From Gammaproteobacteria bacterium (GTDB lineage: Bacteria > Pseudomonadota > Gammaproteobacteria > Eutrophobiales > Eutrophobiaceae), in the NCBI GenBank assembly GCA_028281365.1, contig JANQJZ010000059.1, positions 1 to 54,681 on the forward strand: a stretch of 54,681 nt of DNA. Direction: 5' to 3'. Both the position numbers and the translations under genes were made by a program. Below are positions 1 through 54,681 of this stretch, in pieces (position 1 is the first letter of the stretch; the number at the start of each line of letters is the position of its first letter). The notes under the pieces are model-generated. The model ran no database searches. It was given only the letters and a program-made list of their open reading frames with translations, and had not been told where the DNA came from.

Positions 1-40
1 TGATAATTGTTGAAGTTAGATAGAAGTTAAACAAAGGTAT

Positions 41-117
41 AGGCGCGTAGCTCAGTTGGTTAGAGCGCTTGCTCGACACGCAAGAGGTCGTTGGTTCGAC
101 TCCAATCGCGCCTACCA
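41..117 (+). tRNA. tRNA-Val (anticodon GAC)
   Basis: The acceptor stem aggcgcg pairs with cgcgcct, followed by discriminator A and an encoded CCA. The anticodon stem cttgc/gcaag encloses the loop tcgacac, which gives anticodon GAC (valine). The T arm contains ggttcgactcc. The gene is 77 nt, stands alone, and is followed at once by a strong terminator, so it is a separate unit from thrS. Confidence 0.95.
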
Positions 118-126
118 AACCACACT

Positions 127-155
127 CACAGACACCAGGTTGGTGTCTGTGTTTT
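127..155 (+). terminator. Rho-independent terminator of tRNA-Val
   Basis: A perfect 11-bp stem (cacagacacca / tggtgtctgtg) with a 3-nt loop is followed by TTTT. It lies 10 nt after the tRNA end and upstream of thrS. Confidence 0.85.
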
Positions 156-210
156 ATCCTTTAACACGTGACCTGTTGTGGGGGTCACCACTGAAATAAA
201 AGGAGCAGAT

Positions 211-2136
211 ATGCCCACGATTACATTGCCCGATAATAGTCAGCGTGAATTTGAGCAAGCAGTAACAATTATGCAAGTTGCTGAGGATATTGGGCCTGGT
301 TTAGCTAAAGCAACCATCGCGGGTTACATTGATGATGAATTGCATGATGCCTGTGAACTTATTGACCATGATGCCCGTTTACGCATCATAACTAATAAAG
401 ATCCGGAAGGTATTGAGATTATTCGCCATTCCTTTGCTCATTTGATGGGGCATGCAGTCAAACAGTTATTTCCAAATGCCAAGATGGCTATTGGTCCCGT
501 TATAGAAGAAGGTTTTTATTACGATATTGAGACCGAGAAACCTTTCACGCCGGCCGATGTTGAAGCCATAGAAGCTCGTATGAATGAATTGATAAAAAAG
601 GATTACGATGTTATTCGTGAGGTTGTTTCTCGTGATAAAGCCATACAGACATTTACCAAAAGAGATGAACCTTATAAGCAAGAGATAATCAACGATATTC
701 CCGATGACGAGATCATTAAGTTGTATTACCACGAGGAATATACGGACATGTGCCGGGGGCCCCACGTACCAAATACTCGTCATCTGCGCTATTTCAAACT
801 AACCAAGCTGGCCGGTGCTTATTGGCGTGGTGATTCGAATAATAAGATGTTGCAACGTATTTATGGTACGGCATGGCCGGATAAAAAGGCATTGAAGGCA
901 TATCTCAAACGGTTGGAAGAGGCAGAGAAACGTGATCACCGTAAATTGGCAAAAAAACAGGATCTATTTCATTTTCAGGAAGAAGCACCCGGCATGGTGT
1001 TTTGGCACCCGAAGGGATGGGCCATTTATAAAATTATTGAGCGTTATATAAGTAAAAAAATGCACGAGCATGGTTATCTAGAGATTCAAACGCCACAGGT
1101 AGTCGATCAAAGTTTGTGGGAACGTTCCGGACACTGGGATAAGTTTAGGGAAGACATGTTTACGACGAGTTCAGAAAACCGTGACTATGCAATTAAACCA
1201 ATGAATTGCCCGTGTCATATTCAGGTGTTTAATCAAGGGCTCAAAAGCTATCGTGATTTACCATTGCGTCTGGCTGAATTTGGTTCATGCCATCGAAATG
1301 AAGCCTCGGGTACTTTACATGGGCTCATGCGTGCGCGTAACTTTACCCAGGACGATGCCCATATTTTTTGTACGGAAGAGCAGATTCAGGATGAGGTCTC
1401 AAAATTTATTGATATGTTATTTGAGGTTTATCGGGATTTTGGCTTCGAAAACGTGATAATTAAACTTTCTACACGTCCCGAAAAAAGGGTAGGCAGTGAT
1501 GAAGTTTGGGACAAATCAGAACAGGCATTAGAATTAGCTTTAAATAACAAAGAGTTAGAGTGGGATTTGCAACCTGGCGAAGGTGCATTTTACGGTCCCA
1601 AAATTGAATTTTCATTGAAGGATTGTATTGGCCGGGTCTGGCAATGTGGCACGATCCAGGTCGATTTTTCAATGCCGGAGCGTCTGGGAGCAAGTTATAT
1701 TAATGAAGACAGTACCAAGCAGGTCCCCGTGATGCTACATCGTGCCATTGTTGGTTCAATGGAACGTTTTATTGGTATTTTAATTGAGAACTATGCGGGT
1801 GCATTTCCGGCATGGTTAGCGCCGATTCAGGCAGTGGTTATCTCGATTACGGAAAAACAAAGTGATTATGCTGAAAAAGTGACTGATATACTGAAAAACC
1901 AAGGATTTAGGGCGGAAGTTGACTTGAGAAATGAGACGATCGGGCTTAAAATCCGCGACCACGCAATGCAACGCGTTCCTTATCAAATAATAGTAGGGGC
2001 GCGGGAACAAGACGAAAATTCTGTGGCCGTGCGTACGCGAGAAGGCGAGGATTTGGGATCAATGTCGATAGAAGCATTTACCCAACGCCTGAATGATGAT
2101 ATCGCGTGCCTCGGCCGTACTAATTTGGAGGATTAA
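211..2136 (+). CDS. thrS: Threonine--tRNA ligase
   Basis: Cytoplasmic class II synthetase that charges tRNA-Thr. The start chosen is the ATG of MPTITLPD, preceded by AAAGGAG about 7 nt upstream. A GTG 33 nt earlier is open but adds residues not expected in the family. At 641 aa it matches the usual length. Visible parts are the N-terminal TGS domain, the editing-domain motif HSFAH with the partner CRGPH, the catalytic-core zinc-site motif MNCPCHI near residue 330, and a C-terminal anticodon-binding domain. infC follows after 3 nt, as in most gammaproteobacteria. The infC Shine-Dalgarno lies inside the last thrS codons, so the two genes are translationally adjacent. Confidence 0.97.
2127..2131 (+). 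promoter_or_regulatory. Shine-Dalgarno that fixes the infC AUC start
   Basis: GGAGG lies in the last codons of thrS, 8 nt before the ATC at 2140. No ATG, GTG or TTG occurs in frame between the thrS stop and the GTG at 2191, and starting at 2191 would remove conserved N-terminal residues of IF3. This site therefore supports the unusual start codon. Confidence 0.8.
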
Positions 2137-2139
2137 TTT

Positions 2140-2655
2140 ATCAGCGTAGAAAAGCAGACACGCCTTAATGAGGATATTACTTCACCAGAGGTGAGATTAA
2201 TTGATGCTGAGGGAGAACAGGTTGGTGTCGTGTCAAATAGTGAAGCACAACAAATCGCTGAGGATTCCGAATTAGATTTAGTAGAAATCGTGCCTACTGC
2301 AGAGCCGCCCGTTTGCCGAATTATGGATTATGGCAAATATGTTTTTGAACAAAATAAAAAAAGACATGCGGCAAAAAGAAAGCAGAAGCAGATTCAGGTT
2401 AAAGAAATAAAATTTAGACCTGGAACAGAGGAAAGTGATTATCAGGTTAAATTGAAAAGTCTGGTTAAGTTTTTGACAAACGGTGACAAAGTCAAAGTTA
2501 CTTTGCGTTTCCGCGGAAGGGAAATGGTTCACCAGGAGCTTGGCAGTAAGATGCTGGATCGAATTGAGGCAGACCTTGAGGAATATGGTTTGGTTGAACA
2601 ATACCCTAAACTGGAAGGTCGACAAATGGTGATGGTGTTAGCACCAAAAAGATAA
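2140..2655 (+). CDS. infC: Translation initiation factor IF-3 (AUC start codon)
   Basis: IF3 binds the 30S subunit, blocks premature 50S joining and proofreads the start codon. From the ATC at 2140 the protein is 171 aa, close to the usual ~180. It has the N-terminal domain with [13 protein letters not shown], a lysine-rich linker, and the C-terminal domain with [16 protein letters not shown] and [11 protein letters not shown]. The start is inferred: thrS stops at 2136 in the same frame, and no standard start codon occurs before 2191. A GGAGG sits 8 nt upstream of the ATC. Non-canonical AUU/AUC starts are the known basis of IF3 autoregulation, because IF3 discriminates against its own start codon. 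That regulation is inferred here by homology. Confidence 0.95.
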
Positions 2656-2685
2656 ACAGTTATTTAATATTTGGAGTAAAGGCAA

Positions 2686-2883
2686 ATGCCAAAGATGAAG
2701 ACAAACAGAGGTGCTGCGAAACGGTTTTCCAGAAGTGCATCGGGAAAATTTAAGCATCGTCAGTCACATCGTAGTCACATATTGACAAAGAAAAGTACTA
2801 AACGTAAACGTCAGTTACGCGCAATGCTGGCTGTCCACGATAATGATCAGAAGGCCATTGCCAGAATGGTACCGTATTTATAG
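2686..2883 (+). CDS. rpmI: 50S ribosomal protein L35 (bL35)
   Basis: Small basic ribosomal protein of 65 aa. It begins [14 protein letters not shown] and contains the family segment [15 protein letters not shown], and its length matches L35. A Shine-Dalgarno-like TTGGAG lies about 11 nt before the ATG. It sits between infC and rplT, as in most bacteria. In E. coli, L20 represses this operon translationally at rpmI; no pseudoknot was verified here. Confidence 0.97.
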
Positions 2884-2898
2884 AGAGGAATAATTGCA

Positions 2899-3258
2899 AT
2901 GCCCAGAGTAAAACGCGGTGTAACTGCACACGCCCGACACAAAAAAGTTATCGATCAGGCTAAAGGCTATCATGGTCGACGTAAGAATGTATATCGTGTT
3001 GCTAAACAGGCTGTTACCAAAGCAGCTCAGTATGCATATCGTGATCGCCGTCAACGTAAAAGACAATTTCGTTCATTGTGGATCACCAGGATCAATGCTG
3101 AAGCAAGAGTACATGGTCTTTCCTATAGTCGACTAATCAATGGATTGAAAAAAGCGTCGATTGAAATCGATCGTAAAGTCTTGGCTGATTTAGCAGTGTT
3201 TGACAAAATTGCATTTGGCGCATTAGCTGAACAGGCTAAAACCTCCCTCGCCAGTTAA
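2899..3258 (+). CDS. rplT: 50S ribosomal protein L20 (bL20)
   Basis: 119-aa basic ribosomal protein. It begins [16 protein letters not shown] and has the characteristic [13 protein letters not shown] and [11 protein letters not shown] segments. L20 is essential for 50S assembly and is the likely autorepressor of the rpmI-rplT mRNA. It is last in the thrS-infC-rpmI-rplT unit and is followed by a clear terminator, which separates it from pheST. Confidence 0.97.
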
Positions 3259-3281
3259 GCATTTTTGTAACGATTTAGTAG

Positions 3282-3308
3282 AGGGAAAGGTTTACCTTTC
3301 CCTTTTTT
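3282..3308 (+). terminator. Rho-independent terminator after rplT
   Basis: The stem agggaaagg / cctttccct with a TTTA loop is followed by a T-run. It lies 23 nt after the rplT stop and ends the translation-factor/ribosomal-protein unit. Confidence 0.9.
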
Positions 3309-3311
3309 ATT

Positions 3312-3363
3312 TACATGGACGTAATGTATGCCGCGGGTGCAGGATACACAGGAGCGGCGATTT
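3312..3363 (+). repeat. Dispersed repeat, short copy A
   Basis: This stretch shares a 24-nt identical block (3321-3344) with 41632-41655. It also shares a 12-nt block (3352-3363) with 41762-41773, and the word TACATGGACG with that locus. The second locus keeps the same order of blocks but has roughly 100 nt more in the middle, so this looks like a deleted copy of one intergenic repeat. It is non-coding and lies between the rplT terminator and pheS. Confidence 0.7.
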
Positions 3364-3438
3364 ACAATTTTGAAAAGTTTTAAATTTATTCTTGAACTTG
3401 GTTACTTCTGGAACCAGTTTTCGAAACAGGAGGTAATG

Positions 3439-3581
3439 GTCGAAAATTGCTGGAGAATGTGTTCCATACATTCTCTACCGCCTACATCCGTGTAGGCGTT
3501 CTGCATTTTCGACACTTGCCTACAGGACGTAGGTAAGGACGATTTGTAGGGAACAAAAATCGCTTCCGCCATCCATGGCGG
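3439..3581. repeat. Chain of hairpins with TCC/AGG loops upstream of pheS
   Basis: A 9-bp stem (3439-3447 with 3505-3513) encloses two hairpins: 3454-3474 with a loop containing TTCC, and 3479-3498, an 8-bp stem with loop TCCG. Downstream follow 3515-3537 (9-bp stem with one G-T pair, loop AGGAC), 3540-3562 (stem cgattt/aaatcg, loop containing AGGGA), and 3566-3581 (6-bp stem, loop TCCA). The shared loop chemistry ties it to hairpin loci near 37.9, 39.3, 41.7 and 44.0 kb. It fills most of the 373-nt gap between rplT and pheS. No Phe-rich leader peptide and no U-tract attenuator were seen, so a role in pheST control is not supported directly. Confidence 0.65.
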
Positions 3582-3613
3582 TCGTATGCTGTTAACGATA
3601 ATATAGGCACTAA

Positions 3614-4612
<999 letters not shown>

Positions 4613-4628
4613 ATAAGGAGAGAAATGA

Positions 4629-7004
4629 ATGAAATTCAGTGAAAATTGGCTACGGGAATTTGTTAACCCCGATATCGATACCAACACATTAACACACCAA
4701 TTGACCATGGCGGGTCTAGAAGTAGATGGTTTCGAATCTGCTTATTCTGATATTAGCGGTGTGGTTGTTGCAGAGGTGAAGTCTGTTAAAAAACACCCTG
4801 ATGCCGATAAATTAAAAGTTTGTGAAGTTGATTACGGTGAGAATGATTTATTAACGATTGTCTGCGGAGCAGATAATGTTAAACAGGGCATATATACATT
4901 TCTGGCAAAGGTTGGCGCAAAATTACCCGGCATACCCACACTAGAAGTAGCAACATTAAAAGGTATTGAATCTCACGGTATGTTGTGTTCCCCAATTGAG
5001 CTTGGCCTGGGTGATGATAGTGATGGGATTGTTGAGTTATCAGACGATGAGCCAATAGGTAGTCCATTTAATGAAATTTTTAAAACGGATGACAAAATAA
5101 TCGAAATTTCATTAACACCTAATCGCGGTGATTGTTTGAGCATAAAGGGAATTGCACAGGAAGTCGCCGTCATCAATCAATTAACTGTTACTAAAAATGA
5201 AATTACACCGGTAAAAGTAACATCTGACAATACACGTGCAGTAAAACTATCTGCTGATGAAGCCTGTCCGCGTTATGTTGGTCGTGTAATCGAAAATGTT
5301 AATGTAAATGTACCGTCACCGCTGTGGTTAACTGAAAAGCTCCGTTGCTCTGGTATTCGAAGTATCAATGTCATTGTCGATATTACTAATTTTGTCATGC
5401 TGGAAATGGGACAACCGATGCATGCCTTTGATAATGACATTTTACGAGGTGAAATTAATGTCAGGATTGCTAAACCGGGCGAAAAAATTAAATTATTAGA
5501 CGAATCAGAGCATGAAATTAAACCGGATACATTACTGATAACAGATGATTCGAATGCCTTGGCAATGGCGGGGTTGATGGGCGGATATGGCAGTGCAGTA
5601 AATTTCGATACAAAAAATGTCTTTCTTGAAAGTGCCTTTTTCAAACCTGAGGTCATTATTGGTGAAGCGCGTCAGTATGGATTGCATACCGATTCATCGC
5701 ACAGATTCGAGCGTGGTGTCGATCCCGAACTTCAGGCAATTGCAATAGAACGTGCAAGTGGCTTAATCCTCGAGCTCTGTGGTGGGCATGCAGGTCCTGT
5801 AATCGATATCAAAAGTGAAAAGAATCTGCCAAAGAATCCTGAAGTAATTCTCAGGAAATCCCAGATAAAACGTGTGCTGGGTATAGAGTTAGATGAAGAT
5901 TTTGTAACAGAAACGTTTCAAAAATTAAATATGAATTGTAAATATGATGTAAATCAATGGATTATAGAGCCTTCTTCAAGTAGATTTGATATAAATATTG
6001 AGGTTGATTTAATCGAAGAATTAACCCGAATTTACGGCTATGACGCAATTCCTGTTGCTTCACCGAATCACAATTTAAAAATAAAACCAGAAAATAAAAA
6101 ACAACAAATAATCGATCAGATCCGCGAAATACTTGTTAATCGGGATTTTCAGGAAATCATCACATACAGTTTTGTTGAGCCAGGTCTAAATAAACCATTG
6201 ATTAATAAAGATAATAAAATGGTACTTGCAAACCCGATTGCAGCAGAATTATCTGAGATGCGAACCAGTTTGTGGCCAGGTTTATTAGCGACACTCGAAT
6301 ATAATACCAAGCGCCAAGTAGACCGGGTTCGCCTGTTTGAGACAGGAATGGTATTCAATGGTAATGAAGATCTAGAGCAGGATTACCATGTCGGCGGCAT
6401 TATTTATGGAAATATACTTGAAAAACAATGGAATATGGTTAATAATTTAAGTGATTTATATAATTTAAAGGCTGATATTGAGGCAATACTAAGCGCATTA
6501 GTTGGTGAAAACGCTTATGAATTCAGACCTTGTGATGTGGATTTATTACATCCTGGTCAGGCACTGGAGATTGCGATAGAAGGTCATGTTTCCGGTTGGT
6601 TTGGTCAATTGCATCCGCGGATTCAGTCTTTACTTGATTTGGGAAGTAATGTGTATCTATTTGATATTAAAACAGAAAATCTGGTGAGAGATAGTATGAT
6701 TAGCTACCAGTCAATATCGCGGTTTCCTTCAATTAAACGCGATATTTCAATACTTGTTGATGAATCAATTGCTTATGCAGAGGTTAAAAGCTGTATCGGG
6801 AAAGATGCTACAGAATTGCTAAATAACCTAGAGTTGTTTGACGTATATCAGGGCGAAGGTATTGAAAAAGGGAAAAAAAGTCTTGCTTTGGGCTTGACCT
6901 TTCAGGCAACATCTAGCACTCTTAAGGATGAAGAGGTTGAAACCATCATGGGGAACATTATCGATGGTCTACATAATAAATTCGGTGCAAAACTGAGAGA
7001 ATAA
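4629..7004 (+). CDS. pheT: Phenylalanine--tRNA ligase beta subunit
   Basis: Beta subunit of phenylalanyl-tRNA synthetase, responsible for tRNA binding and editing. The start is the ATG of [13 protein letters not shown], with AAGGAGA upstream. At 791 aa it is full length. Domains in order are an EMAP/OB-type tRNA-binding domain (about residues 40-150, with [13 protein letters not shown] and SHGMLCS), the B3/4 editing region, B5, the catalytic-like core, and a C-terminal FDX-ACB anticodon-binding domain (from about residue 697). ihfA follows with only 1 nt between, so pheST and ihfA are probably co-transcribed, as in E. coli and Pseudomonas. Confidence 0.97.
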
Positions 7005-7005
7005 T

Positions 7006-7314
7006 ATGGCGGCACTGACAAAAGCCGAAATGGCTGAAAAATTATACGAAGACCTTGGTTTGAATAAACGGGAAGCCAAGGAAATTGTTGAAATGTTTTT
7101 CGAAGAGATTCGTTCTGCATTAGAAACAGGTAATCAGGTCAAACTATCCGGTTTTGGAAATTTTGATCTCCGAGACAAGAATCAAAGACCGGGCAGAAAT
7201 CCAAAGACAGGTGAAGAAATCCCTATCAGCGCACGTCGCGTTGTTACATTTCGCCCAGGCCAAAAACTTAAGGCAAGAGTAGAAGCATATGCTGGAAGCG
7301 TCCCACAACAGTGA
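7006..7314 (+). CDS. ihfA: Integration host factor subunit alpha
   Basis: DNA-bending nucleoid protein that forms a heterodimer with IhfB. At 102 aa it is typical of the family. It begins [18 protein letters not shown] and carries the beta-arm segment [19 protein letters not shown], whose proline intercalates into DNA. IHF often assists sigma-54 promoters, which is relevant to the NtrC-type regulator about 3 kb downstream. Position after pheT is conserved in gammaproteobacteria. Its last 26 nt overlap the next gene. Confidence 0.96.
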
Positions 7315-7645
7315 ATTACCGGCGATACCGGGTAAACGATATTTTACTATTGGTGAGGTGAGTGATCTCTGTGCCGTTAAGCCTCATGTATTGCGCTATT
7401 GGGAACAGGAATTTCCACAATTAAAGCCTCTTAAACGACGTGGTAATCGCCGCTATTACCAGCGTCATGATGTCATCCTCATCCGACAGATCCGAAGTTT
7501 GCTTTATGAGCAGGGTTTTACCATTGGTGGAGCCAGACAAAGACTCTCCGGCGATGAGGCAAAAGACGATTCTAATCAGAGTCAACAGATAATACGTCAA
7601 TTAAGAACAGAGCTTGAAGAAGTTCTGGACTTATTGCGTCGCTAA
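7289..7645 (+). CDS. MerR-family transcriptional regulator, short form
   Basis: 118-aa protein with a MerR winged HTH at residues 16-85 ([22 protein letters not shown] then RRYYQRHDV), followed by a short coiled coil. There is no ligand-binding domain and no cysteine cluster for metals. The gene overlaps ihfA by 26 nt. A MerR-like ORF just after ihfA and just before tRNA-Pro is a recurrent arrangement in Pseudomonas-type gammaproteobacteria. Its target is unknown. The start could lie a few codons later, but the HTH is complete either way. Confidence 0.85.
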
Positions 7646-7750
7646 TCTGTTTATATACCGTTTCCTAAAATAATCTCCCAATTTTTAGATTCAGTTATTA
7701 AACTGATGCCGGTTATTTTCTTGATTATGTTTGATACTATCTCTCATATA

Positions 7751-7827
<77 letters not shown>

Positions 7828-7884
7828 GATTATAATAATCAATATTTATCTAAAATGATTAATAAGTAAGTTCAAAAATAGAAG

Positions 7885-8391
7885 ATGATAAAAAATATTT
7901 TATTTATTTTATTTTTATATATGGTTTTAACGGCATGTGGAAAAGAAACGAACCCGGTCATTGCGTTTGAAAAAGGCGATTATGAAACTGCCATGCAATT
8001 ATGGAAGCCACTCGCAGAACAGGGAGATAAAGAAGCACAAAATTATCTTGGAATACTTTACTATCTCGGTTTTGGTACTAATAAAGATTATGGCAAGGCA
8101 CTCGAATGGTATGAACGCGCGGCAAAAAGCGGACATGCAGATGCACAAAGAAACTATGGCGATATGATTCATTTTGGTCGGGGAACAAAAAAAGATATAT
8201 ATCAAGCTTATGTATGGTATTTTGCAGCATCACAACAAGGTAATGAAGGCGCGGCTCGTCAAATTGAAGTTATTGCTGCTTCAGGAAATTTATCACCTAA
8301 TCAACAAATGCACGCCAAGATTGAGGCAAATGAGTTTATCCTTGATGAAACAAAACGATTTATGAGCCACGATACTTATATCGATAAATAA
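7885..8391 (+). CDS. Sel1-repeat lipoprotein
   Basis: 168-aa predicted lipoprotein. The signal peptide MIKNILFILFLYMVLTAC ends in lipobox LTAC with Cys at residue 18. It then carries Sel1-like (TPR-related) repeats at about residues 37-130, with the recurrent pattern A-x-G-x-x-x-A-x-x-x-L-G. Such proteins are periplasmic or outer-membrane scaffolds for protein contacts; the partner here is unknown. glmS starts 2 nt after its stop, so the two may be co-transcribed. Confidence 0.85.
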   Translation: MIKNILFILFLYMVLTACGKETNPVIAFEKGDYETAMQLWKPLAEQGDKEAQNYLGILYYLGFGTNKDYGKALEWYERAAKSGHADAQRNYGDMIHFGRGTKKDIYQAYVWYFAASQQGNEGAARQIEVIAASGNLSPNQQMHAKIEANEFILDETKRFMSHDTYIDK

Positions 8392-8393
8392 AT

Positions 8394-10226
8394 ATGTGTG
8401 GAATAGTCGGCGCAGTTGCACAACGTGATGTTTCTCCAGTTTTACTTGAAGGACTGAAGAGACTTGAATACCGTGGTTATGATTCCGCTGGTTTGGCCGT
8501 TATTGATGATAATGAAACAATCCAAAGGATACGAATCCTTGGCAAGGTTAATCATTTATACGAAAAACATGAATCATCTCCTTTAACAGGTGGCACTGGC
8601 ATAGCTCACACCCGTTGGGCAACACATGGCAAACCCAGTGTTCATAATGCACATCCTCATATCTGTCGTAATCAGGTTGCGCTTGTTCATAATGGCATTA
8701 TTGAAAATCATTCGGCATTAAGAGAACAACAAATAACAGCAGGCTTTGAGTTTGAATCGGAAACGGATACTGAAGTCGTTGTCAATGCTGTTTATCAGGC
8801 TTTGGAGACAGAAACTGATCTGTTACAGGCAGTGATTGAAGCCACGCGCCAGTTAGAAGGTGCCTATGCCCTGGGTGTTATTAATAATTCCGAGCCACAT
8901 CGATTAGTTGCAGCCAGAAAGGGCAGTCCCCTGGTAATAGGAATTGGAATTGGAGAATATTTTATTGCATCCGATGTTTTTGCATTACTTCCTGTCACAC
9001 AGCAATTTATTTTTCTGGAAGATGGAGATATCGCCGATATAAGACGTGACAGTCTTGTTATCTATGATAAAAACTTACAGCTTGTCGATAGACCCGTAAA
9101 TATTTCCGAATTAAATGCAGATGTCGCTGACAAATCCGGTTACCGGCATTACATGTTAAAAGAAATTTTCTCCCAGCCTAATGCGATTGCAGAATCTTTA
9201 GAAAACCGCATACAGGATAATCGGATTGTTGTAAGTGAATTTGGTCAGGATGCAGAAAAAGTTTTTAAGAAAACAAACACGGTAAAGATTTCTGCCTGCG
9301 GGACGAGTTACCACGCAGGTTTGATAGCTGCTTGCTGGATGGAGGAAATAGCTAATGTCCCATGTCATGTTGAAATAGCCAGTGAATATCGCTATCGAAA
9401 ATCAGTTGTTTCAGACAATACGTTATTCGTTTCAATTTCGCAGTCGGGTGAAACAGCTGACACATTAGCGGCATTGCAAAAAGCGAAACAGTCAGATTAT
9501 TTAAGTACGCTGGCGATATGTAATGTCGCAGAAAGTTCATTAACCCGTGAATCTGAACTTGTTTTTCTTACACATGCCGGACCGGAAATTGGTGTTGCAT
9601 CAACCAAGGCCTTCACAACGCAATTGGTTAGTTTATTTATGCTGGTTATTGCGATAGCAAGATATAAAGGTTTGTCAAATGACCAAGAGGCTGAATTTGT
9701 CAAACAGCTAGAAAGTCTGCCTGGCAGGGTAAACCAGATACTTCAATACAAAGATAAGATTGAAACTATGGCAAAGGACTTTGCAGATAAACATCATGCA
9801 TTATTTTTAGGCCGGGGAAGTTTTTTACCGGTAGCGATGGAAGGTGCCCTAAAGTTGAAAGAAATATCTTATATCCATGCTGAGGCTTATGCTGCAGGTG
9901 AATTAAAACATGGTCCGCTGGCATTGGTTGATGATGATATGCCGGTCGTTGCAGTCGCACCGAATAATAATTTACTGGAAAAACTAAAATCGAACCTTGA
10001 GGAGGTACATGCGCGCGGCGGCGAGCTATATATATTTGCAGATAAATCGAGTGAAGTAGAGGTCTCGGAGAATATCCATGTGCTTAAAATTAATGGTTTT
10101 TACGATTTTATGGCACCAATCCTTTACACTGTCCCTTTACAGTTATTGGCCTATTATGTAGCGGTAATTAAGGGGGCAGATATTGACCAGCCTCGAAATC
10201 TAGCCAAATCTGTCACAGTTGAGTGA
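8394..10226 (+). CDS. glmS: Glutamine--fructose-6-phosphate aminotransferase (isomerizing)
   Basis: Makes glucosamine-6-phosphate from fructose-6-phosphate and glutamine, the first step toward UDP-GlcNAc for peptidoglycan and LPS. It is 610 aa, full length. It starts MCGIVGAV, so the catalytic Cys becomes N-terminal after Met removal. The glutaminase domain shows AHTRWATHG. Two SIS domains follow, with CGTSYHAG, SQSGETADT and the conserved C-terminal end NLAKSVTVE. It is not next to glmU or the atp operon. No glmS ribozyme is present, as expected for a Gram-negative. Confidence 0.97.
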   Translation: MCGIVGAVAQRDVSPVLLEGLKRLEYRGYDSAGLAVIDDNETIQRIRILGKVNHLYEKHESSPLTGGTGIAHTRWATHGKPSVHNAHPHICRNQVALVHNGIIENHSALREQQITAGFEFESETDTEVVVNAVYQALETETDLLQAVIEATRQLEGAYALGVINNSEPHRLVAARKGSPLVIGIGIGEYFIASDVFALLPVTQQFIFLEDGDIADIRRDSLVIYDKNLQLVDRPVNISELNADVADKSGYRHYMLKEIFSQPNAIAESLENRIQDNRIVVSEFGQDAEKVFKKTNTVKISACGTSYHAGLIAACWMEEIANVPCHVEIASEYRYRKSVVSDNTLFVSISQSGETADTLAALQKAKQSDYLSTLAICNVAESSLTRESELVFLTHAGPEIGVASTKAFTTQLVSLFMLVIAIARYKGLSNDQEAEFVKQLESLPGRVNQILQYKDKIETMAKDFADKHHALFLGRGSFLPVAMEGALKLKEISYIHAEAYAAGELKHGPLALVDDDMPVVAVAPNNNLLEKLKSNLEEVHARGGELYIFADKSSEVEVSENIHVLKINGFYDFMAPILYTVPLQLLAYYVAVIKGADIDQPRNLAKSVTVE

Positions 10227-10323
10227 CAACTCTTTTACAACTATCTGAAAAAAAAGCTATTATTTATACTAGATTCCGGATTTTGGTCTGATTTCTGTCT
10301 TTTCAGGTATAGGGTTAAAACAT

Positions 10324-11703
10324 ATGACAAATAAGAATACAGAATCGTTAATTAAGGTATTAATCGTAGATGACGATGAAGATGTTCTAAATCTGCTCGA
10401 AAGTTGGCTTACCAAAGAAAAATATGATGTCAAAAGAGCTAATTCGGGGCAGCAAGCTATTAACGAGGTAAATATCTACGTTCCAGACCTGGTTGTTACC
10501 GATCTTTTTATGGATGAAATGGATGGAATGGAGTTAATGACACAACTGCATAATGATAATCCGTTATTGCCTGTCATTATGTTAAGTGGACAAGCGCAGA
10601 TCCCGGATGCAATTAAGGCCATGCACCTGGGCACATCTGCATTTCTGACTAAACCGATAGACCAGCAGGAATTCATAGACACTGTTAAAAGAATCGTTCG
10701 CGCATGTCATGACAATTCCGTCTTAAAGGAATTCTCAAAAAATATCGTATATAAAAGTAAACAAATGGCAGATATCGTCAAAATGGCCAGCCTTGTTGCT
10801 GATAATGACGTGTCAGTATTCATAACCGGTGCAACCGGTTCCGGAAAAGAAGTCATTGCCAAGGCGATTCATGATGCGAGTTCTCGTCGAGATCAACGTT
10901 TTATTGCTGTTAACTGTGGCGCCATCCCGGATCAGTTACTTGAATCGGAATTATTCGGACATGAAAAAGGTGCCTTTACCGGTGCCAATGTCAAGCATGA
11001 AGGACTGTTCCAGGCAGCTAACGCTGGCACAATATTTCTCGATGAGGTCGGTGATATGCCGCTTGCCCTGCAGGTTAAACTACTCAGGGTATTACAGGAT
11101 TTTGAAGTCAGACCTGTAGGTTCAACAAAAACCTATCCAATCGATGTCCGATTAATTTCTGCAACACATAAGAACCTGGAAGAAGCAGTGGAAAAAGGCG
11201 AATTCCGTGAAGATCTTTATTATCGATTAAAAGTCGTACCCTTGAATATTCCAAACTTGATCGATCGACCTGACGATGTACCCGCACTGGCTGATCATTT
11301 TCTTGCTGAGTTTGCCAGGAATAACAAGCAGGAACAAAAACGGTTTTCACCGGATGCGATGAAGTATCTTGTTTCCATGCCCTGGCCCGGCAATGTCAGG
11401 CAATTAATCAATGTTATCGATTTGTGTGCAACTATATGTAGAAATAAAAGTATTCCCTTGAATTTGGTAAAAAAAGCAGTTCATGATGAACCAATGAATA
11501 TGCAAACACTTAAAGAGGCAAAAAGGGAATTTGAGAAAAATTATTTATTAAGTGTTTTACGTATTACACATGGACATGTTGCCAATGCTGCCAAGGTTGC
11601 AGGGAGAAATCGCACCGAATTTTACAAATTATTAAATCAATATAATATTGAGCCGGCTGCATTTCGTGACAAAAAAAAACCATTAGCTAAAGAATCGACC
11701 TAA
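10324..11703 (+). CDS. Sigma-54-dependent response regulator (NtrC family)
   Basis: 459-aa three-domain activator. The receiver domain (about 10-120) has acidic pocket D16/D17, phosphoacceptor D60 in VVTDLF, and K110 in LTKPI. The AAA+ domain (about 145-375) has Walker A GATGSGKE, the sigma-54 contact loop GAFTGA near residue 220, and Walker B TIFLDEVGD. A Fis-type HTH lies at the C-terminus (HVANAAKVAGRNRTEFYKLL). It therefore activates sigma-54 promoters when phosphorylated. It is followed by an HPt protein and a hybrid kinase in the same orientation, which suggests a phosphorelay. A sigma-54 promoter with an upstream palindrome lies about 3 kb downstream and is a plausible target. Confidence 0.92.
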   Translation: MTNKNTESLIKVLIVDDDEDVLNLLESWLTKEKYDVKRANSGQQAINEVNIYVPDLVVTDLFMDEMDGMELMTQLHNDNPLLPVIMLSGQAQIPDAIKAMHLGTSAFLTKPIDQQEFIDTVKRIVRACHDNSVLKEFSKNIVYKSKQMADIVKMASLVADNDVSVFITGATGSGKEVIAKAIHDASSRRDQRFIAVNCGAIPDQLLESELFGHEKGAFTGANVKHEGLFQAANAGTIFLDEVGDMPLALQVKLLRVLQDFEVRPVGSTKTYPIDVRLISATHKNLEEAVEKGEFREDLYYRLKVVPLNIPNLIDRPDDVPALADHFLAEFARNNKQEQKRFSPDAMKYLVSMPWPGNVRQLINVIDLCATICRNKSIPLNLVKKAVHDEPMNMQTLKEAKREFEKNYLLSVLRITHGHVANAAKVAGRNRTEFYKLLNQYNIEPAAFRDKKKPLAKEST

Positions 11704-11715
11704 TCATTCATACTT

Positions 11716-12021
11716 ATGTCAGGCGAAAAAATAATAATTCAAGTTGATGCTGACCTTGAAGATTTGATCCCCGGTTTTCTGGAAAATCGTAATACTGATA
11801 TTGAAACGTTACGTACAGAGCTGGAAAACAGTCAATACGAAAATCTACGGTCAATCGGACATAGTATAAAAGGTGTTGGCGGCGGCTATGGATTTGATTT
11901 GATGTCTCAGATAGGTGCGGAGATCGAATCAGCAGCAAAGGAAAATAATGGGGACTTGATTAGAGAAAAAATTGAACAGCTCGATGATTATCTTAAACGA
12001 GTCGATATTGAATATATTTAG
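11716..12021 (+). CDS. Stand-alone HPt phosphotransfer protein
   Basis: 101-aa helical protein with the HPt signature HSIKG; the phospho-accepting histidine is His49. It starts 12 nt after the response regulator stop and precedes a hybrid histidine kinase that has a receiver but no HPt domain. It is therefore probably the missing link that carries phosphate from the kinase's own receiver to the NtrC-type regulator. The N-terminal 30 residues are acidic and lack recognizable motifs. Confidence 0.85.
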   Translation: MSGEKIIIQVDADLEDLIPGFLENRNTDIETLRTELENSQYENLRSIGHSIKGVGGGYGFDLMSQIGAEIESAAKENNGDLIREKIEQLDDYLKRVDIEYI

Positions 12022-12061
12022 ATACATCACAAGAGTTGTAGTTAATTAAAAGGGCTTTATT

Positions 12062-14590
12062 TTGAAAAGCGATGATGTTCAGCCGATTTCAACCAGGTCT
12101 ACCTACGTAATTACTTTTTTACTTGGCTTTGCATTTACCGTTACGTTGCTGCAGAGCACATGGAAAACTGCTATTGAACGGAAACAAAAAGATTTCCATT
12201 TTGAAATATTATCAATTCAACAATCTGTTGCCAGTAACGTTTTAGCAGGAAATGATGTTACTAATAACGTTGCCGCGTTTATTTCGTCTAATGTTGATGT
12301 TACTGCAGATCAATTTAATGCATTTTGCAGGGATGTACTCGAAAGAAATGAACATATTGAAGCAATAAACTATTATTCATTTACCGGTGATGATTGGGTA
12401 AATGAATTTCGTTTAGTGTATGAAACTAATCGTGATAAAACGAGAATTGAAATCGGTTATGATATTTATTCCAATAAAAAATATACCGATGCAGTCGACA
12501 CTTCAGTTGAAACAAAATCGGTTGTTCCGGCACCGCCAGATGTAGACAATGATCCTGACAGGAAGTATTGGTTGTTTAAAGCAATCTATAGCCAGGACAA
12601 TTCTTCTTCTATCAAACAAAAGAAATATGATGGCGTCGTAAAAGGTGTAGTGTCAGTATTAGTATCACCGACAAAATTATTAGGAGAACAGGGCGCTAAT
12701 AGTAGTTTAACTATTACAATGTTTAGTGATACATCTAATTTATATGGTCGACAATTATTGTATTACAACGATCCTAGTACGATAGAAGTTGATAAACCAT
12801 GGAAGGTTGAAACATTGAGAGAAGAAAAGCTGATTCAGCTTCCTCCATATTCAATCAAGATAATAATTGAAAAAAACCTTTATTTTTCAGATCTCGAATA
12901 CCATTTATTGTTTGTTGCCGTATTAATTAGTGTTGGCATATTGATGATGTTGTATGGATTGGTTCGTGCAAGGATCAAATATGAAGGAGAATTAAAAAGC
13001 AGAAATGCTGTTATTGAACAAAAGGTTGAAGAACAGACCCATGAACTTGCAATAGCCAGGGATGAGGCTCTTGAAGCGGCCAGATTAAAATCTGAATTTC
13101 TTGCCAGTATGAGTCATGAAATCAGAACACCGCTGAATGCAATTATTGGCATGAGCGATCTGATGTCAGAGACAAGTCTAAGCAAGGAGCAAGGTCGTTA
13201 TGTTAGCGTATTCAGGAAAGCCGGGGATGCATTACTAAGTTTAGTTAACGACATTCTTGACTTGTCCAAGATTGAAGCGAATCAACTTGTGCTTGAAGAT
13301 ATCCCGTTTAATGCCAGTGAATTGATAGAAGAGGTGGCAGAAATTTATGCGTTAAAGGCGGCTGATAAAGATATTGAAATAATTACTCATATAGCGACAA
13401 ATATAAATACATATCGAATCGGTGATCCTGGAAGATTAAAACAGATTATGCTCAATTTAATCAGTAATGCGTTGAAATTTACAGAAGAGGGCGAAATAGT
13501 TGTTCAACTATATTCAGATGACAAGCAGGAACAGGATTATTTAACTATTTCAGTCAGCGATACCGGGATTGGTATTTCACAGGATAAGCTGAAAAGTATA
13601 TTTGCCAGTTTTACCCAGGCGGATGCATCAACAACAAGAAAGTATGGGGGCACTGGATTAGGCTTAACCATATCGAAAAGTTTGACTGAAATGATGGGAG
13701 GAAATATCCGGGTTGAGAGTGAAGAATATCACGGCAGTAAATTTTATATTGAAGTCAAATTACCTGAACAGGAACAAAGGTCAATTTTTGAGCCGCTCTA
13801 TAAAGATAAAAATATCGTTATTATCGATGGACGAAAAAGTAATTGTACAAGTCTACAGGAACAACTATCAGCATACGGTGCAAATTGTTTCCTGGCGAAC
13901 ACTATGGATGAGGCAATACGGATCTTAAAAGATGATACAAAATATGATGTTTATATCATTGACAGCGAGATCCTTTTCAGGGATGGAAAAATTGAACAGG
14001 AAATCTCAAGTCTAATCCAGGCTGAAAAGATAGTGTTGAGTGTCAATCCCAAGGATATTAGTGAATATTCTAAATTGGCCAAAGCTAATCATATTAATAG
14101 GACATTGATTAAACCGATTAAGCGGAAAGAAATGCTACACGACGTCAATGGCATATTAAACCCGTCTAGGGTTAAAGAGAATGAACATAATGAAACATAT
14201 AGCGACGTTAATGAAGCGGAAGCAAAACATATACTGCTTGTGGAAGATAATCCTGATAACAGGATGCTAATAAAGGCGTATTTAAAAAAGACAGCCCATA
14301 CATTGGATGAAGCTGAAAATGGCGAAATAGCCGTGGAAATGTATAAGCAAAATAATTATGACCTGGTGCTTATGGATGTACAAATGCCCGTTATGGATGG
14401 TCATGAAGCAACTCGATTAATTCGGGACTGGGAAACAGAGCAAAATAAGGAACGTGTTACGATTATTTCATTAACAGCACATGCGATTCGTGAAGAAATA
14501 GATAAATGTATGGCTGCTGGCTGTGACAAACATATTAGTAAACCGGTTAAGAAGGCGACATTACTGCAAACTATTAGTGAAACTGTATAG
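12062..14590 (+). CDS. CHASE-domain hybrid sensor histidine kinase
   Basis: 842-aa membrane sensor kinase. A transmembrane segment at about 15-31 and another near 278-300 flank a periplasmic region resembling a CHASE sensor. A coiled coil leads to the HisKA domain with His352 in SHEIRTPLN. The HATPase has the N box NLISNALKF, DTGIGIS and GGTGLGLTISK. A degenerate receiver-like segment (about 580-700) precedes a complete receiver with phosphoacceptor Asp772 in LMDVQMPVMDG. No HPt domain is present; one is encoded separately just upstream. The start is a TTG at 12062 with AAGGG upstream, and no in-frame ATG lies near it. The signal sensed is unknown. Confidence 0.9.
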   Translation: MKSDDVQPISTRSTYVITFLLGFAFTVTLLQSTWKTAIERKQKDFHFEILSIQQSVASNVLAGNDVTNNVAAFISSNVDVTADQFNAFCRDVLERNEHIEAINYYSFTGDDWVNEFRLVYETNRDKTRIEIGYDIYSNKKYTDAVDTSVETKSVVPAPPDVDNDPDRKYWLFKAIYSQDNSSSIKQKKYDGVVKGVVSVLVSPTKLLGEQGANSSLTITMFSDTSNLYGRQLLYYNDPSTIEVDKPWKVETLREEKLIQLPPYSIKIIIEKNLYFSDLEYHLLFVAVLISVGILMMLYGLVRARIKYEGELKSRNAVIEQKVEEQTHELAIARDEALEAARLKSEFLASMSHEIRTPLNAIIGMSDLMSETSLSKEQGRYVSVFRKAGDALLSLVNDILDLSKIEANQLVLEDIPFNASELIEEVAEIYALKAADKDIEIITHIATNINTYRIGDPGRLKQIMLNLISNALKFTEEGEIVVQLYSDDKQEQDYLTISVSDTGIGISQDKLKSIFASFTQADASTTRKYGGTGLGLTISKSLTEMMGGNIRVESEEYHGSKFYIEVKLPEQEQRSIFEPLYKDKNIVIIDGRKSNCTSLQEQLSAYGANCFLANTMDEAIRILKDDTKYDVYIIDSEILFRDGKIEQEISSLIQAEKIVLSVNPKDISEYSKLAKANHINRTLIKPIKRKEMLHDVNGILNPSRVKENEHNETYSDVNEAEAKHILLVEDNPDNRMLIKAYLKKTAHTLDEAENGEIAVEMYKQNNYDLVLMDVQMPVMDGHEATRLIRDWETEQNKERVTIISLTAHAIREEIDKCMAAGCDKHISKPVKKATLLQTISETV

Positions 14591-14608
14591 TTGAACAAGG
14601 AATGTCTA

Positions 14609-14633
14609 TTCGTCGTAGGCTGGCGACGATTTT
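14609..14633 (+). terminator. Weak hairpin after the hybrid kinase gene
   Basis: The 6-bp stem tcgtcg / cgacga with an 8-nt loop is followed by only four T residues. Its location 19 nt after the kinase stop fits a terminator, but the T-run is short. Confidence 0.35.
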
Positions 14634-14683
14634 GACAAAACCTGGCAAGATGTTTAGCTGATAATCTACTTTAATTTTGTTTT

Positions 14684-14700
14684 GTATGAATATTTCATAC
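14684..14700. promoter_or_regulatory. 17-bp perfect palindrome, candidate activator site
   Basis: The sequence gtatgaa-tat-ttcatac is a perfect dyad in a non-coding gap. It lies about 83 nt upstream of the -24 box of the sigma-54 promoter at 14783. NtrC-family activators bind such dyads roughly 80-150 bp upstream. The neighbouring regulator gene (10324) makes it a candidate binding site, by position only. Confidence 0.5.
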
Positions 14701-14782
14701 TTACCTTAAACTCTTGTTATTCAATAATAAATTTTAGCATAGGGGTATAAAAACCAGGCTTCGATAAAATAATAAATTTTTA

Positions 14783-14798
14783 TGGCATATCGATTGCG
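14783..14798 (+). promoter_or_regulatory. Sigma-54 promoter (-24/-12)
   Basis: TGGCAT-ATCGA-TTGCG has the invariant GG and GC dinucleotides separated by exactly 10 nt and closely matches TGGCAC-N5-TTGCA. The predicted transcript would begin near 14809, just upstream of the ATG at 14832. An NtrC-type activator is encoded on the same strand a few kilobases upstream. Confidence 0.65.
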
Positions 14799-14831
14799 AT
14801 GACTTGTTTGTACGGTTTAGAGAGACATCGC

Positions 14832-15269
14832 ATGATAAAAATATTTGGATTTCGATTTACACCATTTTTCCTTTTTATTTTGAGTCTGGAATGTCTGGCC
14901 CTGCTGGTTTCTATCTACCTGGGGATATTACTCTATAAGGGTGAGGTATTTAGTGTCTCGGATGCTTTAGTAGATAGAACGTTCACTATCGCCATTTTTC
15001 TGGTAGTTCTATTAATGATATTAATGCCTGTTTTTAATATTCAATTGGAGATTATCCATAAAGTAAAAAAATCAGTATATGAATACTTACCGGGCGTAGT
15101 AGTTTCTTTATTAATTATGTCACTTATAGTTTTATCCAATCTGGAGAAGCTGGATGCAAAAATGTTGTTTCTATCAGCAGTGTTAAGCGCCTGTGCAGGA
15201 TCGATAATAAATAATTTTGGCCTGATAGGCAGATATTGGCGATTGCTGGTCCGGGCTGGAGTGAATTAA
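14832..15269 (+). CDS. Small four-TM membrane protein resembling sugar-transferase N-terminus
   Basis: 145-aa hydrophobic protein with about four predicted membrane segments (roughly residues 9-31, 49-68, 88-108 and 113-135) and a short basic C-terminus. Its opening MIKIFGFRFTPFFLF and helix layout resemble the membrane-anchor half of exopolysaccharide sugar transferases of the PEP-CTERM type. The catalytic cytoplasmic half is absent. An upstream GTG/ATG at 14799 is open, but it overlaps the sigma-54 -12 region and lies before the expected transcript start, so the ATG at 14832 (GAGAG upstream) is preferred. The function is unknown; the family resemblance is tentative. Confidence 0.6.
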   Translation: MIKIFGFRFTPFFLFILSLECLALLVSIYLGILLYKGEVFSVSDALVDRTFTIAIFLVVLLMILMPVFNIQLEIIHKVKKSVYEYLPGVVVSLLIMSLIVLSNLEKLDAKMLFLSAVLSACAGSIINNFGLIGRYWRLLVRAGVN

Positions 15270-15302
15270 AAACAGGAATGTAAGTTGGAAGTAAACAGAT
15301 TA

Positions 15303-15878
15303 TTAAACGATAAGTCTGGAAAGCGATTTAAATTCCGGGTGAGATGCATCTTTTAACCATTCGAACAGTACAGATTCAGTATTAATAATTTTTATACCCG
15401 CCTGGTTCATTCTCATGATTGCTGACTCATAATTGGTTAGTTTACGTGAAGCAATAGCGTCAGCGACAACAAATACATTGTATCCTTCATTAAACAGATC
15501 AAAAGCGGTCTGTAATACACAAATATGGGCTTCTATACCGACAAGAATTACCTGGCTTATATTTAATCCTGCCAATTGTTCTTTAAAACCATCAGCTTGC
15601 AGACAGGAAAAACAGGTCTTCTCTATATAGATTGATGAGTCTGTCAGTTCATTCTTTATACTCTCTTCCACTTGCCCTAGTCCCTTTGGATATTGTGCCG
15701 AGGCCATGACAGGAATGCCTAGTTGTTTTGCAGCGGTTAATAAAATAGAAGTATTACACCTTAAACGTTCAACAACCTTGTCAGGCATAGCTTGTGTTAA
15801 TTTTTCCTGTATATCTATAACAATAAAGCAGGATTCTTCGACATTACAAAGAAATTTGGAATTGGCAGATTTGGACAT
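15303..15878 (-). CDS. Isochorismatase-family cysteine hydrolase (YcaC-like)
   Basis: About 191-aa alpha/beta hydrolase of the isochorismatase fold. The catalytic Asp is in FIVIDIQEKL, and the nucleophilic Cys is in GIEAHICVLQT. A Lys in the EKTCFSC region completes the usual triad. YcaC-like members have poorly defined amide-hydrolase activity, so the substrate is unknown. The preferred start forms TAATG with the tolC stop, implying coupling. An alternative ATG five codons earlier (15893) would overlap tolC by 16 nt. It is the last gene of a minus-strand group with PIMT-like, rhodanese and TolC genes. Confidence 0.8.
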   Translation of the reverse strand: MSKSANSKFLCNVEESCFIVIDIQEKLTQAMPDKVVERLRCNTSILLTAAKQLGIPVMASAQYPKGLGQVEESIKNELTDSSIYIEKTCFSCLQADGFKEQLAGLNISQVILVGIEAHICVLQTAFDLFNEGYNVFVVADAIASRKLTNYESAIMRMNQAGIKIINTESVLFEWLKDASHPEFKSLSRLIV

Positions 15879-17209
15879 TACTTCGTTAACCATGTGTTAA
15901 TTAAATTAATATCTTCTATGGAAAGTGTTCCTGTTGCCTGTTTAAGTCGTAACGTATCGAGAATATATTCATATCTGGCCTGACTATAATCTCGTCGTGC
16001 CTCAGAGGTAGCACGTTGTGACGCAACAACATCAACAGACGTTCGGGTACCGACTTCAAAACCGGCCTCAGTTGCTTCCAGTGCAGTTTCACTGGATATG
16101 ACAGCCTGATTTAATGCCTTGACCTGACTAATACCGGATATAACGCCTAAGTAGGCTTCTCGTGTCAGACGTTGAGCTGAACGACGTGCCTGTTCGAGTG
16201 AATGCATCGTGATATTATAATTTTCATGTGCTTCCCGTGTTTGGGAACTAACTAATCCTCCAGAGTAGATCGGTATATTTAATTCGATTCCGAAAGTTGT
16301 CGTATGTGTTTTTGTTGCACCAAAACGTCCCCCGGAAGAATCGTAATCCTGAGAGGCAACAAAATCCAACGTAGGGTAATGTCCCGAAGATTGAAGATCT
16401 ATTTCTTTTCGTGCTGTTTCAGTTGCATGGTTTGCCGCAATGACGCCCAGGTTTTGATCTATTGCTAGTTCTGTCCAGCTCTCAATTGTATCGGGATCGG
16501 GTTTAACCAGGGCCATGTTGTCACCCAATTCGTCAAAATTAGTGATGTAATCACCGGTTAATTCACGCATTGCTTCCTGTGCATTGTCAATTGCATTCAA
16601 CGCCTGAATTTCCTGTGCAATAGCAAGGTCATAACCGGCCTGAGCCTCCTGTACGTCTGTAATAGCACTAAGACCCACTTCAAAGCGTTGTTTTGCCTGT
16701 TCAAGTTGTCGACTGAGTGATTTAACTTCAGATTTTGCAAATGCAAGATTATCGATACTGGATAACACATCAAAATAACGCTCGGAAATTCGAACGATTA
16801 AATCCTGTTGTGCTTCAGCGAGCTCTGCTTCAGCTTGTCTGATTTCACTATCTGATTGTTCCAAGGCAACAAATCGATCGCGTCTGAAAATTGGTTGAGT
16901 AAGACTCAGTGTATAACCTCTATTATTAAAGTTGACTTCTCCGGCTGAACCAAAAGCACTGGCGGAGGAGATGTCCTGGTCAAGTCGTCGAGTATCTGCA
17001 GTTAAATTTACTGCGGGTAATAATTGAGAAAAAGCTTGCGGGCGTGATTCAAGTGTTGCCCGGTATGATGCTATTTCCTGTAAATATGTCGGATCATTCT
17101 TCTCTGCAAGCGTATAGACACCAACCAGATCCGTACCGAAACAATTTACAGAGTAGAGTACTATCGGTATTAAACTTAAATACCGACTGACATTGTGAAT
17201 AAAAAACAT
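15878..17209 (-). CDS. tolC: TolC-family outer membrane efflux/secretion protein
   Basis: 443-aa outer membrane channel protein. A signal peptide ends near residue 25 (hydrophobic LIPIVLYSVNCFG), and two tandem OEP-type repeats (about 30-210 and 235-430) are rich in long helices and beta segments. TolC trimers span the outer membrane and periplasm and serve tripartite efflux pumps and type I secretion. No pump genes lie nearby. Upstream PIMT-like and rhodanese genes are a conserved association in gammaproteobacteria. Length is near the family's 420-490 aa. Confidence 0.9.
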   Translation of the reverse strand: MFFIHNVSRYLSLIPIVLYSVNCFGTDLVGVYTLAEKNDPTYLQEIASYRATLESRPQAFSQLLPAVNLTADTRRLDQDISSASAFGSAGEVNFNNRGYTLSLTQPIFRRDRFVALEQSDSEIRQAEAELAEAQQDLIVRISERYFDVLSSIDNLAFAKSEVKSLSRQLEQAKQRFEVGLSAITDVQEAQAGYDLAIAQEIQALNAIDNAQEAMRELTGDYITNFDELGDNMALVKPDPDTIESWTELAIDQNLGVIAANHATETARKEIDLQSSGHYPTLDFVASQDYDSSGGRFGATKTHTTTFGIELNIPIYSGGLVSSQTREAHENYNITMHSLEQARRSAQRLTREAYLGVISGISQVKALNQAVISSETALEATEAGFEVGTRTSVDVVASQRATSEARRDYSQARYEYILDTLRLKQATGTLSIEDINLINTWLTK

Positions 17210-17281
17210 AAATTACTGCGTCCTTGAATTTTATTATCATCAGGAAGCCACTTAATGTCCGGGCTTCCAATATTATAATTA

Positions 17282-17602
17282 TTAATATTGTGCCATAGTT
17301 GAATCAACAGTTTTAGCCCAACTGTCAACTCCACCTTCAAGATTCATAATATTATTAAAGCCGTTTTCCTTCAGGAAACTTGCCACCTGAAAACTTCGCA
17401 TACCATGGTGGCAGATTACAACAGTTTCATCGTCCGGATCTAAGGTTTTGAGCATTTTATCAGTATCTGACATGCTAATATTTACTGATCCGGCAATATT
17501 ACATATTTCAAATTCCCATTCCTCACGTACATCAAGCATGACGGGAGTTTGTCCCGCTTCAAGTCTGGTTTTTAATTCTTCCGCAGAGATCGATAGCATC
17601 AT
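17282..17602 (-). CDS. Single-domain rhodanese (GlpE/PspE-like)
   Basis: 106-aa cytoplasmic rhodanese domain. The active-site loop CHHGMRS carries Cys64, and DVREEWEF is the other family hallmark. Such proteins transfer sulfane sulfur to thiophilic acceptors. The gene starts 2 nt after the PIMT-like gene and precedes tolC by 72 nt, an arrangement repeated in many gammaproteobacteria. The natural acceptor is unknown. Confidence 0.9.
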   Translation of the reverse strand: MMLSISAEELKTRLEAGQTPVMLDVREEWEFEICNIAGSVNISMSDTDKMLKTLDPDDETVVICHHGMRSFQVASFLKENGFNNIMNLEGGVDSWAKTVDSTMAQY

Positions 17603-17604
17603 AA

Positions 17605-18258
17605 CTAAAATGTAAATGATTCTTTTCGTTCTGCTCCAATTAATGCAGGTAAATCTGTTTCAAAAAGGCTTTCATGCGACCAATTGGATTCATCGGATTT
17701 TGTGATGATACGAGCATCCATGACAGGTGAATTACCAATAATGCAAAATAATCTACCACCGTTATTTAATAATTTTAAAAACCGGTTATCCATACTTGGT
17801 AAAGATGCCGTAAAAACGATCACATCATAGGTTTCTGTTTGATCCAGAAGAGAATATGCATCACAACTTTCCAGGTCGATATTATTAAGTCCATTCTTTT
17901 CAAATCTGTTTTTTGCGGTCTCTATAAAATCAGGATAAATATCAATACTTTTTACATTATCACTGGACCTGGCCAATAACGTTGTTAGATAACCGCAACC
18001 CGTTCCAATTTCTAAAACAGAGTCATCAGGTTTTAACTTCAAAGATTGCAATAACCTCGCTTCTACTTTAGGTGTCATGGTAGTCTGGTCATGGCCTATT
18101 GGTATGCGTATATCAGCAAAAGACAAGTCTTTATATGAATCAGGGATAAAGTCTTCACGATGTATTTCACCTAATAGATCCAATACATCCTGGTCGAGCA
18201 CTTCCCAGGTGCGAATCTGTTGTTCAATCATGTTTAAGCGGGCCTGTTCAATATCCAT
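17605..18258 (-). CDS. PIMT-like SAM-dependent methyltransferase
   Basis: Protein of about 217 aa beginning MDIEQARLNMIEQQIRTWEVL, a start typical of the tolC-linked PIMT-like group. An ATG eight codons upstream is less likely. SAM-binding motif I is LEIGTGCGYLTTLLA. It resembles protein-L-isoaspartate methyltransferase, but the substrate-loop region reads QTTMTP rather than the TISQP found in the true pcm product encoded at 44859. A different substrate or loss of isoaspartyl repair is therefore possible. It leads the minus-strand group with rhodanese and tolC, divergent from thiC. Confidence 0.85.
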   Translation of the reverse strand: MDIEQARLNMIEQQIRTWEVLDQDVLDLLGEIHREDFIPDSYKDLSFADIRIPIGHDQTTMTPKVEARLLQSLKLKPDDSVLEIGTGCGYLTTLLARSSDNVKSIDIYPDFIETAKNRFEKNGLNNIDLESCDAYSLLDQTETYDVIVFTASLPSMDNRFLKLLNNGGRLFCIIGNSPVMDARIITKSDESNWSHESLFETDLPALIGAERKESFTF

Positions 18259-18324
18259 ATCTCTGTTCTCTATATGAATCAAATTTAGTTGTAGTTAGTG
18301 ATCGTATTATATAGCATGTGATCA

Positions 18325-18396
18325 AGCTAGGGGCGCCCAAATGGGCTGAGATTGACCCTTGACCTGATCTGGTTAGTACCAGCGTAGGGAAGCAAG
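18325..18396 (+). promoter_or_regulatory. TPP riboswitch (THI element)
   Basis: The conserved core is present in order: AGGGGCGCC, GGGCTGAGA, GACCC, GACCTGATCTGG, and ACCAGCGTAGGGAA. It lies in the thiC leader, 53 nt before the ATG. No U-tract terminator follows. A segment at 18409-18415 (ggcgctc) can pair with 18331-18337 (gggcgcc) in the aptamer with one G-T pair. That gives a possible switch structure acting on translation (inference). Confidence 0.95.
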
Positions 18397-18424
18397 CATC
18401 TTGCCATTGGCGCTCATAATATAA

Positions 18425-20329
<1,905 letters not shown>

Positions 20330-20360
20330 TAAAAAATCTGATAACAATAGGTCTTTTTAA

Positions 20361-21656
20361 ATGGAACTCGATCAACTTATCGAGCAAACAGCTGAACCGG
20401 ATGTTACTTCAAATCGTTTGCAAACATTACTTGATAATGAGCAGGCTGCTCGAATTATTAATTCTTTTACCGATGAAAAGAAGGCTGGATTAATTAAGGT
20501 AATCGGCGTTTCCCGGTTTTTATATCATTTCCTGAATAAGGAACCGGATTCATTACAGCTTATTGGAACGCCTTTCCAAGATACAATAGACAAACAAATT
20601 TTAGATGTCAGGGATTTAAGACAATATAAATATCGTTCGTTATTACAAATTGCATGGATGGATATATGTAATATATGTCCCTACGAAACAATTCTACATA
20701 GTCTAAGCAGTCTGGCTGATTCAATATTAATAGTTGCAAATCGACTTGTTACAAAGCCATCCAAAGATTTTATTCCGGATAATGATATTGCCATTATGGC
20801 ATTGGGTAAACTGGGCGCGAATGAATTAAATTTCAGTTCCGATGTTGACCTGATGTTTATTCTTGGTAGTGATGATGACAATAAGCAATCTGACAGACAT
20901 GAATATTATACTCAACACATTCGTCAATTTTGTCGTCTGTTAACAGAAAACAGTGAAGATGGATTTTTATATCGTGTTGATCTCAATCTAAGACCTTGGG
21001 GAAGGAGCGCGCCGTTAATTTTTTCTATTGATGATTATGAGGAATATTACCAGGCATCCAAGGAAGCCTGGGAGCGTATTGCCTGGTTACGTGGTCGTTT
21101 TGTTGCCGGATCTGTAGATATAGGCAATGAAATTATAAAAAAATTAATCCCGTTTGTATTTCATAAGACATTAAGCGCCGGGGATGTCGAACGATTCCTG
21201 AAAATAAAAAGTGATATGTTAGAGCAACGTGAAAAGGAAGGTCATTGGAATATTAAATTGGGTGAGGGTGGTATCAGGGATATTGAATTCTTTATTCACA
21301 TGTTACAAATCGTAAATGGCGCGTATCATCCATCATTACGTACTACCAATACGCTTGGATTGTTAACCCAGTTTGTCAATCTGGGCTTTATCAAACAGGA
21401 AGAACAAAAAGAATTAAAAGATAGTTATTTATTTTTACGTAAACTCGAAAATCGTCTGCAAATGATAGATGAACAACAAACACATCAACTGCCACATGAT
21501 AAAGATAGATTAAAACAAGTCGCCAGGATAATGGGATATGAAAACAGGAATATCGATGATGCTTATGCCGATTTCAATGATGATCTGATTTTGTATCAAC
21601 AGGTGGCCAGAAAATATTTTGAAACCTTGTTAACTGAAAACACGGAATACTCATGA
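20361..21656 (+). CDS. glnE: Glutamine synthetase adenylyltransferase, N-terminal (deadenylylase) half
   Basis: 431-aa protein equal to the N-terminal half of bifunctional GlnE. It carries the nucleotidyltransferase motif ALGKLGANELNFSSD with D161 and D163, the segment FLYRVDLNLRPWG, and the helical region LGEGGIRDIEFF. In E. coli this half removes AMP from glutamine synthetase when PII is uridylylated. The normal protein is ~950 aa in one chain. Here a stop codon falls between the two halves, and the next gene starts in an ATGA overlap. Catalytic residues look intact, so this is probably a genuine two-gene form rather than decay. Confidence 0.85.
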   Translation: MELDQLIEQTAEPDVTSNRLQTLLDNEQAARIINSFTDEKKAGLIKVIGVSRFLYHFLNKEPDSLQLIGTPFQDTIDKQILDVRDLRQYKYRSLLQIAWMDICNICPYETILHSLSSLADSILIVANRLVTKPSKDFIPDNDIAIMALGKLGANELNFSSDVDLMFILGSDDDNKQSDRHEYYTQHIRQFCRLLTENSEDGFLYRVDLNLRPWGRSAPLIFSIDDYEEYYQASKEAWERIAWLRGRFVAGSVDIGNEIIKKLIPFVFHKTLSAGDVERFLKIKSDMLEQREKEGHWNIKLGEGGIRDIEFFIHMLQIVNGAYHPSLRTTNTLGLLTQFVNLGFIKQEEQKELKDSYLFLRKLENRLQMIDEQQTHQLPHDKDRLKQVARIMGYENRNIDDAYADFNDDLILYQQVARKYFETLLTENTEYS

Positions 21657-22975
21657 GTCAAACCATGACTTTGGAAGAAACACTCATAAGAGTCTGGCAT
21701 AAGGATGCTGCAAGCAACAGTCTTGAACGTTGGCAAGAGCTTGCACAACAGGAGAACTGGAATATCTCCGATGACGTGTTATCTCGTATGACAATGGTAT
21801 TCGGTGCCAGTTGGTACTTCACTCGATTCTGTTTTTTCCGGGGTAGCAGGATTTTGCCCCTGTTTGCAGTAGAAAATTTATCAATTACCTCCATCGAATC
21901 ATCCCTGCAAGTATTGGAAAAATTCACTACGGAGTCTTCACTGGACGAAGCAGTAGAAAAATTAAGAATCAAAAAAAACGAAATTATGTTATCGATCCTG
22001 ATTTTACAACTATCCAATGTTATCAAACAGGAGCAGGCAGAAGAATTATTAACAAAACTTGCAGATGCTGTACTTATTGTCATGCATCATTTGTTTGGGC
22101 TGGATCAACTCGAAGATATTAAGTGTATTGTGCTCGGCATGGGACGATTTGCCGGTTATGAAATGAACTATGGTTCAGATCTGGATTTAATATTTATTGA
22201 AAAAATCAGCAAATCGAATAGTGATGCACATATTGGTAATAAGGTCAGAAAAATGTTGCGCTACATCTCAACTATGGATCCTTCAGGCGCACTATATGAG
22301 ATCGATATGCGACTCAGGCCACATGGAAGTTCGGGCGTACTGGTTACGCCATTACAAAGCTTTCTCAAATTTCATCGAGATGATCGTGAGATATGGGAAC
22401 GTCAGATGATGACACGTTGCCGGGTAATCGTGGGTGATAAAGCTTTATCTACACAGATTAAACAGGAAGTTTTAAATGATATTTATAATAAATATGAAAC
22501 GTCATATCTGGCAAAAGAGATTATGAAGGTACGTTTACTGGTGGAACAGGAATTAGCAGGGGGAATGGATAAAATAGAATTAAAGCGTGGTAAGGGTGGA
22601 GTAATGGATATAGATTTTCTAAGCCACTTTTTGCAACTGGCTTATGGTTCTGAACACACTCAACTACAGAACGCAAGCACAAGGACAGTGTTGAAAGAAT
22701 CAGCGAGTTTGAATTTAATAAATGAAAAAGCAGCAACGCTATTACTCAATGCCTATGATTTTTATAAAAAGAGTGAAGCTGCTTTACGGGTGTTTGATAT
22801 GAAGTCAATCAGCAAGGTTGATAAAGACATGAAATCTCTATTACCTTTGGCAAGAGCAACAGGATTTATTGATGAAGATGCTGATAAGGCAATTTCACAA
22901 TATCAGGATAAATTATTTCAATATCGTGAAGAAGTACGTCAGTTATTTAATTCAGTTATTGAAGACTCGATCTAG
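21653..22975 (+). CDS. glnE: Glutamine synthetase adenylyltransferase, C-terminal (adenylylase) half
   Basis: 440-aa protein equal to the C-terminal half of GlnE. It has the nucleotidyltransferase motif GMGRFAGYEMNYGSDLDLIF with D176 and D178, then LYEIDMRLRPHGSSG and the GGVMDIDFL helical region. In E. coli this half adenylylates glutamine synthetase in response to glutamine. The start ATG overlaps the previous stop (ATGA), which is typical of translational coupling and would give equal amounts of the two chains. Its 3' end overlaps the convergent putP by 20 nt. The sequence is more divergent than the first half. Confidence 0.82.
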   Translation: MSQTMTLEETLIRVWHKDAASNSLERWQELAQQENWNISDDVLSRMTMVFGASWYFTRFCFFRGSRILPLFAVENLSITSIESSLQVLEKFTTESSLDEAVEKLRIKKNEIMLSILILQLSNVIKQEQAEELLTKLADAVLIVMHHLFGLDQLEDIKCIVLGMGRFAGYEMNYGSDLDLIFIEKISKSNSDAHIGNKVRKMLRYISTMDPSGALYEIDMRLRPHGSSGVLVTPLQSFLKFHRDDREIWERQMMTRCRVIVGDKALSTQIKQEVLNDIYNKYETSYLAKEIMKVRLLVEQELAGGMDKIELKRGKGGVMDIDFLSHFLQLAYGSEHTQLQNASTRTVLKESASLNLINEKAATLLLNAYDFYKKSEAALRVFDMKSISKVDKDMKSLLPLARATGFIDEDADKAISQYQDKLFQYREEVRQLFNSVIEDSI

Positions 22976-24410
22976 TTTTAAATATCAATTGAACAATTAC
23001 AATACTGAACAATGCGATTAAAAAGCCGGGTACTAATTCATACAACTGGAAAACCGGATGTTGTGAATCAATATTTTTCCAGATTATCACTGTTAGACCA
23101 CCAGTAATCATGCCTGTGATGGCAGAACTTTTTTCCATATCTTTCCAGAATAGTGATAAAAGTATGACAGGTCCGAACGTTGCCCCAAAACCTGCCCAGG
23201 CATAAGCAACAAGGTCAAGCACATTACTATTTGCCTGCAGTGCCAGGACCAATGCAAACAAGGTAATAATGATTACAGTCGCCCTGCCTATCGTTACCAA
23301 ACTTGAATCAGCAACTTTATTTTTATTGAACAACTTGTAAATATCTTCTGTTAAGGCCGATGAAGCAACCAGTAATTGCGAGTCGGCTGTGCTCATGATC
23401 GCTGCGAGAATAGCGGCCAGGCAAATACCGGCAGGCAAGGGGTGTAATAACAGGTTTAATAATTCTATAAAAACTTTTTCGCTATCCCCACCTTGTAATT
23501 GACCGTCTAATAAAATGATGCCGGCAAAACCAATCAACAGTGCAGTAACTAACGTAAGAAATGTCCAGCCAAGGGCAATATTTCTGGCTGCAGGTATATT
23601 ATCGGCTGACTTTATTGCCATAAAACGTATCAAAATATGTGGTTGACCAAAATAACCGAGCCCCCAGCCCAGCAAAGAAATAATTCCTAATACACCTAAT
23701 GCCTCAGCAGAGATGCTGGTAAAAGCATTGGTTAACTCAGGATTAGCCGTAGTCATTGAAGCAAATAAAACATCAAGGCCTTGCACGTTATACACCGATA
23801 AAATTGCGACATAACTTAATGCCAGTGCCATCAATAAACCTTGTATCAAGTCAGTCCAGGAGACAGCAAAAAAACCGCCAAGACAGGTATAGATCAGTAT
23901 GGTGAAAGCGCCAATACATACAGCCCATGTATAAGACAAACCGAAAACGGATTCGAATAATTTACCTCCGGCAACGAGCCCGGAACTGGTGTAAAACAGA
24001 TAAAACAATAAAATAAATATTGCAGAGATAATACGTAAAGCATGACTATTATCGTTAAAACGGTATTCCAGATATTCCGGCAAGGTCAGGGCATTGTTTA
24101 ATCTTTCTGAATCAATTCGCAAACGAGGTGCAACCCAGAACCAGTTTAGGCAGGTACCAATAAACAAACCAATAGCGATCCAGATTGCTTCCATTCCAGC
24201 CAAATAGGCATAACCCGGTAAACCTAATAGTAACCAACCGCTCATATCTGATGCGCCGGCACTAATTGCTGTTGTCCAGTTCCCGAGCTTTCTGCCGCCT
24301 AATATGTAATCGGAAAAATCATGTGTACTGCGCCAGGCTTTCCAGCCGATATAAAAGATCAATAACAGGTAGGCAATAAATGCTGAAAAGATTATGGCAT
24401 GTTCAGTCAT
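22956..24410 (-). CDS. putP: Sodium/proline symporter
   Basis: 484-aa inner-membrane transporter of the sodium:solute symporter family with about 12-13 hydrophobic segments. The signature SAGASDMSGWLLLGLPG matches PutP specifically, and GYFGQPHILIRFMA is also characteristic. It imports proline with Na+ for nutrition or osmoprotection. It starts 3 nt after the SPL-like radical SAM gene and is last in a five-gene minus-strand operon. No putA was seen in the window. Confidence 0.93.
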   Translation of the reverse strand: MTEHAIIFSAFIAYLLLIFYIGWKAWRSTHDFSDYILGGRKLGNWTTAISAGASDMSGWLLLGLPGYAYLAGMEAIWIAIGLFIGTCLNWFWVAPRLRIDSERLNNALTLPEYLEYRFNDNSHALRIISAIFILLFYLFYTSSGLVAGGKLFESVFGLSYTWAVCIGAFTILIYTCLGGFFAVSWTDLIQGLLMALALSYVAILSVYNVQGLDVLFASMTTANPELTNAFTSISAEALGVLGIISLLGWGLGYFGQPHILIRFMAIKSADNIPAARNIALGWTFLTLVTALLIGFAGIILLDGQLQGGDSEKVFIELLNLLLHPLPAGICLAAILAAIMSTADSQLLVASSALTEDIYKLFNKNKVADSSLVTIGRATVIIITLFALVLALQANSNVLDLVAYAWAGFGATFGPVILLSLFWKDMEKSSAITGMITGGLTVIIWKNIDSQHPVFQLYELVPGFLIALFSIVIVQLIFKTRSSLQ

Positions 24411-24413
24411 TAT

Positions 24414-25412
24414 TTATATTGAGTCATGACAAGGAAAAAATTTTTCTATTGGTATATATTGGGTAATTATTTTTTTACAGTAATCGAGCATGTCATTACG
24501 AAGTTCAGCAGGATAACTTATCATGTTTTCCTGTTCCGATAACGGCGATGATAACAGTTTTTCATCCGGATAAAGTTTTTCAAGTTTTCGAAAGTAATCT
24601 TTTGGTAATCGAAAGCTGCCGAGGCTGACTGAATGAGTTGATTCAGGATCAAGGTTTGTAAAAACAGTTTTAAATAAAGCCTCGTATTCGACGTCATAGT
24701 CTTTGGTGTAAATCAACGGATCAAATCGTAGTCCAATCTGCCAACCTGCTTGCTGGAGATCTAAAATAGCCTGTATTCGTTTTTCGACAGAAGGCGTTTT
24801 ATGCTCCAGCGCACTGGCGATCCTGTCAGGTGTAAAGCTAAAAGCAATAATGCAGTTTTGAATCGGCTTTCTTTTTAATAATGATCGAATCTGTGTGCTT
24901 TTGGTGCGCAATTCCAGCAAGGCATGTTTGTTTTTTTCAAAGAAGGGTAAAAATTCACTGGTAAAGTCAGTCACTGGATCAAGAGCCAGGCTATCACAAT
25001 CGTAACCGGAAAATATGTGAACAGCCTGGCCCTTATGCTGATTAGTAACTGATTGTAATTCTTCAAGAAAGTCCTCGTAATTTACGAATAAAACATAATG
25101 AGCAGATTGAAACATACCTTGCAGGAAACAATAACGGCAGTCATATAAGCAATTCAGCATATGCGAGAAATAATAATTATGTTCCGCGCCAATACCGTAT
25201 TGTTTTGGTGTAGGTAAAATGAACCCTTTATGTTTTCTGGCAAGAATTAATGCCGGTTGTTTTTTTTGTAAACGAAAGTTTTGTGATTTTCGATTAAATA
25301 TCTCACCATAGCGTTTGCAAGTAATTTTATCTGCATCGGGAAAACGTTCGAGGATCTTGAATGTACGCGGATGAGTAGCAACTTCTTCCTCAATGTATAT
25401 GGTACTAATCAT
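24414..25412 (-). CDS. Spore photoproduct lyase-like radical SAM protein
   Basis: 332-aa radical SAM enzyme with Cys88, Cys92 and Cys95 in CLYDCRYC, the C-x3-C-x2-C 4Fe-4S/SAM motif, in the context typical of the SPL family (CxxxCxYCFLQ). True SPL repairs thymine photodimers in spores, but this organism shows no sign of sporulation. The region that carries the hydrogen-donating Cys in Bacillus SplB reads SGYDCDS here, with Cys shifted by about two positions by eye alignment, so the chemistry may differ. The preferred start overlaps the previous stop by 8 nt; a start seven codons earlier is possible. Confidence 0.82.
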   Translation of the reverse strand: MISTIYIEEEVATHPRTFKILERFPDADKITCKRYGEIFNRKSQNFRLQKKQPALILARKHKGFILPTPKQYGIGAEHNYYFSHMLNCLYDCRYCFLQGMFQSAHYVLFVNYEDFLEELQSVTNQHKGQAVHIFSGYDCDSLALDPVTDFTSEFLPFFEKNKHALLELRTKSTQIRSLLKRKPIQNCIIAFSFTPDRIASALEHKTPSVEKRIQAILDLQQAGWQIGLRFDPLIYTKDYDVEYEALFKTVFTNLDPESTHSVSLGSFRLPKDYFRKLEKLYPDEKLLSSPLSEQENMISYPAELRNDMLDYCKKIITQYIPIEKFFPCHDSI

Positions 25413-26223
25413 AGATGACAAACCCGGTCTCATTTATGGTGGTTTGTAAATGACGCAAAACACTTTTGCCAGAAGTTAATTTATTCGCAGATTTTATGAC
25501 GTCTTTATCAGGCAACCGCTTGGACCACTGTCTTAATAAGCGTTCTAATTGTATTCTTTCAGTTGCAGTAAAGTGCCATTTATCTATAAAAGCCTGGTAA
25601 CATGATGGTGCTCGACTAATAGAATACAATTCATTAGATAAGACTTTCAGTTTATCAATAATGCCGGTGATTACATCAAGATTTTTAATAAGCAGATCTT
25701 TGACCATTGTTTTATTGATATATTCAGTGGGCTGTTGATCATTATCCGAAACTATCTTGAGGCAATGGATCAACTCGCTGGTTCCAAGTCTTGTTGCAAT
25801 TGAATAAAAACCGGCTGCCTCCATATCATATAACGCCTGCTCATAATCTGTTGAAGGTTCACTTACGGTGATTAATGCTTCAGTTTTACACGATGGTTGA
25901 AACAAGATCTGTGGATACCAACATGATAAATCCTTGTTATCTGTAATCTTGTTTACCAAACAGACTTCACCAATAGCCATTGACTTATGTCCAGCAACCC
26001 CGACATTTAACCAGACATCACTAGCAGAAGTTTCCAGATTGGCATGATGATAGGTAACAGCAGAAGCAGCGTTGAGTTTCCCGATACCGGTAATGGTTAA
26101 AGTGACCTGTTTGTCTTCAGATTGAAATATTCGGAATAGATCAAATTGTCTTAGTTCGGATAATTGGTACTGATTTATAAGTGGTTCAGCCTCACAATAG
26201 AGGGCACAAAACAGATTTATCAT
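25405..26223 (-). CDS. Nucleoside phosphorylase-like protein
   Basis: 272-aa protein whose N-terminal ~190 residues have the nucleosidase/phosphorylase (PNP/UDP) fold pattern: LTITGIGKLNAASA, LNVGVAGH and DMEAAGFYSIA. The last corresponds to the purine-ribose binding motif MEAA of MTA/SAH nucleosidases. The C-terminal ~80 residues are basic and lack a recognizable domain. The substrate is unknown. It sits immediately upstream of, and overlaps, the SPL-like radical SAM gene, which suggests that the two act on a shared nucleoside or lesion-derived compound (inference). Confidence 0.75.
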   Translation of the reverse strand: MINLFCALYCEAEPLINQYQLSELRQFDLFRIFQSEDKQVTLTITGIGKLNAASAVTYHHANLETSASDVWLNVGVAGHKSMAIGEVCLVNKITDNKDLSCWYPQILFQPSCKTEALITVSEPSTDYEQALYDMEAAGFYSIATRLGTSELIHCLKIVSDNDQQPTEYINKTMVKDLLIKNLDVITGIIDKLKVLSNELYSISRAPSCYQAFIDKWHFTATERIQLERLLRQWSKRLPDKDVIKSANKLTSGKSVLRHLQTTINETGFVIYD

Positions 26224-26228
26224 ACTGA

Positions 26229-26684
26229 TTATTTCAATTGTTCAGCTTTCGAAACGCATTCGTCGATGAAAGTCTGCCAGGTTTCATCCGGTTGCCAGAT
26301 AGCAAGCATGTCCTGTTTGGCAGTTTCATCATCTTTTCCCTGTTTGATGACCCGGTATAAATAAACAAAACTTGAAACTCGCCAGTTGTAGGCACAATGG
26401 ACGAGAGTGTTTTTATCATTATGCTCATCCATTGCTTTAAAGAATAATTCCAGATCAGCAATATCCGGTTTCTTAAAATCCACAGGAATATGAATATAGT
26501 GCATCTCGTTTTCCTGCACGACTTGTGCTTCATTGATTATCGCATTGGGAGAATCAGCCCGTGCAAGATTAATAACAATTTCAATACCGGAATCCTTGAT
26601 CATTTTAAAATCTGCTTCAGTCGGCTGGGCTGCGGTGTGCAGCGTTTTGGAAATCTGACGATAATTTTTAATCTTATCAAGCAT
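26229..26684 (-). CDS. Protein tyrosine phosphatase-like protein
   Basis: 151-aa small protein with a phosphatase-type P-loop: His96-Cys97 and Arg102 in VHCAYNWRVS. The spacing is C-x4-R, one residue shorter than the canonical C-x5-R, as in some DUF442/BLH-type relatives. Asp residues in the preceding strand (PVDFKKPD) could serve as general acid. It lies 5 nt from both flanking operon genes. The substrate is unknown. Confidence 0.72.
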   Translation of the reverse strand: MLDKIKNYRQISKTLHTAAQPTEADFKMIKDSGIEIVINLARADSPNAIINEAQVVQENEMHYIHIPVDFKKPDIADLELFFKAMDEHNDKNTLVHCAYNWRVSSFVYLYRVIKQGKDDETAKQDMLAIWQPDETWQTFIDECVSKAEQLK

Positions 26685-26689
26685 GTGAT

Positions 26690-27511
26690 CTAGCTATATT
26701 TTGATAACAGCGATTCAAATTGTTGACTGTATTCACTAGTACCATGTTTTTCTGAACCTTTAAGAAAGATAACTATTTTATCAAGCATCATTGTTATAGC
26801 AGCCTGTCGATTGTCTTCATTCAACTCATTTGACTCGATACTTTTTTGCAAAGCAAGTATACGAAATCGATCCATACCCCAATGTTGACGTGACAACTGG
26901 TCATTATGTCCTCCGTATTTATTAGTTAAAGCTTTATCAATAAATAAAACCGGATATTTACAACAAATACGGAGCCACATGTCATAATCTTCACAAGCCG
27001 GCAAGTTTTCATCAAACAAACCGACATCATCAAAGACTGTTTTATGAATCATAACAGAAGAAGGTGAAATTGCGCATAAAGGCAGGCAATGTTGGTAAAT
27101 AAAACCACCGCGTTTTTCATGTTTTTTCCCCTGGTTTAATAGCGCACCATCGCGGTACCAGGTTTCATTGGTATGACAGATTAAATAATCCGGTTCTTTA
27201 GTAAGTGCCTCTATTTGTTGTTGAAGTTTATCTGTTTCCCAACTGTCATCAGAGTCAAGCAAACAAATCCAGTCATATTTTGAAGTTTTAATGCCGTTAT
27301 TTCTTGCAGCACTCACCCCTTGATTATCTTGTTGAATAAATACGATTTGTGGATATTGATCTTTTATTAATTGTCGTGTGTTGTCAGTCGACCCATCATC
27401 TACAACGATAATTTCATCAGCCTGGTGTGATTGGGCTAATACAGAATCTATCGCCCTGGGTAATAATGTTGCACGGTTAAATGATGGAATAACAACTGAG
27501 ATATTAAACAT
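26690..27511 (-). CDS. Family 2 glycosyltransferase
   Basis: 273-aa GT-A fold transferase. It starts with VVIPSFNRATLLPRAIDSVL, then VVDDGSTDNT (nucleotide-sugar site) and LDSDDSWE (DxD metal site). The acceptor-side region carries PACEDYDMWLR with the likely catalytic acidic pair. There are no membrane segments. It is first in the tight minus-strand operon leading to the SPL-like protein and putP. The sugar and acceptor cannot be told from sequence. Confidence 0.88.
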   Translation of the reverse strand: MFNISVVIPSFNRATLLPRAIDSVLAQSHQADEIIVVDDGSTDNTRQLIKDQYPQIVFIQQDNQGVSAARNNGIKTSKYDWICLLDSDDSWETDKLQQQIEALTKEPDYLICHTNETWYRDGALLNQGKKHEKRGGFIYQHCLPLCAISPSSVMIHKTVFDDVGLFDENLPACEDYDMWLRICCKYPVLFIDKALTNKYGGHNDQLSRQHWGMDRFRILALQKSIESNELNEDNRQAAITMMLDKIVIFLKGSEKHGTSEYSQQFESLLSKYS

Positions 27512-27571
27512 GCCAAAGTATAATGATTACAGTTAAAATAGCGCGCTCACAATAAACGACTTAATGAATAA

Positions 27572-28327
27572 ATGGAACGTCTTAAAGATAAAGTAGCTGT
27601 GATAACCGGTGCTAGTAGTGGTATTGGTCGGAGAATAGCAGAAGCATTTGCTCATGAAGGCGCGAGAGTTGTCGTAAATTATTTAAAGTCCAGGGACAGT
27701 GCAGAAGCTGTTGTCGAGAGTATTAGCAAAAAGGGTGGTAAGGCGGTCGCTATACAGGCGGACATGGGTAAAAAAGAGGACATAGCTCAACTTATTCAAT
27801 CCACAATTTCTGAATTTGGTCAGATCGATATCTGGGTCAATAATGCCGGTGCCGATATTCTTACGGGTAGCGGAGCTGAAGCAGACTTAACAGAAAAGCT
27901 GGAGCACCTGGTAGAAGTCGATCTAAAAGGCACTATGAATGCCTGTTGGTCGATTACACCGATCATGCAAGAACAGGGTAAAGGTGTAATCATTAATATG
28001 GGTTGGGATTTATCAATACATGGTTTTGAAGGTAGTAATCCGCAAATCTTTGCCGCTAGCAAGGCAGGCGTATTAGGTTTTACTCGTTCACTTGCAAAAT
28101 CAGTCGGTCCTGAGATTCGTGTCAATATGGTTGCACCAGGCTGGATAGAAACAGCCTTTGCCGATGAACATATGAGTGATGATTATTATCAGGCGCGTAT
28201 CAGCGAAATTCCTTTGGGTCGTTTTGGTAAACCGGAAGATGTAGCAACAGCAGCCGTATTTTTAGCATCTGACGACGCAGCGTATATTACCGGTGAAGCA
28301 ATCAAGATAAATGGAGGACTTGTTTAA
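27572..28327 (+). CDS. Short-chain dehydrogenase/reductase family protein lacking catalytic Ser and Tyr
   Basis: 251-aa Rossmann-fold SDR. The cofactor motif TGASSGIG and the NNAG motif are present. The usual active-site YxxxK reads FAASK, with Phe160 in place of Tyr and Lys164 kept. The strand that normally ends in the catalytic Ser reads INMGWD. Classical reduction or oxidation therefore looks impaired; it could be a pseudoenzyme, a cofactor-binding partner, or use other chemistry. The C-terminus (GEAIKINGG) is normal. The ORF ends inside the next gene's leader, so the two are probably co-expressed with the PcaC-like gene. Confidence 0.82.
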   Translation: MERLKDKVAVITGASSGIGRRIAEAFAHEGARVVVNYLKSRDSAEAVVESISKKGGKAVAIQADMGKKEDIAQLIQSTISEFGQIDIWVNNAGADILTGSGAEADLTEKLEHLVEVDLKGTMNACWSITPIMQEQGKGVIINMGWDLSIHGFEGSNPQIFAASKAGVLGFTRSLAKSVGPEIRVNMVAPGWIETAFADEHMSDDYYQARISEIPLGRFGKPEDVATAAVFLASDDAAYITGEAIKINGGLV

Positions 28328-28331
28328 TCAA

Positions 28332-28715
28332 ATGTCAGAAGAATCAAAACAACAGGGTTTAAAAGTACGTACCGAGGTCATGGGTGAAGAGTTTGTTAAC
28401 CGTGCCATGAACAATACAACAGAATTGACCGAACCGTTACAAGATTGGATCAATGAGCATGCCTGGGGATCAACCTGGCAACGCGAAGAATTACCCAGAC
28501 AAACACGTTCATTAATTACGATTGCCATGCTAACAGCATTAAAAGCACCAACAGAATTAAAAGGACATGTCCGTGGTGCATTAAATAATGGTTGTACTGT
28601 TGAAGAAATAAGAGAAGTATTATTACATTCGCTTGTTTATTGCGGTGCCCCGGCAGCACAGGAAGCGTTCCGTACCGCGAAAGAAGTGATTGAAGAATGG
28701 CAAAATAATAAGTAA
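28332..28715 (+). CDS. Carboxymuconolactone decarboxylase-like protein (PcaC type)
   Basis: 127-aa helical protein of the CMD/AhpD superfamily. Family segments include GLKVRTEVMGEEFVNRA, RSLITIAMLTAL, and the C-terminal LVYCGAPAAQEAF. It lacks the redox CxxC of AhpD, as PcaC-type members do. No other protocatechuate pathway genes are present, so a role in aromatic degradation is not supported. The start MSEESKQQG is preferred; an ATG seven codons upstream (28311) overlaps the SDR gene. Pairing with the altered SDR suggests a shared pathway. Confidence 0.78.
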   Translation: MSEESKQQGLKVRTEVMGEEFVNRAMNNTTELTEPLQDWINEHAWGSTWQREELPRQTRSLITIAMLTALKAPTELKGHVRGALNNGCTVEEIREVLLHSLVYCGAPAAQEAFRTAKEVIEEWQNNK

Positions 28716-28795
28716 TGTGATTTTAGTTAACAATCCAGAGCGGACATACGAATCTCAGTTAATAATTTTATTCTGTCACCGGAATTACATTCAGA

Positions 28796-29560
28796 ATGTC
28801 CGGGAACGATAAATTAATTACTGTCCCAGTTAATACACTAAATAAAATGAAAAATAACAATGCTTTTGAATTTCTTCATGGATTGGAGATTTTCCTAAAT
28901 TCATGTGTTCCTGAGCCTGGTGATATGGCAGAGAAAATAATGAATATTGTTAAGCAATCAAAGGAAAACGAAGATGTTCATAAACGGTTTCCAGAAGGTG
29001 CACTCTTAAATGAATATGTTACGCCAAATATTCATAGATACCTTACCGAGAAAACTGGATTAACCCAAGAACAAGCATGTAAAGCGTTGTTGTCGGAATC
29101 TTTTAGAAATTTGTCTGGTATTGCCAGTGCTTCGCCAGCCAGGTTAGAAGCACATCCATTTCAAAAAATAGTAGGTGCTAAGGCCAAAGATATTATGGCC
29201 ACATGGCGTGGCGAAACTAAAACCCAGCCTATTACCAGAAGTTGCCCTGATATTGCATTAAGAAAACCCAGTCCTCACACTGTCTTATTCGAAGGAAAGT
29301 ATTTTCCAGAGGGGGGAGAAAGTGTTGCCGAAACTGAGTTAATTAAAGATTTATACCAGGCGTTTTTTTATTTGGGGCTCGCCAGGCTTCCTGAAACTAA
29401 AACTCATCCAGCTTGGGAGTATAATTATTCTTGTTTAATTGCGTATGACGCTTCAAAAAAATCAAGCTTGAAAAGATCATGGCTTGCTTTAGATTCTTCT
29501 GTAAAAAAAGCATTTTGGAACGGAGCTAACATATACGTAATGATATTATCGGGTAGCTAG
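28796..29560 (+). CDS. Uncharacterized protein with a PD-(D/E)xK nuclease-like motif
   Basis: 254-aa protein of unknown family. A segment reading CPDIALR places Pro151-Asp152 14 residues before Glu166-x-Lys168 in LFEGKYF. This matches the spacing and beta-strand context of PD-(D/E)xK nucleases such as restriction enzymes. No methyltransferase, toxin partner or helicase is adjacent, and no signal peptide or membrane segment is seen. The Shine-Dalgarno is weak. The function is a guess from one motif. Confidence 0.6.
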   Translation: MSGNDKLITVPVNTLNKMKNNNAFEFLHGLEIFLNSCVPEPGDMAEKIMNIVKQSKENEDVHKRFPEGALLNEYVTPNIHRYLTEKTGLTQEQACKALLSESFRNLSGIASASPARLEAHPFQKIVGAKAKDIMATWRGETKTQPITRSCPDIALRKPSPHTVLFEGKYFPEGGESVAETELIKDLYQAFFYLGLARLPETKTHPAWEYNYSCLIAYDASKKSSLKRSWLALDSSVKKAFWNGANIYVMILSGS

Positions 29561-29612
29561 ACAAGCGTAGCTATAAATCATTTAACGTTCGCATTCTGGT
29601 CGAATACCGACA

Positions 29613-30128
29613 TCAGTAATGAATCAATGAATGCACATTATATTTCGATAGTTTTTCCCTGCCTTTAAGAAAATCAAGTTCTACCACAAATGCACAGGCA
29701 ACAACTTCGGCATCGAGCTTTTCAATCAGTTCACAACTGGCAGCAGCAGTACCGCCTGTTGCAATAAGGTCATCTACTAACAGGACACGATCACCTTTTT
29801 CCAGGGCATCGATATGAACTTCCAATGACGCTGATCCATATTCCAGGTCATAAGAGAGCGTTTCAACGTCATAGGGTAGTTTTCCGGGTTTACGTAAGGG
29901 AATAAATCCAATACCCAGTTCCCATGCGGCCAGGCTACCAAAGATAAATCCACGTGCCTCCATGCCTGCGATTGCCGTGATCTCTTCTCCAAGAAACGGG
30001 TGCAGCAAACCATGTACCGCCAGTCTTAACATGGCCGGTTGTTTTACCAACGGTGTAATGTCCTTGAATTGTATCCCCGGTTCAGGAAAGTCAGGAATAT
30101 TACGTATATGTGCCTTTAAACGTTCCAT
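29613..30128 (-). CDS. apt: Adenine phosphoribosyltransferase
   Basis: 171-aa cytoplasmic purine salvage enzyme that makes AMP from adenine and PRPP. The PRPP-binding signature VLLVDDLIATGGTA is clear, and IAGMEARGFIFG is the adenine-site segment. The length matches the family. It is monocistronic on the minus strand and divergent from the doxX gene, with a 68-nt gap. Confidence 0.96.
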   Translation of the reverse strand: MERLKAHIRNIPDFPEPGIQFKDITPLVKQPAMLRLAVHGLLHPFLGEEITAIAGMEARGFIFGSLAAWELGIGFIPLRKPGKLPYDVETLSYDLEYGSASLEVHIDALEKGDRVLLVDDLIATGGTAAASCELIEKLDAEVVACAFVVELDFLKGREKLSKYNVHSLIHY

Positions 30129-30196
30129 TTAATATCTCCAGATAGGTTATAATTTTTATCGAATAATACTGCATCTAATCGTCAAGGGGGGAATGT

Positions 30197-30610
30197 ATGT
30201 GCGCAATATTAAAACAATATGGTCCATTAATTGGACGTATTTTATTATCAGCTATCTTCATCCTGGCCGGGTTTAATAAAATCACAGGATTTGAAAGTAC
30301 AGCTGGCTACATGGCCAGTAAAGGATTACCGATGGCGGAAGTATTGCTGGTGTTAACTATAATCATCGAGCTTGGTGGCGGTTTGATGATCCTGGTTGGT
30401 TGGCAAGCACGTTGGGCTGCAATGGTTATCTTTTTATTCTTAATCCCGGTAACGTTTGTTTTTCATCCATTCTGGTCTTTCGAAGGGCAGGAAGCGGTGA
30501 CGCAGTATCATAAATTCATGAAGAACCTGGCTATCATGGGCGGTTTTGTATATGTCATGGTGTATGGTGCAGGACCGTTAAGCTTACAGAAGGAGTCTTC
30601 AGAAAGTTGA
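30197..30610 (+). CDS. DoxX-family membrane protein
   Basis: 137-aa integral membrane protein with four hydrophobic segments (about 12-30, 48-68, 74-92 and 112-130). It has the DoxX-family pattern GRILLSAIFILAGFNKI and the Pro-rich VTFVFHPFW. The Shine-Dalgarno is strong (AAGGGGGGA). DoxX-type proteins are linked loosely to quinone or redox stress functions; the precise role is unknown. It is followed after 4 nt by the glycosylase gene. Confidence 0.85.
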   Translation: MCAILKQYGPLIGRILLSAIFILAGFNKITGFESTAGYMASKGLPMAEVLLVLTIIIELGGGLMILVGWQARWAAMVIFLFLIPVTFVFHPFWSFEGQEAVTQYHKFMKNLAIMGGFVYVMVYGAGPLSLQKESSES

Positions 30611-30614
30611 ATTG

Positions 30615-31283
30615 ATGCAATCATTCAGCGCTATCTATGAAAAAGCATTAAATAGATGTGGTGGTGTCGAGGGATTGGAAGAAATACTGCCCAAACCCCG
30701 CACCACCAAAGAATTAAAACAACTCTCTGATGCGTATTGTTTGTCGAACATGTCCAGGCGTATCTTTCAGGCGGGACTAAACCGCAAGGTCATCGATAAT
30801 AAGTGGCCGGCTTTTGAAGAAGTGTTCCATAAATTTGATATTGATTTTAATCGTTTGTTAAGTGATGAGAACCTGGAACAGTTGATGGAAGAAAAACGGA
30901 TCGTTCGACATTGGCGCAAGATACAAAGTGTTCGACATAATGCACAGGCCATTCATGAATTTAATCAGGAGCAGGGTGGTTTTGTAAAAACCATAGCCGA
31001 ATGGCCGTCAGATAATATTGTTGAATTATGGCATGTTCTGAAAAAACAGTTTAAACAACTCGGTGGTAGATCAGGACCGTACTTTTTACGCCGTATTAAA
31101 AAGGATACCTTTTTATTAACGCAGGATGTTATTAAGGCCCTAATGCATTGGCGGGTGATTACAGAAGTACCAAAAAATAAGAAGCAGATACAGCAAGTAC
31201 AACACTATATGAATGAATATCATCAGGATAGCCAACGACCTTTTAGTCAGATCAGTATGATATTGGCTCGCTCAGTAGATTAA
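30615..31283 (+). CDS. Tag-like DNA-3-methyladenine glycosylase family protein
   Basis: 222-aa protein resembling the helix-hairpin-helix core of DNA-3-methyladenine glycosylase I. The pattern IFQAGLNRKVIDNKWPAFEE, followed by DENLEQLMEEKRIVRHWRKI, aligns with the Tag core. The N-terminal Cys/His zinc-site residues of E. coli Tag are absent, as in a shorter relative seen in many proteobacteria. It would excise alkylated bases from DNA. The ATG at 30615 is preferred over the adjacent TTG at 30612. It is followed 4 nt later by greB. Confidence 0.75.
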   Translation: MQSFSAIYEKALNRCGGVEGLEEILPKPRTTKELKQLSDAYCLSNMSRRIFQAGLNRKVIDNKWPAFEEVFHKFDIDFNRLLSDENLEQLMEEKRIVRHWRKIQSVRHNAQAIHEFNQEQGGFVKTIAEWPSDNIVELWHVLKKQFKQLGGRSGPYFLRRIKKDTFLLTQDVIKALMHWRVITEVPKNKKQIQQVQHYMNEYHQDSQRPFSQISMILARSVD

Positions 31284-31287
31284 TAAA

Positions 31288-31782
31288 ATGGGACGTTGGC
31301 GGCCCCCAACACCGAAATCATCGCCGTATATTACGCCTGCAGGTTATAAAATGCTGGAAGATGAAAGTGCTGCATTGTGGGAAAAACGTAACGAGGTGGC
31401 AAAAGCATTAGCTGTAGCAGCGGCTGAAGGCGATCGTTCGGAGAATGCTGAATATATCTATCGTAAAAAACAATTACGTGAAATAGATTCCCGTATCACA
31501 TATTTACAACAACGAATGCCAAAATTAACAGTAGTGAAAGAGGTTCAGGACAAACAGCGTGTATTTTTCAGTGCATGGGTCACTATTGAAGATGATGATG
31601 GCGAAGAATCACGTCATCGTATAGTTGGTGCAGATGAATTTGATCAGCATGAACATTATATAACCGTTGATTCACCTTTGGCGAAATCTTTATTAGGAAA
31701 AACCCTGGACGATGAGATTAGTATTGAATTGAAAGGAACCAAACGTAATTTAATCATTACTAATATTGAATATGAAGAATAG
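31288..31782 (+). CDS. greB: Transcription elongation factor GreB
   Basis: 164-aa Gre factor that rescues backtracked RNA polymerase by stimulating transcript cleavage. The N-terminal coiled coil has GDRSENAEYIYRKKQLREID, with the acidic tip D/E residues, typical of GreB rather than GreA. The C-terminal FKBP-like domain has RIVGADE and SPLAKSLLGK. A Pro-rich ten-residue N-terminal extension is present. It is in line with doxX and the glycosylase gene. Confidence 0.94.
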   Translation: MGRWRPPTPKSSPYITPAGYKMLEDESAALWEKRNEVAKALAVAAAEGDRSENAEYIYRKKQLREIDSRITYLQQRMPKLTVVKEVQDKQRVFFSAWVTIEDDDGEESRHRIVGADEFDQHEHYITVDSPLAKSLLGKTLDDEISIELKGTKRNLIITNIEYEE

Positions 31783-31788
31783 AAAGGT

Positions 31789-31872
31789 ATGTTTATATTA
31801 CAACGATTATTACTCCTGTTTTTTTTGCTGCCAAGTTCAACCCTTATTACTGCGATTGAAAATGTACTTTAG
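31789..31872 (+). CDS. Possible 27-aa hydrophobic peptide
   Basis: A short ORF starts with ATG 6 nt after greB's stop, preceded by AGAAAGG. It encodes MFILQRLLLLFFLLPSSTLI followed by seven more residues. It resembles an isolated signal peptide or membrane anchor. It overlaps the last codon of the convergent acyltransferase gene by 4 nt. It may be a remnant, a leader peptide or chance. Confidence 0.3.
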   Translation: MFILQRLLLLFFLLPSSTLITAIENVL

Positions 31873-34106
31873 TTCTTGTCAGGAGTGTCGTGTTTAACTA
31901 GATTAGTTATTTTTCCCATTAAACCGGTCTTTTTATCTTCTTCGCTTTTTTCGGCTTCTACTAACTTGGCTAAATTAATGTAGTCTATTTTGCCGGTTCC
32001 TAATATAGGTACTTGCTCAACGATTTTAATTTTCGCAGGAATAGCTAATTCACTAAACTGATGTTCGCGTGCAGTTTGCTGTAATTCTTTTCTTTCAGCA
32101 TTTGCTTTTTCAGTCACTAATATAATTTTTTCACCTTTACGATCGTCATGTACTGCAACGGCAGCATGAATAATATTAGGCCAGGTTAACGTGGCTAGTT
32201 CCTCAACAGAGGTAAGCGATACCATCTCACCACCTATCTTGGCAAATCGTTTGGCGCGTCCCAATATGGTAATGAATCCCTCATCATCAATATCGGCGAT
32301 ATCTCCGGTGTCATACCAACCAGGGCCACGTTCCGTAGAAGGAGGTTGTAGTTGTCCAGGTTTATCATGTAATAGATAGCCTTGCATGATATTAGGTCCT
32401 TTAACGATCAAGTGGCCGCCTCGTTCAATACCATCAACCGGTTTAATATAACATTCCATCTCCGACACAAGACGACCTACTGTACCGAATTTGTTCAGCA
32501 TTTTACTATTTACTGAAATCACGGGACTGGTTTCAGTGACACCATAACCTTGCAAAATTCTCAAACCAAATTTTTCCATCCATAATTGCATGGTGTCGGC
32601 ATGTAATTTTTCAGCACCGGCAACAACATATTCCAACGAATTGAAATCAAACGGGTGAGCATGACGCGCATAACCTTTAAAAAAGGTATTAGTTCCAAAA
32701 AGAATTGTCGCACCAAGTTCATAAATCAATTCAGGAATAATTCGGTAATGAAGTGGTGTTGGGTATAAAAATGTTTTTCCACCACCAAATAGTGGCATCA
32801 GGAAACCGGCGTTTAAGCCGAATGAGTGAAACAAGGGTAAACAGCAAAAAACAATATCGTTTGAACCAAAATTAATATGACAACGAACCTGGGTAAAGTT
32901 TGCCAATAAATTACTGTGTGATAATACAACTCCCTTTGGATGACCCTCTGAACCGGATGTGAATAAGATTACTGCCGGGCTATCCGGGTTCATATTCACT
33001 TTTTGTTTATTGTAGTGCTTTGCCGGATTTTTACTCTTGTAAAGTGCAGCCAGTTTAGTTATTAGTTTGATCTGGTTTCTTAAATCTTCAAGATAAACCA
33101 CAGTAAAGTTCTGTTCGAGCTCATCTGCCACGAGTTCAAGTTTGGCATTTTCAATAAACTTTCTTGATGTATAAATGATTTTAATTCGTGCTGTTTCACA
33201 GGCACGTTTAATGCCGAGTGCTCCAGCAGTAAAATTCAACATTGCAGGAACACGTCCAATAAATTGTAATGCAAAAAACACTAATGGTAAGGTATTGACA
33301 TTAGGTAGAAGTATTCCAACATGTTCACCTGCCCGGGTCTGTTTTTTTATAAGGCCACTTAACAGGATACTACGCAGGATAATTTGTCTATAACTTAATG
33401 TTTGTCGAGTGAAGTCTTCAATAGGTTCGAAATTTTTATTTAATCTGCCAGCTATATCGATGAGAACAGAGTAAAGAGTCCTGCGATGATCAAAACTGGA
33501 ATAGACAATTTTATACATCAAATTCTGGAGTTGTCTTGCCGCTAGTTTACGGCGCTCATGTCCGGAAACATTTACAGGAATATTTATTTTCTCCGGCGCT
33601 AACACAGTAATGGATACTTTTGGAAACCAGAACACATGACTTTTACCTTTCATGTAGGACAGGCGACTGTATTGTGCACCTTCAATTCCAATAGGCAGAA
33701 TAGTAGCGCCACTTTTATCAGCTACCAGTCCCGGTCCTTCGTAAACTTTCATTAGTGATCCGGTTACTGTGATTCGTCCCTCCGGAAAGATTACAGCTTT
33801 ACGATTTTGTTTTATGTACTTGATCATGGATTTCATGGAAAGTGGATTGTTCGCATCCATTTCAAACAGATCAACGAAGGACAAAAAAAGTCTAAATGAC
33901 TTACGCGAGGCGATTTCAGTATTGATTGCAAAGGTCGGTGTTTCGGGCAACCAGGCATATAGTAAAACACCATCTAACAGGGAAGTGTGGTTGGCAATAA
34001 TCAGTACCCGGTTACCGGCGTTATGATAATTTTCCATGCCGGTTACTTCGACCCTGTACAGTAGACGAAGTAATAACCGCAATAGCCATTTCAACAAATG
34101 CACCAT
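31869..34106 (-). CDS. aas: Bifunctional acyltransferase/acyl-ACP synthetase (Aas-like)
   Basis: 745-aa membrane-associated enzyme. The N-terminal PlsC-type acyltransferase domain has the catalytic H-x4-D (His40-Asp45 in NHTSLLD) and FPEGR. From about residue 230 an acyl-activating (AMP-forming) domain follows, with the P-loop FTSGSEGHPKG, the YGVTETSP motif and the GWYDTGDIADID motif. E. coli Aas (719 aa) reacylates lyso-phosphatidylethanolamine. The C-terminal 25 residues are charged. It is monocistronic on the minus strand. Confidence 0.88.
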   Translation of the reverse strand: MVHLLKWLLRLLLRLLYRVEVTGMENYHNAGNRVLIIANHTSLLDGVLLYAWLPETPTFAINTEIASRKSFRLFLSFVDLFEMDANNPLSMKSMIKYIKQNRKAVIFPEGRITVTGSLMKVYEGPGLVADKSGATILPIGIEGAQYSRLSYMKGKSHVFWFPKVSITVLAPEKINIPVNVSGHERRKLAARQLQNLMYKIVYSSFDHRRTLYSVLIDIAGRLNKNFEPIEDFTRQTLSYRQIILRSILLSGLIKKQTRAGEHVGILLPNVNTLPLVFFALQFIGRVPAMLNFTAGALGIKRACETARIKIIYTSRKFIENAKLELVADELEQNFTVVYLEDLRNQIKLITKLAALYKSKNPAKHYNKQKVNMNPDSPAVILFTSGSEGHPKGVVLSHSNLLANFTQVRCHINFGSNDIVFCCLPLFHSFGLNAGFLMPLFGGGKTFLYPTPLHYRIIPELIYELGATILFGTNTFFKGYARHAHPFDFNSLEYVVAGAEKLHADTMQLWMEKFGLRILQGYGVTETSPVISVNSKMLNKFGTVGRLVSEMECYIKPVDGIERGGHLIVKGPNIMQGYLLHDKPGQLQPPSTERGPGWYDTGDIADIDDEGFITILGRAKRFAKIGGEMVSLTSVEELATLTWPNIIHAAVAVHDDRKGEKIILVTEKANAERKELQQTAREHQFSELAIPAKIKIVEQVPILGTGKIDYINLAKLVEAEKSEEDKKTGLMGKITNLVKHDTPDKN

Positions 34107-34181
34107 AGATTACATTGTACGTGCAAACGTGTACATATGAGAAGTTATTGGTAGGAATTTAAGTTGGCAGGTAAGTTTTAA

Positions 34182-35816
34182 TCAGGCACCGGTTACAGTC
34201 TGTTGTACAATCAGACTTTGACCGGGCTGAAGGTGTTTGTCTTTTTTAATATTGTTCCATTTCAGTAAATCTTTAACGCGGACATCAAATTTTCTGGCTA
34301 TTAACCAGAGGGAATCACCTCGTTTTACAATATAGGAATTTCCACTGGGCTTTTCTGCAACAGCTTTAATCAATTCACCTTCGGTGCTATTGTCAGCATC
34401 CTTAACCCAAACAGCCAGTTTTTGCCCTGGTCGTAATATACTTTTTCGTGAAATGCCATTCCAGGCAGTTAATTGTTTAACACTGATTCCATAATGACGA
34501 CCAATATCCCAGAGGTTATCACCCCGCTTAACGGTGTAGATGTATTTTTTGCCATCACCACTTTTCTTTAAGCCTTTAAATTTTCTGGCATTGGCACTTA
34601 AAGAATAATACTTGCTTGATTTTTTAGAGCTTGGAATCAATAACGAACGACCGGCACGTATTAAATTACCTCGTAATCGATTTGTTTGTTTTAAAGTAGA
34701 TACGCTGGTGTTATAGCGTGCTGCAATTTGACTTAAAGATTCACCTTCCCGGATCTTATGTTGTTTCCAGGTCATACGTTCTGATTGAGGTAATGCAGCC
34801 AGTTTTTGTTTAAAAACGCTTGCTTTGTCAATCGGGATTAATAACTGATGTGGTCCTTTTGGATCAGTAGCCCAACGGTTAAAACCAGGGTTTAAAGTAT
34901 AAACTTCATCAATGGTTAAACCGGAAAGATCCGATACTGTTGCCAGGTCTATCTGGCTACCAACGTTAATACTTTCAAAATAAGGTTTGTTTGAGATTGG
35001 TTTAAACTGGATTTTGTATTTTTGATTGTTCTTTAAAACTTCTGCGACAGCCAGAAGGCTGGGAACATAACCGCGCGTTTCACGTGGTAAACGTAACGAC
35101 CAGAAGTCTGTTTTTTTACCCGCTCTTTTGTTTCTTCTTATGGCTTTTTCAACGTTTCCTTCACCTGCATTATAAGCAGCAAGCGCATGGAACCAGTTTC
35201 CTTTAAAACGCTTATGCAGCATTTCCAGGTAATCCAGTGCGGCTTCAGTTGCGGCAACAATGTCACGACGTCCGTCATACCACCAGTTTTGTTTTAGACC
35301 ATAGCGTTTTCCGGTACCGGGAATAAATTGCCAGATGCCGGATGCACGACTTGGTGAATATGCAAATGGATGATAAGCACTTTCGACAATGGGTAATAAT
35401 GCCAAATCAAGTGGCATATCGCGTTCCTTTAATCTTTCAATAACATGAAATAAATAAGGCCGTGCACGATCAGCAACGCGATCAAGATATTCCTGATTAC
35501 GTGCAAACCACCTGATCTTATCTTTAACGCTACGTTGACTGATATTGCGGTCGAACTGTAACTCATCCTTGATCATGATCCATAAATTCTGATAGGCCTT
35601 TTGTTTGGCAATCTCTTTATTCAGTTCTTCATCAACCTTGATTGCTGCGGATCTGTTTTCTTGATCAATAGATGAAAGCCTGGCAACGGTAGTTAGCCTA
35701 TGACTTTTTTCGGCGGTCGCTGGGAGGTCGACGGATTCGGTTTTTGTCGAGCTGAGATTACAGGCGCTCAGTATTAGGGCTAAAAAGCATATAAATGCTT
35801 TATGAATCATACGCAT
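34182..35816 (-). CDS. mltD: Membrane-bound lytic transglycosylase D with three LysM domains
   Basis: 544-aa predicted lipoprotein. The signal peptide ends in lipobox LSAC with Cys near residue 19. The SLT goose-lysozyme-like domain (about 115-260) has the catalytic Glu in LPIVESAYHPFA. Three LysM peptidoglycan-binding modules follow in the C-terminal half (each with the ExxSxxxIA or GDxLWxIxRxY pattern). It cleaves glycan strands to make 1,6-anhydro muropeptides during cell-wall turnover. The ATG two codons later is an equally plausible start. gloB lies 54 nt upstream on the same strand. Confidence 0.93.
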   Translation of the reverse strand: MRMIHKAFICFLALILSACNLSSTKTESVDLPATAEKSHRLTTVARLSSIDQENRSAAIKVDEELNKEIAKQKAYQNLWIMIKDELQFDRNISQRSVKDKIRWFARNQEYLDRVADRARPYLFHVIERLKERDMPLDLALLPIVESAYHPFAYSPSRASGIWQFIPGTGKRYGLKQNWWYDGRRDIVAATEAALDYLEMLHKRFKGNWFHALAAYNAGEGNVEKAIRRNKRAGKKTDFWSLRLPRETRGYVPSLLAVAEVLKNNQKYKIQFKPISNKPYFESINVGSQIDLATVSDLSGLTIDEVYTLNPGFNRWATDPKGPHQLLIPIDKASVFKQKLAALPQSERMTWKQHKIREGESLSQIAARYNTSVSTLKQTNRLRGNLIRAGRSLLIPSSKKSSKYYSLSANARKFKGLKKSGDGKKYIYTVKRGDNLWDIGRHYGISVKQLTAWNGISRKSILRPGQKLAVWVKDADNSTEGELIKAVAEKPSGNSYIVKRGDSLWLIARKFDVRVKDLLKWNNIKKDKHLQPGQSLIVQQTVTGA

Positions 35817-35870
35817 GGCGGCATCCTATGGATGACGGTTCATCAGGTCAAGCATTTTCTGGTTTTAATA

Positions 35871-36641
35871 TTAAAAATTATCTTTCCATTTCCGGATTGC
35901 ACCGAAAACCCCGGTCGAATTACCCAATTTAGAACCGGCATAACGTTCTGCAGCCTGGATAACATCAGGTTCTTCACAACGTAAAAATGGATTGGTTTGC
36001 TTCTCAATTGCCAGGGTTGCTGGCACGGTTGACTGATTATTTTTTCTTGTTTGTCGTGCCTTATTCAGACGCTCCTGAATAGCCGGATTATCAGGTTCAA
36101 CGGTTTGTGCAAATTGTAAATTTGCCACGGTGTATTCATGCCCACAATAAAGCAGCGTTTTATCCGGTAATGATTTAAATTTTGACAATGAAGCATGCAT
36201 CTGCGGAGGAGTACCTTCAAACAGACGGCCGCATCCCGCTGTAAACAGCGTATCGCCACTAAAAACGTACTTATCATTGTAATAAGCAATGGCACCGCTG
36301 GTATGGCCTGGCACATTCAATAGCTGAAATTCAAGCTCAAGTTCGGGTAGTGACACTTTGTCACCTTCATCTACCGGATTGGTACTACAATTAACTGATT
36401 CAGTCTTGGGTGTATACACAGGGATATCATGTATCTCTACGATATCTGCGATACCGTTCACATGATCCCAATGGTGATGGGTGATCAAGATGGCAATCGG
36501 GTTCAACCGTTCCGTTTTAATCAACTTTAACAGTGGGCCGGCCTCACCGGGGTCAACAATGGCAATATGCTTGCTTGCCTTGTTTTTTAACAACCAGATA
36601 TAGTTATCCTTTAGTGCCGGGAAGGGTATGATCTCTAACAT
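35871..36641 (-). CDS. gloB: Hydroxyacylglutathione hydrolase (glyoxalase II)
   Basis: 256-aa metallo-beta-lactamase-fold enzyme that releases D-lactate and glutathione from lactoylglutathione. The metal motif HxHxDH is His55-x-His57-x-Asp59-His60. The segment GHTSGAIAYY and the C-terminal glyoxalase domain with NPFLRCEEPD are family hallmarks. The arrangement gloB divergent from a methyltransferase, then rnhA and dnaQ, is conserved in E. coli (gloB-yafS-rnhA-dnaQ). Confidence 0.96.
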   Translation of the reverse strand: MLEIIPFPALKDNYIWLLKNKASKHIAIVDPGEAGPLLKLIKTERLNPIAILITHHHWDHVNGIADIVEIHDIPVYTPKTESVNCSTNPVDEGDKVSLPELELEFQLLNVPGHTSGAIAYYNDKYVFSGDTLFTAGCGRLFEGTPPQMHASLSKFKSLPDKTLLYCGHEYTVANLQFAQTVEPDNPAIQERLNKARQTRKNNQSTVPATLAIEKQTNPFLRCEEPDVIQAAERYAGSKLGNSTGVFGAIRKWKDNF

Positions 36642-36679
36642 AGCTTGAATTATAACGGTTGAAGTGTGTACTGTTTACT

Positions 36680-37453
36680 ATGAGTCCTGAAAAGATAAAA
36701 ACAGCATCGTTAAGAGAAAGGTTTTCTCGCTGGTTTGAAAGCCCGCTTGGAAGTGAGGTCTTTAATAGTGAAGAACAGCAATTGCAGGATATTCTGCCGG
36801 AATTTTTCGGCTATCACATTTTACAGTACGGTTATTCTGCCGGGTCGGATTATCTCGAATCTTCAAGGATCGTGAATAAAACGATCCTTTTTCTGGACTA
36901 TACAGAAATCAAACAAAGTCTTAATGCCATCCATACCAGTGCAGAAGAGTTGCCTGTCGCTGCAGATAGTATAGATGTCATAGTGTTACCGCATATCCTG
37001 GAATATTCCAAAGATCCGCATAAGTTATTACGTGAGATGGAACGTGTGTTAATCGGTGAAGGCAGGGCAATAATTATCGGTATCAATCCAATGAGTCTTT
37101 GGGGCCTATGGCATTTATTTTTATGTTGGTGGGGTGAGATGCCATGGAGTGGTCGTTTGATATCAATTCCACGCATTAAAGACTGGATGTCCTTATTGGA
37201 TTTTGAAGTTGAAAAGACCAAACGTTTTTTCTTTATACCTCCATTACGTAGTCAAAAATTATTACATAAATTTAAACCATTGGAACGCTTGGGCCATTAT
37301 TGCTGGCCTATCTTTGGTGGTTTATATATTGTTATTGCGAAAAAGCGGGTTGTCCCGTTAAACCCGATAAAGATGCAATGGCGGACAAAGAAAAAAGTTA
37401 TTGGTGCTGGAGTTATTGAACCTTCGACAAGAAACGGTTATTTACGTAAATAA
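36680..37453 (+). CDS. Class I SAM-dependent methyltransferase (YafS-like)
   Basis: 257-aa protein with a methyltransferase type 11 layout: the [22 protein letters not shown]-type motif IV/post-I region, [11 protein letters not shown], and [17 protein letters not shown] motif I is weak (ILQYGYSAG). It sits divergently from gloB and ahead of rnhA, as yafS does in E. coli. The substrate is unknown. The ATG at 36680 is preferred; a TTG seven codons upstream keeps the frame open. Confidence 0.8.
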
Positions 37454-37464
37454 AATTTAAAACA

Positions 37465-37908
37465 ATGGTTAAGAAGGTTCATATTTTTTCTGATGGTGCC
37501 TGTCGTGGTAATCCTGGTCCGGGAGGGTGGGGTACCTTGTTACGTTACAATGATACCGAGAAAGAACTTTATGGTGCGGAAGCGGAAACAACCAATAACC
37601 GAATGGAATTAATGGCGGCGATCCAGGGGTTGGAAGCATTAACGGAAGCTTGTGAAGTTGTATTAACAACGGATTCACAATATGTAAAAAACGGTATTAC
37701 CGAATGGCTGGATAACTGGAAGAAAAAAAACTGGAAGACAGCAAACAAGAAACCGGTTAAGAATCAGGATCTCTGGCAACGATTAGATGAAGCCTGTCAG
37801 GCGCACCAAATAGAATGGGAATGGGTCAAGGGGCATAGCGGCCATGACGAAAACGAACGTGTTGATCAACTTGCCAATAAAGCGATCGACGAACTTATAA
37901 GTAACTAG
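37465..37908 (+). CDS. rnhA: Ribonuclease HI
   Basis: 147-aa enzyme that degrades RNA in RNA-DNA hybrids. The catalytic Asp is in [16 protein letters not shown], Glu in [10 protein letters not shown], Asp in [10 protein letters not shown], and Asp in [11 protein letters not shown]. Length and motifs match E. coli RNase HI. It lies 11 nt after the methyltransferase gene. dnaQ follows on the same strand after a 139-nt gap filled by a hairpin element, so the usual rnhA-dnaQ neighbourhood is kept. Confidence 0.97.
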
Positions 37909-37912
37909 TATT

Positions 37913-38017
37913 TATACCAACATGTACAGAACACAGACCCGCTGTAAATACATCCATGTACGCTTGGACGCGGCATCCTTGCCGCGTACGGTCTGTTTAT
38001 CTGTACATGCTGATATA
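37913..38017. repeat. Inverted-repeat hairpin element between rnhA and dnaQ
   Basis: Imperfect terminal inverted repeats of about 27 nt (37913-37939 and 37990-38017) enclose two inner hairpins. One is 37949-37960, with stem taca/tgta and loop TCCA. The other is 37968-37987, with the 8-bp stem acgcggca/tgccgcgt and loop TCCT. No ORF is present. It belongs with the TCC-loop hairpins at 3.4, 39.3, 41.7 and 44.0 kb. A mobile or REP-like non-coding element is the simplest reading. Confidence 0.7.
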
Positions 38018-38047
38018 TTTGGCAGATAAAATTAATTAACTCAGGAA

Positions 38048-38770
38048 ATGACTTTGAGACAGATAGTACTTGATACTGAAACAACTGGTCTTGAACCGAA
38101 ACAGGGGCACCGTATTATTGAGATTGGTTGTGTCGAGATAATCAATCGTCGCAAAACCGATAAACACTTTCATCAATATCTAAATCCCGAACGTGAAATA
38201 GAAGATGGTGCATTTGATGTGCATGGTATCAGTAATGAATTTCTTGCAGACAAACCAACCTTTGCTGATGTCGCACAGGATTTAATCGAGTTTATCCGTG
38301 ATAGTGAATTAATTATTCATAACGCACCGTTTGATGTCGGGTTCATTAATACAGAATTAAAACAACTCGGTAAACAATGGGGCAAGGTTGAAGATTACTG
38401 CACCATCAAAGATACCTTGATCATGGCACGCGAAAAACATCCGGGGCAAAAAAATAACCTGGATGCCTTATGCAAACGTTATGAGATAGATAATTCACAA
38501 CGTGACCTGCATGGTGCATTACTTGACGCGCAAATACTGTTGGATGTTTATCTGAAGATGACTGGTGGTCAAGAGGCTATGAGTTTTGATTCATTTAGTG
38601 ATCAACAAACAGCAGGACAAACACATGCAAAAGTATCAGACGCTAATCGAAAACCATTACGCGTTATCGAACCTAGCGAAGAAGAACTGGCAGCACACGA
38701 AAAGTATTTACAAAAAATAAAAGAAGAAAGTGGCGGTAAGTGTTTGTGGATTGATAGTGGGCACGAGTAA
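38048..38770 (+). CDS. dnaQ: DNA polymerase III epsilon subunit (3'-5' proofreading exonuclease)
   Basis: 240-aa DEDDh exonuclease. Exo I is Asp9-x-Glu11 in LDTETTGLE, Exo II lies in LIIHNAPFDVGF, and Exo III has HGALLDAQILLDVY. The C-terminal ~50 residues are a flexible linker with a clamp/alpha-binding region. It proofreads during chromosome replication. AGGA lies 4 nt before the ATG. Confidence 0.96.
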   Translation: MTLRQIVLDTETTGLEPKQGHRIIEIGCVEIINRRKTDKHFHQYLNPEREIEDGAFDVHGISNEFLADKPTFADVAQDLIEFIRDSELIIHNAPFDVGFINTELKQLGKQWGKVEDYCTIKDTLIMAREKHPGQKNNLDALCKRYEIDNSQRDLHGALLDAQILLDVYLKMTGGQEAMSFDSFSDQQTAGQTHAKVSDANRKPLRVIEPSEEELAAHEKYLQKIKEESGGKCLWIDSGHE

Positions 38771-38796
38771 TTTTTAAATCAGTTTTTTGCCTGATG

Positions 38797-38830
38797 GCGA
38801 GTCACTTTTCTTTAAAGAAAAGTAAGTCGC
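38797..38830. repeat. 17-bp inverted repeat between dnaQ and grxD
   Basis: gcgagtcacttttcttt is followed directly by its near-complement, with two mismatches and virtually no loop. It lies between convergent genes and has no T-run, so it is not a standard terminator. Very similar CACTTTTCTTT / AAAGAAAAGT inverted repeats are familiar in gammaproteobacterial intergenic regions. Confidence 0.6.
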
Positions 38831-38897
38831 TATGAAAGCGAAAAGCAAAGTTAAAAAGAATTTCGAGAGTAAGTTACCGAACAACTTTCAAAAAATA

Positions 38898-39215
38898 TTA
38901 TTCTTCAACTGCCTCTTTTGCCATTTTTTGTAATTCACCTTTTTCATAAAGGTCCATGACGATATCGCAGCCACCGATCAATTCTCCACTAATGAAAACT
39001 TGTGGAAAGGTGGGCCAGTTTGAATACTGTGGTAAGTTTTCACGCATTTCGGGTTGAGCCAAAACATCAACATAATTAAATTCAACTTCACAGGCCTTTA
39101 ACGCTTCTGCGGTTCGCATTGAAAAACCACATTGTGGGAAATCGGGTGACCCTTTCATAAATAATACGATCGGGTTACCTTCGACTGTATTTTTGATTTC
39201 TTCTATTATGTCCAT
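38898..39215 (-). CDS. grxD: Monothiol glutaredoxin Grx4
   Basis: 105-aa CGFS-type glutaredoxin; Cys29 lies in QCGFS. The glutathione-site segments NWPTFPQVFI and GGCDIVMDLY are present. Such proteins carry or sense 2Fe-2S clusters, often with BolA partners. It is monocistronic on the minus strand. The C-terminal end is short and acidic. Confidence 0.96.
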   Translation of the reverse strand: MDIIEEIKNTVEGNPIVLFMKGSPDFPQCGFSMRTAEALKACEVEFNYVDVLAQPEMRENLPQYSNWPTFPQVFISGELIGGCDIVMDLYEKGELQKMAKEAVEE

Positions 39216-39245
39216 TGTTATACCTCAAAATTAAGTAATTAATTG

Positions 39246-39297
39246 CGGCGGGTCGCTCCTGCGCGTCCTGCGCCTGCGACATTTGTGCCTCCTGCAC
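39246..39297. repeat. GC-rich hairpin cluster with TCCT loops
   Basis: Three small overlapping hairpins occur in 52 nt: cgc-TCCT-gcg (39254-39263), gcgc-gTCCT-gcgc (39261-39273), and gtgc-cTCCT-gcac (39285-39297). A gtcgc/gcgac pair (39252-39256 with 39276-39280) encloses the first two. It is far more GC-rich than its surroundings and sits in the gap between hyuB and grxD. Loop content links it to the other TCC hairpin loci. Confidence 0.5.
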
Positions 39298-39320
39298 TTC
39301 ATTATACAGAAAAGAATGTT

Positions 39321-40847
39321 TTAGTGACGGCCCCAACCGCCACCACCTGGTGTTTTGATAACCAAAGTATCACCGGGTTCCGCAGACAGTGAAGTTTTTG
39401 CAGATATGGGTTTACCGTTAAACAGGTTTTCTCCGGCTTTGCCTTTATTTCCTCCTGTAAGCCCCCAGGGACGATTTCTACGTCGCTCAGTGATAAGCGA
39501 CACTTCTGTTGGTTTGATAAATTGATAATGTCGAATAAGTCCATTACCGCCGTGATGCTTCCCTTTACCGCCTGAGTCATCACGTACACGATATGCTTTT
39601 ATATAAAGTGGAAATTGAGTCTCGACAACTTCGACCGGGGTATTAAGCGTATTGGTCATGTGTGTTTGTATTGCACTTAAGCCGGCTGTTTCAGTGTTAC
39701 CGCCCATGCCGCCACCCAATGTTTCATAATAACTCCAGTTATCAGAACCCATAGCGATATTATTCATACTGCCATGACTTGCTGCAGGAATCTTATCAGG
39801 TATAGCTTGTGCCAGTGCGCCCAATACGACATCAACGACACGTGTGCTGGTTTCGACATTTCCTGCGGCCACCGCAGCAGGATAGTTTGCATTTAATAAA
39901 CAACCTTCAGGCACTTTTAATGTAATCAGATCAAACGTGCCTGCACAGTCAGGAACATAAACAGGCATTAAACAACGAAAGCAATAATAAACAGCTGCTG
40001 CAGTGACCGGGATAGGGCAATTAATATTTCCTTCTACTTGTTTTGCAGTATTTGAAAAATCAACTGTGATCTTTCCGTCGTTTACATTAAGTGCACAATG
40101 TATGGCAATGTCTTTGGCATTAATACCGTCATCATCCATTACATCGGTAAAATGATAATCACCGTCCGGTAACTGACTAAATGTTGTTGCAGCAATACGC
40201 CGTGCATAGTCATTTAATTCATTCAAATAATCATCAAATTTAATGTCTTCACAAGATCGTATTAATTTAATTAATGCATCGATACCGTTTTTATTAACAC
40301 TAATTTGTGCCTTAAAGTCTGCAACAGCGATATCGGTATCACGTAGTTGTGAAATGATATTTTCAAGAACAGATTCGATGATCTGATCGCTTTCACAGAT
40401 CAATGCAGGAGAAATTATGATGCCTTCTTCGTCTAATGTTTTTGATATTGGCATTGATCCCGGTGTTTCTGAACCGATATCAGCATGGTGTGCACGATTA
40501 GCGACAAAGGCAGTTAATTTATTATTGAAAAATACCGGTGAAATAAAGGTCACATCCGGTAAGTGTGTGCCACCCATATACGGGTTATTCAGGATTAATG
40601 TATCACCTTTACGCCTTTCCCTTGCTTGTACGACATCTTTCATTGCGTAAGCCATACTGCCTAAATGAACAGGAATGTGTGCTGCCTGGGCGCATAAACG
40701 GCCATTGGTATCAAAAATAGCGCAGGAATAATCTAATCGGTCGCGGATATTGGGCGAAAAGGCGGTTTGCTTTAAAACGGCACCCATTTGTTCACAAATG
40801 GCGTTAATGCGACTCGTAAATAGGCCAAGTTCTATAGCATTTATCAT
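39321..40847 (-). CDS. Hydantoinase B / oxoprolinase beta-subunit family protein
   Basis: 508-aa HyuB-type protein. Family segments include NIRDRLDYSCAIFD, AQAAHIPVHLGSM, VANRAHHADIGSETPGSMP and GGGWG near the C-terminus. It normally works with HyuA, an ATP-dependent partner, to open hydantoin or 5-oxoproline rings. No hyuA gene is adjacent: the upstream neighbour is a divergent membrane protein and the downstream one is grxD. The partner must be encoded elsewhere or this subunit acts differently. Confidence 0.88.
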   Translation of the reverse strand: MINAIELGLFTSRINAICEQMGAVLKQTAFSPNIRDRLDYSCAIFDTNGRLCAQAAHIPVHLGSMAYAMKDVVQARERRKGDTLILNNPYMGGTHLPDVTFISPVFFNNKLTAFVANRAHHADIGSETPGSMPISKTLDEEGIIISPALICESDQIIESVLENIISQLRDTDIAVADFKAQISVNKNGIDALIKLIRSCEDIKFDDYLNELNDYARRIAATTFSQLPDGDYHFTDVMDDDGINAKDIAIHCALNVNDGKITVDFSNTAKQVEGNINCPIPVTAAAVYYCFRCLMPVYVPDCAGTFDLITLKVPEGCLLNANYPAAVAAGNVETSTRVVDVVLGALAQAIPDKIPAASHGSMNNIAMGSDNWSYYETLGGGMGGNTETAGLSAIQTHMTNTLNTPVEVVETQFPLYIKAYRVRDDSGGKGKHHGGNGLIRHYQFIKPTEVSLITERRRNRPWGLTGGNKGKAGENLFNGKPISAKTSLSAEPGDTLVIKTPGGGGWGRH

Positions 40848-40984
40848 TATTTAGACACTCTGAAATAAGGTGAATTGCAGTGTGAAAGAGATGAAAGCAG
40901 GCATAGACATAAGTATAATCCCCGCCATTGTATTATTTTGAATTAATTGAGCAGTATTTTTAAATCACAACTGGGGGTAAAAAC

Positions 40985-41569
40985 ATGAATCCACTGAAAT
41001 CAGTGCATGGCACGATTGCATTAGGGTTTGTTACAGCAATTGTAATCACATTATTAGTGGGTGACACAGCCCTGAATGGCTGGTCATTGGCCGTCTGGTT
41101 ACATGTCTTTTTTGGCATTATCTGGATTGGTTTATTGTATTATTTTAATTTTGTTCAGGTACCTGGAGTTGGAGCCGCTTTGGCTGATGAAGGTGGACCT
41201 GGTCCGGCAGCCATAAACAAATATATTGCACCACGTGCGTTATGGTGGTTTCGTTGGGGTGCATTAATGACCTGGTTAACCGGTGCAGCAGCGTTAGAAA
41301 TTATGGGCGTAGGTTTAAAGAATGCCTTCTTGTTGCAAGGTAATGGTCTAATCATTGGGATCGGTGCCTGGTTAGGTACGATCATGTTATTTAATGTTTG
41401 GGTTTTGATTTGGCCGAATCAGAAAAAAATACTGGGCATTGTTGAAGCCAGTGCTGATGAAATTGCTAAAAGTAAAAACATTGCGTTAATGGCATCGAGA
41501 ACCAATACATTTCTTTCCATACCCATGATTATGTGCATGGTAGGACAGGGACACGGTTTACCGCTTTAA
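40985..41569 (+). CDS. PuuD-like (urate hydroxylase N-terminal) membrane protein
   Basis: 194-aa membrane protein with about five hydrophobic segments. WLHVFFGIIWIGLLYYFNFVQ and PRALWWFRWGALMTWLTG resemble the membrane domain of the urate hydroxylase PuuD family. The C-terminal cytochrome c domain of full PuuD (no CxxCH) is absent, so it is a membrane-domain-only form. There are no purine catabolism genes nearby. The function is unknown. GGGGG lies 7 nt before the ATG. Confidence 0.7.
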   Translation: MNPLKSVHGTIALGFVTAIVITLLVGDTALNGWSLAVWLHVFFGIIWIGLLYYFNFVQVPGVGAALADEGGPGPAAINKYIAPRALWWFRWGALMTWLTGAAALEIMGVGLKNAFLLQGNGLIIGIGAWLGTIMLFNVWVLIWPNQKKILGIVEASADEIAKSKNIALMASRTNTFLSIPMIMCMVGQGHGLPL

Positions 41570-41594
41570 TTATTTAACTGGTATTATTTTTTAT

Positions 41595-41620
41595 AGCCCG
41601 GCTTAAGCCGGGCTTAATTA
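41595..41620. terminator. Terminator-like perfect palindrome after the PuuD-like gene
   Basis: The 20-nt perfect palindrome agcccggcttaagccgggct (41595-41614) is followed by an AT-rich TAATTATTT stretch. It lies 25 nt after the stop codon. The T-run is interrupted, so efficiency is uncertain. Confidence 0.65.
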
Positions 41621-41631
41621 TTTATAGGGAA

Positions 41632-41773
41632 GTAATGTATGCCGCGGGTGCAGGACGACATACATGGACGAATTAGTATCGCGTGAGGTACGACTGCATG
41701 GATGCAGGAGATAGAACGAATCAGGAGATAGAGTCGAGGATGCCATTAGCGATTGCACAAGAGCGGCGATTTT
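41632..41773. repeat. Dispersed repeat, long copy B, with TGGA-loop hairpin
   Basis: It begins with a 24-nt block identical to 3321-3344 and ends with a block identical to 3352-3363. The ~105 nt between are missing from copy A. Internal structure includes atgtatg/catacat (41635-41641 with 41659-41665, loop containing AGGA) and ctgca-TGGA-tgcag (41694-41707). The argD frame runs open into it from 41753, but that extension is not considered coding. Confidence 0.7.
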
Positions 41774-41815
41774 AGGCTCTTATTAATAAATGGCTTTTTA
41801 GGTAAATGTAAATAC

Positions 41816-42988
41816 ATGAGTAATGTTTTAATGTCGAATTATCAACCTTTGTCTGTTGAATTTGAAAGTGGGTCTGGCGCCTGGCTTATTGATTCAAAGC
41901 AACAACGGTATCTGGATGCACTCAGTGGTATTGCTGTGTGTGGTCTTGGGCATGCTCATCCACAAGTACAATCTGCGATTTCCGATCAGGCTGCTAATTT
42001 AATTCATACGTCAAACCTGTATCGAATTCCTTTACAGGAACAACTTGCAGAAAAATTAGTTAAACATTCCGGAATGGATAAAGTTTTTTTTGGTAACTCA
42101 GGTGCTGAGGCTAACGAAGCTGCAATTAAATTGGCACGTCTATATGCAAATAACAATAAGATCAGTAACCCTGTAATTGTTGTTATGGAAAAGAGTTTTC
42201 ATGGTCGCACTATGGCGACTTTAAGTGCAACTGGCAGTGAAAGAGTTCATAAAGGGTTTGACCCATTGGTACAAGGATTCAAACATATTCCTTATAACGA
42301 TATTGATGCATTAAGGAGTCTTGCTAATCAAGACCTGAATATTGTTGCCGTGATGGTGGAACCTATCCTGGGAGAAGGTGGTGTTGTCGTACCAGACGAA
42401 GGATATCTCTCAGCGATTAGATTGTTTTGTGATGAAAATAATTGTTTGATGATCGTCGATGAGATTCAAACAGGCATGTGTCGAACAGGAAAATGGTTTG
42501 CGTTTCAACATGAAAATATTCAACCTGATATCATAACCCTGGCCAAGGCATTAGCTAATGGAGTTCCAATAGGGGCTTGTTTAGCCAGGGGCCAGGCTGC
42601 AGAATTATTTCAACCGGGAAGTCATGGATCTACATTTGGCGGCAATCCATTAGCATCAAGAGCTGCATTAGCTGTGATTGACGTGCTGGAAAAGGAAAAA
42701 CTTGATAAACATGCTGGAGAAATGGGCCAACATTTAATAAACGGATTTAAACAGGCATTAGATGGACAAGCGGGTATTAGAAACATTCGGGGAAAGGGAC
42801 TAATGCTGGGTATAGAGCTTGAACAGGATTGTACTGACCTGGTTGCAAAAGCATTGAATGAAAAATTATTGATTAATGTTACCTCAGGTAATGTTATTCG
42901 TCTTTTACCACCATTAATCCTGACAAAAGATGAAGCAGACCAGATTATTTTCAAATTAAGTATATTGATTAAGAATTATTTGGATTAA
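41816..42988 (+). CDS. argD: Acetylornithine aminotransferase
   Basis: 390-aa class III PLP aminotransferase of arginine synthesis (may also serve as succinyldiaminopimelate aminotransferase). FFGNSGAEANEAAIKLAR and FHGRTMATLSATGS are PLP-site segments. The Schiff-base Lys lies in TLAKALANGVPIGA, and the catalytic Asp lies in IVDEIQTGMCRTG. The start at 41816 is chosen because the longer frame (from 41753) would begin inside a dispersed repeat. argF follows after 6 nt, forming an argDF pair. Confidence 0.95.
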   Translation: MSNVLMSNYQPLSVEFESGSGAWLIDSKQQRYLDALSGIAVCGLGHAHPQVQSAISDQAANLIHTSNLYRIPLQEQLAEKLVKHSGMDKVFFGNSGAEANEAAIKLARLYANNNKISNPVIVVMEKSFHGRTMATLSATGSERVHKGFDPLVQGFKHIPYNDIDALRSLANQDLNIVAVMVEPILGEGGVVVPDEGYLSAIRLFCDENNCLMIVDEIQTGMCRTGKWFAFQHENIQPDIITLAKALANGVPIGACLARGQAAELFQPGSHGSTFGGNPLASRAALAVIDVLEKEKLDKHAGEMGQHLINGFKQALDGQAGIRNIRGKGLMLGIELEQDCTDLVAKALNEKLLINVTSGNVIRLLPPLILTKDEADQIIFKLSILIKNYLD

Positions 42989-42994
42989 CCTAAA

Positions 42995-43897
42995 ATGAAG
43001 CCAAGACATTTTTTAACATTGGATAGTTTAACGCATGATGAATTGTTATCGATCATCAGTCGGGCACTGGAACTTAAAGAACAGTTTAAAAATAAAAGTT
43101 ATGAACCCACACTGGCGAATAAAGTGTTGGGTATGATCTTTGAAAAGTCTTCAACCCGAACGCGTGTTTCATTCGAAGCAGGTATGGCACAATTGGGTGG
43201 ACACGCAATCTATCTTGCACCAACCGGTACACAGATAGGCCGTGGTGAACCTATTCAGGATACAGCAAGGGTGTTATCAAGAATGGTAGATTGTGTCATG
43301 TTGAGGACCTTTGAGCATGAACGTATAGAGACCTTTGCAGAATATTCCGATGTACCCGTGATTAACGGTTTATCCGACAGTTTTCATCCCTGTCAGTTGT
43401 TAGCGGATATGCTGACTTATATGGAACTGCGTGGTTCTATCGAAGGTAAAAAAGTCGTGTGGTTAGGTGATGGTAATAATATGTGTCATTCTTACATGAA
43501 TGCAGCCAGGATTTTTGATTTTCAATTATCGATCGCATGTCCGGAAGGGTTTGATCCCGATGCTGAAATTCTGGCATCAACAAAAGGGCATGTTGTAATT
43601 GAACGAGAACCCGAAACAGCAGCTAAAAGTGCAGATCTTGTTGTTACAGATGTATGGGCTAGCATGGGGCAGGAAGATGAACAGGCACAACGAATAGAAA
43701 AGTTTGCTAAATATCAGGTCAATACTGATTTAATGGAATGTGCAAACGATGATGCTTTGTTTATGCATTGTTTACCTGCACACCGTGGTGAAGAAGTTTC
43801 AGAAGCTATTCTCGAAGGACCACAAAGTGTCGTGTGGGAAGAAGCAGGGAATCGACTTCATTCCCAAAAAGCACTACTAGAATTTTTACTACTTTAA
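42995..43897 (+). CDS. argF: Ornithine carbamoyltransferase
   Basis: 300-aa enzyme that makes citrulline from ornithine and carbamoyl phosphate. The carbamoyl-phosphate motif SSTRTR, the segment [14 protein letters not shown], and the ornithine motif [12 protein letters not shown] are all present. The length is that of anabolic OTCases. It is coupled to argD upstream. The neighbour downstream is a 212-nt gap with hairpins. Confidence 0.97.
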
Positions 43898-43915
43898 AAA
43901 TGTACTTTTTTGTTT

Positions 43916-44058
43916 ACCTCATCCATGAGGTTCATCCCTTCGGGGCAAAAACTCAAAATCACTCCAGGCGATTTTGTCGCAATTATCGTATCATTCTGCT
44001 TTTTGTACTTATGTACATGGATGTATTGTATGCTGGTTTTGCAGGAGCAAAAGCCAGC
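43916..44058. repeat. Chain of TCC/GGA-loop hairpins between argF and surE
   Basis: Hairpins in order: 43916-43931 (acctca/tgaggt, loop TCCA); 43936-43945 (ccc-TTCG-ggg, a UUCG tetraloop); 43955-43975 (aaaatc/gatttt with one mismatch and an inner C-G pair, loop TCCAG); 44014-44025 (taca/tgta, loop TGGA); 44032-44058 (gctggttttgc with its complement and one bulge, loop AGGA). Short ORFs on both strands overlap here but show no family features. It fills most of the 212-nt gap. Confidence 0.65.
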
Positions 44059-44109
44059 CACGAAAAAATTACTATTTTTAAAAATTCTTTTTGCTAATCG
44101 ATTTTTTGT

Positions 44110-44859
44110 ATGCATTTTTTATTAAGTAACGATGATGGCTATCAAGCGCCGGGGCTTGCCGCTTTAGCAAATACGCTTGTTGATTTTGGCAAGGTTACTG
44201 TTGTAGCACCAGACAGAGATCGCAGTGGTGCCAGTAATTCTTTAACACTTGATGTCCCCTTACATGTAAAACAGGATAATCGCGGCTTTATGTATGTTAA
44301 TGGTACCCCTACAGATTGTGTGCATCTTGCGATTACCGGATTACTGGAAGAAGAACCTGACATGGTCATCAGTGGTATAAATTCGGGTGCGAATCTGGGT
44401 GATGATGTTTTGTATTCAGGTACTGTGGCTGCTGCTATGGAAGGCAGATTTTTAGGTTGTCCTGCGATTGCATTTTCTCTCGCCGGTGAAAGGCCTGAAG
44501 ACTTTTCCGTCGCTATTGAAGTTGCAACCCGGATAATTAAAAACGTAATAGATAAACCATTAGATAATGATGTTTTACTTAATGTTAATATCCCTGATGT
44601 CAAACAGGAGCAAATTGCAGGATTTGTTACAACACGACTTGGTAATCGTCATAAATCAGAACCAGCTCAGGAAACGTCAGATCCAAAAGGCAGGAAGGTT
44701 TATTGGGTTGGGCCTGTTGGGCCTGAACAAGATGCAGGAGAGGGCACGGATTTTCATGCGATTCGATCTAACAAGGTGTCAATTACGCCCATGCAGGTCG
44801 ATTTAACGAGACATAATGCTCTGCAACAGATGTCTAATTGGATTAAGGGTATTTCCTGA
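44110..44859 (+). CDS. surE: 5'/3'-nucleotidase SurE
   Basis: 249-aa survival protein, a metal-dependent nucleotidase acting on nucleoside monophosphates. The metal site DD lies in LLSNDDGYQAPG. ISGINSGANLGDDVLYSGTV is the second family motif. The gene overlaps pcm in TGATG, the usual translational coupling of the stationary-phase surE-pcm-nlpD-rpoS cluster. Confidence 0.96.
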   Translation: MHFLLSNDDGYQAPGLAALANTLVDFGKVTVVAPDRDRSGASNSLTLDVPLHVKQDNRGFMYVNGTPTDCVHLAITGLLEEEPDMVISGINSGANLGDDVLYSGTVAAAMEGRFLGCPAIAFSLAGERPEDFSVAIEVATRIIKNVIDKPLDNDVLLNVNIPDVKQEQIAGFVTTRLGNRHKSEPAQETSDPKGRKVYWVGPVGPEQDAGEGTDFHAIRSNKVSITPMQVDLTRHNALQQMSNWIKGIS

Positions 44860-45521
44860 TGATTGATCATAATGGTATTGGTATGACTTCACAGCGGACA
44901 CGGGATCGTCTTGCCAATACATTGATCGATATGGGTATCGAATCAGATGTGGTACTTGATGCCATTCGGTCAACTCCACGCCATCTTTTTGTTGATGAAG
45001 CCCTGGCAAGCCGCGCTTATGAAAACACGGCATTACCCATTGGTTATAGCCAAACAATTTCACAGCCTTATATTGTCGCGAAAATGACTGAGGCATTAAT
45101 ACAGGACAAACAACTTAACAGTGTACTGGAAGTCGGTACCGGTTGTGGTTATCAAACGGCCATTATGGCGCAGTTTGCCCACCGTGTTTATACGATTGAA
45201 CGTATTAATGGATTACTTATAAAGGCACGTGAACGTTTTCAAAAATTGGGTTACCACAATATACGAAGCAAACATGCAGACGGTAATATCGGCTGGTCAG
45301 TACATGCACCATTTGATGGCATTATTGTCGCAGCAGCGCCAATTGGTGTTCCTGATGCGCTACGTGAACAATTATCAATCGGTGGTCGTCTGGTTATACC
45401 GGTTGGTAAATCAGGTGATCAGAAATTATTATTGATTACCCGTACTGAAGATGGTTACGAAGAAGAATACATTGATTCAGTCAGTTTTGTTCCAATGCTC
45501 GGTGGCATAGATATGAAATAA
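44859..45521 (+). CDS. pcm: Protein-L-isoaspartate O-methyltransferase
   Basis: 220-aa repair enzyme that methylates isoaspartyl residues in aged proteins. The substrate motif SQTISQPYIVA and SAM motif I LEVGTGCGYQTAIMA are intact, as is FDGIIVAAAP. It is the canonical pcm by sequence and context, in contrast to the PIMT-like gene at 17605. It overlaps surE and precedes nlpD by 10 nt. Confidence 0.96.
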   Translation: MIDHNGIGMTSQRTRDRLANTLIDMGIESDVVLDAIRSTPRHLFVDEALASRAYENTALPIGYSQTISQPYIVAKMTEALIQDKQLNSVLEVGTGCGYQTAIMAQFAHRVYTIERINGLLIKARERFQKLGYHNIRSKHADGNIGWSVHAPFDGIIVAAAPIGVPDALREQLSIGGRLVIPVGKSGDQKLLLITRTEDGYEEEYIDSVSFVPMLGGIDMK

Positions 45522-45531
45522 AATTTGCATA

Positions 45532-46395
45532 ATGACTCATCGCATTTACACAATTTTTTCTATCATTATTATTCTGTTTCTCTATGGTTGTGCAAGTACA
45601 GGTGTTGCACCAGTTGCAAACCGTGATGAAGTTAAGGAAAAAAAACCGACTTCGACACAGCGTGGGACTGCGGTACAAACTCAAGCTAAAAAAAGCACTT
45701 CCAGACAGGAACAAAATAAAAGCGGTTACCATATTGTTGAACAAGGCGACACCTTGTATTCAATTGCCTGGCGTTATAATTTTGATTACAAGGAGGTTGC
45801 AAACTGGAACCGGATTAAATCGCCATATACGATTTTCCCCGGCCAGTTTATTCGTTTAAAACCCATTGCTAAAAAGAAAGGCGTCGCATTAAAGTCCGAA
45901 CCAATAAAAAAGGAAAAAATACCGAAAGTTGAACCAAAACCAAAGCCTCAGGTAAAACCTGTTCAAAAAAAGCAATCAGCCAGTACTAAAAAATCGGCAC
46001 CAAAACCTGTGTCGGCTAAAGGCCCGATAAAGTGGTCATGGCCAACCAGGGGGAAACTGGTTAAATCAAATTCTCCTACATCTAAAAAAGGGATCGATAT
46101 TTCAGGTCAAAACGGACAGATCATAAAAGCGGCGGCTGCAGGTGAAGTTGTGTACAGTGGTAGTGGACTTCTGGGCTATGGAAAGCTTATTATCATCAAA
46201 CATAATGATACGTTTTTAAGCGCCTATGCGTATAACAGTAAACTTTTGGTCAAGGAAGGCGATAACGTGACCATTGGACAAAGCATCTCCCAGATGGGTC
46301 AGGATCATACGGGTCGAAGTGTTTTGCATTTTGAAATACGGAAAAATGGAAAACCTGTAGATCCCGCCAAGCATCTTCCTAAATTACGTACCTGA
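45532..46395 (+). CDS. nlpD: NlpD-type LysM/LytM lipoprotein
   Basis: 287-aa lipoprotein with signal peptide and lipobox LYGC (Cys at residue 20). A LysM domain (about residues 64-108) binds peptidoglycan, followed by a Lys/Pro-rich linker and a LytM domain (about 165-285). The zinc ligands are degenerate: SAYAYN replaces SAYAHN and the first His is absent (KKGIDISG). As in E. coli NlpD, it probably activates an amidase (AmiC) rather than cutting wall itself. An rpoS promoter commonly lies inside nlpD; none was verified here. Confidence 0.93.
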
Positions 46396-46402
46396 ATTCT
46401 TA

Positions 46403-47419
46403 ATGATAGACGATACTCCAAGCAAAGATTCTGAAGAAACAGAGTTAAATTCCGATGAAATGGTGGATGCTTCTGATGATGAATTAGAAGAGTTGCAGTC
46501 TGACAATGAAGTAGAAAACGGTATTGCAGAACGCACAAAAGAAATTAAAAAAAATACAGACACAGACTCTATTTCTTCCGGTGATTTGGACGCGACACGC
46601 TTATATCTTAATGAAATAGGTTTTTCACCATTATTAACTGCTGAAGAAGAGGTCTATTTTGCACGTAAGGCATTAAAGGGAGACGAAAGTGCCAGACAGC
46701 GCATGATAGAGAGTAATTTGCGCCTGGTCGTAAAGATAGCACGTTTATATATGAATCGCGGCCTGGCGTTACTTGATTTAATCGAAGAAGGTAATCTGGG
46801 ACTCATTCGGGCGGTTGAAAAATTTGATCCTGAAAAAGGTTTCCGTTTCTCTACCTATGCTACATGGTGGATCAGACAAACCATAGAACGGGCATTAATG
46901 AATCAAACACGTACGGTTAGATTACCAATTCACGTTGTTAAAGAGATTAATATCTATCTGCGTGCAGCAAGAAAACTGGCGCAAACTCTGGATCGGGAAC
47001 CGAGCCCGGAAGATGTTGCCGAGATGCTTGATCAACCCATTGATGTTGTTAAAAAGATGCTTGGACTAAATGAACGGGTCACTTCTGTGGACTCACCGAG
47101 TCCTTATGATTCGGAAAAGACCTTACTTGATACGCTACCTGATGAACAGAATCCTGATCCGGCATTGTTGCTACAAAATAGTGATGTCCAACAACACATT
47201 GATACCTGGTTGGGCTTATTGAGTGAAAAACAATGTGCCGTTGTTGAAAGAAGGTTCGGGCTACATGGGAGAGAGGTCGCAACCCTTGAGGAAATCGGGA
47301 ATGAATTAGGTGTTACCAGGGAACGTGTACGACAAATTCAGATTGAAGCCATTAAACGGTTACGCCAGATACTTCAACGTGAAGGATTTTCGCTTGATAC
47401 ATTACATATGGAAAACTAG
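46403..47419 (+). CDS. rpoS: RNA polymerase sigma factor RpoS
   Basis: 338-aa stationary-phase/general stress sigma factor. Region 1.2 has [16 protein letters not shown]. Region 2 has [22 protein letters not shown] and [19 protein letters not shown]. Region 3 has [12 protein letters not shown], and region 4 is the [22 protein letters not shown]. The N-terminal 60 residues are acidic. It lies 7 nt after nlpD in the conserved cluster. Its stop codon TAG sits in a CTAG palindrome shared with the convergent next gene's stop. Confidence 0.97.
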
Positions 47420-47796
47420 TTTGTGGGTAAAATCAGACAAGCAACAACGTCCCGACCTTCATCAATCAGTAAATTATAGCTACGACAAGCAGCGCCGGTA
47501 TCCATGATCTCAAACCCGATATTTTTAGTTGTGACGTGTGAGATTAGCTCCTGGCCGGGAAAATTCAGTGTTTTACCTGTACCTAATAAAATGATTTCAG
47601 GTTGCCATTCAATGACTATATCGAGATGGTGCGTTGCAAGATTATGCAAACCATCTTCAAGCCAATTTTCAATCAAACGTTCTTTGGATATGACAAGGTT
47701 TGTGTTTATTAATTGATCTTTTAATCGAAACGAGTCGTCAGTATAAGAAATAATTTTATAAGAATTGGCATTTTCTGTATCAAGTTCGATTTTCAT
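47416..47796 (-). CDS. Mth938-like domain protein (NDUFAF3/DUF498 family)
   Basis: 126-aa protein with the small Mth938 fold: [29 protein letters not shown] and [16 protein letters not shown] are family-typical. The start [12 protein letters not shown] is preferred; the frame is open 34 codons further, but the extension lacks family features. It is divergent from adk and convergent with rpoS, with a 3-nt overlap at the stops. The biochemical role is unknown. Confidence 0.82.
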
Positions 47797-47860
47797 CGAT
47801 ATATTGGCCTGTTTTTTGATCAGATTAATATTATATTGCAGTGAGGTAAAAATAAGTACG

Positions 47861-47865
47861 GGAGG
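47861..47865 (+). promoter_or_regulatory. Shine-Dalgarno for the adk GTG start
   Basis: GGAGG lies 8 nt before the GTG at 47874, the ideal distance. It fixes this GTG as the start of [15 protein letters not shown]. Confidence 0.8.
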
Positions 47866-47870
47866 ATTAA

Positions 47871-48524
<654 letters not shown>

Positions 48525-48655
48525 TTTTTTATTTTTTTACGCTTTGATCTACAAAAAAATGAATTTGTTGCATAAAAAACAGTAAAAAATGCGATATATT
48601 TGTGTTCATTAAGCAACTATTTATAAAAAAGTATAGAAAAAAGAAAAAACATGAC

Positions 48656-48661
48656 TATAAT
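48656..48661 (+). promoter_or_regulatory. Possible -10 box for the histone-like gene
   Basis: TATAAT occurs in an AT-rich leader 82 nt before the histone-like ATG. No convincing -35 hexamer is found at 16-18 nt, so the call rests on the -10 alone. Confidence 0.3.
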
Positions 48662-48743
48662 TGTCACCGTGTTGTTTAATGTGATGTATTTGTAAAACGT
48701 TTTATTAAATTAACTATTCTGTTTCGTAGGGGAGTCTCTAACT

Positions 48744-49016
48744 ATGGCAAAGAAAAAAGCAAAGAGGAAGACTGCAAAGAGAAAGACGGCTAAAAGGAAA
48801 GTAGCTAAGCGAAAGACGGCTAAGAGAAAGGCTAAAAGGAAGACAGCTAAAAAGAAGGCCAAGAAAAAGGCTAAGAGAAAAGTAGCCAGAAAGAAGGCCA
48901 AGAAGAAGGCCAAGAAAAAAGCAAAGAAAAAGGCTAAGAAAAAAGCCAAGAAGAAGGCCAGGAGAAAAGCCAAGAAAAAGGCTAGAAGAAAGGCCCCAAG
49001 AAGAAGGAGAAGATAA
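48744..49016 (+). CDS. Histone H1-like lysine/alanine-repeat DNA-binding protein
   Basis: 90-aa protein made almost wholly of Lys, Ala and Arg in KKAK / KRKTA repeats, ending in PRRRRR. No acidic residues are present. This matches bacterial histone H1-like or AlgP-like tails that compact DNA or bind nucleic acids, though the AlgP N-terminal region is missing. GGGGAG lies upstream. The DNA repeat (aag/gcc codons) makes the length prone to slippage. It is followed 7 nt later by a small basic ORF and then a strong terminator, suggesting a two-cistron transcript. Confidence 0.85.
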   Translation: MAKKKAKRKTAKRKTAKRKVAKRKTAKRKAKRKTAKKKAKKKAKRKVARKKAKKKAKKKAKKKAKKKAKKKARRKAKKKARRKAPRRRRR

Positions 49017-49023
49017 GCGAAAT

Positions 49024-49131
49024 ATGACGCCTGGTCAGCGTGATAAAAAACGCAGAGAAGAAGCCAGGGCAGTCATAAAAGCTAGAAAAATGCGTCGCAA
49101 GGCGCTGATTCAGAGCTTACTAAATAAGTAG
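49024..49131 (+). CDS. 35-aa basic small protein downstream of the histone-like gene
   Basis: A complete ORF from ATG to TAG begins MTPGQRDKKRREEARAVIKA and ends in LLNK. AAGGAGA lies 13 nt upstream, inside the end of the histone-like gene. It is helical and charged, with about ten Lys/Arg in the first 26 residues. It ends 18 nt before a strong terminator and shares a unit with the histone-like gene. No family was recognized. Confidence 0.5.
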   Translation: MTPGQRDKKRREEARAVIKARKMRRKALIQSLLNK

Positions 49132-49149
49132 GCTGCACTGAAAAAATTC

Positions 49150-49176
49150 AAGGCCCCGTTTTACGGGGCCTTTTTT
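49150..49176 (+). terminator. Rho-independent terminator of the histone-like unit
   Basis: The stem aaggccccg / cggggcctt with a TTTTA loop is followed by a T-run. It is GC-rich and clean, and lies 18 nt after the small ORF. Confidence 0.92.
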
Positions 49177-49303
49177 ATTTTTGAGCATGTTTACAAATTG
49201 TGCAAAAGCACATAAAAGTTATATGTTGTAATGTTTAATCTAGCCAAAATTCCAAATAGTTAACCCTGACATATCTCATCAAAAATTTACTTTTTTAAGA
49301 TTA

Positions 49304-51583
49304 ATGCCTAAAAAAAAGCGGAAATCGACTGCCCGGCGTAAAAAACAAACGCGTAAGAAAAAAAGATCATTGTTATTTAGGCGTTGGGTACTTCAAACCA
49401 TCATAATCTTAACCTGCATATTTTTATCGTATTGTGTCGTGCTTGATTATCAGATCAGAAGGGAATTTGAAGGAAAACGCTGGTCAATTCCGGCTCGTGT
49501 TTATGCTCAACCAGATGAACTGTATATTGGTAAAAAAATTGAAAAAGAACTGTTCATTTCAAAGTTAAAGCAATCTGCCTATCAACCGGTTCGGAAACTT
49601 ACAGGGCCAGGCCAGTTTCATGAACAAGCAGGAAAAATAGAGATATTTATTCGAGAATTTCATTACTGGGACTCAATTGAAACAGCAAAGCGAATACAGT
49701 TAGAGATATCAGATCGACAGGTTTCCCGTATTTTTAATATTGATACACGTGAAGAATTACAAATTATCCGTCTGGCACCACAACTGATCGGAAAAATCTT
49801 TCCATTACATGATGAGGATCGAGTTCTTATCAATTTTGATGATATTCCAGCCAGTTTGATCCAGGCATTAATCGCGGTAGAGGATAGAAATTTCTACCAT
49901 CATTTTGGTATTGATCTGAAAGGGATATTACGTTCAATCTTCGTAAATATAATTTCCGGTAAGATTGCTCAGGGAGGCAGTACGTTAACGCAACAATTGG
50001 TTAAAAACCTGTTTTTATCAAGGGAACGCACATTTTCTCGAAAAATTAATGAAATCCTGATGGCGATCATGCTGGATTACCATTATTCGAAAGAAAATAT
50101 ATTAGCTGCTTATGTCAATGAGGTTTATCTCGGCCAGAATGGTGCACGGGCTATACACGGGTTTGGTACAGCTGCGGAATTTTATTTTTCCAGACCATTG
50201 GATGAGTTAAACAATGCACAAATTGCATTGTTAGTTGGTCTCGTAAAGGGGGCATCTTTCTATAATCCGCGCAAGCATCCTGACAGGGCATTAAAGCGCC
50301 GAAACCTGGTGTTGGATTTAATGTATCAACAGGATTTTATTAGTGACGCAGAATTAAAAAGTGCAGTCTCAAGGGCCTTACAAATTTCAAGTAAACCTGG
50401 CTGGACCAGTGCCAGGTATCCGGCGTTTCTGGATCTGGTGCGCCGGCATTTAAAGCGTGATTATCAAGCTGGTGATCTGAGGAATGAAGGTTTACGTATC
50501 CATACAACATTAGATACCGACAAACAGAATATCATTCAACAACGTATTAATGATGAACTTATTAAGCTTGATAGATTAAAAAGATTCAAACGAGGAACCT
50601 TGCAGGCTGCCCTGGTCGTGGTTAATCAACATAATGGTGAGGTTCTCGCCTTGATGGGCGATCGTGATAAGGACAAAAATGCATTTAACCGTGCCCTTGA
50701 TGCAAAACGACCTATCGGCTCATTAATAAAACCGGCAATTTATCTGGCTGCACTTGATCAGGCGAATAAATACCATGTGCTTTCCAGGCTTGATGATAGT
50801 TACCTTGAACTAAAATTAGCTAATGGAAAGGTTTGGGTGCCCAAGAATTACGATAATAAAACTCATGGCAATGTACCGTTGGTCAGATCATTGGCCAATT
50901 CCTATAATTTGTCGACAGTACGCCTGGGAATGGCGGTAGGCCTGGATAAGGTAATTGCAACACTAAAAGACCTGGGTATTACTTCTGATATTCCCCGTTT
51001 ACCTTCAATATTATTAGGGGCCCTGGAATTATCACCTTATGAAATCACGCAGTTATATCAGACTATTGCCAGTGGCGGTTTACAAATACCTTTGAGAACG
51101 ATTCGGGCAGTATTGGATAGTGATGGTTACCCTTTACAGCGTTATGAATTGGCTGTTAGAGAATATATAAAACCGGAAACAGCTTTTTTAACCCAATTTT
51201 TATTGACTGAAGTTGTGCGGACCGGAACGGCCAGGAGACTTGTAAAAGAATTACCATCGCTAATACCCCTGGCTGGTAAAACCGGTACTACCAATGAGTT
51301 GAGGGACAGTTGGTTTGCCGGTTTTGGTGATCAATTATTGGCCGTTATATGGCTTGGCCGGGATGATAACCAGACAGCGAAATTGACAGGATCGAGTGGT
51401 GCAATGCAATTATGGCTCAGTATAATGAAACAGATGAAACCGTTGCCGATCAGCTTGATTGAGACCGATGAGATTGAATGGCGAAATTATCCGGACATGA
51501 GTAACCCCGACTCTTCATGCAAACATTTTATGTCCTATCCTTTTATAAAATCTCATGTTCCAGGTCGGATGAGTTGTTACTGA
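49304..51583 (+). CDS. mrcB: Penicillin-binding protein 1B (bifunctional glycosyltransferase/transpeptidase)
   Basis: 759-aa inner-membrane enzyme that polymerizes and crosslinks peptidoglycan. A strongly basic cytoplasmic tail (residues 1-25) and a single membrane anchor (about 27-50) precede a UB2H-like region. The GT51 domain has EDRNFYHHFGID and GGSTLTQQLVKNLF. The transpeptidase has the nucleophile Ser in GSLIKP, the SxN motif in NSYNLS, and KTGT in AGKTGTTN. UB2H and length favour PBP1B over PBP1A. The TPR lipoprotein gene follows after 7 nt. Confidence 0.93.
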   Translation: MPKKKRKSTARRKKQTRKKKRSLLFRRWVLQTIIILTCIFLSYCVVLDYQIRREFEGKRWSIPARVYAQPDELYIGKKIEKELFISKLKQSAYQPVRKLTGPGQFHEQAGKIEIFIREFHYWDSIETAKRIQLEISDRQVSRIFNIDTREELQIIRLAPQLIGKIFPLHDEDRVLINFDDIPASLIQALIAVEDRNFYHHFGIDLKGILRSIFVNIISGKIAQGGSTLTQQLVKNLFLSRERTFSRKINEILMAIMLDYHYSKENILAAYVNEVYLGQNGARAIHGFGTAAEFYFSRPLDELNNAQIALLVGLVKGASFYNPRKHPDRALKRRNLVLDLMYQQDFISDAELKSAVSRALQISSKPGWTSARYPAFLDLVRRHLKRDYQAGDLRNEGLRIHTTLDTDKQNIIQQRINDELIKLDRLKRFKRGTLQAALVVVNQHNGEVLALMGDRDKDKNAFNRALDAKRPIGSLIKPAIYLAALDQANKYHVLSRLDDSYLELKLANGKVWVPKNYDNKTHGNVPLVRSLANSYNLSTVRLGMAVGLDKVIATLKDLGITSDIPRLPSILLGALELSPYEITQLYQTIASGGLQIPLRTIRAVLDSDGYPLQRYELAVREYIKPETAFLTQFLLTEVVRTGTARRLVKELPSLIPLAGKTGTTNELRDSWFAGFGDQLLAVIWLGRDDNQTAKLTGSSGAMQLWLSIMKQMKPLPISLIETDEIEWRNYPDMSNPDSSCKHFMSYPFIKSHVPGRMSCY

Positions 51584-51590
51584 TAAAACG

Positions 51591-52100
51591 ATGAAGATTA
51601 ATTATCTGCTATTGGTGAGTTCCTTTATTCTTTTATCTGCATGTGCCGAACAACAAAAGAAATCATCTGTACTTGTTCCTGTTGAAGAAAGAAATGCACC
51701 TGTTGTACAGAAGAATAGCGAAGAATCTACAATAGATAATGCACCGGAAATACAAAGTGAGGTAAAGGCAAAGAAAACCCGGCCAGTCATAATTGCCCTG
51801 ATGGATGAAGCCAATAATTATGTCAAAGATGGACAAAGCAGTAAGGCAGCCGCATCAATAGAGCGTGCATTGCGCATAGAACCGAAGAATGCATTACTCT
51901 GGCAACGTCTGGCAAAGATTCGCTTACAACAACAGCAGTGGCAACAAGCCATTGCCCTGGCACGTAAATCAAATGCATTAGCAGGTGAGAATCGAAATTT
52001 AAAATCTGAAAACTGGGGTGTTATTGCAATTGCCTATGAAAAAATGGGTAATAAACAAAAAGCTGAAGAGGCCAGGAAAAAACAGACTGGTCAGGTATAA
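51591..52100 (+). CDS. TPR-containing lipoprotein
   Basis: 169-aa predicted lipoprotein; the signal peptide ends in lipobox LSAC, Cys at residue 18. A low-complexity linker is followed by about two TPR units (residues 70-160: SSKAAASIERALRIEPKNALLW and onward). Its position 7 nt after PBP1B suggests an accessory role to that synthase, as outer-membrane lipoproteins such as LpoB activate PBP1B. This one is not LpoB-like in sequence, so the link is only positional. Confidence 0.75.
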   Translation: MKINYLLLVSSFILLSACAEQQKKSSVLVPVEERNAPVVQKNSEESTIDNAPEIQSEVKAKKTRPVIIALMDEANNYVKDGQSSKAAASIERALRIEPKNALLWQRLAKIRLQQQQWQQAIALARKSNALAGENRNLKSENWGVIAIAYEKMGNKQKAEEARKKQTGQV

Positions 52101-52103
52101 TTA

Positions 52104-53477
52104 TCAGTTACCTTGATAATATTCAGCGGTATATCGCCATGCCTTATCCGGGGAATCCGTATTCTTAATGCCTGCCTTACGTTTTAATTCTTCGACAAAA
52201 CGGTTTGCTGAAGGAATTGATTCCCAAACTGATGGTAGAAAAGTCGCTTTTGCATTGCCTTTGGCAATAATTAATCCGTCTAATTCAGGCCTTAGTTGTC
52301 TAATTAAATCCTGTTCATCACTAAACTTAATTGGAGATGCAGGTGTTAATATCGATAAACTGATATCGAGTTTATTATATTCTTCTTTTGTTAGCGGTTT
52401 AAAACGCGGGTCAGAAAAAGCAGCGGCATGTGCATAATGTGCAACCGCTTCTATTAGTGACATTTGTGCTTCAGTAGTACCAATACATCCTCGAAGCTGG
52501 CCGTTAATTTTTAGTGTTATAAAAACAGCCAGTTTTTTTTGCAGATGTTCTGCATAATTTTTTATATTTGGTTTTAATTTTTTCCCTTGTTTTAAGCCCG
52601 ATTCGATACTTTCATGAATAATGCTAAATACCAGCTTTTTATCTGCATCATTAAGTATTGAGTTTGTCTTGGTAAATAAGGCATAAGCGCCATAGCCTAC
52701 AACTCGATCCTTTGAACCTGCCGTGTCACCTGAATTACGTATGTCCAGGGTTTTTATCGACATGTTTTTTTGTTGGGCCAGCTTTAACAGGCCGCGCATA
52801 GGCATACAGCCACAAGCCTGCTTGGGTCCAATTTTTTTATATTCAAAATTTTCGATTAATTTTGTTGTGTCTGAATCGATTTTACAGGCAGCGTCATACT
52901 CAAGATAATGACTAAGATCAGAACTAATCACGATCAGGGTTTCATCACCTCCCCATAATTCATCCAGTATTGTCGCAACTTGCTCCGGTTCAGCATCACC
53001 TACTAATAGAGGAACCAGGCTAAAATCGCCGAGGACTTTTTGTAAAAACGGGATGTGTACTTCAAGACTATGTTCCTGTTGATGGGCTATATCCAATACC
53101 TCTACAAATGGATGTGCTTGAATTTTATCAAGTGCTTTAATGTCGATGCTTACATTACCCAGCGGCGTGGCAAAATGTGTGTTCGATACTAGAGCAATTC
53201 CTTTTACGTAGACACGGTGCGCGGGACCCAATAGAACAGCTGTACTTATCTGTGATTTTATTTTTGCGATATTGGCGTAGGCACTGGCAGGAACAGGGCC
53301 TGAATAGATATAACCTGCATGTGGTGCGATTATGGCTTTCGGAGGTTCAATATCGACGCTTTGATCAGTCAGGTATCGGTCGAGCATATTATTTAATTCA
53401 GCGGCATTTCCGGGATAAAAACTGCCCGCGACAGCAGGGCGACGGATTGAGACGGGTCGAAAATTTACAGTGGCCAT
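52104..53477 (-). CDS. AmmeMemoRadiSam system fusion protein (Memo + AMMECR1 domains)
   Basis: 457-aa two-domain protein. The Memo-like domain (about residues 10-270, dioxygenase-related fold) has APHAGYIYSG, HSLEVHIPFL and SSDLSHYL with conserved metal-site His residues. The AMMECR1 domain (about 285-450) has LRGCIGTTEAQ and the AAFSDPRFKPL segment. In this system the two parts are often separate genes; here they are fused. The matching radical SAM gene is divergent, 92 nt away. The biochemical role of the system is not established. Confidence 0.9.
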   Translation of the reverse strand: MATVNFRPVSIRRPAVAGSFYPGNAAELNNMLDRYLTDQSVDIEPPKAIIAPHAGYIYSGPVPASAYANIAKIKSQISTAVLLGPAHRVYVKGIALVSNTHFATPLGNVSIDIKALDKIQAHPFVEVLDIAHQQEHSLEVHIPFLQKVLGDFSLVPLLVGDAEPEQVATILDELWGGDETLIVISSDLSHYLEYDAACKIDSDTTKLIENFEYKKIGPKQACGCMPMRGLLKLAQQKNMSIKTLDIRNSGDTAGSKDRVVGYGAYALFTKTNSILNDADKKLVFSIIHESIESGLKQGKKLKPNIKNYAEHLQKKLAVFITLKINGQLRGCIGTTEAQMSLIEAVAHYAHAAAFSDPRFKPLTKEEYNKLDISLSILTPASPIKFSDEQDLIRQLRPELDGLIIAKGNAKATFLPSVWESIPSANRFVEELKRKAGIKNTDSPDKAWRYTAEYYQGN

Positions 53478-53569
53478 AACTAATTATGATAGCGATTAAT
53501 ATTTAATTGAATAAATTATAGGACTAATATGATTAGATAGTCATTGTAATCTATTTTTTATACAAAAAA

Positions 53570-54649
53570 GTGCATTCTACGGTTAAAACACATTATTGGC
53601 ATAAACTGGAAGATGGTCGTATCCAGTGTGACCTTTGTCCAAGAGCATGTAAATTAAAAAACGGCCAACGCGGCTTATGTTTCGTAAGGGCTTGCGAAGA
53701 TAATGAAATCGTACTCACTACTTATGGGCGCTCGAGTGGATTTTGTATTGATCCGATCGAGAAAAAACCTCTAAATCATTTTTATCCCGGAACCCCCGTC
53801 CTTTCTTTTGGGACTGCTGGTTGTAATTTGGCATGTAAATTTTGTCAGAATTGGGATATCAGTAAATCCCGGGAAATGGATACGCTCGCTGATGCGGCTG
53901 ATCCTGAAAAACTAGCGTTAACTGCAAAAAAACTGGGCTGTAAAAGTATTGCCTTTACCTACAATGACCCGGTAATTTTTCATGAATACGCAATAGATGT
54001 CGCGGCAGCGTGTCACGAACATGGAGTAAAAACGGTCGCAGTTTCTGCAGGGTATGTTTGTCCGGAACCGAGAAAAGAGTTTTATAGTGTTATCGACGCG
54101 GCAAATATTGACCTCAAGGCGTTTACTGAAAACTTTTATCACCGAATCACCGGTAGTCATTTAGAAACAGTTTTAGAAACATTAAAATTTCTGAAACATG
54201 AAACAGATGTCTGGTTTGAAATAACGAACTTGGTAATACCTGGTGAGAATGATTCTGATAAAGAGTTTGACCAGATGTCTGAATGGATTGTATCCGAGTT
54301 AGGTCCCGATGTTCCGTTACATTTTTCAGCTTTTCATCCTGATTGGAAAATGCGTGATAAACCCAGGACTTCCTTACAGACATTACAGCGGGCAAGATCC
54401 ATCGCAATTATGAATGGTCTTCAATATGTTTACACCGGTAATGTTCATGACAGGGAAGGTGACACAACCTATTGTGATCAGTGTGGTGAAGAATTAATTG
54501 TGCGTGACTGGTATCAAATCAAGGCCTGGTCGTTAGAAGAAAATGGAGTTTGTCCAAATTGTAAAGCGGTTTGTGCCGGCATCTTCGAAGCTACCCCCGG
54601 AAATTGGGGTTCAAAACGTGCCCCTGTTCGGTTAAATGCTGTACAGTAA
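53570..54649 (+). CDS. AmmeMemoRadiSam system radical SAM enzyme
   Basis: 359-aa radical SAM protein (GTG start). An N-terminal Cys-rich segment (Cys20, 23, 27, 37) resembles PflA-type relatives. The 4Fe-4S/SAM motif is Cys85-x3-Cys89-x2-Cys92 in CNLACKFC. The C-terminal portion has two further CxxC pairs (CDQCGEE and CPNC), suggesting extra metal sites. It faces the Memo-AMMECR1 fusion gene and completes the three-domain set. The substrate is unknown. Confidence 0.9.
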   Translation: MHSTVKTHYWHKLEDGRIQCDLCPRACKLKNGQRGLCFVRACEDNEIVLTTYGRSSGFCIDPIEKKPLNHFYPGTPVLSFGTAGCNLACKFCQNWDISKSREMDTLADAADPEKLALTAKKLGCKSIAFTYNDPVIFHEYAIDVAAACHEHGVKTVAVSAGYVCPEPRKEFYSVIDAANIDLKAFTENFYHRITGSHLETVLETLKFLKHETDVWFEITNLVIPGENDSDKEFDQMSEWIVSELGPDVPLHFSAFHPDWKMRDKPRTSLQTLQRARSIAIMNGLQYVYTGNVHDREGDTTYCDQCGEELIVRDWYQIKAWSLEENGVCPNCKAVCAGIFEATPGNWGSKRAPVRLNAVQ

Positions 54650-54681
54650 TTTCCAATTAAATCAACTGCATAAACTACCTT

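Follow-up and report, generated by a model that had tools for sequence, protein, structure and literature searches.

A co-inherited radical SAM, nucleosidase and glycosyltransferase module in Gammaproteobacteria, with a role in biosynthesis more likely than one in DNA repair

A five-gene run in the window

The window, meaning the whole 54,681-nucleotide stretch of DNA analysed here, holds a minus-strand run of five genes at positions 22956-27511. The run opens with a GT2 glycosyltransferase (GT; 273 aa, 26690-27511; PF00535, E 2e-35) and continues with a phosphatase of the dual-specificity (DSP) type (151 aa, 26229-26684; PF22741, E 1.8e-9), a nucleosidase that is of the MTAN/futalosine-hydrolase type by its catalytic residues and predicted structure (NPL; 272 aa, 25405-26223), a radical SAM protein with the fold of spore photoproduct lyase, SPL (SPLL; 339 aa, 24414-25433; PF20903, E 1.3e-21), and the sodium/proline symporter gene putP (22956-24410; TIGR02121, 624 bits, above its cut-off). 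Gaps of 5, 5 and 3 nt separate GT from the phosphatase gene, the phosphatase gene from NPL, and SPLL from putP, respectively, while the overlap of NPL and SPLL is 29 nt counted from the first ATG of SPLL (25433) or 8 nt counted from an internal ATG (25412, giving 332 aa), which lies near the start of most relatives. An earlier sequence-only reading had described the same five genes with spacings of 5, 5, -8 and 3 nt, and these are borne out, the -8 being the overlap from the ATG at 25412. Adjoining GT is a divergent SDR gene on the plus strand (SDR-B, 27572-28327), an arrangement found in 9/80 loci (L031-L035 and L037-L040). At the other end, putP overlaps the end of the second glnE open reading frame, which is convergent with it.

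Shared inheritance of SPLL, NPL and the glycosyltransferase

SPL and NPL proteins are distributed together across Gammaproteobacteria. In 369 sampled genomes, where NPL presence means a strong match to NPL, 58 have both, 6 have an SPL protein only, none has NPL only and 305 have neither (P = 2.6e-61, Fisher's exact test uncorrected for phylogeny), such that an SPL relative accompanies NPL in 58/58 cases. Among 58 relatives of the window's genome the corresponding counts are 27, 1, 0 and 30, and the two presences vary together within each of four genera (g8, g11, g13 and g14). These profiles strongly support the pairing of SPL-like and phosphorylase-like genes proposed from the window alone; the two are not generally found apart. 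NPL adjoins SPLL in 59/80 loci; of 14 genomes checked from the 21 remaining loci, 13 (all but G409) have NPL at another site. One genome, G352, carries two SPLL and two NPL genes arranged as two adjacent pairs.

More than one class of SPL protein is involved. The SPLL family itself occurs in 50/369 genomes (49 at E <= 1e-140 plus a fragment in G304), and a distant second class, SPL2, is able to replace it. The genomes with an SPL protein only comprise G095 (82% complete), two that carry a degenerate NPL (G087 and G329) and three with a third SPL class and no NPL (G111, G238 and G340); the third-class gene of G238 adjoins an aldo/keto reductase gene. G015, which is 88% complete, has SPL2 without NPL.

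The class of radical SAM partner is tied to the architecture of NPL. A C-terminal helical domain (residues about 200-272; 25408-25626 in the window) is present in NPL in 47/47 class-wide genomes that have SPLL and absent in 11/11 that have SPL2 only (12/13 SPL2-only genomes once relatives are added). In five families with both classes, the short NPL lacking this domain pairs with SPL2, with one exception. Profile alignment of the NPL C terminus to the SPL2 N terminus is suggestive only of a common helical domain (hhalign probability 10%, score 21.4, P = 0.003), a score reached by 0/40 column shuffles (best 15.6) and exceeding that of the reversed control (12.4).

The glycosyltransferase follows the same pattern. 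GT2 (profile A4, E <= 1e-50) was found in 25/27 relatives with NPL and in 0/31 without, and the nearest solved chains to it by sequence are those of chondroitin synthase (2z87/2z86, E 3e-42). Whether their genes are linked or not, GT2, NPL and the SPL-fold radical SAM enzyme are co-inherited. The suggestion that the GT and phosphatase genes mark a glycosylated or phosphorylated product therefore survives for the membership of GT, while a phosphorylated product is unsupported beyond the window's lineage because the phosphatase and putP occur in some lineages only. The phosphatase (cluster c4) is present in 22 loci, mostly of the window's lineage, and is not part of the core. We also rejected putP as a core partner, since it lies directly downstream of SPLL in only 5/80 loci and is a local addition. 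Relatives show it as well, and it adjoins SPL2 in G383 (L114) and NPL in G018 (L151).

Catalytic residues of SPLL and NPL

SPLL combines the architecture of spore photoproduct lyase with the loss of residues on which lyase chemistry depends. Its AlphaFold model (mean pLDDT 89.1) superposes on SPL (4fhc) along its whole length, with a VIA Z of 34.1 and an rmsd of 2.5 over 322 residues, and the CxxxCxxC motif for the [4Fe-4S] cluster and SAM (C95, C99 and C102; 25128-25151) is kept in 73/73 sequences. Its score against the SPL equivalog profile TIGR04070 is nevertheless 98.1 bits, below the cut-off of 400. The hydrogen-donor Cys of SPL (C140 in Gt, C141 in Bs) is replaced by Tyr144 (codon at 25002-25004) in 73/73 SPLL sequences and by Gln in 10/10 aligned SPL2 rows, one gene being shown twice. 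The relay Tyr (Y98 in Gt, Y99 in Bs) is Phe103 in the window's SPLL and Phe in at least 90% of the 73 sequences; L107 has an SPLL that keeps the Tyr. In the aligned SPL2 rows this Tyr, too, has given way to another residue. The part of PMC3742179 concerned with these residues describes the role of the donor Cys and reports that C141A and Y99F enzymes use about one SAM per repair.

These substitutions bear directly on the lesion-handling pathway that had been proposed from the window, in which reversal of a photoproduct, or of a lesion akin to it, would fall to SPLL and processing of the released base or nucleoside to NPL. We consider this pathway highly improbable. Spore photoproduct lyase is the closest fold of SPLL, and the lost donor might have a substitute in Tyr144, which never varies, or in Cys146, which hardly does; against this, both the donor and the relay positions have changed, and the recurrent partners are a glycosyltransferase and carbonyl reductases, together with a nucleosidase, unlike SPL. 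None of the recurrent neighbours identified is a repair gene, annotated genes being a minority of all neighbours. For another group of SplB-like proteins, the relevant part of PMC3765255 describes a link to SOS genes. Lesion repair by the SPLL module is unlikely.

NPL has a predicted fold that is clearly MTAN-type, although its score against PF01048 (22.8 bits) is below the gathering score of 25.1. Over residues 1-200, a comparison that barely covers the C-terminal domain, the predicted structure gives VIA Z scores of 20.4-22.7 to the 50 entries listed. Judged by alignment, NPL retains the active-site residues that mark an N-ribosyl hydrolase: E11, E135, S159 and D160, which we take to fill the catalytic Glu, Met-Glu and Ser-Asp roles of the MTAN/PNP superfamily, are invariant in 69/69 sequences and kept in 25/26 further NPL loci (L124 is the exception). 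Futalosine hydrolase is the commonest NCBIfam match, found for 68/69 members; PRK05584 MTAN is matched by 56/69 and HpnG by 1/69 (E 1.2e-4). The scores of the window's NPL against these nucleosidase profiles all fall far under the cut-offs, including futalosine hydrolase TIGR03664 (26.5 bits, equivalog cut-off 124.7) and NF004079 (20.9 bits, cut-off 169). NPL thus shares its fold and Glu/Glu/Asp catalytic residues with MTA/SAH nucleosidase (Pfs/MTAN; TIGR01704, NF004079) but differs in being strictly tied to an SPL protein. In the comparison with the menaquinone futalosine pathway, it shares its fold with H. pylori and C. trachomatis enzymes but has the extra C-terminal domain, and SPLL is far nearer to SPL (Z 34) than to the radical SAM enzyme of that pathway, MqnE (Z 13). 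In G087 and G329 the activity of NPL is dispensable, because SPLL and GT persist there although no nucleosidase domain can be recognised in NPL.

Partner genes and a candidate pathway

The genes directly after SPLL are more variable. SDR-A takes this position in 56/80 loci, an aldo/keto reductase in 3/80 (Pfam confirms one of them) and putP in the five noted above; 11/80 have no gene of the set sought at this position, and two have a tRNA-dihydrouridine synthase rather than a reductase. An SDR as obligate partner was rejected, since despite its frequency among the loci the cassette SDR was found at E <= 1e-50 in only 1/58 relatives (G045, which belongs to a different family), and the window's genome (G000) has no such match. 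SDR-B is a possible stand-in for the missing cassette SDR in the window.

The two loci with a tRNA-dihydrouridine synthase raise the possibility that the module hypermodifies tRNA or another RNA, the SPL-fold enzyme acting on a flipped-out nucleoside that GT2 and the reductase then elaborate. SPL is a nucleic-acid binder, the synthase gene overlaps SPLL in both loci (L103, with Pfam support, and L105), and trmO follows a GT-NPL-SDR cassette in L115. Mean column identity, from partly different sequence sets, is also higher for SPLL (60%) and GT (57%) than for NPL (36%). However, no more than two kinds of locus show the link, shared neighbours make L103 and L105 look like relatives, and the remaining neighbours vary widely. 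We regard RNA hypermodification as improbable.

The reading we favour, tentatively and at somewhat less than an even chance, is that these co-inherited enzymes build or decorate a molecule by adenosyl transfer. SPLL would use SAM to place a 5'-deoxyadenosyl radical on a C=C bond or similar acceptor, and NPL, held to SPLL through its C-terminal domain, would cleave the adenine-ribose bond of the adduct. An SDR or aldo/keto reductase would then reduce the released 5-substituted 5-deoxyribose, and GT2 would attach a sugar last. The steps would follow the same logic as HpnH-HpnG-(reductase)-HpnI and MqnE-futalosine hydrolase, but with an SPL-fold enzyme and a different substrate. The bacteriohopanepolyol side-chain pathway offers the same proposed order of radical SAM enzyme, PNP-superfamily nucleosidase, carbonyl reduction and glycosyltransferase; in the relevant part of PMC12583986, which describes the HpnH/HpnG/HpnI precedent, the reductase step is still to be established. 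It differs from the module in the fold of the radical SAM enzyme.

A close rival keeps the nucleosidase but changes its substrate. H-abstracting radical SAM enzymes release 5'-deoxyadenosine, so NPL may merely clear this inhibitory by-product while docked to an H-abstracting SPLL, with GT and the reductase acting elsewhere on the product. The fold and catalytic residues of NPL suit this role, loss of the relay would make SPLL release 5'-deoxyadenosine at every turnover (cf. the part of PMC3742179 on the mutant enzymes), and tolerance of a degenerate NPL in G087 and G329 is as expected if another enzyme takes over. In contrast, NPL is tied to SPL alone, even though further radical SAM enzymes are expected in genomes of this kind, and it shows no trade-off with MTAP, which is matched (E <= 1e-10) in 21/27 relatives with NPL and 20/31 without (P = 0.39). 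Pfs (TIGR01704) exceeds its cut-off in 1/58 relatives and reaches E <= 1e-10 in 3/58, and with no complementarity to MTAP or Pfs among the 58 relatives we rejected NPL as a replacement for either. We judge clearance of 5'-deoxyadenosine to be quite possible, though short of probable. Because NPL is tied to SPL alone and not to MTAP loss, it most likely acts on the product of its SPL partner.

For adenosyl transfer itself, we counted in favour the shared profiles of NPL, SPL and GT, this tie of NPL to SPL, the reductase gene after SPLL in most loci, the HpnH/HpnG/HpnI precedent and the lack in SPLL of the relay residues for SAM recycling. Several observations weigh against it, including the rarity of the cassette SDR among relatives, with SDR-B a possible stand-in, the degenerate NPL of G087 and G329, the structural distance of SPLL from MqnE, the release of 5'-deoxyadenosine by H-abstracting enzymes, the loci with putP, tRNA-dihydrouridine synthase or no sought gene after SPLL, and the third SPL class without NPL in three genomes.

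The parallel with HpnH suggests hopanoids as a substrate. Squalene-hopene cyclase is commoner in relatives with NPL (22/27) than in those without (11/31; P = 5e-4, Fisher's exact test), which speaks for a hopanoid link. However, within the window's family the counts are 21/24 and 10/13 (hand count), and TIGR01507 has no match in the window's genome or in four others with NPL (G020, G022, G037 and G045), G000 and G020 both being rated 100% complete. We therefore rejected hopanoids as the general substrate.

A fuller version of the adenosyl-transfer reading, which we offer as doubtful, is that an SPL-fold enzyme that has lost photoproduct-lyase chemistry adenosylates an acceptor and passes the adduct to a docked nucleosidase, yielding a glycosylated ribitol-like appendage. 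In the SPLL type the nucleosidase would carry the docking domain, whereas in the SPL2 type the radical SAM protein may do so, and the two classes would replace each other in evolution.

A full-text literature search returned the module in no title or abstract start among the matches listed. Its carriers are mostly uncultured gammaproteobacteria and, judging by record titles, include methanotrophs and invertebrate symbionts; the records titled Methylomonas that carry SPLL (L041 and L053/L062) are MAGs. Together, our results remove a misleading spore photoproduct lyase or DNA-repair reading from a radical SAM family present in 50/369 genomes, name the partners of that family and propose a concrete chemistry for it. 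A role in biosynthesis is better supported than one in DNA repair. If adenosyl transfer is correct, the known natural reactions in which SAM donates a 5'-deoxyadenosyl group would grow by one, with the further implication that these bacteria contain an as yet unseen glycosylated metabolite or modified macromolecule.

Co-occurrence of the radical SAM protein and the nucleosidase

The sequence-only reading had paired the SPL-fold radical SAM protein of the window (SPLL, 24414-25433, minus strand; SPL, spore photoproduct lyase) with the overlapping nucleoside phosphorylase-like gene (NPL, 25405-26223, minus strand), and the two prove to share a phylogenetic profile. Among 369 gammaproteobacterial genomes, searched with profiles of 73 SPLL (A1) and 69 NPL sequences (A2), 64 have an SPL match and 58 a strong NPL match (E < 1e-40): 58 have both, 6 SPL only, 0 NPL only, and 305 neither (P = 2.6e-61 Fisher's exact test, phylogeny ignored). 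This count leaves out 16 more genomes with NPL matches only at 1e-10 to 1e-5 and in the N-terminal part alone, which we took for ordinary MTANs. Likewise, 58 relatives include 28 with SPL and 27 with strong NPL (27 both, 0 NPL only), and presence covaries within genera g8, g11, g13, and g14. Across 398 genomes sampled from the phylum, including the window's own (G000), NPL (E <= 1e-15) is confined to G000, where SPL is also present; SPL has two further, weak matches.

SPLL and NPL are adjacent in 59/80 loci. Most of the 21 others come from records titled as methanotrophs, and among 14 genomes examined from these 21, 13 have NPL elsewhere, beside the glycosyltransferase gene (GT) in 4/10 loci fetched (L128, L129, L130, L135). 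Since NPL persists when unlinked, co-occurrence is independent of operon hitch-hiking, and the search for the genes apart did not refute their pairing.

The gene run and its flexible neighbors

The five minus-strand genes lie where first read, separated by 5, 5, and 3 nt except that NPL and SPLL overlap, by 8 or 29 nt according to which SPLL start codon is taken. By profile they are a GT2, a DSP-type phosphatase, a member of the PNP superfamily (score under cut-off), a radical SAM protein of the SPL family, and PutP, in a genome of 2.2 Mb and 76 contigs (completeness rating 100%). Elsewhere in the window, glutamine synthetase adenylyltransferase (GlnE) is encoded by two adjacent plus-strand ORFs (20361-21656 and 21653-22975, 4 nt overlap) that match the N- and C-terminal parts of NF008292, respectively; ORF pairs of like size in L032, L033, and L034 argue for a real split rather than a sequencing error.

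GT orthologues (profile, E <= 1e-50) occur in 25/27 relatives with strong NPL (NPL+; the misses are G024 and G025) versus 0/31 without (NPL-), which upholds GT as a module member, while the phosphatase is restricted to some lineages. The gene directly 3′ of SPLL in 80 loci is the reductase SDR-A (56), putP (5), an aldo/keto reductase (3), the tRNA-dihydrouridine synthase gene Dus (2), none of these (11), or a contig end (3), with Pfam naming covering one aldo/keto reductase and one Dus. SDR-A was not found in the window's family among relatives searched, and a different SDR is divergent from GT in nine loci of L031-L040 from this family. GT belongs to the module; other partners are flexible. 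In the loci examined, putP (22956-24410 in the window; L018) adjoins SPLL in families f1 and f12, a distant second SPL class (SPL2) in G383 (L114:7624-9072), and NPL in G018 (L151:4480-5928), and proC adjoins SPLL in L120 (Pfam) and, by eye, in L169, which points to a possible proline connection.

Protein structure and the NPL C-terminal domain

The AlphaFold model of SPLL (mean pLDDT 89.1, pTM 0.88) matches SPL over nearly its full length (Z 34.1, rmsd 2.5, 322 residues), with the next families among the matches listed at Z about 15. Unlike SPL, SPLL has an invariant Tyr144 at the H-donor Cys140 position and a nearly invariant Phe103 at relay Tyr98. According to PMC3742179, SPL relies on this Cys and Tyr for quenching its substrate radical and for SAM recycling; SPLL should therefore consume SAM and not run known SPL chemistry, making lesion repair, suggested by the SPL fold, improbable. 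Tyr144 or Cys146 might stand in for the replaced residues.

In the NPL model (mean pLDDT 95.1, pTM 0.84), residues 1-200 are structurally similar to chains of MTAN and futalosine hydrolase (Z 20.4-22.7, among the matches listed). E11, E135, S159, and D160 are invariant (69/69) and retained in 25/26 additional loci. The futalosine hydrolase profile TIGR03664 matches 68/69 NPLs (E <= 0.01), with the window's far under cut-off.

Some SPLL-less genomes carry SPL2 (411-476 aa; Gln at the Cys140 position in 10/10 aligned rows) and retain the cassette as GT-NPL-SDR or GT-NPL (L111, L113, L115, L119, L147, L149, L154-L158), or NPL unaccompanied (G133, L117). Class-wide, NPL reaches at least profile position 262 in 47/47 NPL+ SPLL genomes and ends at or before 221 in 11/11 SPL2-only genomes, the radical SAM class of G399 and G304 being assigned from fragments. 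Fetched loci agree: NPL is long in 109/109 from SPLL genomes (with some places represented by two copies) and short in 12/13 from SPL2-only genomes (exception G018). G005 and G022, with both classes, have long NPL. Both states occur within each of families f1, f10, f43, f111, and f154, and one genus has GT-NPL-SPLL-SDR in one genome and GT-NPL-SDR, without SPLL and the NPL tail, in the other (G394 and G299). In G087 and G329 the C-terminal domain persists next to SPLL, with the nucleosidase domain unrecognizable. The simplest reading is that this domain serves SPLL, probably by docking. The extra N-terminal helical region of SPL2 weakly resembles it (hhalign P 0.003, probability 10%). A third SPL class (L122:6815-7936; 373 aa, 32% identity to the closest SPLL) adjoins an aldo/keto reductase, in a genome where profile search gave no NPL match.

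A candidate adduct pathway

MqnE followed by MqnB/MTAN exemplifies radical SAM adenosylation and then base removal. By analogy, we tentatively favor a pathway in which SPLL would adenosylate an acceptor and NPL would then remove the base, with reductase and GT2 acting later. When a nucleosidase accompanies a single radical SAM enzyme, its substrate could be either 5′-deoxyadenosine or an adenosylated product. The reductases and GT2 fit the step order of the HpnH-HpnG pathway, where, in an excerpt of PMC12583986, adenosylation and base removal precede conversion to bacteriohopanetetrol, with a glycosyltransferase next. Hopene as acceptor was rejected for the window's genome: a profile search found no squalene-hopene cyclase there, despite matches in 22/27 NPL+ relatives. 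MTAP is about equally frequent in NPL+ and NPL- relatives (21/27 and 20/31) and Pfs nearly absent from both, so NPL does not replace a general scavenger, which favors a specific adduct. Counting against this adduct pathway are the decayed nucleosidase domains of G087 and G329 and the absence of SDR-A from the window's family. Alternatively, and almost as probably, NPL could clear 5′-deoxyadenosine released by SPLL. The Dus genes overlapping the SPLL end (L103:4908-5870, L105:8996-9952) and trmO after a GT-NPL-SDR cassette (L115:5313-6035) are a possible link to tRNA modification; RNA modification as the module's function seems unlikely.

Among the papers listed by full-text search of open-licence PMC articles, none describes the module. 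Its parts come from known superfamilies.
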